Below are positions 1 through 39,756 of a stretch of DNA of 39,756 nt, piece by piece. The DNA comes from Hamadaea sp. Lineage in GTDB: Bacteria > Actinomycetota > Actinomycetes > Mycobacteriales > Micromonosporaceae. The translations under genes were made by a program, and so were the position numbers. Under the pieces are notes generated by a model. The model was not told the origin of the DNA. It did no database searches and saw only the letters and a list, made by a program, of their open reading frames with translations. Each line of letters opens with the position of its first letter. The stretch's first letter is position 1. Location of the stretch: the NCBI RefSeq assembly GCF_013362815.1, contig NZ_JABFVK010000108.1, positions 1-39,756 on the forward strand. The letters run 5' to 3'.

Positions 1-1038
1 GTACTCGTCGATGTAGCCGTAGCCGCCGAAGACCTGCAGGGCGTTGTTGGCGGCCCGGACGGCGGCCTCGCTCGCGAACAGCTTCGCGACCGAAGCCTCG
101 GTCTCGAACGGCTCGCCGCGGTCGATCAGGTCGGCGACCCGCCAGACGAGCAGCCGGGCCGCGTCGGCGTCGATCGAGATCTGCGCGAGCAACTGCTGGA
201 CGAGCTGGTGGGCGGCGATCGGCCGGCCGAACTGGCGCCGGTCGCGGGCGTACGCGACGGCGGCCTCCAGACAGCCGCGGGCGATGCCGACGCAGCCGGC
301 CCCCAACGACATCCGGCCTTTGGCCAGGGCGGCCATCGCGATCGTGAAGCCCTTGCCCACCTCGCCCAGGCGAGCCGAATCCGGGACGCGTACGCCGTCG
401 AAGGTCAGCTCCGCAGTGGCCTGGCCCCGCAGACCGAGCTTGCCGTGGATCTCCCGCCGGGCGAACCCGGTCAGGCCGGTCTCCACGAGGAAGGCGGTGA
501 CGCCCTTGCGGCCGGGCTCGCCGGTGCGGGCGAACACCAGGGCGACGTCGGCCCAGGTGCCGTTGGTGATGAACGTCTTGCCCCCGGTCAGCAGCCAGTC
601 GCCGCCGTCGCGTACCGCCCGGGTGGTCAGCGATCCGGCGTCGGAGCCGGTGTCCGGCTCGGTCAGCCCGAAGCAGCCGATGGCCTCGCCGGAACACAGC
701 CGGGGCAGCCACTGCGCCTTCTGCTCGGCCGTCCCGTACGCGTCGACGGTCTTGGCGACGAGGCCGAGCGACACCGAGACGATCCCCCGGACCGACGAGT
801 CACCCCGGCCCAACTCCTCCATGACCAGGCAGTACGCCAAGTGGTCGCCGCCCGATCCGCCGTGCTCCGCGCCGACGGTCAGCCCGAGGAAGCCGAGTTT
901 GCCCAGCTCGCCGACGATGGCGAGGTCGACGGCCTCACGCCGGTCCCAGTCACGGGCGTTCGGGATGATCTCGCGGTCGACGAACCGGGCGGCGAGATCC
1001 CGGAGATCGACGTGGTCCGCGGTGAGCCGGAAATCCAT
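1..1038 (-). CDS. acyl-CoA dehydrogenase, 3' end cut by window edge
   Basis: FAD-dependent dehydrogenation of an acyl-CoA thioester to the 2,3-enoyl-CoA. The 346 visible codons begin MDFRLTADHVDLRDLAARFV and contain the family's FGLTEPDTGSDAGS substrate/FAD loop, a GGKTFITNG strand, the YARDRRQFGRPIAAHQL helix and the GGYGYIDEY segment that comes just before the catalytic YEGT loop, which lies outside the window. The ATG at 1036-1038 was chosen because a TAGTTT hexamer ends exactly 6 nt before it, which suggests a leaderless mRNA. It is divergent from the TetR gene at 1122 and shares an operator-like repeat with the aldehyde dehydrogenase at 1924. The family is clear; the substrate is unknown. 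Confidence 0.93.
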   Translation of the reverse strand, partial: MDFRLTADHVDLRDLAARFVDREIIPNARDWDRREAVDLAIVGELGKLGFLGLTVGAEHGGSGGDHLAYCLVMEELGRGDSSVRGIVSVSLGLVAKTVDAYGTAEQKAQWLPRLCSGEAIGCFGLTEPDTGSDAGSLTTRAVRDGGDWLLTGGKTFITNGTWADVALVFARTGEPGRKGVTAFLVETGLTGFARREIHGKLGLRGQATAELTFDGVRVPDSARLGEVGKGFTIAMAALAKGRMSLGAGCVGIARGCLEAAVAYARDRRQFGRPIAAHQLVQQLLAQISIDADAARLLVWRVADLIDRGEPFETEASVAKLFASEAAVRAANNALQVFGGYGYIDEY

Positions 1039-1042
1039 GACG

Positions 1043-1065
1043 CTAAACTAGCGCTGGAAGTTTTA
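1043..1065. promoter_or_regulatory. operator-like inverted repeat, site 1, with leaderless -10
   Basis: The repeat reads CTAAACT-N9-AGTTTTA on the plus strand, or TAAAACT-N9-AGTTTAG on the minus strand. It covers the -10 hexamer TAGTTT (1045-1050, minus) of the acyl-CoA dehydrogenase. The same 23-bp element, 19 of 23 identical by eye, recurs at 1892-1914 before the aldehyde dehydrogenase. It is probably bound by the TetR protein encoded between the two sites (inference). Confidence 0.65.
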
Positions 1066-1121
1066 CGCCGTCCAGACCCCGGCCCGATACAGTTCAGCCA
1101 ACGGATCACGGGAGGACCACC

Positions 1122-1778
1122 ATGGCGAGGCCGCGCACGGCACTGCTGAGCCGGGAACGCATCGTGGCCACCGCGCTGGCGATCGTCGACGCGGAGGGGC
1201 TCGACGCGCTCTCCACTCGCCGGCTCGCAACCGAGCTGGGCGTACGCGGCCCGTCGCTCTACAACCACTTCCCCACCAAGGACGAGATCCTCGACGCGGC
1301 GGCCGACGCGGTGATCGAGCAGGTCGACACCTCCTACTTCGGCCAGTACGACTGGCGGATCGCGCTGCGGCTGTGGGGCCGGTCGTACCGGGATGCCCTC
1401 GCGGCACATCCCAACATCGTTCCGTTCCTCGCCCAGGGCCCCGGCCGCCGACCGGCCGCCTTGGCGATGGCCGACGCCGTGTACGGCGGCCTCGTCGACG
1501 CCGGGTGGCCGCACGCCCGCGCGACCCACATCGGCGCGCTCATGCGCTATCTCGTGGCCGGTTCCACGCTCGGCTCGTTCGCCCGCGGCTTCGTCGAGGA
1601 CCCGGAGTTCTACGACGGCCGCTACCCCCACCTCGGTCAGGCGCACCTGCTCGCCGAACGGCAGAAGAGCGTCGACGAGGGCGCTTTCGCACTCGGGATG
1701 GATGCGCTGATCGTCGGACTCAGCGCGGAGTACGAGCGGATCATCGGGCCGCTGCCGCCGCTCCCCGCGTACCCCTGA
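1122..1778 (+). CDS. TetR/AcrR-family transcriptional regulator
   Basis: A 218-residue one-component repressor. The N-terminal helix-turn-helix spans about residues 12-58 (RIVATALAIVDAEGL, then LSTRRLATELGVRGPSLYNHFPTKDEIL) and is followed by an all-helical ligand-binding region. The ATG is preceded by GGGAGGACCACC, a good ribosome site; TACAGT at 1088-1093 is a plausible -10 with a short leader. The gene lies between two promoters carrying the same inverted repeat (1043-1065 and 1892-1914), so it most likely represses both the acyl-CoA dehydrogenase and the aldehyde/alcohol dehydrogenase genes, with an acyl-CoA or aldehyde-related ligand as an obvious guess. Confidence 0.93.
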   Translation: MARPRTALLSRERIVATALAIVDAEGLDALSTRRLATELGVRGPSLYNHFPTKDEILDAAADAVIEQVDTSYFGQYDWRIALRLWGRSYRDALAAHPNIVPFLAQGPGRRPAALAMADAVYGGLVDAGWPHARATHIGALMRYLVAGSTLGSFARGFVEDPEFYDGRYPHLGQAHLLAERQKSVDEGAFALGMDALIVGLSAEYERIIGPLPPLPAYP

Positions 1779-1791
1779 GCGCGACGTCCCC

Positions 1792-1855
1792 GCGCTGGAT
1801 CAGGGTTCTGGGTCGAATCTTGAGCGAAATACGACCCAGAACCCTGATCCAGCGC
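1792..1855. terminator. long hairpin, GGATCAGGG family, copy 1
   Basis: Perfect 24-nt arms (1792-1815 and 1832-1855) enclose a 16-nt loop, 13 bp after the TetR stop codon. There is no U-tract, as is usual in actinobacteria. The core matches a second hairpin at 15213-15266 with a compensatory base-pair change. Confidence 0.8.
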
Positions 1856-1878
1856 CTAGCGCCTAGCGCCCAGCGCCA
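1851..1878. repeat. four tandem heptamers AGCGCCY/A
   Basis: Four head-to-tail 7-mers (AGCGCCT, AGCGCCT, AGCGCCC, AGCGCCA) overlap the foot of the preceding hairpin and end 13 bp before the operator-like site at 1892. Heptamer repeats are typical slipped-strand microsatellites; no function is visible. Confidence 0.75.
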
Positions 1879-1891
1879 ACCGCCGCTACGG

Positions 1892-1914
1892 TAAAACTTC
1901 CACTGATAGTTAAG
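1892..1914. promoter_or_regulatory. operator-like inverted repeat, site 2, at the aldehyde dehydrogenase promoter
   Basis: TAAAACT-N9-AGTTAAG, matching site 1 at 1043-1065. The probable -10 TAGTTA (1907-1912) lies inside the right half, so a bound TetR dimer would block RNA polymerase. A GAGGGA ribosome site follows, before the ATG at 1924. Confidence 0.65.
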
Positions 1915-1923
1915 AGGGACGAG

Positions 1924-3351
1924 ATGGCGCGCGCGGACTTCATCCCGGCCGATCGCGGCGAGCTGTACATCGGCGGACGGTGGCGACCCGCGACGGGTGC
2001 CGAGACCATCCCCGTCGAGGACCCGTTCACGGAGCAGGTCGTCGCGCACGTCCCCGCCGGTACGCGAGCCGACGTGGACGAAGCGGTGGCGGCAGCCAAG
2101 AGCGCGTTCGAGCCGTGGGCCGCACTGACCCCGCAGCAGCGCTCCGACCACCTTCAAAGGCTGCACGACAGCCTGGCGAAGAGGGCCGACGAGATCGCCA
2201 CGACGGTGACGGGAGAGCTGGGTACCCCACTCAAGATCTCCCAGCGAGTGCAGACCGGCCTACCCCTGACCGTCCTCGACGGATATGTCCGAATGGCCGC
2301 CCAAGAAGCCGAGAAACGAGAAATCGGCAACTCCCTGATCCTCCGCGAACCCGTAGGCGTAGTCGGCGCGATCACCCCGTGGAACTATCCGCTGCACCAG
2401 GTCATGGCCAAGCTGGCCGCCGCCCTCGCCGCCGGGTGCACCGTCGTCCTCAAGCCGAGCGAGCTCACCCCGCTCGTGGCGTACGCGTTGTTCGACGCGG
2501 TTCACGAGGCCGAACTGCCCCCGGGTGTGGTCAACCTCGTCCCGGGTACCGGCCCGGTGGTGGGCGAGGCGATCGCGAGTCACTCCGATGTGGACATGGT
2601 GTCGTTCACCGGCTCGACCGCGACCGGCCGAAGGATCAGTCACCTCGCTGCCGATCGGATCGCCAAGGTGTCCCTGGAACTGGGCGGCAAGTCCGCCAAC
2701 GTGATCCTCGACGACGCCGACCTCGCTCGGGCGGTCAAGGTCGGGGTGGCCAACGCGTTCCTCAACTCCGGGCAGACCTGCACCGCCTGGACCCGGATGC
2801 TTGTCCCGGCGGTGCACTACGACCAAGCCTGTGAGCTGGCCGTGCAGTCCGTCGAGGCGTACCAGATGGGTGATCCGTTCGAGGAGACGACGCGGCTGGG
2901 GCCGCTGGTCAGCGCGGCGCAACGGGACCGCGTGCAGGGCTTCGTCCGACAGGGCCGCGCGGAAGGCGCGACGGTGCTGACGCCGGACGACGTGCCTGAT
3001 CGCGGGTATTTCGTCGCGCCGACCGTGCTGGCCGACGTCACTCCGAAGTCGACGGTCGCGCAGGAGGAGATCTTCGGCCCGGTGCTGGCGGTGATCCCGT
3101 TCGCCGACGACGACGAGGCGGTCGCGATCGCCAACGACTCACGCTACGGCCTGGCCGGCGCGGTGTGGTCGGGCGATCCGGACCGCGCGATGGCCGTCGC
3201 GAAGCGGCTGCGGACCGGTGCGGTCGACGTGAACGGCGGCTCGTTCAACCCGCTCGCGCCGTTCGGCGGATACAAGCAGTCCGGTCTGGGCCGCGAGCTC
3301 GGCGTGTTCGGCTTGGAAGAGTTCCAGCAGGTCAAGGCGGTGCAGCGATGA
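1924..3351 (+). CDS. NAD(P)-dependent aldehyde dehydrogenase
   Basis: A 475-residue, full-length member of the ALDH superfamily, oxidising an aldehyde to the carboxylate. Visible motifs in order are ITPWNYPLHQ (cofactor site), FTGSTATGRRI, LELGGKS with the general-base Glu at about residue 252, and NSGQTCTAWTR with the catalytic Cys at about residue 286, then GYKQSGLGRELG near the C-terminus. The ATG follows GAGGGACGAG. The stop overlaps the next gene's start (ATGA at 3348), so it is translationally coupled to an alcohol dehydrogenase: alcohol to aldehyde to acid in consecutive steps. Probably controlled by the upstream TetR protein. Confidence 0.96.
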   Translation: MARADFIPADRGELYIGGRWRPATGAETIPVEDPFTEQVVAHVPAGTRADVDEAVAAAKSAFEPWAALTPQQRSDHLQRLHDSLAKRADEIATTVTGELGTPLKISQRVQTGLPLTVLDGYVRMAAQEAEKREIGNSLILREPVGVVGAITPWNYPLHQVMAKLAAALAAGCTVVLKPSELTPLVAYALFDAVHEAELPPGVVNLVPGTGPVVGEAIASHSDVDMVSFTGSTATGRRISHLAADRIAKVSLELGGKSANVILDDADLARAVKVGVANAFLNSGQTCTAWTRMLVPAVHYDQACELAVQSVEAYQMGDPFEETTRLGPLVSAAQRDRVQGFVRQGRAEGATVLTPDDVPDRGYFVAPTVLADVTPKSTVAQEEIFGPVLAVIPFADDDEAVAIANDSRYGLAGAVWSGDPDRAMAVAKRLRTGAVDVNGGSFNPLAPFGGYKQSGLGRELGVFGLEEFQQVKAVQR

Positions 3352-4415
3352 CCCGGGCGGTCGTCTTCCGCGACGATGTCACGGTCGAGGACATCACGCT
3401 CGCCGAGGTCGGCCCCGGCCTGGCCCGGGTCCGCGTCACCGCGGCCGGCGTCTGCCACACCGACCTCTCGATGATCAACGGCACGCTCGCGCCGAGTTTC
3501 CCGCTCGTGCTCGGCCACGAGGCCGCGGGCGTGGTCGAGGAGGTCGGTCCCGGCGTCACTCGCGCACGGCCCGGCGATCACGTCGCGCTCAACTGGTCGC
3601 CCGCCTGCCGCACCTGCTGGTACTGCGCCCACGGCGAGCCGTGGATCTGCGAGACCTCGGGCATACCGTCGTTTCCCGGCGGCTTCGCGGGCGACGGCTC
3701 CCCGCTCAATCTCACGCTCGGTCTCGGGTCCCTCGCCGAGCAGGTGGTGGTACGCGAAGAGGCGCTGATCGGGATACCGAAGGGATTGCCGGCGGAGCAG
3801 GCGGCGTTGCTCGGCTGTGCGGCGCTGACCGGAGTCGGCGCGGTGCAGAACACCGCTGGAGTGCGTACCGGGGATTCGGTGGTCGTGCTGGGGCTGGGCG
3901 GCGTCGGATTGTCGGTCGTCTTGGCGGCCAGGGCGGCGGGCGCCGATCCGGTGATCGCCGTCGACCTCACCGAGGCCAAGCGGCCGCTCGCCCTCGCCGC
4001 TGGAGCGACGGATTTCCTGCTGAGCGATGACGCCCTCGTCAAGGCGATCCGCGTACGCACCGGCGGCCGGGGCGCGGACCACGCGTTCGAGTGCGTCGGC
4101 CGGTCGGCAAGCATCACCGCGGCCTGGAAGAGCGCGCGGCGAGGTGGCCGGGTGACGGTGGTCGGCATCGGCAAGCGGGACGACGTCGTCGGACTGTCCG
4201 CATTGGACATCTTCCACTCGGCCCGGACGCTGCGATCGTCGGTCTACGGTTCGGCCGATCCCGATCGGGACCTGCCTGCACTGGCAGACGCCGTGCTGTC
4301 CGGGGCGCTCGACCTCACTCCGCTCATCAGCCATCGGATCAGCCTCGACGACGTCCCCGACGCGCTCGACCGGCTGGCTCGCGGCGAAGGCGCCCGCTCC
4401 GTCGTCCTCTTCTGA
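3348..4415 (+). CDS. zinc-dependent alcohol dehydrogenase (MDR superfamily)
   Basis: 355 residues. Catalytic zinc ligands are visible at Cys36 (GVCHTD) and His57-Glu58 (GHEAAGVVEEVG). The structural zinc lobe has four cysteines at 87, 90, 93 and 101 (SPACRTCWYC...C). The Rossmann fold shows GLGGVGLSVV followed by an acidic VDL. The start was set at the ATG overlapping the aldehyde dehydrogenase stop because residues just after it match the family N-terminus; an upstream in-frame extension would run through the previous gene. It resembles class III-like or NDMA/mycothiol-type actinobacterial enzymes, but the cosubstrate cannot be assigned. It ends before a long hairpin. Confidence 0.94.
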   Translation: MTRAVVFRDDVTVEDITLAEVGPGLARVRVTAAGVCHTDLSMINGTLAPSFPLVLGHEAAGVVEEVGPGVTRARPGDHVALNWSPACRTCWYCAHGEPWICETSGIPSFPGGFAGDGSPLNLTLGLGSLAEQVVVREEALIGIPKGLPAEQAALLGCAALTGVGAVQNTAGVRTGDSVVVLGLGGVGLSVVLAARAAGADPVIAVDLTEAKRPLALAAGATDFLLSDDALVKAIRVRTGGRGADHAFECVGRSASITAAWKSARRGGRVTVVGIGKRDDVVGLSALDIFHSARTLRSSVYGSADPDRDLPALADAVLSGALDLTPLISHRISLDDVPDALDRLARGEGARSVVLF

Positions 4416-4430
4416 CCCCGTGCCGCCCCG

Positions 4431-4489
4431 TTGATCATGAACCTATGGTTCCGCTCTGGTCCTTAGCGGAACCATAGGTTCATGATCAA
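4431..4489. terminator. long bidirectional hairpin between convergent genes
   Basis: Perfect 25-nt arms (4431-4455 and 4465-4489) with a 9-nt loop; the arms begin TTGATC and end GATCAA. It sits between the stops of the alcohol dehydrogenase (plus) and the TetR gene (minus), the classic place for a shared terminator. Confidence 0.85.
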
Positions 4490-4501
4490 CAGGGCGGGGA
4501 G

Positions 4502-5125
4502 CTAGCGGAGGCTGCTGGTGATCGCAGCGGCGAGCAGGGCCGACACCGTCCGCGTCAGCACGCCCCGGGCGGCGGTGACCCCGAGGCCCAACTCGTCGCG
4601 CACCATCGACCAGGACGCCCAGGTGCTCGCGACCACCATGGCCTGCAACAGCTGACCGCCGCCGGAACCGGCCAACGCGAGTTCGGTCGCGAAGACCTCC
4701 TCGATCTCGGCCCGGACCAGCGCGATCGCCTTGACGCGGTTCTCCTTCAGCTGAGCGGAGAACGGCTCGCGCAGGGCCGCCGCCCGGGCGCAGGGGGCGA
4801 GCATCTCGAGCATCCGGGCCCGCTGCTCGCAGTACGCGTCGATGCGTTGCGGCAGCGGCAACGTGGGATCGATCGGCCGATGCGCGGCGGCCTGCTGTTC
4901 GGCGAGCTTCTCTCCGGAGGCTGCGAACAGCGCCTCCATGTCCTTGAAGTTCGTCCACAGCGCCCGCAGCGAGATCCCGGCCCGCTCGGCGATGCGTTCC
5001 CCGGTCGGGCGCAGGTCGCCTTCGCCGATCAGGGCCAGGTGGGCGGCCACGATGGCGGCCCGGGTCCGCTCGGCCCGCAGGGTCCGGCCGTCGACCCGGC
5101 CGCTGGTGGTGCCGACGCCGGTCAT
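4502..5125 (-). CDS. TetR/AcrR-family transcriptional regulator
   Basis: 207 residues. The DNA-binding region covers about residues 18-65 (RTRAAIVAAHLALI, then PTGERIAERAGISLRALWTNFKDMEALF), with an effector domain of unknown specificity after it. It is the last gene in a minus-strand series led by the branched-chain-type ABC importer, but a hairpin at 5150-5179 separates it from the binding-protein gene, so it may be only partly cotranscribed. It is a candidate for the factor binding the palindromes at 9926 and 12234 (inference). The start ATG at 5123-5125 has no strong ribosome site. Confidence 0.92.
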   Translation of the reverse strand: MTGVGTTSGRVDGRTLRAERTRAAIVAAHLALIGEGDLRPTGERIAERAGISLRALWTNFKDMEALFAASGEKLAEQQAAAHRPIDPTLPLPQRIDAYCEQRARMLEMLAPCARAAALREPFSAQLKENRVKAIALVRAEIEEVFATELALAGSGGGQLLQAMVVASTWASWSMVRDELGLGVTAARGVLTRTVSALLAAAITSSLR

Positions 5126-5149
5126 CCGAGCAGTCTAGATCGGGTTCGG

Positions 5150-5179
5150 CCGGGACCCGGGGCAGCGCCCGGATCCCGG
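5150..5179. terminator. GC-rich hairpin between binding-protein and TetR genes
   Basis: 12-nt arms (5150-5161 and 5168-5179) with one mismatch and a 6-nt loop, directly after the stop of the solute-binding protein gene on the minus strand. It could terminate or attenuate the importer operon before the TetR gene. Confidence 0.6.
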
Positions 5180-5189
5180 CGCGCACCGG

Positions 5190-6473
5190 TCAGGCGGTGG
5201 GTACGCCGTTGGCAGGCGGCGTCGCCGGAGTGCCGGCGTACTCCTTCACCGGGCCGTCGGCGTCGTCGGTCTCGTAGGTCGGGCCGAAGAACTGTTGCAC
5301 TCCCCCGGACACCTTCACCATCCGCTCGCCGCCGTAGCCGGAGTGGTCGCTCTTGGCGTACCGGAGCGGAGCGAGGCCGGGGCCGGTGTAGCCGCCCTTC
5401 TCCACCGCCGCGATCAGGGAGTCGCGGCTGAGGTCCTTCCCGGCGGCCAGCAACACCTGCACGAACAGGTACGCCACGGACATGCCGTAGATGACGTTGC
5501 CATCGAACTCGGCTCCGCCGTTGTAGTCCTTATTGACCTTCTGGAACAGCTGGATCCAGGGGTCGTTGGCGTCGAACATCAGCGGCAGGTAGTTCGCCCC
5601 GAGCAGGCCCTCGGTCAGGCCCTTGGCGTCGCCGAGCAGCTTGGCCAGGGTCGGCAGGTCCCCGCCCACGTTGGAGACGACGAACTGCGGCTTGTAGGAC
5701 AGCCGGGCGGCGGTGCCGAGGGCGAGCGCGGTGAAGCCCGGCACGGTGGCGAGGACGACGACCTGGCAGCCGGCCGCCTTGAACTTGCCGATCTGCGGGC
5801 CGACGTTGGTGTTGGTGACGACGTAGGTGTCCTTCGCCGTGACGCCGTCCTTGCCGAGCACCTGCTCGACGCCGGCCAGGCTGTCGGTCCCGAAGTCGTC
5901 GCTCTGCCCGAGGAAGCAGACCTTCTGCCCGGCGAGGTTGGTCTTCACATAGTTCGCCAGGATCTTGCCCTCGACGGTGTAGTCCGGGTTGAAGCCGAAC
6001 GTGCCCGGATACTTGTCGGGCTGGTCCCAGCTGCGGCTGCCGGACGCCACGAACAAGTCCGGTACGCGGTTGGTCTTCAAGAAGTCGAGCACGCCCGAGT
6101 GGGTCGGCGTACCGAGGCCGTTGAGCACGGCGAACACCTTGTCCTGCAGGACGAGCTGCCGGACGACCTGCTGAGTGTTGGCCGGGTTGTATCCGTCGTC
6201 CATGACCTTGTAGGTGATCTTCCGGCCGTTCACCCCGCCGTTTGCGTTGACGAAGTCGAAGTACGCCTTGCTCGCCGGTGCGATCTTCGAGTAACCCGCC
6301 GAGGCGGGCCCGGTGAGCGGCATGTGCGTACCGATGACGATCTCGGTGTCGGTCACGCCGGGGACGGCCGCCTTGCCCCCGCCGCCGTTGTCGTCGGAAC
6401 TACAGCCGACCGTGGCGGCGAACAGCGTGACGCATGCGGCGAGGGCGATACCGCGCTGTGCTATCCGATGCAT
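5190..6473 (-). CDS. ABC importer solute-binding lipoprotein, branched-chain amino acid type
   Basis: 427 residues. A lipoprotein signal peptide (MHRIAQRGIALAACVTLFAATVGC, lipobox TVGC) is followed by a polar SSDDNGGGG linker and a Peripla_BP_6-type bilobed domain (TEIVIGTHMPLTGPASAGY near the N-terminus). It should be anchored outside the membrane and deliver ligand to the permeases encoded just upstream. The start at 6471-6473 places AAAGG about 10 nt before the ATG; an in-frame ATG 18 nt further upstream has no ribosome site. In this family the ligand is often an amino acid, but urea, amides, aromatic acids and other carboxylates are also known; the acyl-CoA dehydrogenase neighbours favour a carboxylate. 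Confidence 0.93.
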   Translation of the reverse strand: MHRIAQRGIALAACVTLFAATVGCSSDDNGGGGKAAVPGVTDTEIVIGTHMPLTGPASAGYSKIAPASKAYFDFVNANGGVNGRKITYKVMDDGYNPANTQQVVRQLVLQDKVFAVLNGLGTPTHSGVLDFLKTNRVPDLFVASGSRSWDQPDKYPGTFGFNPDYTVEGKILANYVKTNLAGQKVCFLGQSDDFGTDSLAGVEQVLGKDGVTAKDTYVVTNTNVGPQIGKFKAAGCQVVVLATVPGFTALALGTAARLSYKPQFVVSNVGGDLPTLAKLLGDAKGLTEGLLGANYLPLMFDANDPWIQLFQKVNKDYNGGAEFDGNVIYGMSVAYLFVQVLLAAGKDLSRDSLIAAVEKGGYTGPGLAPLRYAKSDHSGYGGERMVKVSGGVQQFFGPTYETDDADGPVKEYAGTPATPPANGVPTA

Positions 6474-6487
6474 GAGGCACCGACCTT

Positions 6488-7507
6488 TCATCTTCGGAGG
6501 GGACTTGCCGGCGTCAGCCGCCGGACTACGCCGGAGATCCCGCCGGGCGCGGCGATCATGACGACGATCAAGGTCAGGCCGAACACGGCCAGGGGAAGGT
6601 TGCCCTCCAGCCGCTGGGCGGCGGCCGGGCTGAGGGTCAGGCTCGCGACGATCGTGTGGGTCAGGTCGGGCAGCACGACGAGGAGCAGCGCGCCCCAGAC
6701 CGCACCGGCGAGCCGGCCGAGTCCGCCGACCACCACCGCCATGAGCAGGAACAACGACAGCGTCAGGGAGTACGCCCCGGGCGAGACGCTCTGCGTGAGG
6801 ACCGCCATCAGCCCGCCGCCGAGTCCGGCGCAGCCCGCGCTCACCACGAACGCGAGCACCTGCGTACGCGCGACGTCGATCCCGGCCAGCCGGGCGGCCA
6901 CCTCGTCGTCTCGGACTGCCCGCAGTGAGCGCCCGAACCGGCTGCGGACCAGGTTCGCCAGGAGCAGCATGACCAGCAGGGCACCGGCCAGTGCCAGCCA
7001 GGCTTGCCAGCGTTCGAGCGGGAAGTCGTACCCCAGCCCGGCGGGCGGCGGTTCGAGGTAGACGCTCAAGCCTTGGTCGCTGTGGAAGACGCCGGCCCAG
7101 ACGGTGGTGACGGCGGGCAGTGCGACGGCGACGGCCAGCGTCACGCCGGCCAGGTAGGGTCCGCGCAACCGAGCGGCGGCCAGCCCCACGATCAGGCCCG
7201 CGACCAAGGCGGCAAGCACTCCGAGCGCCAACGACGCGGCGAGAACGCCGTTGCCGGTGAGTCCGGCGTCGGCGAACCGGTTCTGGCTCAGGGCGACGGC
7301 GTACGCCCCGACGGCCATCACCGCGCCGTGCCCGAGCGACAGCTGCCCACTCAGTCCCACGAGGACGGTCAGCCCTGCAGTGGCACACAAGTACGCCGCC
7401 GCCGTGGCGAGCTGGTAGTTGCGGAACGGTGGTATTGCGTACGTGACGGCGAGCAGGGCCGCCGCCGCAGCCGCCGTCCACAGCAGATGACGGAGTCCGG
7501 TGGTCAT
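6488..7507 (-). CDS. branched-chain-type ABC importer permease, LivM family
   Basis: 339 residues of mostly hydrophobic helices. The GLSGQLSLGHGAVMAVGAYA stretch (about residues 48-70) is the hallmark LivM loop that contacts the ATPase. It is the second permease of the importer; its start overlaps the stop of the LivH-type gene by 4 bp and the binding-protein gene follows after 14 bp. The C-terminus ends RRLTPASPLRR, a basic cytoplasmic tail. Confidence 0.93.
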   Translation of the reverse strand: MTTGLRHLLWTAAAAAALLAVTYAIPPFRNYQLATAAAYLCATAGLTVLVGLSGQLSLGHGAVMAVGAYAVALSQNRFADAGLTGNGVLAASLALGVLAALVAGLIVGLAAARLRGPYLAGVTLAVAVALPAVTTVWAGVFHSDQGLSVYLEPPPAGLGYDFPLERWQAWLALAGALLVMLLLANLVRSRFGRSLRAVRDDEVAARLAGIDVARTQVLAFVVSAGCAGLGGGLMAVLTQSVSPGAYSLTLSLFLLMAVVVGGLGRLAGAVWGALLLVVLPDLTHTIVASLTLSPAAAQRLEGNLPLAVFGLTLIVVMIAAPGGISGVVRRLTPASPLRR

Positions 7508-8382
7508 ACGGCCCTCGTTCGAACGCCGGCGAACAGGCCGCCGGGACGGATCAGGAGCACCACCAGCAGCAGCGCGAGCGTCGCCAGTGGAGTGACGTCG
7601 CTGCCCAGGTAACCGGCGGCGTAGGACAGGACGAGCCCGACGGCCAGGCCGCCGACGACCGCGCCGATCGGGCTGTCGAGACCGCCCACGACGGCGGCGG
7701 TGAACGACGAGACGAAGACGAGGTCCATGGTGTTCGGATGCAGGCCGAGCTCGGTCGGGACGACCAGCATCCCGGCGAGCGCGCCGACCGCGGCGGCCAG
7801 CGCCCAGCCGAAGGTCAGCAATCCGGCGACGTTGACGCCGAGTAGCCGCGAGACTTCGGGGGCGAACGCCGCCGACCGCATCCGCAAGCCGGTCGAGGTG
7901 CGGGTGAACAGCAGCGCCAGCAGCACGACCAGGACGAGGACCGCACCCAGCACGAACAGGTCGTACCGGGAGAGCAGGGCGATCCCGCCGACGGTGATCC
8001 CGGTCCGGCTGAACGGGGTCTCGACTGGGCGGAACTCGTTGCCGTAGATCGCGCCGAGGACGGCTTGCAACAGCAGGACCAGGCCGAGCGCCACGATCAC
8101 CGAGTTCAGCGGGGAGGTATGCGGAACGAACCGCATCACCGCCCGTTCGATCCCGGCGCCGAGCAGCAGACCGGCGGCGAGCGCGGCGGCGAAGCCCAGC
8201 CAGTACGAACCGGTCGCCTGGGTCACGCTGTAGGCGGCGTACACCGTGGCGACCGCCATCGCGCCTTGGGCGAAGTTGACGATCCGGGCGGCCCGCCAGA
8301 TCAGCACCACCGCCAGCGCGAACGCGGCGTACACGGCGCCCTTGGCGAGCCCGTCGACGGTGAGGAACAGGAAACGATCCAT
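7504..8382 (-). CDS. branched-chain-type ABC importer permease, LivH family
   Basis: 292 residues with about eight predicted membrane helices. The N-terminal GLAKGAVYAAFALAVVLIWRAARIVNFAQGAMA segment is the typical LivH motif. It pairs with the LivM-type permease encoded next; the 4-bp overlap there and the 1-nt gap to the preceding ATPase gene show tight cotranscription. Confidence 0.93.
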   Translation of the reverse strand: MDRFLFLTVDGLAKGAVYAAFALAVVLIWRAARIVNFAQGAMAVATVYAAYSVTQATGSYWLGFAAALAAGLLLGAGIERAVMRFVPHTSPLNSVIVALGLVLLLQAVLGAIYGNEFRPVETPFSRTGITVGGIALLSRYDLFVLGAVLVLVVLLALLFTRTSTGLRMRSAAFAPEVSRLLGVNVAGLLTFGWALAAAVGALAGMLVVPTELGLHPNTMDLVFVSSFTAAVVGGLDSPIGAVVGGLAVGLVLSYAAGYLGSDVTPLATLALLLVVLLIRPGGLFAGVRTRAV

Positions 8383-8383
8383 G

Positions 8384-9097
8384 TCAGAACCCCAGGTACG
8401 CGTGCCGCAGACCGGCGTCGTCGCGCAGCTGAGCGGCGTCGGCTGCGGCGACCACCCGGCCGAGGGACAAGACGACCCCCTGGTCGGCGACGGACAGCGC
8501 GCTGCGGACGTTCTGCTCGACGAGGAGCACGGCCAGGCCGGTCTCGTCGCACAGCCGCCGAAGCAGCGCCATGATCTGGCCGGTGATCCGCGGCGCGAGC
8601 CCGAGCGAGGGCTCGTCGAGCAGCAGCAGCCGGGGCCGGGCGACCAGGGCCCGGCCGAGGGCGAGCATCTGCCGTTCGCCGCCGGACAACTGATGGCCGG
8701 CGTGCTTGCGGCGGGCGGCCAACGCCGGGAACAGCTCGTAGACCTCGTCCTGGGCCAGCCGGACGTCGCGGCGGTCGGCCCGCCAGACTCCGCCGAGCCG
8801 CAGGTTCTCCTCGACGGTCAGCTCGGCCACGACACCCCGGCCCTCCGGGACGTGGGCCAGGCCGAGGCGGACCACTCGTTCGACGGGTACGCCGACCAGC
8901 GATCGCCCGTCGAACCTGATGCCGCCTTCGGCCGGGCGGAGCAGCCCGGACAGCGTACGCAGGAGGGTCGTCTTGCCCGCGCCGTTCGCCCCCAGCACCG
9001 TCACGATGGTGGCGGGCGGCACCGTGAGGTCGACGCCGTGGAGCACCGGAGCCGCGCTGTAGCCGACGACGAGGCCGTCCACCTGGAGCAACGTCAT
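8384..9097 (-). CDS. branched-chain-type ABC importer ATPase, LivF family
   Basis: 237 residues. Walker A GANGAGKTTLL (about residues 34-44), a canonical signature LSGGERQMLALGRAL and Walker B RLLLLDEPSLGLAP are all intact. Energises import together with the LivG-type ATPase, whose stop overlaps this start by 4 bp. The C-terminus ends HAYLGF, the usual end of LivF proteins. Confidence 0.95.
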   Translation of the reverse strand: MTLLQVDGLVVGYSAAPVLHGVDLTVPPATIVTVLGANGAGKTTLLRTLSGLLRPAEGGIRFDGRSLVGVPVERVVRLGLAHVPEGRGVVAELTVEENLRLGGVWRADRRDVRLAQDEVYELFPALAARRKHAGHQLSGGERQMLALGRALVARPRLLLLDEPSLGLAPRITGQIMALLRRLCDETGLAVLLVEQNVRSALSVADQGVVLSLGRVVAAADAAQLRDDAGLRHAYLGF

Positions 9098-9882
9098 GCC
9101 GTCCTGCCTTCCAGCGCCGGGCCCAGGTACGCCTCCGCGACCGCGGGGTCGTCGCGGACCTTCTCGGGCGAGCCGACGGCGATGAGGCGGCCGAAGTCGA
9201 GCACGGCGACCTCGTCGCAGACCGACATCACGAAGTCCATGTGGTGCTCGACGAGCATCACCGAGCGCCCGCCGCCGTCCCGGCCGGGCAACGTGGCCAC
9301 CAGTTCGGCCAGTTCGGTGATGTCCTCCGCGCCGAGTCCGCCCGCCGGTTCGTCCAGCAACAGCAGGCGTGGGCGCGCGGCGAGCGCGCGAGCGAGCGCC
9401 ACCTTCTTGCGTACGGGGTAAGGCAGCGAACCTGGTTCGGCCGACGCGTGCTCGGCGATCCCGAACTGCGTCAGCAGCTCCATCGCCTCGTCCCGGAGCC
9501 GCCGTTCGTCCCGGTCGCTCGGCGGGAGCCCGAACAACGCGGAGGTGAACCCCGCTCGCGCCGTATGCGTAGCGCCGGCCATCACGTTCTCGACGACGGA
9601 GAGCCCGGCGAACAAACCCACCCCTTGCAGGGTGCGGCCGATGCCGAGCTTCGCCAGCCGATGCGCACGCGGCCGCAGCGTACGCCCGTCGAACCGCAGA
9701 TCACCGCGGGTGGGCCGGACGAAACCGCAGATCACGTTGAACAAGGTGGTCTTGCCCGCCCCGTTCGGGCCGATGACTCCGACCACCTTGCCGGGCGGCA
9801 CGGTCAGCCGGACGTCCTCCAGCGCGGTCAGCCCGCCGAACTGGACGGTGACGCCGTCGAGGGTGAGGCCCTGCGATTCCAC
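9094..9882 (-). CDS. branched-chain-type ABC importer ATPase, LivG family, degenerate signature
   Basis: 262 residues, first gene of the importer operon, with a GTG start at 9880-9882. Walker A is GPNGAGKTTLFNVICG and Walker B RLLLLDEPAGGLG, both intact, and the long insertion between them fits LivG. The ABC signature, however, reads LPYPVRKKVALARAL rather than LSxGQ: the conserved Gly position is Val or Pro. Either the site using this motif is impaired, as in asymmetric ABC ATPases, or the family tolerates it. A palindrome at 9926-9940 lies in the promoter region. Confidence 0.93.
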   Translation of the reverse strand: MESQGLTLDGVTVQFGGLTALEDVRLTVPPGKVVGVIGPNGAGKTTLFNVICGFVRPTRGDLRFDGRTLRPRAHRLAKLGIGRTLQGVGLFAGLSVVENVMAGATHTARAGFTSALFGLPPSDRDERRLRDEAMELLTQFGIAEHASAEPGSLPYPVRKKVALARALAARPRLLLLDEPAGGLGAEDITELAELVATLPGRDGGGRSVMLVEHHMDFVMSVCDEVAVLDFGRLIAVGSPEKVRDDPAVAEAYLGPALEGRTA

Positions 9883-9925
9883 GCGCCGATCACCGCCTCT
9901 CCTCGATGAGTTACCGGCAAGTATT

Positions 9926-9940
9926 TACACTCGGAGTGTA
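9926..9940. promoter_or_regulatory. operator-like palindrome at the importer promoter
   Basis: TACACTC-G-GAGTGTA is a perfect 15-bp inverted repeat, 44 bp upstream of the LivG-type start and next to a -10-like TAAATACT read on the minus strand. A related site (11 of 15 positions identical) is at 12234-12248 before the acyl-CoA dehydrogenase pair. Confidence 0.6.
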
Positions 9941-9966
9941 CGTTTCTCCACCGCGCGGTCAAGGGG

Positions 9967-11043
9967 TCAAAGAGCGGGCGGCAGATCGACGAGTTCCGCC
10001 AGGCGCGCCCGGTGCACGTCGGCCGGCCCGTACGCCACCGCCGCCGAGCGAGCCCGCTTCAGGTAGAGGTGTGCCCGGTGTTCCCAGGTCATGCCGATCC
10101 CGCCGTGCAGCTGCACACACGCCTCAGCCGCCTCGACGGCGACCGGAGAGCAGTGCGCCTGCGCGAGGGCGGCGGCGAGGTCCACCTCCGACTGCGTTGC
10201 CAGCGCCGACGCGGCGTACCGGGCGACCGCCCGCGCCTGGGTCACCGCGACCCACACGTCGGCCAGCCGATGCTTGACCGCCTGGAACGAACCGATCGGG
10301 CGGCCGAACTGATACCGCCCGCGAACGTGCTCGACCGTCGTGTCCAGACACCACTCGGCCACGCCGACCTGCTCGCTGGCCAGCAGCGCGGCTCCGGCGA
10401 GGACCGCGGAGCGGACCGCCGCCTCGGCGTCGGCCCCTTCGGCCAGCAGCCGTCCCGGCGCGCCCTCGAAACTCAGGTCGCACAGCCGGCGCGTCTCATC
10501 CAATGACGTGCACTGCTCTCGGCGTACCCCTGAGTTGTCGACGGCGAACAGACCTCGACCCGCCGGGACCAGCAGGACGTCCGCGATGGTCGCGTCGGCG
10601 ACGGCCCGGACCGAGCCGGTGAGCCGGTCCCCAGCGACCGTGACCGTCGGTGACCAGGCGTGCGCAGGCGGCGTCGCGAACGGCACCGCGAGCGCGACCG
10701 GGCGCTCTCCTGCGGCGAGACCGGCGACGAGGTCCGGCTCGCCGCAGGAGAGCAGCGCCGTGCCCGCAACCACGGCGCAGCCCAGAAAGGGCACGGGCGC
10801 GACCGCCCTACCCAGTTCCTCGCAGACCACGGCGGCCTCGCGCGGACCGGCGCCCGCACCGCCCAGGTGTTCCGGGACGAGCAGCCCGGCCAGGCCCATG
10901 TCGCGCGCGAGCCGCCGCCAGAGATCGACGTCCACCGCATCGTCCCGCTCGATCCGGGCCGCCGGATCACAGTGGTCGCGCAACATCGCCCGCAGCTCCG
11001 AACGAAGCTCGGATTCCACATCGGAATACAGCAGCCCGGTCAT
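9967..11043 (-). CDS. acyl-CoA dehydrogenase, second subunit of a probable heteromeric pair
   Basis: 358 residues starting MTGLLYSDVESELRSELRAML. The start at 11041-11043 was chosen because it overlaps the stop of the upstream dehydrogenase gene (ATGA); the longer in-frame reading would duplicate coding sequence of that gene. C-terminal features (YQFGRPIGSFQAVKHRLADV, then CVQLHGGIGMTWEHRAHLYLKRA) identify an acyl-CoA dehydrogenase of the actinobacterial FadE type. The usual YEGT catalytic loop is absent, which in paired FadE proteins goes with alpha2beta2 enzymes having one active subunit per pair. It follows its partner directly and probably cannot work alone. Confidence 0.92.
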   Translation of the reverse strand: MTGLLYSDVESELRSELRAMLRDHCDPAARIERDDAVDVDLWRRLARDMGLAGLLVPEHLGGAGAGPREAAVVCEELGRAVAPVPFLGCAVVAGTALLSCGEPDLVAGLAAGERPVALAVPFATPPAHAWSPTVTVAGDRLTGSVRAVADATIADVLLVPAGRGLFAVDNSGVRREQCTSLDETRRLCDLSFEGAPGRLLAEGADAEAAVRSAVLAGAALLASEQVGVAEWCLDTTVEHVRGRYQFGRPIGSFQAVKHRLADVWVAVTQARAVARYAASALATQSEVDLAAALAQAHCSPVAVEAAEACVQLHGGIGMTWEHRAHLYLKRARSAAVAYGPADVHRARLAELVDLPPAL

Positions 11044-12215
11044 CGCGGCAGCTCCCGCCACGCGACGGCCAGATCGGAGCGCGGTTCGGCGGGCAGCCCG
11101 AGGACTCGTTCGCCGATGATCGTCCGCAAGATCTCCGAGGTCCCGCCCTCGATCGACGAGCCGCGCGCGCGAAGATATCGATGCGTCGGGGTGCGTGACG
11201 GGAATTCCGGCTGTGGGCCGCGATCGACTCGCCAATCGTCGTGCCGCAGGGTCGACCCCAGCTCCAGCTCCAGGCTCGTGATCTCCTGCAACAGACCGGC
11301 GAAGGCCAGCTTGACCGCCGAACCCTCCGGTCCGGGTTCGCCCGCCGCAAGCTGTTGCCGCAGCCGCAGCCCGGTGAGCCGCACGGCCTCCGCGCGGACC
11401 CAGGCGCGCAGCACCGCGTCGTGCAGGCCCGCGCGGCGCAGTTCCGGCTGCTCACGCCACATTCGAGCCAGAGCGCCGATCGCACCGCCCTCGCGGGGCA
11501 GCGCGTCGCCGCCGATGCTCACCCTTTCATTCATCAGAGTTGTACGCGCAACGCTCCAGCCCTCGCCGACCTCCCCGAGTCGCAGAGTGTCCTCCAGGCG
11601 TACTTCGTCGAGGAAGACCTCGTTGAACTCGGCTTCTCCGGTCAACTGACGCAGCGGGCGTACCGTGACACCGGGCGCGCGCATGTCGCAGATGAAGAAG
11701 GTAAGGCCCTGGTGTTTCGGCACGTCGGGATCGGTCCGGGCGAGCAGGATGCCCCATCGCGCGTAGTGAGCCTGCGAGGTCCACACCTTCTGCCCGGTGA
11801 TCACCCAGTCGTCGCGGTCCTTACGAGCGGCACAGGCGAGCCCGGCCAGATCCGAGCCGGCCCCGGGTTCGCTGAAGAGCTGGCACCAGACCTCCTCACC
11901 CGTCCAGAGTGGCCGCAAGTAGCGCTGCCGCTGCTCGGCCGTGCCGTGCTTGAGCAGCGTGGGCGCGGCCATGCCGAGGCCGACGGCGATCCGGCGCGGC
12001 TCGTTGTCCGGCGTACCGGCGAACGCCTCGTCGGCGACCGGTTGCAGTGCCCGGGACGCGCCCAGCCCACCCAACCCCACCGGATAGTGCAGCCAGGCGA
12101 GCCCGGCGTCGAACCGGGCCCGGAGGAACCCGGTCCGATCTTCCGGTGGGTGGCTCGCCAGGAAGGCCGCCACGCTCGTGCGCACGTCGGCGGGGGTCAT
12201 GGGCGTCGGGCTCAT
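11040..12215 (-). CDS. acyl-CoA dehydrogenase, first subunit of a probable heteromeric pair
   Basis: 391 residues, FAD-dependent. Contains CQLFSEPGAGSDLAGLACAA, ITGQKVWTSQAHYARWG, FNEVFLDEVRLEDTLRLGEVGEGWSVARTTLMNER and the C-terminal IEGGTSEILRTIIGERVLGLP. Glycine occupies the position of the usual YEGT glutamate, so catalysis may use the Glu of LMNERV, as proposed for some paired mycobacterial FadE enzymes (recalled, not checked). It is translationally coupled to the next dehydrogenase gene by a 4-bp overlap. A ribosome site GGGAG precedes the ATG, and a palindrome at 12234 overlaps its promoter. Confidence 0.93.
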   Translation of the reverse strand: MSPTPMTPADVRTSVAAFLASHPPEDRTGFLRARFDAGLAWLHYPVGLGGLGASRALQPVADEAFAGTPDNEPRRIAVGLGMAAPTLLKHGTAEQRQRYLRPLWTGEEVWCQLFSEPGAGSDLAGLACAARKDRDDWVITGQKVWTSQAHYARWGILLARTDPDVPKHQGLTFFICDMRAPGVTVRPLRQLTGEAEFNEVFLDEVRLEDTLRLGEVGEGWSVARTTLMNERVSIGGDALPREGGAIGALARMWREQPELRRAGLHDAVLRAWVRAEAVRLTGLRLRQQLAAGEPGPEGSAVKLAFAGLLQEITSLELELGSTLRHDDWRVDRGPQPEFPSRTPTHRYLRARGSSIEGGTSEILRTIIGERVLGLPAEPRSDLAVAWRELPR

Positions 12216-12233
12216 CTCGGAGACTCCCTTATA

Positions 12234-12248
12234 TGCATTGGGAGTGCA
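12234..12248. promoter_or_regulatory. operator-like palindrome at the dehydrogenase-pair promoter
   Basis: TGCATTG-G-GAGTGCA, an imperfect inverted repeat 19 bp upstream of the ATG at 12215 and adjoining a TATAAG/ATATA -10-like stretch. It shares the frame TRCAYTSGGAGTGYA with the site at 9926-9940, suggesting that one regulator controls importer and dehydrogenases. Confidence 0.55.
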
Positions 12249-12320
12249 AATATATCCTCCATCGGTCGCCCGGTCGAGGCGTCACCCAGTCGGCCATGTC
12301 GAGGTTGGATGTTGCACGAG

Positions 12321-12348
12321 TGGAACTGCGATGTCAGTCTCAGTTCCA
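12321..12348. promoter_or_regulatory. inverted repeat before the GAF regulator gene
   Basis: TGGAACTG-N12-CAGTTCCA, perfect 8-nt arms ending 21 bp before the start codon at 12370. Its position suits autoregulation by the GAF/winged-helix protein or an activator site for the divergent dehydrogenase genes. Confidence 0.5.
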
Positions 12349-12369
12349 TCAGCTCTCTGTGGCGGTGAG

Positions 12370-13677
12370 ATGCACAGTCCGTACCTGGCCGATCCGGGGA
12401 CCGAGCACAAGGAGCGGGCGGGCGAGATCGCCCGCGCGCACGAGGCGTTCCTGTCCGGGGCGACCCCGGACGAGCTCGGCGTGCGACCGGTCGTCGCCCA
12501 GTCCTGGCAACGATCACAACGGGCGCAGGTCAATCCCGATCGGACACCGCCGATCGTGCTCGCCGACGCCGAGCTTCAGGCGTACCGGGACGACCATCTG
12601 CTGTCTTCCGTCCTGCCGGTGCTGCGGGAGCTCGTCGGGCGGGTGGCCGAGGCCGACCGCCACCTGATGTCCATCTCCGACGCCCAGGGCCGGCTGCTCT
12701 GGGTCGACGGGCACAAGATCGTCCGCGACATCGGCGAGCAGATCCACTTCGTCGAGGGCGCGATCTGGGACGAGCGGTTCGCCGGGACCAACGCACCCGG
12801 CACCGCGCTCGCCCTGGACGAGGCGGTGCAGATCTTCGCCACCGAGCACTACAGCGTGCCGGTGCATCCATGGACCTGCGCTGCCGCCCCGATCCACGAC
12901 CCCGCGACCGGGGAGATCCTCGGGATCATCGACGTCACCGGCGGCGACGTCGTGGCCCACCCGCACAGTCTGGCCCTCGTCAAGGCGGCCGCTCGGGCGG
13001 CGGAGGCTGAACTGTCCTGGCGGCGTAATCCGGAAGCCGGGCTCTGGCTGCCCGAACAGCGTGCCACCGCCCGGCTGGCGGCACTGAACCGGTCCGAGGG
13101 CATCCTGCACGCGGGTGGCCGACGCGTACGCCTCAGCCGCCGGCATACCGAGATCCTGATCCTGCTGCGGGAGCACCCCGAAGGGATGACCGGCGATCAG
13201 CTCGCCGACGCGCTCTACGACTTCGCCAACCCGACCACCCTGCGAGTGGAGATCAACCGGCTGCGGCGCTCCGTCGGCGAACTCGTCCGATCCCGGCCCT
13301 ATCGGCTGGCCGAAGAACTCGAAGCCGACTACGCCGACGTCCGGGACGCCCTGGAGCGCGGAGACACGGCAGCCGCGGCGACGGCGTACGCCGGACCACT
13401 GCTGCCGATGTCGGAGGCGCGCGGCGTCGCCGAACTACGGGACCTGCTCGACGCGCGTATGCGATGCGCGGTGTTGTCCAGTGAGGACCCCGCGCTCCTG
13501 GAAGCCTGGGCCACCAAACACGGCGGCGAGGACCTGGAGATCTGGGAACGGCTGGCCACTTCCCGGCGGGCCGCACCGGCTCAGCAGACGCTCGCCCGAA
13601 CGCAAGTACGCCGTCTCCGCGCCGAGTACGGGCTGGCCCCCAACGGTGCAACGTTCCTGCAACGTCCACCCCGCTAA
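12370..13677 (+). CDS. GAF-sensor transcriptional regulator with winged-helix output
   Basis: 435 residues. The start ATG at 12370 was chosen over upstream in-frame codons, which would read through the operator region. Residues about 1-75 form a helical AcoR-like leader (VVAQSWQRSQRAQVNP). A GAF-like sensory domain covers about 75-220 (LMSISDAQGRLLWVDGH, GTNAPGTALALDEAVQIFATEHY, AAPIHDPATGEILGIIDVTGG). A winged-helix domain covers about 245-320 (RRVRLSRRHTEILILLREHPEGMTGDQLADALYDF, then RVEINRLRRSVG) and is followed by a helical tail. The N-terminal half matches AcoR/EutR-type sensors of acetoin or aldehyde catabolism, but the sigma-54 AAA+ domain is replaced by a winged helix. Divergent from the dehydrogenase pair. 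Confidence 0.88.
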   Translation: MHSPYLADPGTEHKERAGEIARAHEAFLSGATPDELGVRPVVAQSWQRSQRAQVNPDRTPPIVLADAELQAYRDDHLLSSVLPVLRELVGRVAEADRHLMSISDAQGRLLWVDGHKIVRDIGEQIHFVEGAIWDERFAGTNAPGTALALDEAVQIFATEHYSVPVHPWTCAAAPIHDPATGEILGIIDVTGGDVVAHPHSLALVKAAARAAEAELSWRRNPEAGLWLPEQRATARLAALNRSEGILHAGGRRVRLSRRHTEILILLREHPEGMTGDQLADALYDFANPTTLRVEINRLRRSVGELVRSRPYRLAEELEADYADVRDALERGDTAAAATAYAGPLLPMSEARGVAELRDLLDARMRCAVLSSEDPALLEAWATKHGGEDLEIWERLATSRRAAPAQQTLARTQVRRLRAEYGLAPNGATFLQRPPR

Positions 13678-13991
13678 CCTGCGTCAACGGTGGACTCCGC
13701 CGGGCTGCCCAGCACCCGGTGGAGCCTCGGCCGGGTCGACGGATCGGCGAGTCCGTCCCCGGCCGCGGATGCCGGTCGCACACCGCATCCGGCTGGCCGC
13801 CGGCGTCGCGTAGCACGGGACTGGCTTCTCTCCGTGCCGTCGCGATGGGGTGCGGTCCCACCCGCCCGGGTCTGTCCAGCGGATGAGGCAGACCTCGGGC
13901 CCGGCAGGTCCGCGGGCGCTCGGCCGGGGGCGCGCGGGCCGGCTCGCCGGGTGAGGCAACGCACCGCTTCACCCGGCGAGCGCCCAGTCCG
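13678..13991. other. 314-bp gap, no supportable gene
   Basis: Open frames exist on both strands, as is common at this GC content, but their translations are low-complexity Pro/Arg/Gly with no recognisable fold and no ribosome site. No strong hairpin was seen. It may be eroded sequence or an unrecognised gene. Confidence 0.5.
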
Positions 13992-14168
13992 CTACTGCGA
14001 GCGCTTCTGCTTCCAGGACAAGGGGCCCGGCAGATCGACCCGATGCGACCGGGTCTTGGAGTTCCAGGACCAGCGGCCGATCTTCAGTCCCCAGGACGAG
14101 AACCCGTGCTGGGTGAAATGGAACCGCAGCGGTCCGAGCTTGGTCATCTTGCGGAACAGGAAAGGCAT
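13992..14168 (-). CDS. DUF4236-like small protein
   Basis: 58 residues, beginning MPFLFRKMTKLGPLRFHFTQ and continuing with HGFSSWGLKIGRWSWNSKTR. The MPxxFRKxxKLGPLRxxxT opening and the following aromatic, Ser-rich strands match the short DUF4236 family of actinobacteria, whose function is unknown. The ATG at 14166-14168 was chosen because family members start at this MPF; a GGAG lies very close upstream. It is downstream of the TPR gene in the same direction. Confidence 0.72.
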   Translation of the reverse strand: MPFLFRKMTKLGPLRFHFTQHGFSSWGLKIGRWSWNSKTRSHRVDLPGPLSWKQKRSQ

Positions 14169-14214
14169 GCTCCATCGATGCCCAACGGTCCTCAATGGCC
14201 AAACATCGCGCAGG

Positions 14215-14550
14215 TCAGACGCGGTCGTCCAGCATGATCGCCGCCATCCGCAGATGCGGTACGGCCTCCGAGTGCCGACCGGCGCGCTGCAACGTCCGGC
14301 CGAGCATGAGATGGGCGTACGCCTCCGTCGGCTCCCGCTCGATGATCACGCGGAGGGTTTCCTCGGCCCGGCGTAGCTGAGCGGTGGCGTAATAGGTCCG
14401 AGCCAGCAGCAACCGCGACGCCTGATGAGTGGGCTCCGCCGCCACCACCTCGACCAGCAGGTTCTCCGCCGTACGGTAGTCCTGCGCGTCGAAGAACACC
14501 TGTGCCTTGCGGTAGCGCTCCGCCAGGTCCAACTCCGGCCACAACGTCAC
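14215..14550 (-). CDS. small tetratricopeptide-repeat protein
   Basis: 111 residues made of about three TPR hairpins: AERYRKAQVFFDAQDYRTAENLLVEVVAAEP, HQASRLLLARTYYATAQLRRAEETLRVIIEREP and AYAHLMLGRTLQRAGRHSEAVPHLRMA. It is presumably a cytoplasmic protein-protein adaptor. The GTG at 14548-14550 was chosen because GGAAGGAG sits 5-6 nt upstream; a longer in-frame TTG start lacks this. No partner can be inferred beyond the DUF4236-like gene downstream. Confidence 0.88.
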   Translation of the reverse strand: MTLWPELDLAERYRKAQVFFDAQDYRTAENLLVEVVAAEPTHQASRLLLARTYYATAQLRRAEETLRVIIEREPTEAYAHLMLGRTLQRAGRHSEAVPHLRMAAIMLDDRV

Positions 14551-14628
14551 TTGCGCTCCTTCCCTCGTTGCTTGCAACAACTCGGGGGGCTTTTTGCTTC
14601 CGCTGTCGCTCGCCGGCCCGGTGCTGTT

Positions 14629-14690
14629 CGCGTTATGCGGGATAACGCTGCTATTCGCGCTCGCTAAGCCGCGTTTTCCCGGGATAACGC
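14629..14690. repeat. paired GCGTTAT...ATAACGC palindromes, terminator-like
   Basis: Two palindromes lie close together: GCGTTAT-N5-ATAACGC at 14630-14648, and a related element at 14671-14690 (GCGTTTTC...GATAACGC). A third copy is at 39637-39658. Both lie just downstream of the minus-strand gene at 14714, consistent with transcription termination. Confidence 0.65.
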
Positions 14691-14713
14691 GCTGGCCCGG
14701 CGGTCAGCGAGCG

Positions 14714-14974
14714 TCAGCGAGGAGCGCGCCGCCAGGCGCGAATCCCGAGTACGCCGACGATCGTCCCGATGACGAGGGACGCAGCGATCAGCAGAGCGTG
14801 GACCCAGAGGAAGCTGGTCGGCGAGCCTTCGGCGACGTGGCCGGTCGACCAGGCGCGCGGGTCCTTCCAGATGGCGATGCCGAAGCGGGGCCAGATGACC
14901 CAGGTCCAGACGCCGACTGCGATGAGGAACGCCGACCAACCACGCGTGATGACCACGACCAGCGAGTATGCCAC
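14714..14974 (-). CDS. SCO4848-like small membrane protein
   Basis: 86 residues with two hydrophobic helices (about 4-28, VVVITRGWSAFLIAVGVWTWVIW, and about 58-78, HALLIAASLVIGTIVGVLGI) flanking a polar loop IAIWKDPRAWSTGHVAEGSPTSFLWVH. The WSTG...TSFLWVHALL pattern is that of the SCO4848 family of small actinobacterial membrane proteins, function unknown. The GTG start at 14972-14974 has no clear ribosome site. The roughly 320 bp before it hold only repeats. Confidence 0.8.
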   Translation of the reverse strand: MAYSLVVVITRGWSAFLIAVGVWTWVIWPRFGIAIWKDPRAWSTGHVAEGSPTSFLWVHALLIAASLVIGTIVGVLGIRAWRRAPR

Positions 14975-15010
14975 GCCGACCCGAGCGGGGATCCGCGCGC
15001 TGACCCGCCT

Positions 15011-15113
15011 TGATCGTCGGCTGCCGACGATCAGTGCACGAAAACGCTCTCGAATGTCGGCAGCCGACGATCATGGAAGTCGAAACCCCAAGAATGTCGG
15101 AAGCCGACGATCA
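15011..15113. repeat. three 18-bp repeats at 40-bp spacing, hairpin-forming
   Basis: GTCGGCNGCCGACGATCA occurs at 15016-15033 and 15056-15073, and with one further change at 15096-15113, always 40 bp apart. The first copy and its flank (15011-15028) can pair perfectly with the second copy (15056-15073, 18 bp), and the first is itself a perfect 11-bp inverted repeat with a 1-nt centre. The spacers (22 bp) differ. Confidence 0.75.
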
Positions 15114-15212
15114 TGACCGGACGGGCGCGACCTCGCCCAGCCGAGACCAGCCTGCCGCCCCGCCCAGCGCCCAGGGGCCAGGGGCCACAGCCGCTCTCGA
15201 GACCACATCGCC

Positions 15213-15266
15213 GGATCAGGGTTCTCGGTCGAATCGTGCCCAAGATTCGACCGAGAACCCTGATCC
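15213..15266. terminator. long hairpin, GGATCAGGG family, copy 2
   Basis: Perfect 23-nt arms (15213-15235 and 15244-15266) with an 8-nt loop, 25 bp beyond the stop of the DUF4383 gene. The arms match those of the hairpin at 1792-1855 except for a G-C to C-G swap that keeps pairing. A short run of AGGGGCC-like heptamers lies at about 15162-15182. Confidence 0.8.
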
Positions 15267-15291
15267 CGGCGCTCAAAACAGCGAGGGAGCG

Positions 15292-15774
15292 TCAGGCGGA
15301 GTGCCGACCCATGGTCGAGGAGGCCGACCGAGGAGTCAGCGCCAGCCCCAGGGCGACCATGGCGACGCCGAGCCCGAAGTGCAGCCAGTTGTCCGCGGTG
15401 TTCATCGGGACGAAGTTCGCACTACTCCCCATGTCGACGACAAGGCCGTAGATCCACAGGATCAGGTAGATCGCGCCGCCGCCGACCAGGAAGATGCGAG
15501 CGCCGCCGAGCGTACGCGCCAACGCGAGGCCGGCGATGCCGAACAGCAGGTGCACGATGTTGTGCAGCACCGAGACCTGGAAGATCCCGAGCAGTTGAGC
15601 ACCCGAGTCGTGCCCGGCGAAGGTCATGTCCCCGTAGTTCGTCGTGATGCCGGGGATGAACCCCAGTACGCCGACCAGCAGGAATACTGCGCCGATGAGT
15701 CCGGCCACGGTCTGCAGGGCGCTGTTCCAGTGCATGACCCCGAAATTGCGGTGATGATGCGTGACGGTGACCAT
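15292..15774 (-). CDS. DUF4383 integral membrane protein
   Basis: 160 residues with four predicted membrane helices. The sequence QTVAGLIGAVFLLVGVLGFIPGIT, the ISVLHNIVHLLFGIAGLA-like third segment and DNWLHFGLGVAMVALG are typical of DUF4383, a family common in actinobacteria with no known role. GGGAGG lies 6 nt before the ATG. Transcription probably ends at the hairpin at 15213-15266. Confidence 0.92.
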   Translation of the reverse strand: MVTVTHHHRNFGVMHWNSALQTVAGLIGAVFLLVGVLGFIPGITTNYGDMTFAGHDSGAQLLGIFQVSVLHNIVHLLFGIAGLALARTLGGARIFLVGGGAIYLILWIYGLVVDMGSSANFVPMNTADNWLHFGLGVAMVALGLALTPRSASSTMGRHSA

Positions 15775-15786
15775 TTCGCCCTCCCT

Positions 15787-15805
15787 CGTGGGCCGTGGAA
15801 CGGCC
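15787..15805. terminator. short perfect hairpin
   Basis: TGGGCCGT-GGA-ACGGCCCA: 8-nt arms and a 3-nt loop between the stop of the gene at 15813 and the DUF4383 ribosome site, on the minus strand. It may be an intercistronic stem or a weak terminator. Confidence 0.55.
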
Positions 15806-15812
15806 CAGGGCT

Positions 15813-16046
15813 TTATTCGGGTAGGTCGGCCGTCAGCCGCCCGGCGAAGATCTCCGCTTCGGCGTCGGTGATCTCCAGGCCGAGCGCCTGGACGAGAGCG
15901 ACCTGGGTGCAGACCACATGATCATGGTCGGCGAGCTCGGCGGCGGGCAGGACGACGGGCTGGCCGTCGACCAGTGCCAGCACCGGATCCTCGTCCCCCG
16001 ACCGGGCGAGCACTCGGATGTCGTTCGCGGTGATCGTGGTCTGCAT
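15813..16046 (-). CDS. small acidic hypothetical protein
   Basis: 77 residues (MQTTITANDIRVLARSGDED..., ending GRLTADLPE). Acidic, no membrane segment, no cysteine pair or recognised motif apart from a single Cys. The text PVLALVDGQPVVLPAAEL suggests a compact beta-rich fold. It is divergent from the binding-protein-like gene at 16091 across 44 bp and upstream of DUF4383 in the same direction. I do not recognise a family; codon composition supports a real gene. Confidence 0.62.
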   Translation of the reverse strand: MQTTITANDIRVLARSGDEDPVLALVDGQPVVLPAAELADHDHVVCTQVALVQALGLEITDAEAEIFAGRLTADLPE

Positions 16047-16090
16047 GAGGCGCGCGTACCCGTGCGCAAATGGGGTGAAACACTGACGGC

Positions 16091-16861
16091 GTGAAGGACG
16101 ATGTCGGCCGCGAGGTCGACCTGCCGCGTACGCCTCGACGGGTGGTCTCCCTCGTCCCGTCGCTGACCGAGGCCGTGGCGGTGACCGTGCCGGGCATCTT
16201 GGCGGGCGCGACCGACTACTGCACTCATCCGGCCGGACTCGATGTCCCCCGGATCGGCGGGTCGAAGTATCCCGACGTCGAGCGCATTCTCGACCTGCGG
16301 CCCGATCTGGTGCTGGCCAATGTCGAGGAGAACCGCAAGGAGGACGTCGACCAGCTCGCCGCGGCCGGCGTACAAGTGTGGACGACTTATCCGCGCGACC
16401 TCGACGCCGCCTTCGCCTCCCTGACCCGCCTGCTGGCCGCGCTGGGTGCGGACCGGCCGACGTGGCTGGCGGACGCCGAGGTCGCGTGGACCGCGCCGAC
16501 CCCGGACCGCCGCGTGACCGCAGTGATTCCGGTGTGGCGCAAGCCCTGGATAGTCCTCGGCGGCGGGACCTTCGCCGGGGACCTGTTGCGGCGGTTGGGG
16601 ATCGTCAATGTGTTCGGCGACGATCCCGGGCGTTACCCGCGCCCGTCGCTGGAGACGATCCGAAAACGCGAGCCGGAGCTGGTGATCCTCCCGGACGAGC
16701 CGTATTCGTTCACCGCGGACGACGGCCCGGAGTACTTCGCCCCGACGGAGTCGGTGCTCATCTCCGGGCGGCATCTGACCTGGTACGGCCCCAGCCTGGC
16801 CGAAGCCCGGACGCTCTTGGCGGAGTCCCTTACGAAGCGAAGCGGTCGTCGTCCCAGCTGA
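16091..16861 (+). CDS. helical-backbone metal-receptor (TroA/BtuF-like) protein without signal peptide
   Basis: 256 residues with a GTG start. The sequence follows the periplasmic-binding-protein type III fold used for cobalamin and siderophores: RRVVSLVPSLTEAV, YPDVERILDLRPDLVLANVEENRKEDVDQL and GGTFAGDLLRRLGIVNVFGDDPGRYPRPSLETI. No signal peptide, lipobox or TM helix is visible and no ABC permease is nearby, so it appears cytoplasmic and orphan. Soluble versions of this kind are known in actinobacteria but have no assigned role that I can state. Its 3' end overlaps the convergent gene by 32 bp. Confidence 0.85.
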   Translation: MKDDVGREVDLPRTPRRVVSLVPSLTEAVAVTVPGILAGATDYCTHPAGLDVPRIGGSKYPDVERILDLRPDLVLANVEENRKEDVDQLAAAGVQVWTTYPRDLDAAFASLTRLLAALGADRPTWLADAEVAWTAPTPDRRVTAVIPVWRKPWIVLGGGTFAGDLLRRLGIVNVFGDDPGRYPRPSLETIRKREPELVILPDEPYSFTADDGPEYFAPTESVLISGRHLTWYGPSLAEARTLLAESLTKRSGRRPS

Positions 16862-17792
16862 CCGCGGTCACCCGCCAGCCGTCCTTCGTACGCAGGAACT
16901 GCATGCTCTTGGTGCCCGACCCGGTGAACGGCTCACCGCGCAGCACACCCTGCTTGCGATAGCGGGTGAGCCGATGGGCCACGTCGCCGAAGAACTCGGT
17001 CCGCTCCCAGGTCTCCCACTCGGAGAACTCGGTGAGTTCGCCCGAGGTGAGTAGTTCCTGCCGGGGTGCGATGAACGCGTCGAGGCTGAACAGCCCGGCC
17101 CGGGGACCGCCGTTGGCGATGACCCCGTCCGGCACGAACAGCTCGTGGATGCGGCTCAGGTCCGGCACCACGCCGCCGACGTTGGTGAACAGCGACAGGA
17201 ACCCCGTGGCCAGCGCATCCACCGCCGCCTTGTCCGCGTCGGAGGCCGCCGATCGCAACGCACGCCACTCCGGGGCGAGCACCGACCACACTTCCATGTC
17301 CCCGCGCTCACCCGAAGCCGATGGGAAGGCCGATCGCATGGTCCCGTCGAGGCTCATCCCCAGCCGCTTCGCGACGGCGATGCTGGGTGCGTTGCGCGCG
17401 TTGGTGTGCCATTCGACGCGCTCGATGCCGCGCTCGAGGATCACCCAGTCGAGCAGGACGGTTGCAGCGCGGGTGATCAGGCCCCGGCCGACCGCCGCCG
17501 GCTCCAGCCAGCACCCCGCCTCGCTCACGCCCGACCGCAGGTCGAACGACACGAGCAACACCCCGCCGACGAGCTTCCCCTCGAGCCAGATGCCCCAGAT
17601 CCCGCCCGCGTCCTTGGCGTACTTGTCCGCGTATCGCTGGAGAACCAGGCTCGCGTCGTCCTTGGCGAAGCCCGCGCCGACCCACGGAACGATGTGCTCG
17701 TAGGCGCGCTCCCGATGCTCGGCGAACTCGGCCGCGTGCCAGGGCTGCAACGGGCGCAACTCAGCGTGACCGTCAAGATTGATGGCGAACAT
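16830..17792 (-). CDS. GNAT acetyltransferase fused to an NTF2/SnoaL-like domain
   Basis: 320 residues. Residues about 1-175 are a RimJ/RimL-type GNAT domain (LDGHAELRPLQPWHAAEFAEHRERAYEH, GCWLEPAAVGRGLITRAA with the acetyl-CoA loop, and NARNAPSIAVAKRLGM). Residues about 185-320 resemble a DUF4440/SnoaL-like NTF2 fold (ALATGFLSLFTNVGGVVPDLSRIHELFVPDGVI ... GWRVTAVSWDDDRF). The start ATG at 17790-17792 was preferred over one 15 nt upstream: TACTCT ends exactly 6 nt before it, and the upstream ATG lies inside the shared operator. Divergent from a TetR gene, so probably its target; the two-domain layout suggests modification plus binding of one small molecule (inference). Confidence 0.85.
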   Translation of the reverse strand: MFAINLDGHAELRPLQPWHAAEFAEHRERAYEHIVPWVGAGFAKDDASLVLQRYADKYAKDAGGIWGIWLEGKLVGGVLLVSFDLRSGVSEAGCWLEPAAVGRGLITRAATVLLDWVILERGIERVEWHTNARNAPSIAVAKRLGMSLDGTMRSAFPSASGERGDMEVWSVLAPEWRALRSAASDADKAAVDALATGFLSLFTNVGGVVPDLSRIHELFVPDGVIANGGPRAGLFSLDAFIAPRQELLTSGELTEFSEWETWERTEFFGDVAHRLTRYRKQGVLRGEPFTGSGTKSMQFLRTKDGWRVTAVSWDDDRFAS

Positions 17793-17798
17793 GATCGC

Positions 17799-17830
17799 AG
17801 AGTACATAACAAACGTTGGGTATGTAAACT
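17799..17830. promoter_or_regulatory. shared operator and two divergent leaderless promoters
   Basis: A 24-bp palindrome at 17803-17826 begins TACATA and ends TATGTA, with 10 of 12 base pairs matching around the centre AACGTT. The minus -10 TACTCT (17799-17804) and the plus -10 TAAACT (17825-17830) overlap its two edges, each 6 nt from its start codon. A TetR dimer here would shut both promoters at once. Confidence 0.75.
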
Positions 17831-17836
17831 GAGGCC

Positions 17837-18424
17837 ATGCCCCCCGCCCGCGCCGATCATGACGCCCGCCGCGAAGACGTCTCGGCCGCCGTCTGGCAGG
17901 TCCTCGCCGAACACGGCTTCCCCGGCCTCACCCTCCGCGCGGTGGCGGCGGCTCTGGGGGCGTCGACCGGGCTCGTCACCCACTATTTCGGGGGCAAGCG
18001 CGAGCTCGTGGCGCATGCTCTCGACATCTTGGAGATACGCACAGCGCAGCGCACCAGGTTGGCAGCGCCTGCACCGGGGCTGCCCGCCTTGCGTACCCAC
18101 ATCTTGAACATCCTGCCGTTGACTCCGGACGGGCTGGCGATGAACCGGATCTGGGTGTCCTCGTGGGACGTCGCGCTGGCCGACCCCGATTTGTTCACCG
18201 CGCAGACTCAGCGCTACGAACGCATCCGGGCAGCGTTCCGGGCGGCGATCGTGGTGGCCCAGAAGCAGGGTGAGCTGCCCGCCGGCGATCCCGACGAGGT
18301 CGCCGCCACCGCGCTCGCCTTCACCCACGGGCTGGTCGTCCAGGTGCTGTTCGATCCGGACCGCTTCCCGGCCGAGCAGCAAACCCGCCTGGCGGACGAC
18401 TTCCTCGCTAAATTGGGAGCATGA
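17837..18424 (+). CDS. TetR-family regulator (BetI-like)
   Basis: 195 residues. The helix-turn-helix covers about residues 15-60 (EDVSAAVWQVLAEHGFPGLTLRAVAAALGASTGLVTHYFGGKRELVAHAL), and the BetI/TetR_C_6-like C-terminal region contains PLTPDGLAMNRIWVSSWDVAL. The ATG at 17837 follows the -10 TAAACT by 6 nt. It shares the operator at 17803 with the GNAT fusion gene and overlaps the YbaK-type gene by 4 bp (ATGA), so all three probably form one regulon. Confidence 0.93.
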   Translation: MPPARADHDARREDVSAAVWQVLAEHGFPGLTLRAVAAALGASTGLVTHYFGGKRELVAHALDILEIRTAQRTRLAAPAPGLPALRTHILNILPLTPDGLAMNRIWVSSWDVALADPDLFTAQTQRYERIRAAFRAAIVVAQKQGELPAGDPDEVAATALAFTHGLVVQVLFDPDRFPAEQQTRLADDFLAKLGA

Positions 18425-18894
18425 ACAATCCCGCGCTCGACGCGCTCACCGCGGCAGGTCTGGAACATCGCGTGATCCAGCACGGTCCCGTTCGGAGCCT
18501 GGCGGAAGCGGCCGCCGCGCGCGGTGTCGAGATTCCGGACGTCGTCAAGACGATCGTGGTACGCCGTGGCGACGACGACTACCTGTTCGCCTTGGTTCCC
18601 GGCGACCGAGTGATCTCCTGGCCGAAGTTGCGGGCGTTGCTCGGGGTCAGCCGGCTGTCCATGCCGGACGCGGCGACCGCCAAGGAGGCCACCGGCTACG
18701 AACGCGGGACGATCACCCCGTTCGGCTCGGTGAAACCCTGGCCGGTCATCGCCGACGAACGGCTGCGCGGGCGGACCGTCACGTTGGGCGCAGGTGAGCA
18801 CGGCGTCGCCGTGGCCGTGGGAGCCGACGCGACGGTCGAAGCCCTCGACGGCGCGTACGCCGACATCACCGACCCATCGCCGGAGCCTGCCTGA
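18421..18894 (+). CDS. YbaK/EbsC-family aminoacyl-tRNA deacylase
   Basis: 157 residues. Members of the family hydrolyse mis-charged tRNA such as Cys-tRNA(Pro). Visible family features are RSLAEAAAARGVEIPDVVKTIVVRR with the conserved Lys, ALVPGDRVISWPKLRALLG, ATAKEATGYERGTITPFG and GAGEHGVAVAVG. Size is normal. Start overlaps the TetR stop, so it is translated from the same message. Its stop codon lies in the loop of a terminator hairpin shared with the convergent glucanase gene. Substrate within the family cannot be assigned. Confidence 0.92.
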   Translation: MNNPALDALTAAGLEHRVIQHGPVRSLAEAAAARGVEIPDVVKTIVVRRGDDDYLFALVPGDRVISWPKLRALLGVSRLSMPDAATAKEATGYERGTITPFGSVKPWPVIADERLRGRTVTLGAGEHGVAVAVGADATVEALDGAYADITDPSPEPA

Positions 18895-18909
18895 CGACAG
18901 GCCCCGGCG
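18878..18909. terminator. bidirectional hairpin between YbaK-type and glucanase genes
   Basis: 12-nt arms (18878-18889 and 18898-18909) with one mismatch and an 8-nt loop holding the YbaK-type stop codon. The convergent glucanase stop is at 18916-18918. Confidence 0.75.
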
Positions 18910-18915
18910 GGTCAC

Positions 18916-21900
18916 TCAGTTGATCGTGAGGGTGAACGTGGTCGTCGTGTTCTTGATGTTCTGGTAGTTGTTGCTGAACGTCAGGTTCGTGAAGGTGGCC
19001 GAACCGACCGCCGGACCCTGACCGGACTCCGGCATCTCGTTCACCCAGATCCCGAAGCCCGACTTCGCGTCGTACGCGTCTCCGCTGCGCTGCGCGCCGC
19101 TGATGGAGACGTTGGTGAAGGTCGTGTCCGTGATCGGCTGAGCCTCCGGGTACTTCGACTGGAACATGATCCCCGAGTAGGTCGGATCCACGATGTCGAC
19201 GTCGCTGAACCGGATGCCGCGGAACTCCTTCGACGCCGCGAAGCACCAGATCGCCCCGAACGTCTGTGCGCCCCAGAAGTGCCCGCCCGCGCGTACCAGA
19301 CTGATGCTCTGGAACTGAGTGGGCGGCGACGAGCCGAACCCGACGAACGGGTAGCCGAAGTCGAGCGAGCTGACCGTGATGCCGGAGTAGGTCAGCATGT
19401 CGGCGATGTAGAGGTTGCGGAAGATGTTGTCGTAGCCGCCGTAGACGGCCAGACCCGCCGCCCGCCAGGTCAGCGTCGCCGAGAGGTTCTCGAAGACGTT
19501 GCCGTGGTTGCCGACGCTGCCGCCGCCGTCGATCGCGGAGAAGAGCGCGAACGCGTCGTCCCCGTTGGACCGGCCCTCACTGTTGCTCACCGAGAGTCCG
19601 GTGCTGTCGCTGGTGAAGTTGACGCCGTCGGCGAAGGTGTCGCGGATGCGCGCGTTCTTGATGGTGACATGGTCGTTGTGGACGCCCCAGTACATGCAGA
19701 CGGTGTGCTCCACCCAGACGTCGTCGATGGTCAGGTTCGAGACGTCCTTGAGCTCGCCCCAGACCTTGCCCGGACCGTCGATCCGTGACGTGTAGTTCCC
19801 GAAGAACGCCAGGTGCTTGAAGGACGAGCCGTTGGCCGTGCTCTGCACCGCGAAGCCGGCGTCGGTGTTCTCCTGCCCTTGCGGTGTCTGGAACCGCGTG
19901 TACCAGACGCCCGCGCCCACGACCTGGACGGCCTTGCCGTAGATCTGGAACTTCTGCGCGGTGTCGTAGGTGCCGGCCGGCAGATAGACGCCGACGAGAG
20001 TGCCGGTGGTGTCCATGCGTACGCGGTCCAAGGCGCTCTGCACGTCTTGGTGGGTGAAGCCGTTCGGGACGGCGTACTTGGCCGGGTCGGGGTTCGCCAA
20101 TGCGCTGACCTGCTCGAGGTTCACGAAGTCGATCGTGTAGGTCAGCGGGTTGCCTGAGTCCTTCTGAAGCCGGATCGTGTGCCCGGCCGCCACCGTCGTG
20201 TCCAACATGATGTTGGCCTCGTCATAGATGTGGCGCGGGCTGCCCGAGCCCGGCGAGTTGCCCGGTCCGGCCTCGGCCCCGTACAACCAGGCGTAACGCG
20301 AGGTCAGCGGGATCGACTTGTGGAACACCCCGTCGACGTAGATGCTCAGCGACGACGTCTGCCCGCCGCCACCCGAGGAGTCCGGCATCGAGAACCGGGT
20401 CACCAGGGTGTTCGTCGGGTTCTTGGTGGTCCACTGCACGTAGGATCCGGTGCTCCCGAGGGTCACGGCCTTGCGGCCGGACGCCTCACCGGCGAGGTCG
20501 CCGATGGTCCGGTTCGGGCCGATGACCGTCGCGCCACCGCCGGTCGTCCCGTCCTCGGCCTCGTACATGTCGTAGGGCAGGTTCGCGCCCCGGCCGACGA
20601 AGAACGACGTCGTGCTGGTGTTGTTGCCCTGCTTGACGGCCAGCTCGTTGGCGTCCACCGCGATCGTGGTGGTCACGGTGTACTTGCCGTTCACCGCCGT
20701 CCAAGTTCCTAGGTTCACCGGACTGGTGGTGGCCCCGGCCGCGATCGTGCCCGAGTACGCCCCGGTCTTGGTCGTGATCGTCGCGCCGCTCGCGTCCTTG
20801 ACGGTCAGCGTGATGCCGTGCGACCCGCTCGCCGAGGCGACGCTGCCCTGGTTCTTGATCGACACCGAGAAGGTCACGGTGTTGCCGGCCGACGGGTTGC
20901 CCGGCGACCAGGAGACCGCTCCCGGCAACAGGTCCGACGTCGCGACCGGGGCGACGACGAGGTTGGTCGACGACGAGAACGAGTTGTTCGCGTCATTCAG
21001 CTCGACGACCGTGTTGGCCTCGTCCACCTTGGCGGAGACGGCGTACGTGCCGGCGTCCTTGGCCCCGATGTTCGCGGTCACGGTGGCCGTCCCGTTGACC
21101 GCCAGCGCGCCGACGGTCGCCGTGCCGACCTTCGTGGTGCCGAGGTAGAAGTTCACGTTCGACGCCGGGGAGGCCGCCGTCCCGATGTTCTTCACCGTCG
21201 CCGACAAGGTGACCGCGTCGGTCTCGATCGGCGACGCCGGAGTCCAGGAGACCCCGGTGACCGTGAGGTCCGGGTTCGGCGCCGGAGTGCCGATGACCTG
21301 GAACTCGGCCACCTGTCCGTTCGGCGCGCCGGTGTTGGCCGTGAACTTGAGCTGTACGTCGGCGACGGTCGCGGAGACCGGGATCGTCACCGTGTTCGCA
21401 CCGGACGACGGGTTGAACGTGTACGCCGCCGACGCCTTGATCGTGCTGAACCCGCTCGCATTCTGCTCGCGGCCGAGCACCTCGAACGTCTGCGTACGCG
21501 TGGACCAGGCCGAATCGGGGTTCAGCTTCACGACGATCGAGCTGACCGAGGCGTTCGCGCCGAGCTGGACGGTCAGCGTGCTCGGGTACGCCCCACCGGC
21601 GCCCTCCCAGTACGTGGTGACGTCGTTGTCGTTCGCGTTGGCGGCGACGAACGTGAACACCGTGCTGGAGGCGCTGATCGGCTTGCCCGCCGCCAGGTTG
21701 GACCCGGAGCCGGTGCCGGTGCGGGTCACCGAGTTGCTCTCCGGCGACTGGTTGCCCGCCGCGTCCTTGGCCTTGACGAAGTAGGTCACGGTCGCCGTGT
21801 CCGGCTGATTGTCGGTGTAGGTCAGCGTGGTGCCGCCGACACTCGTCGCCAGCGAACCGTTCCGGTAGACGTCGTACCCGGTCACCCCGACGTTGTCGGT

Positions 21901-23199
21901 CGACGCCGACCAGGTCAGCTTGATCTGGCCGGAGGCCGGCTGGGTGTACGCGAGATTCGTCGGCGCGCTCGGCGGCGTCGTGTCCCCGCTCTGCCCCGTA
22001 CGCGTAACCGTGTTGCTGTTGCCGGACTGGTTCCCGGCGGCGTCCCGGGCCCGGACGAAGTAGCTGACGGTGGCGCCGGCCGGCTGGGTGTCCGTGTAGG
22101 TGAGCGTGGTCCCACTGACGCTCGTCAGCAGTGTGCCGTTCAAGAACACGTCGTACGCCGTGACTCCGACGTTGTCCGTCGACGCCGACCAGGTCAGCTT
22201 GATCTGCCCGGTGGCCGGTTCGGTGTACGCCAAGTTCGACGGAGCGGTCGGCGCTTGGGTGTCCCCGGTGGACGGACCGTAGACCTCGAACTCCGCGATC
22301 TGCGCTGCCGGCCACACGTTGTTCGCCGTGACCACGAGACGCAGGTAGCGGGCGGTCGTGGCGTTGAAGTTGATCGTCACCGTGTTGCCGCTCGGGGTGA
22401 AGGCGTACGCCATCGCCGCGACGAGGCTGCTCAGGCTGCCGGAAACGGTCCCCGACTGCACCTCGATCGTCTGCGTACGCGCCTCCCAGGCGGAGGGCAG
22501 CTTCAGGACGACCTTGTTGACGCTGACGGCCGAACCGAGGTCCACCTGCAGCCACTGCGGGAAGGCGCTGTTCGCGCTCTCCCAGTACGTCGACTGGTTC
22601 CCGTCGTTGGCGTTGCCGGCGGCGTACGTCTGATTGTGGCTGCTCTCCGTCATCGTCTTGCCCGCCGCCAGGTTCGACGAGCTGGACGCGACGCCGTAGA
22701 CCTCCAGCTCGGACAGCTGACCGGCGGACCAGCCGGAGTTCGCGGTGATGTTCACCCGGACGTAGCGGGTGGACGTCGCCCCGAAGTTGATCGTCACCGT
22801 GTTGCCCGACGCCGGGTCGAACGCGTACCCGGCGGAGGCGACGATCGTGCTGAACGACGAACCGTCGGTGCTCCCCTGCACCGAAAGCGTCTGCGTACGC
22901 GCTCCCCACCCCGTCGGAAGCTTCAGCTTGATCTGGTCGACGCTGGTCGCGGTGCCGAGGTCGATCTGGCCCCACTGCGGGAAGGCGTTGTTCGCGCTCT
23001 CCCAATAGGTCGCCTGGTTGCCGTCGTTCAGATTGGCCGCCACATAGGTCTGATTGGTGCTGCTCGCCGAGGCGGACTTGCCCAACGACAGGTTGGGACC
23101 GCCCGCGGCCGCGGCCGGGGTGACCGGCCCGGCCCAGGACAACGCGACGGCCACCGCCGTCAGCGCCGCCAGGCGGGCTCTCAGGGAACTCTTCCTCAC
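18916..23199 (-). CDS. secreted multidomain alpha-1,3-glucanase (GH87-like)
   Basis: 1427 residues, extracellular. The GTG start has GGAGAGG 7 nt upstream and opens a signal peptide (RKSSLRARLAALTAVAVALSW, cleavage near TPAAAA). Approximate order: discoidin/F5-8C domains at 35-168 and 170-312, FnIII at 315-405 and 406-496, a third discoidin domain at 496-637, CARDB domains at 638-751 and 752-870, a CBM35-like beta-sandwich at 873-1027 (YEAEDGTTGGGATV), and a right-handed beta-helix at 1035-1427. Asp1191 in DGVNFTSD and Asp1214-Asp1215 in NGDDAFALF are spaced much as the catalytic aspartates reported for Paenibacillus Agl-FH1 (recalled). It should cut alpha-1,3-glucan of fungal walls or mutan. 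Divergent from the CBM35/PQQ protein. Confidence 0.87.
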   Translation of the reverse strand: MRKSSLRARLAALTAVAVALSWAGPVTPAAAAGGPNLSLGKSASASSTNQTYVAANLNDGNQATYWESANNAFPQWGQIDLGTATSVDQIKLKLPTGWGARTQTLSVQGSTDGSSFSTIVASAGYAFDPASGNTVTINFGATSTRYVRVNITANSGWSAGQLSELEVYGVASSSSNLAAGKTMTESSHNQTYAAGNANDGNQSTYWESANSAFPQWLQVDLGSAVSVNKVVLKLPSAWEARTQTIEVQSGTVSGSLSSLVAAMAYAFTPSGNTVTINFNATTARYLRLVVTANNVWPAAQIAEFEVYGPSTGDTQAPTAPSNLAYTEPATGQIKLTWSASTDNVGVTAYDVFLNGTLLTSVSGTTLTYTDTQPAGATVSYFVRARDAAGNQSGNSNTVTRTGQSGDTTPPSAPTNLAYTQPASGQIKLTWSASTDNVGVTGYDVYRNGSLATSVGGTTLTYTDNQPDTATVTYFVKAKDAAGNQSPESNSVTRTGTGSGSNLAAGKPISASSTVFTFVAANANDNDVTTYWEGAGGAYPSTLTVQLGANASVSSIVVKLNPDSAWSTRTQTFEVLGREQNASGFSTIKASAAYTFNPSSGANTVTIPVSATVADVQLKFTANTGAPNGQVAEFQVIGTPAPNPDLTVTGVSWTPASPIETDAVTLSATVKNIGTAASPASNVNFYLGTTKVGTATVGALAVNGTATVTANIGAKDAGTYAVSAKVDEANTVVELNDANNSFSSSTNLVVAPVATSDLLPGAVSWSPGNPSAGNTVTFSVSIKNQGSVASASGSHGITLTVKDASGATITTKTGAYSGTIAAGATTSPVNLGTWTAVNGKYTVTTTIAVDANELAVKQGNNTSTTSFFVGRGANLPYDMYEAEDGTTGGGATVIGPNRTIGDLAGEASGRKAVTLGSTGSYVQWTTKNPTNTLVTRFSMPDSSGGGGQTSSLSIYVDGVFHKSIPLTSRYAWLYGAEAGPGNSPGSGSPRHIYDEANIMLDTTVAAGHTIRLQKDSGNPLTYTIDFVNLEQVSALANPDPAKYAVPNGFTHQDVQSALDRVRMDTTGTLVGVYLPAGTYDTAQKFQIYGKAVQVVGAGVWYTRFQTPQGQENTDAGFAVQSTANGSSFKHLAFFGNYTSRIDGPGKVWGELKDVSNLTIDDVWVEHTVCMYWGVHNDHVTIKNARIRDTFADGVNFTSDSTGLSVSNSEGRSNGDDAFALFSAIDGGGSVGNHGNVFENLSATLTWRAAGLAVYGGYDNIFRNLYIADMLTYSGITVSSLDFGYPFVGFGSSPPTQFQSISLVRAGGHFWGAQTFGAIWCFAASKEFRGIRFSDVDIVDPTYSGIMFQSKYPEAQPITDTTFTNVSISGAQRSGDAYDAKSGFGIWVNEMPESGQGPAVGSATFTNLTFSNNYQNIKNTTTTFTLTIN

Positions 23200-23453
23200 T
23201 GGGGAACCTCTCCGTGATGGGGGTGGGAGCGCAGCAGTGTTCCACACGGGACGCTGCTGAAGTTGCGGAGATGAGCGAGAAATTGAACCGACCAATGCAA
23301 GAATCTTGCACTGGTTGAGTCCAAACGTTACAGACGTGCTACCGGCGCGTCAACGGTTCCGCCGCGACCTATTGACATGCCTCGTATCCATGCGTTCTGA
23401 TCCAGGAGTCAAAAAGTTAGTAAGTTTGCCTATCTAATGAAGGGAGTGGAGGC
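23200..23453. promoter_or_regulatory. 254-bp divergent promoter region of the glucanase and PQQ-type protein genes
   Basis: No gene. It contains the palindrome at 23292-23314, a TTGACA -35-like hexamer at 23372-23377 (plus), and an imperfect inverted repeat TTAG-N13-CTAA at 23417-23437 directly before the plus-strand ribosome site. Both flanking genes are exported proteins with carbohydrate-binding domains. Confidence 0.6.
23292..23314. promoter_or_regulatory. LacI-type operator candidate, TGCAAG-AAT-CTTGCA
   Basis: The perfect core is 23296-23310; with flanks CCA and TGG the palindrome is 23 bp with one mismatched pair. CTTGCA half sites resemble those bound by MalR-type LacI-family regulators of maltose and glucan genes in Streptomyces (recalled). 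It lies about 95 bp before the glucanase start. Confidence 0.65.
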
Positions 23454-26375
23454 ATGCGCGGAAGAGCGCGGCGCGTGTGCAGCACCCTGGCCGCCGGACT
23501 ACTCGGTGCCACCGCACTGGTGACGATGGTCCCGGCGGGAACGGCTTCGGCCGCCCCGACCCGCTTCGAGGCGGAGGACGCCCCCGCCGTCTGCGACGGC
23601 ACGATCGACTCGAACTGGACCGGCTTCTCCGGGACCGGGTTCTGCAACACCACCAACGCCGTCGGCGGCTCGGTGACCTGGACGGTGACCTCCCCGAACG
23701 CGGGCACCGCCACCCTGGCCATCCGGTACGCCAACGGCACCACCACGGACCGGCCGGCGAACGTCCTCGTCAACGGGACGGCGGCCGGGTCCACCGTGTC
23801 CTTCGCGGGCACCGGCGCCTGGACCACCTGGGTCACCAAGACCGTCAGCGTGCCCGTCGTCGCCGGGTCCAACACGATCAAGCTGGCGGCCACCACCGCC
23901 AACGGCGACGCCAACATCGATTACCTGGAGTTCGACCCACCGCCGAGCTTCACCGACTACCAGGCCGAAGACGCCGCCATCGTGCAGGGCGTCGTAGAGG
24001 CCAACCACACCGGCTACACCGGCACCGGCTTCGTCAACGGCGACAACGTCGTCGGCTCGTCTGTGGAGTGGACGGTCGGCGTACCGTCGGCCGGGATCTA
24101 TCCGGTGACGTTGCGGTACTCCAACGGGACCACCATCGACCGCCCGATGGACGTCAGCGTCAACGGCACCGTCGCCGCCCCCGGCATCAGCTTCCCGAGC
24201 ACGACGAACTGGGACACCTGGGCCGATCGCACGATCAGCCTCAGCCTGGCCGCCGGCACCAACAAGATCAAGGCGATCTCGACGACCGTCAACGGCGGGC
24301 CCAACCTCGACCGCCTCCGGGTGACCGCACCCGCCGACACGCAGCCGCCAACCGCGCCGGCGAACCTGCGTGTCGTCGGCGAAGTACGCCCGTACGGAGT
24401 GGATCTGGCCTGGGACGCGTCGACCGACAACGTCGGCGTCGCGCAGTACAAGATCTACAACGGCGGCAACGTCGTCCAGGTGGTCGGCGGCAACATCACG
24501 ACCGCCACGCTCACCCTGACCCCCAACACGACCTACGTCATCACGGTGCTCGCCTACGACGCGGTCGGCAACGCCTCCCAGGCGAGCAACAACGTGCCGA
24601 TCACCACGCCGCCCAGCGACGACACCACTCCCCCGAGCCAGCCCAGCGGTGTGCGTACCACTAATGTCGCCGCGACCAGCGTGAGCCTGGCCTGGACCGC
24701 GTCGACCGACAACATCGGCGTCGCTGGTTATCACGTCTTCAAAGACGGCGTGCAGTTCGCGACGGTGCCGGACCTGACAGCGACCGCCGATTCGCTGACC
24801 CCGAGCACGACGTACGTGTTCTCGGTCGAGGCCTTCGACGCGAACGGCAACGTGTCGACGCGGAGCGCGGGGCTGTCGGTCACGACCACCGCGGGCGGCA
24901 CCGGAGGCACGGGCGGTGACCCGGTCTTCGACCGCAACGTGAACACGGCGATGGACCTGCCGTGGGGCATCGGATTCCTGCCCGACGGCAACGCGCTGGT
25001 CGCCGAGCGCGACCGGTTCGAGATCGTGCTGGTGACGCCGGCCGGACAGCGGACGGTCGTCGGCAAGATCACCGAAGCGGTCACGACGACCGGTGAAGGC
25101 GGCCTGCTCGGGCTGGCCATCTCCCCCACCTTCGCCACCGACCACTACGTCTACGTCATGCACACCGCGTCGTCGGACAACCGGGTCGTGCGGTTCAAGT
25201 ACGAGAACGGTGCGATCGGCGCCCGGGAACCGCTGGTGACCGGCATCGCGAAGAACCGCTTCCACAACGGCGGCCGGATCAAGTTCGGGCCGGACGGCTA
25301 CCTCTACATCACCACCGGCGACGCCCAGGACGGCACCAAAGCGCAGAACCTCAGCTCGCTCAACGGCAAGATCCTGCGCGTCACCACGACCGGCGCGGCC
25401 GCACCGGGCAACCCGTTCGGCACCCGCGTCTACAGCTACGGCCACCGCAACCCGCAGGGCCTGGCCTGGGACTCGGCCGGGCGGCTCTGGGAATCGGAGT
25501 TCGGCGACAGCACGTGGGACGAGCTGAACCTGATCCAGGCGGGCGGCAACTACGGCTGGCCCACCTGCGAAGGCACGTGCAGCACCAGCGGCATGATCAA
25601 TCCCGTACGCACCTGGGACGTCGCCTCGGCGTCGCCCAGTGGCATCGAGATCGTCAACGACTGGATCTACATGGCGGCCGTCCGAGGTGGACGACTGTGG
25701 GTCATGCACATCACCGGGTCCACGACGGACACGCCGCGGGCGTTCTTCAACGGCACCTGGGGCCGGCTGCGTACCGTCGTCAAGACACCCGATGGCGGGC
25801 TGTGGCTGACGTCCACGAACAACGACAAGGACGGCGGTACGCCGAGCACGCTCGACAACGTCATCGTGCGCCTGAAATTCGCGACACCGCCGTTCACCTT
25901 GACGAGCACAGCGTTCGCGAACAACGGCGGGATACCGACGAAGTACACGTGCCAGCAGGACGGGGTCTCCGGCAACGACATCTCACCACCGATGTCGTGG
26001 GGACCGGGGACGAACGTCCCCAAGAGCTACGCGATCATCCTGGTCGACACGGCCAACAGCAACAAGCACTGGGTGATCTGGGACATCCCGGCAACGCGTA
26101 CCTTCCTGCCCGAAGGGCTCGGCTTGGGCTTCAACGTCCCGGGGATCTCGGGCGCCAAGCAGAAGGGCATGAGCACCGGCGACAAGGCGCTGCAATACTT
26201 CGGGCCTTGTCCCGGCGGGACCAGCCACACCTATGAGTTCCGGCTCTACGCCCTCAACGTGACAACCCTCCCCGGGGTGGACTCGTCCTCCTCGGTCGCC
26301 ACGGTCGAGACGGCGATCCTCGCCAACGACCTGGCCACGACCAAGCTCGCCGGGACGTCGGCAGCGCACACCTGA
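23454..26375 (+). CDS. secreted CBM35-FnIII-PQQ sugar dehydrogenase-PEBP fusion
   Basis: 973 residues. Signal peptide 1-33 (cleavage at TASA-AP); two CBM35-like domains at about 36-162 and 166-290 (FEAEDAPAV, YQAEDAAIV); two FnIII domains at about 293-384 and 386-478; a Gly linker GGTGGTGG; a PQQ-type glucose/sorbosone dehydrogenase propeller at about 487-809 with NTAMDLPWGIGFLPDG, EGGLLGLAISP, HNGGRIKFGPDGYLYITTGD (catalytic His), GHRNPQGLAWD (Arg-Asn) and DELNLIQAGGNYGWP; and a YbhB/YbcL-type PEBP domain at about 810-970 (DISPPMSWGPG, HWVIWDIPATR, GPCPGGTSHTYEFRLYAL). GGGAGTGGAGG precedes the ATG. Probably oxidises sugars or oligosaccharides outside the cell; PQQ supply and electron acceptor are not in the window. 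Confidence 0.88.
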   Translation: MRGRARRVCSTLAAGLLGATALVTMVPAGTASAAPTRFEAEDAPAVCDGTIDSNWTGFSGTGFCNTTNAVGGSVTWTVTSPNAGTATLAIRYANGTTTDRPANVLVNGTAAGSTVSFAGTGAWTTWVTKTVSVPVVAGSNTIKLAATTANGDANIDYLEFDPPPSFTDYQAEDAAIVQGVVEANHTGYTGTGFVNGDNVVGSSVEWTVGVPSAGIYPVTLRYSNGTTIDRPMDVSVNGTVAAPGISFPSTTNWDTWADRTISLSLAAGTNKIKAISTTVNGGPNLDRLRVTAPADTQPPTAPANLRVVGEVRPYGVDLAWDASTDNVGVAQYKIYNGGNVVQVVGGNITTATLTLTPNTTYVITVLAYDAVGNASQASNNVPITTPPSDDTTPPSQPSGVRTTNVAATSVSLAWTASTDNIGVAGYHVFKDGVQFATVPDLTATADSLTPSTTYVFSVEAFDANGNVSTRSAGLSVTTTAGGTGGTGGDPVFDRNVNTAMDLPWGIGFLPDGNALVAERDRFEIVLVTPAGQRTVVGKITEAVTTTGEGGLLGLAISPTFATDHYVYVMHTASSDNRVVRFKYENGAIGAREPLVTGIAKNRFHNGGRIKFGPDGYLYITTGDAQDGTKAQNLSSLNGKILRVTTTGAAAPGNPFGTRVYSYGHRNPQGLAWDSAGRLWESEFGDSTWDELNLIQAGGNYGWPTCEGTCSTSGMINPVRTWDVASASPSGIEIVNDWIYMAAVRGGRLWVMHITGSTTDTPRAFFNGTWGRLRTVVKTPDGGLWLTSTNNDKDGGTPSTLDNVIVRLKFATPPFTLTSTAFANNGGIPTKYTCQQDGVSGNDISPPMSWGPGTNVPKSYAIILVDTANSNKHWVIWDIPATRTFLPEGLGLGFNVPGISGAKQKGMSTGDKALQYFGPCPGGTSHTYEFRLYALNVTTLPGVDSSSSVATVETAILANDLATTKLAGTSAAHT

Positions 26376-26392
26376 CCGGCTCGGGCCCCGGG

Positions 26393-26398
26393 TACCTT
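26393..26398 (+). promoter_or_regulatory. leaderless -10 hexamer TACCTT
   Basis: Ends 6 nt before the GTG at 26405; no ribosome site is present between them. Confidence 0.55.
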
Positions 26399-26404
26399 TG
26401 CCTC

Positions 26405-27067
26405 GTGATCACCGCGTGGGCCGAGCGACCCGGGGCCCGTACCTTCGTCCACGGCCAGGCCCGCGCGGTGGCGGCTCCAGGCCTCTCGCGCCGCGATCGA
26501 CTCGCGGTCTCCGGGCCCCCGGCCGACGCGGCCCAAGTGGTACGCACAGCGCTGGCCGAGTTGGGCCCCACCTATCGTCCGATCGGGACCGCTTCGCTGA
26601 TCGCAGCGCTGGTGGACGCGATCCCCTCGCTCGAGCTGATCACCGAGTTCGGCTGGATGTGGACCTCTACCCCGGTGTCTCGTTTTGGGGGCGGCTGGCT
26701 CGCGCCCTCGTCTTTCTCCGAGGTCTCCGGTCTGCTCAACGCCCACTTTCCCGACTCGTACGCGCAGCCCGGCGTACCGGGCGTCGCCCGTTGGGCGGGT
26801 TCGCGGTCGGCCGAGGGAACGCTGGCCGCCGTCGCAGCCGACGCCTGGTCCTCCGAGCGCATCGGGTTCGTCGCCGGAGTCGCCACCGATCCGGCGTACC
26901 GGGGACGAGGGCACGCGGCCGCCGCCTGCGCTCTCATCATCAACGATCTGCTTCGCGACCATGAAGCCGTAGCCCTCATCGTCGACGGCTGGAACACCGC
27001 AGCCGTCGCGCTCTACCACCGCCTGGGAATGCGCTACGAGGCCGTGGCCGCCGCCCGCGTGAAGTAG
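26405..27067 (+). CDS. GNAT-family N-acetyltransferase
   Basis: 220 residues. The acetyl-CoA-binding core is near the C-terminus: ERIGFVAGVATDPAYRGRGHAAAACALIINDLL, with the R/Q-x-x-G-x-G/A loop, then DGWNTAAVALYHRLGMRYE. The N-terminal half is less conserved and probably forms a second, degenerate GNAT-like lobe. The GTG start fits a leaderless promoter (TACCTT plus 6 nt). It is followed by OsmC after 10 bp. The acceptor substrate is unknown. Confidence 0.87.
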   Translation: MITAWAERPGARTFVHGQARAVAAPGLSRRDRLAVSGPPADAAQVVRTALAELGPTYRPIGTASLIAALVDAIPSLELITEFGWMWTSTPVSRFGGGWLAPSSFSEVSGLLNAHFPDSYAQPGVPGVARWAGSRSAEGTLAAVAADAWSSERIGFVAGVATDPAYRGRGHAAAACALIINDLLRDHEAVALIVDGWNTAAVALYHRLGMRYEAVAAARVK

Positions 27068-27070
27068 CGT
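27065..27070 (+). promoter_or_regulatory. leaderless -10 hexamer TAGCGT overlapping a stop codon
   Basis: Lies 7 nt before the GTG at 27078; its TAG is also the stop codon of the GNAT gene. Confidence 0.45.
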
Positions 27071-27077
27071 CGAGATC

Positions 27078-27506
27078 GTGGCAGAAGAGACCTTCCGCTC
27101 GATCGAGATCGAGCGCACCAGCTTGGGCAAGTACACCGCTCGCAACGTCCGGGGCGGCGAGATCAGCGTCGGCCACGGTGGCGACGACCCCGACTTCACC
27201 CCGGTCGAGCTGCTGCTCACCGCCATCGCCGGGTGCACGGCGATCGACGTCGACCTCGTGGTGAGCCGCCGCGGCGAGCCCGTCGAGTTTCGCGTACGCG
27301 GGACTGGGGACAAGATCCGTGACGAGACGGGCGGCAACCGGATGACGAACCTCGCCGTGGAGTTCTCCGTACGCTTCCCGGAAGGCCCCGAAGGCGACGC
27401 CGCCCGGCAGATGCTGCCCCGCCTCGTGCAGATGTCGCACGACCGGCTCTGCACGGTCTCACGCACTGTCGAGCTGGGCTCTCCGGTCACGACGACGATC
27501 TCCTAG
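27078..27506 (+). CDS. OsmC-family peroxide-detoxifying protein
   Basis: 142 residues. The two family cysteines are present, Cys53 in TAIAGCTAIDVDL and Cys125 in SHDRLCTVSRT. OsmC/Ohr proteins reduce organic hydroperoxides in the cytoplasm with thiol partners. The VELLLTAIAGC helix and the RRG...RVRGTG strand pair are typical. The GTG start follows a TAGCGT hexamer by 7 nt. It is closer to YhfA-type OsmC than to Ohr, judged only by layout. Confidence 0.91.
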   Translation: MAEETFRSIEIERTSLGKYTARNVRGGEISVGHGGDDPDFTPVELLLTAIAGCTAIDVDLVVSRRGEPVEFRVRGTGDKIRDETGGNRMTNLAVEFSVRFPEGPEGDAARQMLPRLVQMSHDRLCTVSRTVELGSPVTTTIS

Positions 27507-27599
27507 AAATTTTCTTCGCCGGGTGTCGTATCCGCCCGCACTCGTTCGACGCATGGGTGTAAGCGCACTTCACCGCGTAACTCGCTAGAGGAGAAGACG

Positions 27600-28082
27600 A
27601 TGACGCAGAAGATCACTCCGATGCTCTGGTTCGACAACGACGCCGAGGAAGCAGCCGAGTTCTACGTCGGCCTGTTCCCCGACTCGCGCATCCTGGAGGT
27701 CTCCCGCTACGGCGAAGGTATGCCGAAGCCGGCCGGAACCGCGATGGTGGTCAACTTCGAGATCGCCGGCCAGCGCTACCAGGCGCTCAACGGCGGACCC
27801 GAGTTCAAGTTCACCGAAGCGGTCTCGTTCGTCGTGGACTGCGCCGACCAGAAGGAAGTCGACTACTACTGGTACGCCATGACGGCCGACGGCGGCGAGG
27901 AAAGCCAGTGCGGCTGGCTCAAGGACAAGTTCGGCGTCTCGTGGCAGATCATTCCGCAGCAGTTCGCGAGCCTGGTCAACGGCCCGGATCCGGCCGGAGC
28001 CCAGCGCGCCACCCAGGCGATGTTCGGTATGCAGAAGCTCGATGTTCAGGCGCTGCAGGACGCGTACGACGGTAAGTCCTGA
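27600..28082 (+). CDS. VOC-superfamily PhnB-like protein
   Basis: 160 residues of the 3-demethylubiquinone-methyltransferase-like (PhnB, PF06983-type) branch of the VOC fold. Features: ITPMLWFDNDAEEAAEFYVGLFPDSRI, GTAMVVNFEIAGQRYQALNGGPEFKFTEAVSFVVDC and GWLKDKFGVSWQIIPQQFASLV. Despite the family name these proteins are not proven methyltransferases. GAGGAGAAGACG is a strong ribosome site before the ATG. The 93 bp upstream hold its own promoter; a perfect terminator follows. Confidence 0.92.
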   Translation: MTQKITPMLWFDNDAEEAAEFYVGLFPDSRILEVSRYGEGMPKPAGTAMVVNFEIAGQRYQALNGGPEFKFTEAVSFVVDCADQKEVDYYWYAMTADGGEESQCGWLKDKFGVSWQIIPQQFASLVNGPDPAGAQRATQAMFGMQKLDVQALQDAYDGKS

Positions 28083-28091
28083 CGCTCCGCT

Positions 28092-28133
28092 CACGCGTGT
28101 GGCGCCCGGCTGACGCCGGGCGCCACACGCGTG
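28092..28133. terminator. perfect 19-bp terminator hairpin
   Basis: Arms 28092-28110 and 28115-28133 with a TGAC loop, 9 bp after the VOC stop codon. It also faces the 3' end of the convergent tRNA gene. Confidence 0.9.
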
Positions 28134-28159
28134 TACGGAATCCGGCGAGGTGAGATGTG

Positions 28160-28231
28160 TGGGCACGGCTGGGTTCGAACCAGCGACCCTCCGCTTGTAA
28201 GGCGGATGCTCTTCCGCTGAGCTACGCGCCC
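28160..28231 (-). tRNA. tRNA-Val, anticodon TAC
   Basis: 72 nt forming a full cloverleaf: acceptor arms GGGCGCG/CGTGCCC (one G-T pair), D-stem GCTC/GAGC, anticodon stem CCGCC/GGCGG-type around the loop CTTACAA, and T-arm GGGTTCGAACCC-type with the TTCGAAC loop. The anticodon TAC reads GTA and other valine codons. CCA is not encoded. No other tRNA is adjacent. Confidence 0.95.
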
Positions 28232-28322
28232 GTCCGCAGGCGCGCTCGCCCGAGGAACCTGGGAAGTCTAACCGATCGGCGTGATCTTGCGCGAACGCCG
28301 TTCGCACGGGCGGGCGGGTTGC

Positions 28323-28390
28323 GTTGATTCACATCCCGATCCGTGTCGCTGGGGAGCCCGAATTTGACACGAACCGGGATGTGGATCAAC
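28323..28390. terminator. long imperfect hairpin downstream of the peroxiredoxin gene
   Basis: 25-nt arms (28323-28347 and 28366-28390) with one G-T pair and two mismatches, and an 18-nt loop. Feet are GTTGATT and GGATCAAC. It lies 16 bp beyond the minus-strand stop at 28407 and upstream of the tRNA. Confidence 0.75.
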
Positions 28391-28406
28391 GTTCGTCCGC
28401 CGAGCG

Positions 28407-28868
28407 CTAAAGCGCAGCGAGCGCCTTGAGCCACTCCTCAGGGTCGCGAGGCGTACCGGGTTCGTTGACGGCGGCGTACCGGATGATGCCGTCGATGTCG
28501 ACCACGAAGGTGCCGCGGTCGGCGTACCCCTTGGCGGAGTTGAACACCCCGTACGCCTGGGCCACCGCACCGTGTGGCCAGAAGTCGGCCAGCAGCGGGA
28601 ATTCGTAGCCTTGCTCGGTGGCCCAGACTTTGTGGGCGTACGCCGAGTCGACGCTCACCGTCAGCACCTCGGCGAGTTCGGTGAAGTCGTCGAGGCGATC
28701 CCGGAGCGCGCCGAGTTCGCCTTGGCAGTGGCCGCTGAAGGCGAGCGGGTAGAAGACCAGCAGAACGGTGCGGTGCCCACGGAACGTGGACAACTGCACT
28801 TCCTCGTTATTCTGGTCTTTCAGGATGAAATCGGGCGCTACCGAGCCCACGTCCAGCGGACCCGCCAT
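28407..28868 (-). CDS. ahpE: AhpE-type one-cysteine peroxiredoxin
   Basis: 153 residues. Reduces peroxides, with the peroxidatic Cys48 in FYPLAFSGHCQGEL, the AhpE version of the PxxxT/SxxC motif. No other cysteine is present, so recycling needs an external thiol (mycoredoxin/mycothiol in known actinobacterial cases). N-terminal VGSVAPDFILKDQNNEEVQLSTFRGHRTVLLVFYPLAF is family-typical. GAGGAG precedes the ATG. It lies 39 bp after the DUF3052 gene on the same strand, an order I recall from Mycobacterium tuberculosis (Rv2239c-Rv2238c). Confidence 0.93.
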   Translation of the reverse strand: MAGPLDVGSVAPDFILKDQNNEEVQLSTFRGHRTVLLVFYPLAFSGHCQGELGALRDRLDDFTELAEVLTVSVDSAYAHKVWATEQGYEFPLLADFWPHGAVAQAYGVFNSAKGYADRGTFVVDIDGIIRYAAVNEPGTPRDPEEWLKALAAL

Positions 28869-28907
28869 GGCAACTCCTCACAAGGCAGGGAAACCCACAC
28901 GGAAGAC

Positions 28908-29345
28908 CTAACGCTTCGAGCGCGCCGCCTTCGGCGCGACGAGACGGGCCGCGCCCCAGTCCTTGCCGGCGCTCAGCGTCGTGGTCTGGGCGAGTCCGGC
29001 GGTCGGCGCGGACTCACTGATGTCACTGGGTTCGACGTGACCGTCTCGGCCGGCCTTCGGGGTCAGCAACCAGACCACCCCGTTGTCGGCCAGCGGAGTC
29101 AGGGCGTCGACCAGCAGGTCGACCAGATCCCCGTCGCCGTCGCGGTACCACAGCAGCACCGCGTCGACCACCTCGTCGGTGTCCTCGTCGACCAGCTCCC
29201 CGCAGCGGTCAATCAGCGCGTCACGGAGATCGTGGTCGACGTCTTCGTCGTAACCCATCTCCATGACCACCATGTCCGGCTCCACACCGAACCGGTCCGC
29301 CAGGCTGCGTACGCCATCAGCGGCCTGACCAGCGGTCGCGCTCAC
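28908..29345 (-). CDS. DUF3052 protein
   Basis: 145 residues. The GTG at 29343-29345 was chosen because GGGAGG lies 9 nt upstream; the longer in-frame ATG has none. The sequence GQAADGVRSLADRFGVEPDMVVMEMGYDEDVD and LVDEDTDEVVDAVLLWYRDGDGDLVDLLVDALTPLADNGVVWLLTPKAGRDGHVEPSDI is highly acidic and matches DUF3052 of actinobacteria. The C-terminus is basic (AARLVAPKAARSKR). Function unknown; it is conserved next to ahpE, which suggests a link to redox or 2-oxoacid dehydrogenase physiology. Confidence 0.9.
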   Translation of the reverse strand: MSATAGQAADGVRSLADRFGVEPDMVVMEMGYDEDVDHDLRDALIDRCGELVDEDTDEVVDAVLLWYRDGDGDLVDLLVDALTPLADNGVVWLLTPKAGRDGHVEPSDISESAPTAGLAQTTTLSAGKDWGAARLVAPKAARSKR

Positions 29346-29475
29346 GTTAGAGTGCCTCCCTTTCGACTTCGCCTGTCCATTCTGACGGGCCGACCGGCAA
29401 TGCACCGGTCAACGGGTAGTTCACACAGTTCTAGCTCCTTGCGCAAGTGGCGCACCGATCGGGGCGGGGACAAAC

Positions 29476-31797
29476 TCACACGGCGAGCAGGCTACGCGCG
29501 GCTGACATGATCATGTCTTCGTTCACCAGGACGGTCTTCGCGGCCGGTCCGAGCGGGATGTAGGTGTCGGCGGCGGCCACCCGGCGTACTGCGCCGACGT
29601 ATCCGGCGTCGACCAGGGCAGCGAGGACGCCCTCCGCCACGCCCCCCGAACGACGGGTCTCGTCGACGATCAGGACTCGGCCGGTCGCCGCCGCTTCGCG
29701 TACCACATCTGCTTCGGGAAGAGGCGACAACCAGCGCAGGTCGACCACCCGCGTGCCCACCCCCTGGGCCGCGAGCTGGGCCGCGACCCGCAGCGACATG
29801 CGCAGGCCGTTGCCGAACGTGATGATCGTGAGCGCGTCGGCGTCGCCGACCCCGTAGGTCCGGGCGCGGCCGATCGGAACGTGCGTCGCGCCCCAGCGGT
29901 TGGGCGGCGGGTAGTCGGCGAGCCACTGACCGTCACCGGACTCGTAGAGATCGCGCGTGTGATAGAGCGCGATGGGCTCGACGAAGGCGCTGACCGTGCC
30001 GTCCGCCTGCGCAGCAGCGAGGCAGGTACGCAGCATCGCGGCGGCGTCGTCGGCGCGAGCCGGGCAGGCCACGACCAGGCCCGGGATGTCGCGCAGGACA
30101 GCCAGTGAGTTGTCGTTGTGGAAGTGCCCGCCGAACCCCTCCTGGTACGCGAGCCCGGCGATGCGGACGACCATCGGATTGCGATAGCGACCGGTCGAGA
30201 AGAACGACATGCTCGCTGCCTCGCCGCGCAGCTGGTCCTCCGCGTTGTGCAGGTACGCCAGGTACTGGATCTCGGGAACGGGCAGCAGGCCGCCGAGCCC
30301 CGCGCCGTTGGCGAGCCCGAGGATGGTGGTCTCGTCGAGGAGCGTGTCGAAAACCCGACTCGGGCCGAACTTCTCGCGCAGGCCCTTGGTGACCCCGTAG
30401 ACGCCGCCCTTGGCCGCCACGTCCTCGCCGAACAGGACGACCGAGGGGTTGGTGACCAGGGCGTCCGCGAGCGTCGCATTGATGGCCTGGGCCAGCGTCA
30501 CCGGGCCGTTCGGTCCGGGCCCGCGTTTGACCGACAGCGGCCCCGCCGCGCGCTCGCCGGACTCGGACACCACCCGCGCCACTCGCAACGGCCGGCGCGG
30601 AGCCAGCGGCGCGCTCACCTCGGCCGCCGTCCCCAGCTTCGGCTCGACCATGACCTCCTCGGCCGTTTTGCGTACCTGCCAGCCGATCTCGTCGTAGCGG
30701 GCCAGCAGCTCCTCCGGGGTGGCCAGGCCCGAGGCCACCAATCGGGCCGCGGTCAGCAGCAACGGATCGCGGTCGGCGTCCGCCTCGATCTCGCGCGCCG
30801 TCCGATAGCCGAGCTCCGCGTCCGCGCCCGCGTGGCCCATGAGGCGTACCGTGCGCAGGTGGAGCAACGCCGGTCGCCGGTGGCGGCGTACCCAGTCGGC
30901 CGCCTCGCGCGCCGCAGCGTAGGCCTCGGCCAGGTCGGTGCCGTCGGCTTGGGAGTACCGCAGGCCCGGCTTCGACCGCAGGCTCGCCTCGACCCAGCCC
31001 AGCGGCGACTTCACGCTGATCCCGATCCCGTTGTCCTCGCAGACGAACAGCACCGGCAGCTTCAGGCCACTGTGGTCACACCAGCCGGCCGCGTTGAACG
31101 CGGTCTGCGCCGACGCGTGGTTCACCGACGCGTCGCCGAACGAACACACCACCACCGCGTCGGTCGGCCAGGCGCCGAGACTGCCCGCCACGTGCGGTTC
31201 CAGCTCCGATGATCCGACTGGTACGCGAGCCGCAGCGGTCTTCTTCCGCTGAGTGGCCGACGCAGCGCGGGCGCGCTCGATCGCGTACCCGATGCCGACC
31301 GCTCTCGGCAGATGCGACGCGATCGTGGAAGTTGTCGGGACGACGTTGAGCCCGCGGTTGCCGAACACCTTGTGCCGCCCGCCCGCGATGGGTTCGGCCG
31401 AAGAGGCGACGATCCCCCGCAGAACGTCCCGGACTGGGTCGACGCCGGAATCCTCCGGCTGCCCCGCGCGTACGCAGTAGAACGCGCCGGACCGGTAGTG
31501 CAGCAGCGCCGGGTCGCTGTAGCGCAGCGCCTCGGCGACCGCGGCGTTGCCCTCGTGGCCGGACGATCCGATCGTGTAGTACCCCTCGCCGAATCCCCGC
31601 AGCCAGCGGGCGGCCAGATCCAGGTGCCGGCTGGTCATCTGCGCGTCGAACAGCCGCAGCGCCCGATCCGGCGCCAGGTCGCCCCAGCCGGCCGTGGGCT
31701 CCGCCGGAACGGGCAGGGTCGCGACCGTCTTCCGGAACCGCTCGTCGAGATCTTGAGGAGTCGTCACGTTCGCCAGCATCGCGCACCGATGCGACAT
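29476..31797 (-). CDS. fused E1 alpha-beta 2-oxoacid dehydrogenase (branched-chain type)
   Basis: About 773 residues, TPP-dependent E1. The alpha half (about 30-375) contains GEGYYTIGSSGHEGNAAVAEAL and the TPP motif SFGDASVNHASAQTAFNAAGW...VCEDNGIGIS. The beta half (about 425-773) contains VLFGEDVAAKGGVYGVTKGLREKFG, DTLLDETTILGLANGAGLGGLLPVPEIQY and a transketolase C-terminal domain with VVDLRWLSPLPEADVV and VLIVDETRRSGGVAEGVLAAL. It decarboxylates a 2-oxoacid and acylates an E2 lipoyl domain; no E2 or E3 is nearby. Two or three starts are possible; ATG 31797 (weak GGTGA upstream) leaves room for the divergent promoter. Confidence 0.9.
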   Translation of the reverse strand: MSHRCAMLANVTTPQDLDERFRKTVATLPVPAEPTAGWGDLAPDRALRLFDAQMTSRHLDLAARWLRGFGEGYYTIGSSGHEGNAAVAEALRYSDPALLHYRSGAFYCVRAGQPEDSGVDPVRDVLRGIVASSAEPIAGGRHKVFGNRGLNVVPTTSTIASHLPRAVGIGYAIERARAASATQRKKTAAARVPVGSSELEPHVAGSLGAWPTDAVVVCSFGDASVNHASAQTAFNAAGWCDHSGLKLPVLFVCEDNGIGISVKSPLGWVEASLRSKPGLRYSQADGTDLAEAYAAAREAADWVRRHRRPALLHLRTVRLMGHAGADAELGYRTAREIEADADRDPLLLTAARLVASGLATPEELLARYDEIGWQVRKTAEEVMVEPKLGTAAEVSAPLAPRRPLRVARVVSESGERAAGPLSVKRGPGPNGPVTLAQAINATLADALVTNPSVVLFGEDVAAKGGVYGVTKGLREKFGPSRVFDTLLDETTILGLANGAGLGGLLPVPEIQYLAYLHNAEDQLRGEAASMSFFSTGRYRNPMVVRIAGLAYQEGFGGHFHNDNSLAVLRDIPGLVVACPARADDAAAMLRTCLAAAQADGTVSAFVEPIALYHTRDLYESGDGQWLADYPPPNRWGATHVPIGRARTYGVGDADALTIITFGNGLRMSLRVAAQLAAQGVGTRVVDLRWLSPLPEADVVREAAATGRVLIVDETRRSGGVAEGVLAALVDAGYVGAVRRVAAADTYIPLGPAAKTVLVNEDMIMSAARSLLAV

Positions 31798-31823
31798 CAG
31801 CCAGTCACCGACCGGTCCGGGCA

Positions 31824-31829
31824 TAGGAT
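31824..31829 (+). promoter_or_regulatory. leaderless -10 hexamer TAGGAT
   Basis: Ends 6 nt before the GTG at 31836, supporting that start over the ATG 9 nt downstream. Confidence 0.5.
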
Positions 31830-31835
31830 CTCAAG

Positions 31836-33245
31836 GTGCGGAGTATGGAGCAGACCGACCAAGCGCCCATTACCCGAGCCGACGTCGGCTTCCGATCGGA
31901 CCGCGGCCCGCTGCTCATCTCCCTGATGCTGTCCATCGGCCTGGTGGCGATCGACTCCACCGTCATCGCCACCGCCGTGCCCTCGGTCGTCGAGAGCCTC
32001 GGCGGGTTCCACCAATTCCCCTGGCTGTTCTCGGTCTACCTGCTCGCGCAGGCCGTCACCGTGCCCATCTACGGCAAGCTCGCCGACCTGTTCGGCCGCA
32101 AGCCCATGATGCTGCTCGGCATCGGGTTCTTCCTGGCCGGCTCGATCCTCTGCGGCTTCGCCTGGTCCATGCTCGCGTTGATCGTCTTCCGCGCCGTGCA
32201 GGGTCTGGGCGCCGGCGCGATCCAGCCGATGAGCATGACGATCGTCGGCGACGTCTACACGACCGCCGAGCGCGGCAAGGTCCAGGGCTACATCGCCAGC
32301 GTGTGGGCCGTTTCCTCGGTGGTCGGGCCGACCCTCGGCGGCGTCTTCTCCCAGTTCGCCACCTGGCGGTGGATCTTCTTCATCAACATCCCGCTGTGCC
32401 TGCTCGCCGCCTTCATGCTCATGCGCAACCTCCGCGAAGACGTGGTACGCCGCAAGCCCGTCCTCGACTATCGGGGCGCAGTCCTCCTCACCACCGGCGT
32501 CACGCTGCTGATTCTCGGCCTGCTCGAAGGCGGCGAGGCCTGGTCCTGGACGTCCTGGGCCGGGATCGGCGTACCAGCGGCCGGGTTGGCGCTGCTCATC
32601 GCGTTCGTGCTGGTCGAACGCCGGGCGGCCGAACCGGTGGTGCCGCTGTGGGTGTTCCGGCGGCGGATTCTCCTGACCGGCAGTCTCGTCTCGGCCGGAG
32701 TCGGCATGGTCCTCTTCGGACTGACCTCCTACGTGCCCGCCTACGTGCAGGGCGTGCTCGGGACAGGGCCGCTCGTCGCGGGCTTCGCGCTGGCCACGTT
32801 CACCCTCGGCTGGCCGCTCGCCGCGTCGCAGTCCGGGCGGGCGTACATGCGGTTCGGGTTCCGCACGACGGCGATCATCGGCAGTTCGGTGGCGATCGCC
32901 GGGTGCCTGCTGACCACCTTTCTCGGTACGCATACCCCGGTGTGGGTCGTGGGGGCGGTCTGCTTCGTCGTCGGCCTCGGCATGGGCTGGACGGCCGCCC
33001 CGACGCTCATCGCCGCGCAGGCGACCGTCGGCTGGTCGGAGCGCGGGGTGGTGACCGCCGCCAACATGTTCTCCCGCTCGGTCGGCGGCGCGGTCGGTGT
33101 TGCGTTGTTCGGCGCGATCGCCAACTTCGCGCTGCCGGATCTCGCCCGCGCGTCCAGCCACGTCTTCATCTCGGTCGCCGTGATCGCGATCCTCATGGGC
33201 GCTGCGGTGGTGGCGATGCCGCGTACGCCGGTCGCCGCTCAGTAG
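31836..33245 (+). CDS. MFS drug/proton antiporter, DHA2 (EmrB/QacA) type
   Basis: 469 residues with 13-14 hydrophobic helices. N-terminal GLVAIDSTVIATAVPSVVESLGG is the DHA2 motif with the intramembrane Asp; GKLADLFGRKPMMLLGIGFFLAGSILCG is motif A; GPTLGGVFSQFATWRWIFFINIP is motif C plus the next helix. An inner-membrane exporter of unknown substrates. GTG 31836 fits a leaderless start; ATG 31845 with AAGGTG upstream is the alternative. Divergent from the E1 gene across about 38 bp with no obvious local regulator. Confidence 0.93.
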   Translation: MRSMEQTDQAPITRADVGFRSDRGPLLISLMLSIGLVAIDSTVIATAVPSVVESLGGFHQFPWLFSVYLLAQAVTVPIYGKLADLFGRKPMMLLGIGFFLAGSILCGFAWSMLALIVFRAVQGLGAGAIQPMSMTIVGDVYTTAERGKVQGYIASVWAVSSVVGPTLGGVFSQFATWRWIFFINIPLCLLAAFMLMRNLREDVVRRKPVLDYRGAVLLTTGVTLLILGLLEGGEAWSWTSWAGIGVPAAGLALLIAFVLVERRAAEPVVPLWVFRRRILLTGSLVSAGVGMVLFGLTSYVPAYVQGVLGTGPLVAGFALATFTLGWPLAASQSGRAYMRFGFRTTAIIGSSVAIAGCLLTTFLGTHTPVWVVGAVCFVVGLGMGWTAAPTLIAAQATVGWSERGVVTAANMFSRSVGGAVGVALFGAIANFALPDLARASSHVFISVAVIAILMGAAVVAMPRTPVAAQ

Positions 33246-33309
33246 CGCTCCACCTCTCCGTGCGACACGGACGTCCTGATTCTGGTGATATGCCGGAATT
33301 GGCGGCAGG

Positions 33310-34176
33310 ATGAACTCCGTGAAGCGCTTGAGCCTGCTCGCCTGCACCTGGCTGCTCATCGGCCTCGCCACGCCGGCTCAGGCGGAATCGGCCGACCCCG
33401 TCCTCGTCGGCGCGGGTGACATCGCCGCCTGCGGGAGCGGCTCCGTGCGTACGGCGAAACTCCTGGACGCCATCCCGGGCACGGTGTTCACCCTGGGCGA
33501 CAACGTCTACCCGGACGGCAGCGCGCGCAACTTCGACCGCTGCTACGACCCGACCTGGGGCCGCCATCGCGACCGGACCCGGCCGACCGTCGGCAACCAC
33601 GACTACCGCACCGACGGCGCGTGGCCGTACTTCGCGTACTTCGGCGCGAGCGCGGGCGATCCCGACCTCGGCTACTACTCCTACGACCTCGGCAGCTGGC
33701 ACGTCGTCGTGGTCAACTCCAACTGCGACCAGGTCGACTGCGACGCCCAGCTGCGCTGGCTGGACGCCGATCTCACCGCGAGCAAGGCGAAGTGCACCGT
33801 CTCGATGTGGCACCACCCGCTCTACACCTCGGGACTGGACCACCATCCCGCCAAGTGGATGCGCCCGTTCTTCGAGACCCTGTACGCACACGGCGTCGAG
33901 CTGAACCTGAGCGGCCACAACCACAACTACGAGCGGTTCCAGCCGCTGGACGGGGACGGGAACGTCGACCTCGACCGGGGTGTGCTGCCGATCGTGGTGG
34001 GCACCGGCGGCGCTTCGCACTACGGCTTCGGCCGCGTACGCCCGCACTCGCTCGTGCAGAACGACGACACCTACGGCGTACTGAAGCTGACCCTGCGTTC
34101 CGACGCGTACGCCTTCGAGTTCGTGCCGGTGGCCGGCAAGACGTTCACCGACTCCGGCACCGGAACCTGCCACTGA
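33310..34176 (+). CDS. secreted purple-acid-phosphatase-like metallophosphoesterase
   Basis: 288 residues. A signal peptide (KRLSLLACTWLLIGLATPAQA-ES) precedes a calcineurin-like phosphoesterase domain with all five metal-binding blocks: VGAGDIAACG, FTLGDNVYPDG, PTVGNHDYRT, SMWHHPLYTS and LSGHNHNYERF. Acts outside the cell on phosphomonoesters or diesters and could serve phosphate scavenging. Starts at ATG 33310 (AGG directly before) or GTG 33319; both give a signal peptide. It has three Cys pairs consistent with export. Confidence 0.92.
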   Translation: MNSVKRLSLLACTWLLIGLATPAQAESADPVLVGAGDIAACGSGSVRTAKLLDAIPGTVFTLGDNVYPDGSARNFDRCYDPTWGRHRDRTRPTVGNHDYRTDGAWPYFAYFGASAGDPDLGYYSYDLGSWHVVVVNSNCDQVDCDAQLRWLDADLTASKAKCTVSMWHHPLYTSGLDHHPAKWMRPFFETLYAHGVELNLSGHNHNYERFQPLDGDGNVDLDRGVLPIVVGTGGASHYGFGRVRPHSLVQNDDTYGVLKLTLRSDAYAFEFVPVAGKTFTDSGTGTCH

Positions 34177-34193
34177 CGGCTTGCCCGGGCGGC

Positions 34194-34199
34194 TACAGT
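34194..34199 (+). promoter_or_regulatory. leaderless -10 hexamer TACAGT
   Basis: Ends 7 nt before the ATG at 34207, which favours that start over the GTG at 34198 overlapping the hexamer. Confidence 0.5.
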
Positions 34200-34206
34200 G
34201 CACGGG

Positions 34207-35793
34207 ATGAGCGCCGTCGAGATCGCCGCCCCGATCACCGCCGTCACCGTCTTCCCCGACCAGGCCCGGATCACCCGGTCGGGCTCCACCGCCCTGCGTA
34301 CCGGTGAGCAGCAGGTCTCGATCGGGCCGCTGCCGCTCGGACTGCTCCGGGACTCGATCCGGGTGACCGGACGCGGCCCGGCGACCGTTCTCGGGGTCGA
34401 CCTCGTCACCCGGCGGGCCGCCGAACCCGACGACGAACTCGTCACGGCGTTGACCGACCAGATGCGGGAGATCGACGGGCAGATCGCGGCGCTCGCCGAC
34501 GCCGATCAGGTCGCCACCGCGCGGGTCGCCTTCCTCGAGCGGCTGGCGATGCGTACGGCCAGCGCGTTGTCCACCGCGGAGATGGAGCGCGTGGGCACCT
34601 TCGCGGACGGGCTGGACGCGCAGCACACCGAGGTCCTGAAGGCGCGGCGCGAGCGCGAGCGGCAGCGCGAGGATCTGCTCAAGCGCCGGGCGGCCGTGGA
34701 GCGCCGGCTGAGCGATCTACGCGGCCGCCGTCAGCCCGACCGCCTGCTGGCCGTCGTCACGCTGACCGCCGACGAGGAAGGCGAAGCCGACCTCGACCTG
34801 AGCTACGTCGTGCACGGCGCGAGTTGGACCAGCAGCTTCGACCTGCGGCTGACCGGCGAACGGCTCGACCTGAGCTGGTACGCCCTGGTCACCCAGCAGA
34901 CCGGCGAGGACTGGCCGGAGTGCGACCTGCGCCTGTCGACCGCCCGACCGGCTGGTGCGCTCGCGGTGCCCGAGCTTGATCCCTGGTACGTCGACGTCCT
35001 GCGGCCTCGGCCGGTGGCGGCCCCCGGTGCCTACGCCATGGCCGCCGAAATGAGCGACATGGCAGTGGGCGCCGCCATGCCGCGTTCCCCGGCCGCCGCT
35101 CCGGCGGCGCAGGTGATGGCCAAGCGGGCAGCAGCTCCGCCCATGATGGAGGCGTACGCCTCGGTCGAGCAGGGTCCGGTCGCGGCCACCTACCGTCCAC
35201 AAAGGCCGATCGCAGTGCCCGCCGACGGAACCGGCCACCGGACCGTCATCGGCACCTTCGAGATGCAGGCCCGCCTCGACTACGTGACCGCCCCGGTGAC
35301 GGCGGAGGAAGCAGTGCTCCGCGCGACCGTCGTCAACTCGACGACGCATACGCTGCCACCCGGCCGGGCCTCGCTGTTCCACGACGGGGACTTCGTCGGC
35401 GCGACTTCTCTGGAACCGTGGGCCCCGGAGGAGGAGCGCGAACTCGCCCTGGGCGTCGACGACCGCGTACGCGTGGAGCGGGAGCTCACCAAGCGCAGCG
35501 CCTCGAAGGCCACCCTGGGCAGCAGCCGACGGACCGAGACGGAGTACGAGATCCGGGTGGCCAACCACACCGACCGCCCGATCACGGTCACCGTCCTCGA
35601 CCAGGTCCCCATCTCCCGGGACGGCGCGATCACAGTGAAGGACACGATCGCCGAACCCGCTCCGGCCGAGCGCTCCGAACTGGGCGTCCTCACCTGGAAA
35701 CTGGCCCTGGCTGCCCAGGGAGCGGCGAAGATCCGGCTCGGCGTACGGGTCGAGGCAGCGAAGGGTGTCGAGATCGCCGGCTGGCGGGACTAG
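34207..35793 (+). CDS. MuiA-family (DUF4140/DUF4139) protein
   Basis: 528 residues. The N-terminal DUF4140 region (about 5-105: APITAVTVFPDQARITRSGSTALRTGEQQVSIGPLP) is followed by a charged helical stretch (about 90-180, probable coiled coil with KARRERERQREDLLKRRAAVERRLSDLRGRR). The DUF4139 C-terminal region covers about 200-528 (DLSYVVHGASWTSSFDLRL, VTQQTGEDWPECDLRLSTARP, WKLALAAQGAAKIRLG). A Met/Ala/Pro-rich segment at about 275-320 (AMAAEMSDMAVGAAMPRSPAAAPAAQVMAKRAAA) looks disordered. No signal peptide. The family name comes from a mucoidy inhibitor; the biochemical role is unknown. Its TAG stop interlocks with the convergent gene's TAG. Confidence 0.9.
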   Translation: MSAVEIAAPITAVTVFPDQARITRSGSTALRTGEQQVSIGPLPLGLLRDSIRVTGRGPATVLGVDLVTRRAAEPDDELVTALTDQMREIDGQIAALADADQVATARVAFLERLAMRTASALSTAEMERVGTFADGLDAQHTEVLKARRERERQREDLLKRRAAVERRLSDLRGRRQPDRLLAVVTLTADEEGEADLDLSYVVHGASWTSSFDLRLTGERLDLSWYALVTQQTGEDWPECDLRLSTARPAGALAVPELDPWYVDVLRPRPVAAPGAYAMAAEMSDMAVGAAMPRSPAAAPAAQVMAKRAAAPPMMEAYASVEQGPVAATYRPQRPIAVPADGTGHRTVIGTFEMQARLDYVTAPVTAEEAVLRATVVNSTTHTLPPGRASLFHDGDFVGATSLEPWAPEEERELALGVDDRVRVERELTKRSASKATLGSSRRTETEYEIRVANHTDRPITVTVLDQVPISRDGAITVKDTIAEPAPAERSELGVLTWKLALAAQGAAKIRLGVRVEAAKGVEIAGWRD

Positions 35794-36041
35794 TTGCCGC
35801 TCTGCGCGATCTTCATCAACACGAAGAAGACGGCGACGATCACGAGCAGCATGATGAACGCCTGCCGCGAGTGGGAGATGTAGAGCCCGAAGGCCGCTTT
35901 CCGGGCGGCCTTCGCCTTCGGCACGCCACCCTTGGCCCCCTTCCAGGTGTTCTTCGCCGCGCCCATACGCACCCAGCGAGCACCCATCAGCAGACCGAGG
36001 CCGAGACCCAACGCGACGAAGACGACCGCACCCTCCTTCAT
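35790..36041 (-). CDS. small two-helix membrane protein
   Basis: 83 residues. Two hydrophobic helices, about 4-23 (GAVVFVALGLGLGLLMGARW) and about 57-77 (QAFIMLLVIVAVFFVLM), flank a basic central loop (RMGAAKNTWKGAKGGVPKAKAARKAAF). The ATG at 36039-36041 was chosen because TACCTT lies 7 nt upstream, a leaderless signal. I do not recognise a named family. It precedes DUF4235 in no obvious operon (separate promoters) and ends head-on with the MuiA-like gene, both stops using the same CTAG. Confidence 0.78.
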   Translation of the reverse strand: MKEGAVVFVALGLGLGLLMGARWVRMGAAKNTWKGAKGGVPKAKAARKAAFGLYISHSRQAFIMLLVIVAVFFVLMKIAQSGN

Positions 36042-36048
36042 GGACACG

Positions 36049-36054
36049 AAGGTA
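36049..36054 (-). promoter_or_regulatory. leaderless -10 hexamer TACCTT
   Basis: Read on the minus strand, 7 nt before the ATG at 36041. Confidence 0.5.
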
Positions 36055-36121
36055 ACGGTGCGCTCACCCGGCGTATATCGGACGATTGTGCTATTGCGTT
36101 CCGCCCGGGACTTCGAGGCGC

Positions 36122-36388
36122 TCAGCCGGGCCACTTGCCGGTGACCGCCCGGAAGCTCTGCGCGCCACCCCGGTCGACGGCCGCCTTGACGACGGCGAAA
36201 ATCGCGCCCTGAAGCGCGGCCGCGATCAGGATCTCCGGCCATTCACTGCGTTCGTCGGTCGCCCGCGGCGCGTCCGGTTCGCCGGAGGCCAGTTTCCAGA
36301 CCTGCTTGAACGCAATACCGGCGAGTACGCCCGCCAGCGCACCGCCGATCAGGCCCACCGGCTTGTACATGATCTTGTTCGCGTTCAT
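36122..36388 (-). CDS. DUF4235 membrane protein
   Basis: 88 residues. Features of DUF4235: NKIMYKPVGLIGGALAGVLAGIAFKQVWKLASGE near the N-terminus with one glycine-rich helix, then PEILIAAALQGAIFAVVKAAVDRGGAQSFRAVTGKWPG with a second helix. It is a small inner-membrane protein common in actinobacteria, without assigned function. AAGGAGG is an ideal ribosome site before the ATG. A hairpin at 36405 separates it from the GNAT gene upstream. Confidence 0.9.
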   Translation of the reverse strand: MNANKIMYKPVGLIGGALAGVLAGIAFKQVWKLASGEPDAPRATDERSEWPEILIAAALQGAIFAVVKAAVDRGGAQSFRAVTGKWPG

Positions 36389-36404
36389 GTACTCCTCCTT
36401 CCCT

Positions 36405-36458
36405 GTTGATCTAGGCGAGAAACGGTCGCCGGGGCAGCCATTTCTCGCCTAGATCGAC
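36405..36458. terminator. hairpin overlapping the 3' end of the GNAT gene
   Basis: Fifteen perfect pairs (36408-36422 with 36441-36455) extended by a G-T and two pairs at the foot, GTTGATC/GATCGAC. The right arm contains the GNAT stop codon (36449-36451), so terminator and coding sequence overlap. Confidence 0.75.
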
Positions 36459-36949
36459 TGGTCGCCCACCGAGGAGGGCGAGGACGACGCGAGCGCCGCC
36501 AACGCGTCACCCGTCACCCGATAGGGCACCCACTCGGTCAACGCAGTAGCGCCGAGCGACTCGTAGAAGGAACGAGCGGGGTTCCAGTCGAGCACCCACC
36601 ATTCGAGGCGGGCGTACCCGCGCTCGACGCAGAGGCGCGCGAGCTCGCGGAGCAGCGCCTTGCCGTAGCCGCCGCCGCGGGCGGTTGGGCGTACGTAGAG
36701 GTCTTCGAGGTAGATGCCGTGCACGCCGCGCCACGTGGAGAAGTTCAGGAACCAGATCGCGTAGCCGACGACGTCACCGGCGGGAGAAACTGCGACGTGC
36801 GCGTACACGGCCGGCGAAGGACCGAACAGAGCGGCGGAAAGCTGAGCGACAGTGGCGACGGCTTCCGCAGGAGCCTTCTCAAAGAGAGCCAACTCGGCGA
36901 TCATCGCGTGGATCGCCGGGACGTCGGCTGGGTTTGCCGGGCGGATCAC
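36449..36949 (-). CDS. GNAT-family N-acetyltransferase
   Basis: 166 residues. VIRPANPADVPAIHAMIAELALFEKAPAEAV at the N-terminus, LEDLYVRPTARGGGYGKALLRELARLCVERGY as the acetyl-CoA loop and ARLEWWVLDWNPARSFYESLGATALTEW as the C-terminal motif place it close to diamine/spermidine N-acetyltransferase-like GNATs (SSAT type). The GTG at 36947-36949 overlaps the PhzF stop (GTGA), so the two are translationally coupled. Substrate not assignable from sequence, though a polyamine or thialysine is possible. Confidence 0.92.
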   Translation of the reverse strand: MIRPANPADVPAIHAMIAELALFEKAPAEAVATVAQLSAALFGPSPAVYAHVAVSPAGDVVGYAIWFLNFSTWRGVHGIYLEDLYVRPTARGGGYGKALLRELARLCVERGYARLEWWVLDWNPARSFYESLGATALTEWVPYRVTGDALAALASSSPSSVGDQSI

Positions 36950-37755
36950 GGGTTCACCGCCTGCTCTGTCAGGACTCCGTCCAGCACCGTTACGGCGTAC
37001 CCCTGAAGAATCACGCGCGAACCGCGGAGCTCGACGCGGACCTGGCCGGAGCGTGGCGAGGCTTGGAGGCCGACCAGCGAGGTCGCGCCGAATCGCGCGC
37101 CCCAGAACGGCCCGAGTGCGGTATGCGCGCTGCCGGTGACCGGATCTTCCGGGATGCCCACGCCGGGGCAGAAGACGCGCGAGACGAAGTCCTGGCCGGA
37201 GCCGGGTTCGGCCGGGGCGGTGACGATGACGCAGCGGGCGCCGAGCTCGGCGAGGCCGGCGAGATTCGGGCGCAGTTCGCGGACGGTGAGGGCGGATGGC
37301 AGCTCGACCAGCAGGTCGCCGAGGTCGCCGGTGTGGTAGACGCCAAGCGGCGCGACGCCAAGCGAGTCTACAAGCGACGGTGGCGGTTCGGTGACGGTCG
37401 TGGGACTGGCCGGGAAGTCCATGGTGATCAGGCCGTCCCCGCTTACGCTCGTCAGAAGTGAACCGCTCAGCGTGTCGAATTGCGCCTCGTCGGCCAGGCC
37501 GTCCTGGTGGAGCGCGTGTGCGGTCGCCAGCGTGGCGTGCCCGCACATCGCGACCTCGGTGGCCGGGGTGAACCAGCGCAGTCCCCACTGCTCGCCGAGC
37601 GGCCGGGTGAAGGCCGTCTCCGCGCAGTTCAGCTCGGCCGCGACCCGCTGCATCCAGCCTTCGTCCGGCCAGTCGCCGACGGGCAGCACACACACGCCCG
37701 CCTGGTTGCCCCGGAACGCCTTCTCGGTGAAGGCGTCGATGATCCTGATCCGCAT
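36946..37755 (-). CDS. PhzF-family isomerase/epimerase-like protein
   Basis: 269 residues. The PhzF fold is two linked hotdog-like barrels. The catalytic Glu46 is in ELNCAETAFT, and the second-half motifs are TPATEVAMCGHATLATAHAL and GIPEDPVTGSAHTALGPFW. N-terminal IRIIDAFTEKAFRGNQAGVCVL is typical. Most members outside phenazine clusters have unknown substrates; no phenazine genes are present. The ATG at 37753-37755 follows TAACTT by 6 nt (leaderless). Coupled to the GNAT gene downstream. Confidence 0.93.
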   Translation of the reverse strand: MRIRIIDAFTEKAFRGNQAGVCVLPVGDWPDEGWMQRVAAELNCAETAFTRPLGEQWGLRWFTPATEVAMCGHATLATAHALHQDGLADEAQFDTLSGSLLTSVSGDGLITMDFPASPTTVTEPPPSLVDSLGVAPLGVYHTGDLGDLLVELPSALTVRELRPNLAGLAELGARCVIVTAPAEPGSGQDFVSRVFCPGVGIPEDPVTGSAHTALGPFWGARFGATSLVGLQASPRSGQVRVELRGSRVILQGYAVTVLDGVLTEQAVNP

Positions 37756-37761
37756 GAAGCG

Positions 37762-37767
37762 AAGTTA
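37762..37767 (-). promoter_or_regulatory. leaderless -10 TAACTT sharing the sortase stop codon
   Basis: Read on the minus strand, 6 nt before the PhzF ATG. Its TAA is the sortase stop codon (37765-37767). Confidence 0.5.
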
Positions 37768-38403
37768 TCGGACCGCGGTCAGGACGGCGAAGACCACCAC
37801 GTTGTCTTGATACTCGCCGCCCGCGAACGGCCCGCCACAGGTCACCAACCTCAGCTCCGCGCGCCGGGCCAGGCCATAGATGTCGCCGCTCGGGAAGGCG
37901 TCCTTATGGTATGCGCGGACGGCCTCCACGGTGAACACGGCGGTACGCCGATCGGCCCGGTCGACGGTGACTTCTGCGCCGACGGGCAGCCGGCCGAGGT
38001 CGTAGAAGACGGCGGGACCGGCCGGGGCGGCGTCGACGTGGCCGAGCAGGACTGCCGCGCCCACCTCGCCGGGAGCGGGCCCGTGGTTGTACCAGCCGAC
38101 GACCATGGGCGCGGAGAGCGGCGGGACCTGGACTTCGCCGGCGTCGTCGACCCCGACCGGGGTCACGTCGGCGTCCACCGAGATGGCCGGGATGGCGAGC
38201 TTGACCGGCTCGGAGCGGTCGAGTCCGCCGTCTGCGCCCTGGACGCCGCCGATCAGGCCGTGTGTCACCGACACCGGTGGTTCGGGTCCCAAGGTGGCCC
38301 AGCCGAGCAGCACGATTCCGGCGATGCCGGCCGTGATCAGGATGGGCTCGGGAATCCTGATCTTCCCGAGTCTTCCCAGGAATTTAGGGAGCTTGACGCG
38401 CAT
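37765..38403 (-). CDS. class F-like sortase lacking the usual arginine
   Basis: 212 residues. One N-terminal membrane helix (about 20-38, ILITAGIAGIVLLGWATLG) then a sortase domain: KLAIPAISVDADVTPVGVDDAG, VVGWYNHGPAPGEVGAAVLLGHVD (catalytic His in LLGHVD) and AELRLVTCGGPF (catalytic Cys in LVTC). The end reads GGEYQDNVVVFAVLTAVR; related enzymes usually carry Arg shortly after the Cys, in FDR...YRDN-type sequence, but here there is none before the last residue. It overlaps the substrate-like gene by 20 bp. Expected to attach that protein to a wall or pilus acceptor, if active. Confidence 0.9.
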   Translation of the reverse strand: MRVKLPKFLGRLGKIRIPEPILITAGIAGIVLLGWATLGPEPPVSVTHGLIGGVQGADGGLDRSEPVKLAIPAISVDADVTPVGVDDAGEVQVPPLSAPMVVGWYNHGPAPGEVGAAVLLGHVDAAPAGPAVFYDLGRLPVGAEVTVDRADRRTAVFTVEAVRAYHKDAFPSGDIYGLARRAELRLVTCGGPFAGGEYQDNVVVFAVLTAVR

Positions 38404-38914
38404 CTCCTCGCCGCCTTGTCAGCACCAGACCGGCCGCGGCGCTCACGGCCAGGACGACACCGGCGAGGGCGACACCCCGCTGCGTACCGCCGGAAGCCGT
38501 GGAACCGTCGCCTGTGGTCGGAGCGCCGTTGGGCGCCACGACGAGGTTTCCGGTGCCGGCCTCCCCGGTACTGCACCACACCTTGAGCTGGTAGGTGCCG
38601 GGCAGGGTCGAGTCGGGGACGGTGACCTCGGCGGCGTACGCGCCGGGGCCGGACGAGTCGGGTGCGCGCTTCATGCCGATCTGCGACGAACCGCCGATCG
38701 ATTCCGCGCTGAGCGTCGCGCCGGTCGCGTCAGTGCCACAACCTGCGATGACGGTGGTGGTGCCACCGGGTCGGACGGTCTCCGGAGAAACCGTCACGGT
38801 CGCAGTGGCTGTACCAGCCGCAGAAAACGCGGTGCCAGCCGCGGCGAACGCGGGTGTCGCTATCAGTAGCCCCGTGACCAGCGAACTGGCGGCCACTGCG
38901 AGCAAGCGGCGCAT
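38384..38914 (-). CDS. secreted, probably sortase-anchored surface protein
   Basis: 176 residues. Signal peptide MRRLLAVAASSLVTGLLIATPAFA, then a beta-rich, two-Cys ectodomain with VSPETVRPGGTTTVIAGCGTDATGATLS and LPGTYQLKVWCSTGEAGTGNLVV (immunoglobulin-like), a linker with APTTG at about 131-135, an 11-residue spacer, a hydrophobic helix GVALAGVVLAVSAAAGLVLT and an RRRGDARQAP tail. This is the layout of a cell-wall sorting signal, with Ala replacing Leu of LPxTG. It is encoded just before the sortase and overlaps it, so the pair is probably enzyme and substrate. TAACCT lies 6 nt before the ATG. Confidence 0.85.
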   Translation of the reverse strand: MRRLLAVAASSLVTGLLIATPAFAAAGTAFSAAGTATATVTVSPETVRPGGTTTVIAGCGTDATGATLSAESIGGSSQIGMKRAPDSSGPGAYAAEVTVPDSTLPGTYQLKVWCSTGEAGTGNLVVAPNGAPTTGDGSTASGGTQRGVALAGVVLAVSAAAGLVLTRRRGDARQAP

Positions 38915-38920
38915 GACTTC

Positions 38921-38934
38921 AGGTTAGCTAGGAT
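38921..38934. promoter_or_regulatory. two leaderless promoters in a 26-bp divergent gap
   Basis: Minus -10 TAACCT (38921-38926) and plus -10 TAGGAT (38929-38934) are separated by 2 bp; each stands exactly 6 nt from its start codon (ATG 38914 minus, GTG 38941 plus). The -35 of each promoter would fall inside the other gene. Confidence 0.65.
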
Positions 38935-38940
38935 CTGGGG

Positions 38941-39597
38941 GTGGCGTATGTGATCTCGGTGAATCTGGGCGTACGGCGGGAGACGGAGGCGTCGGAGGTC
39001 GGCGTCACCGGCATCGACAAACGGCCGGTAGCCGAACCGGTGTACGTACAGGACCCGGGTCCTCGGGACACCGGGCTGGGCAGCGGGCTCACCGGCGACG
39101 TCGTCTGCGACCGCCGCCACCACGGCGGTGACATCCAGGCGGTTTACGCGTACGCCCGGGAGGACCTCGACTGGTGGTCCGGTGAACTGGGCCGGGAGCT
39201 GCCGGGCGGCTGCTTCGGGGAGAACCTGACCACTTCGGGGATCGACCTGACGGGCGCCCTCATGGGCGAGCGCTGGCGCGTCGGCGACGAACTCCTGCTG
39301 GAGGTCACCGATCCCCGCATCCCCTGTGGCACCTTCGCCGCTTGGATGGCCGAGCAGGGCTGGGTGAAGACGTTCACGCGGACGGCCCGGCCGGGTGCGT
39401 ACCTGCGCGTCCTGTCGCCTGGGACGATCCGGGCCGGTGACCCGATCGAGGTCGTCCACCGGCCCGACGACGGGGTCACGATGGGCGAGGCGTTCCGCGC
39501 GGTCACCCTCGAACCGGCGTTGCTGACCCGGCTGCTGACCGCCGACGGAGTCACCGAGGGGTTCCGGGACAAGGCTCGCCGACGGCTCACGGGCTGA
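38941..39597 (+). CDS. MOSC-domain protein (YiiM-like)
   Basis: 218 residues. MOSC domains bind molybdenum cofactor or act in sulfur transfer and N-oxide reduction. Features: VISVNLGVRRETEASEVGVTGIDKRPV, HGGDIQAVYAYAREDLDWWSGELGRELPGGCFGENLTTSGIDLTGALMGERWRVGD and the cysteine in VTDPRIPCGTFAAWM; the C-terminal helical stretch (LEPALLTRLLTADGVTEGFRDKARRRL) matches the YiiM-type 3-alpha tail. GTG start with TAGGAT 6 nt upstream. Confidence 0.93.
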   Translation: MAYVISVNLGVRRETEASEVGVTGIDKRPVAEPVYVQDPGPRDTGLGSGLTGDVVCDRRHHGGDIQAVYAYAREDLDWWSGELGRELPGGCFGENLTTSGIDLTGALMGERWRVGDELLLEVTDPRIPCGTFAAWMAEQGWVKTFTRTARPGAYLRVLSPGTIRAGDPIEVVHRPDDGVTMGEAFRAVTLEPALLTRLLTADGVTEGFRDKARRRLTG

Positions 39598-39631
39598 TCA
39601 TTTTCGGTTCGAGGCCACTCATTTCCGCCGC

Positions 39632-39662
39632 GAGGCCGCGTTATGCCGGATAGCGCGGCCTC
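39632..39662. terminator. hairpin after the MOSC gene
   Basis: 13-nt arms (39632-39644 and 39650-39662) with one G-T pair and a 5-nt loop; the core (39637-39658) is 19 of 22 identical to the palindrome at 14629-14650. It faces both the MOSC gene and the IS30-like gene. Confidence 0.75.
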
Positions 39663-39676
39663 CCGCGCGCTCGGGT

Positions 39677-39756
39677 TCAAGGGGTCGTTGCAACACCGGG
39701 TTTCGGGTAGGGGTTCAAGAGTAGGTCGTTGAGGGCCTCGGCTGGGGTTTTCCAGT
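39677..39756 (-). mobile_element. IS30-family transposase, 3' end only
   Basis: The last 26 codons read WKTPAEALNDLLLNPYPKPGVATTP and stop at 39677-39679. WKTPAEAL followed by GVATT near the C-terminus is the typical end of IS30 transposases (the RKxLGWKTPAEAL tail). The rest of the gene and the outer end of the element lie beyond the window. The inner insertion-sequence end should be close to 39670. Confidence 0.8.

Follow-up and report, generated by a model that had tools for sequence, protein, structure and literature searches.

The chitosanase regulon governed by CsnR in Streptomyces is among the described systems closest to the locus analyzed here. According to the accessible portion of PMC6097792, the Streptomyces genes are ordered csnREFGHK, and CsnR binds palindromes upstream of csnA and csnR, with (GlcN)2 weakening this binding. 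The same portion places CsnR boxes at GH46, GH2, GH5 and GH75 chitosanase genes and names positions 5 and 9 of the box as the most important. Operators of this kind sit between the promoter and the ribosome-binding site, as stated in the accessible portion of PMC5635096. The two enzymes that meet at our locus resemble GH87 α-1,3-glucanases and PQQ aldose sugar dehydrogenases, respectively, and it is the dehydrogenase gene that carries a CsnR-type box.

The window, i.e. the entire 39,756-nucleotide stretch of Hamadaea DNA that was analyzed, contains two divergent genes at 18916-23199 (reverse strand) and 23454-26375 (forward strand), separated by a 254-bp intergenic region (23200..23453). A first-pass annotation made from the sequence had placed and named both genes correctly. 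The reverse-strand gene, with its stop codon at 18916 and a likely GTG start at 23199, encodes a GH87 α-1,3-glucanase of 1427 residues whose N-terminus, judged by eye, resembles a signal peptide. Both members of the GH87 catalytic pair are present at 18967..20583 on the reverse strand (PF22815 and PF22816; CatAgl_D1 5e-77, CatAgl_D2 9e-109), accompanied by three F5/8 type C and two CARDB accessory domains. The best match among PDB sequences is 6k0m (2e-123, over residues 1-542 of 559), which we take to be the GH87 α-1,3-glucanase AglFH1. The catalytic aspartates, including the GDD motif, are aligned with 6k0m, a TFADG motif is common to both proteins, and the PDB variant 6k0s carries Ala at the second Asp of GDD. 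Carbohydrate-binding domains had been announced for both proteins, which holds for the CBM35 modules of the dehydrogenase; the glucanase instead has its F5/8 domains, presumably CBM32-like, and no CBM family match in Pfam. An FN3-like stretch in the glucanase likewise has no Pfam fn3 match.

The forward-strand gene begins with ATG at 23454 and encodes a 973-residue protein with a signal-peptide-like start. Its domain order in Pfam is two CBM35/CBM6 domains, two FN3 domains, a GSDH propeller (PF07995; 24954..25826; 1e-67; 229 bits against a cut-off of 25) and a PEBP domain (PF01161; 25932..26357; 1e-20). The GSDH-PEBP fusion is also found in genomes G061, G062 and G017. Fifteen PDB sequences match the propeller at E ≤ 0.001, with 3das at the top (7e-86), and we take 3das, 3a9g and 2ism to be PQQ aldose sugar dehydrogenases. 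None of the 15 is a fungal AA12 enzyme by name, so that the propeller's earlier description as AA12-like is unsupported by sequence and AA12 membership was rejected at that level. Read by hand, the alignment with 1c9u shows H144, R228, N229, R406 and R408 to be identical in the window protein, while K377 is replaced by Arg, likewise in 3das. These residues are presumably the PQQ contacts of soluble glucose dehydrogenase, five of the six thus being identical. The closest paralogue in the same genome, 57% identical, is a second CBM35-GSDH gene in a CBM35-rich stretch of contig C77 (C77:40001-80000, L100-L101); it has no box of the kind described below within the 40 kb examined. Eleven homologous loci outside the genus (L074-L084) encode GSDH homologues that are 83-85% identical, with no PEBP match following. 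At L075, L078, L082 and L084, a stop codon closes the reading frame behind the GSDH domain, with CBM35- and F5/8-like matches lying beyond it. A C-terminal module swap in these Catellatospora-type homologues was considered and rejected, the stop codon being present in all four loci tested.

The divergent pair is found in three of the four genomes of the genus. G061 has the whole arrangement including its flanks, and in G080 one short contig carries the GSDH gene together with the beginning of the GH87 gene, the remainder of which is on another contig. In the fourth genome, G039, no GSDH gene lies at the corresponding place. Its GH87 gene (68% in the catalytic domain) is flanked by a Sua5 gene and by one whose GH18 match is below the cut-off, and it keeps the wider surroundings of the window, with the tRNA-editing-domain gene on one side, at about 4 kb, and the aceE-like block on the other, at about 10 kb. 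Outside the genus, no GH87 catalytic domain was found in any of 17 GSDH neighborhoods of about 20 kb each, G062 and G017 included. Viewed from the GH87 side, GSDH genes are near none of 56 loci of the family and near 2 of 80 named GH87 loci, 60 of which span at least 20 kb. Six loci are common to both sets, which leaves 130 distinct loci without the pair genomes, two of them with a GSDH gene within about 10 kb. The family loci come from a set of 105 genomes of the family that match GH87; in 59 of these (the 56 plus G000, G061 and G080), the neighborhood of the best copy was examined. In both hits the best match is a different GSDH paralogue, at distances of about 4 and 9 kb, and the genes are not divergent neighbors. 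By our own rough estimate, chance alone would yield about two such hits, given several GSDH genes per genome as counted from the best ten candidates of each genome among the matches listed. With counts of 0/17 and 2/130, the latter close to the chance rate, homologues of the two genes are rarely neighbors, and the arrangement seems to be peculiar to one genus among the genomes examined. Next to the pair, the window has a peroxiredoxin, DUF3052 and aceE-like block (28407-31824), kept in all eight family genomes examined, with a tRNA-Val beside it.

The first-pass annotation had proposed a coupled system and a search of genomes for the same divergent arrangement as its check. GH87 would free α-1,3-gluco-oligosaccharides, the dehydrogenase would oxidize them and the electrons would feed other redox enzymes. 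Both proteins do look secreted, their genes adjoin and the 254-bp region is conserved in three of four genus genomes, all of which would suit such coupling. It was nevertheless rejected on the counts of 0/17 and 2/130, because homologues that are rarely neighbors are what the annotation itself had named as a refutation; moreover, the GH87 gene of G039 has matching surroundings but no GSDH beside it, and each gene has a palindrome of its own. We consider coupling very unlikely.

Comparison of three genomes revealed two palindromes within the conserved gap. The promoter region had been described as shared: the gap is indeed common to the pair, but each palindrome accompanies its own gene elsewhere. 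The palindrome TGCAAGAATCTTGCA at 23296..23310, located about 97 nt ahead of the GH87 start, is the probable operator of the GH87 gene, and its regulator might be of the LacI type. At up to three mismatches, it is found in 21 of 132 GH87 upstream regions and in none of 396 shuffles, where the 132 include the window and G061 and count two duplicate records twice (L190/L159 and L193/L148). It also stands ahead of the GH87 gene of G039, at a distance of about 90 nt, whereas GSDH genes have it in only 3 of 22 cases, all of them where the gap is common to both genes. With just 21 of 132 regions carrying it, most GH87 genes use something else. In the window's genome, TGCAAGAATCTTGCA occurs a single time at up to one mismatch. 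It is not found within three mismatches at the other GH87-like genes of this genome (L258, L259 and L260), and an operator common to these and the window gene was therefore rejected. One of these stretches (C54:10001-28000, L258) holds two GH87-like matches beside LacI-, sugar ABC transporter- and GH13-like frames and may represent an α-glucan utilization cluster. On the dehydrogenase side, a promoter-like element (TTGACA, 17 nt, TTCTGAT; 23372..23401, forward strand) was read by eye; a consensus promoter scan of the region found none.

The second palindrome, GTTAGTAAGTTTGCCTATC at 23416..23434, follows this promoter-like element and ends 19 nt before the ATG of the dehydrogenase gene. A pattern for it, GTWAGTNAGNNTNACTAAC, was written after seeing 8 of 22 GSDH upstream regions, these being the usable part of 29 loci of which 7 were too short. 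At up to three mismatches, the pattern is found in 20 of the 22 and, among those unseen when it was written, in 12 of 14; none of 66 shuffles came below five mismatches. Before GH87 genes just two entries match at the same threshold, both with the shared gap. The two GSDH regions without the box are L085 and L102, the latter inside a boxed operon, and the box of L070 is weak (13.1 bits, under the shuffle maximum). A matrix built from eight boxes of ROK genes gave a similar picture against shuffles of single bases: 19 of the 22 GSDH regions beat all 220 shuffles and 20 exceed the 99% level, many of these loci being close relatives. Among 130 GH87 upstream regions without the pair genomes, none beat all shuffles and one exceeds the 99% level. 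The matrix test is partly circular, because the ROK boxes came from the pattern drawn from GSDH upstream regions. Given that the palindromes differ, each accompanying its own gene elsewhere, and that the dehydrogenase box is common to chitosan-type genes, the GH87 and GSDH genes likely answer to different cues.

Five places in the window's genome match the box at up to two mismatches, each 19-44 nt before a gene, compared with one row for a reversed-pattern control. The genes behind them encode the dehydrogenase, a GH2 exo-β-D-glucosaminidase with CBM35, a CBM35x2-FN3-GH8 protein, a protein with two CBM35 domains and a GH18 match just under the cut-off, and a ROK protein. The ROK gene lies elsewhere in the genome, outside the window, and heads a run of ROK, SBP, permease, a gap, GH4 and BadF/BadG kinase-like genes; a second permease was not seen in this cluster, the gap being at its expected place. 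The dehydrogenase gene and a csnR-like gene thus have the box in common, and the latter leads an ABC-GH4-kinase cluster with a box of its own.

Across 12 relatives, 55 distinct box places were found, of which 39 were examined, made up of 10 in front of GSDH genes, 27 retrieved separately and 2 in other loci (left out were G017 C1:1035880, C40:321567 and C43:4794; G135 C9; G094 C6 and C83; G061 3182502 and 6231576; G039 C11; G062 4256419; and six of G080). Part of the box places in relatives must be chance matches, because the reversed control gives 22 rows against 77 for the box pattern. Counted in genomes, the box stands before a ROK gene in seven, a GH46 chitosanase gene in three, and GH75, GH2 glucosaminidase and GH8 genes in two each. 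It also precedes genes for GH20, GH5, GH9-deacetylase, GH88 and CBM35-only proteins, a phosphoesterase gene and a MerR gene. In G062, a boxed GH46 chitosanase gene and the GSDH-PEBP gene converge at a distance of about 1.6 kb, separated by a transporter-like frame. G061 has a box upstream of a ricin-CBM35 gene (L291). This gene company is the main evidence for a link to chitosan.

The letters of the box have less to say. In the accessible portion of PMC4856308, an S. lividans site is given that agrees with the window box in 14 of 19 bases, a level reached by 8 of 20000 shuffled versions of the site. Counted by hand, 9 of the 12 fixed bases of the Streptomyces consensus AGGAAANTTTCCT, as it appears in the accessible text, are kept, positions 5 and 9 included; the box of the window genome's own ROK gene has four mismatches to it. 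Within four mismatches, AGGAAANTTTCCT is found in 18 of 22 GSDH upstream regions against 37% of 440 shuffles, and in 57 of 130 GH87 upstream regions against 37% of 2600 shuffles; at three mismatches, the GSDH count is 3 of 22 against 5% of shuffles. The consensus alone thus gives a mild excess over shuffles and fails to single out GSDH upstream regions. The CsnR link is thus carried more by the ROK-led cluster and by the genes behind the box than by its letters. The placement of the box between the promoter-like element read by eye and the gene does match the operator placement in the accessible portion of PMC5635096.

A different ROK or MarR-type regulator could own the box, in which case the regulon would be a broad fungal- or plant-wall regulon merely including chitosan genes. 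Such a regulator would sit well with the poor yield of the consensus and with boxed genes that are not chitosan enzymes by name, such as the phosphoesterase, MerR, GH9-deacetylase and GH88 genes, the last two being boxed, along with GH20, in G017 and G039. Against it, the boxed ROK gene heads the csnREFGHK layout given in the accessible portion of PMC6097792, and GH46, GH75 and GH2 glucosaminidase genes recur behind the box. We regard another regulator as rather unlikely. Membership of the dehydrogenase in a CsnR-type chitosan regulon is the most likely assignment, because its box is common to the csnREFGHK-like cluster and to chitosan-degrading genes.

A PQQ-type enzyme needs its cofactor, and PqqE (TIGR02109) was found above the cut-off in 5 of 61 genomes searched, the window's own included in the search, and in none of the four genus genomes, even the single-contig G061. 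PQQ would therefore have to come from outside. PQQ uptake is possible in bacteria. In two relatives, G017 and G019, the box lies 27-29 nt before a PQQ biosynthesis operon that comprises a pqqA-like gene, pqqC, a pqqE-bearing frame and pqqB (G017: 7867-15307 of L102, C43:55001-75000; G019: 9332-12258 of L315). The pqqA-like frames of 35-36 residues have no NCBIfam match and are presumably of the ExxxY type. In both operons pqqC is just under the cut-off; the pqqE frame of G017 also matches pqqD above the cut-off, and in G019 no pqqD match was seen among the 25 best listed. The G017 operon continues into a CBM35-FN3 gene and closes with a CBM35x2-FN3-GSDH gene. Behind the G019 operon lies a frame that partially matches a CBM, and no GSDH gene turned up in the 20 kb examined. 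Neither a box at up to three mismatches nor a GSDH gene was seen in the remaining three pqq loci (L316-L318).

The want of PqqE in all four genus genomes could also mean that the propeller protein is inactive as a dehydrogenase and has a wall-binding or scaffold role in an organism unable to make PQQ. This is distinctly unlikely in our judgment, given the conserved residues we take to be PQQ contacts in the 1c9u alignment, the possibility of uptake and the related CBM35-GSDH gene that closes the boxed PQQ operon of G017.

Taken together, we favor, with moderate confidence, a separately switched pair in which the dehydrogenase belongs to a CsnR-type chitosan regulon and oxidizes wall sugars with PQQ from outside. 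Two independently controlled genes for attack on fungal walls, a plausible setting for both, would have come to adjoin back to back in one Micromonosporaceae genus. The GH87 enzyme would hydrolyze α-1,3-glucan under its own operator at 23296-23310. The ROK repressor from the distant csnREFGHK-like cluster would sit on the 23416-23434 box, which lies between the promoter and the ribosome-binding site, and would release it when chitosan oligomers arrive. The dehydrogenase, a predicted secreted and wall-binding PQQ-type aldose dehydrogenase, would then take up PQQ from the surroundings and oxidize C1 of wall sugars. We infer its substrate from the regulon alone, with glucosamine or chito-oligomers the likeliest, and it more likely serves chitosan breakdown than that of α-1,3-glucan.

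More tentatively, and with somewhat less than even confidence, we hypothesize chitosan-induced extracellular oxidation in Micromonosporaceae at large: the chitosanase repressor would control PQQ dehydrogenases that bind the wall, together with the pqq operon in some genera, glucosamine or chito-oligomers would be oxidized outside the cell beside the chitosanases, and members without pqq genes would use the PQQ of their neighbors. The significance of the locus lies in this regulatory link, namely the box that chitosan genes have in common with the genes of CBM35-bearing PQQ-type dehydrogenases and, in G017 and G019, with a PQQ operon. If true, this link would assign both a function and an inducer to a set of actinobacterial proteins labeled "putative PQQ sugar dehydrogenases", and the bacterial breakdown of fungal walls would gain an oxidative step. 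In the open-licence literature, we found no paper linking GH87 with PQQ, none on a ROK operator with CBM35 in Streptomyces, none on a PQQ-dependent sugar dehydrogenase with a glycoside hydrolase in Micromonospora and, judged by title and abstract opening, nothing on a link between PQQ and chitosanase.

Set against known systems, the window glucanase is like the GH87 AglFH1 type (6k0m) in its catalytic domain and its GDD and TFADG motifs, but has F5/8 type C and CARDB domains ahead of the catalytic domain. The dehydrogenase shares the propeller with PQQ aldose sugar dehydrogenases (PF07995; 3das, 3a9g, 2ism and the soluble glucose dehydrogenase 1c9u) and keeps the presumed PQQ-contact residues in the 1c9u alignment, whereas it adds CBM35, FN3 and PEBP domains and belongs to a genus without PqqE above the cut-off. 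With the CsnR regulon of S. lividans, as far as the accessible portions of PMC6097792, PMC3048496 and PMC4856308 describe it, the putative regulon has in common a palindromic box between promoter and gene, a self-boxed ROK gene heading an ABC-GH4-kinase cluster, and boxes at chitosanase and GH2 genes. The box itself has diverged here, with its 14 of 19 bases and weak consensus match, and the regulon would extend to a PQQ-type dehydrogenase and, in G017 and G019, to a PQQ operon, neither of which is mentioned for Streptomyces in those portions.
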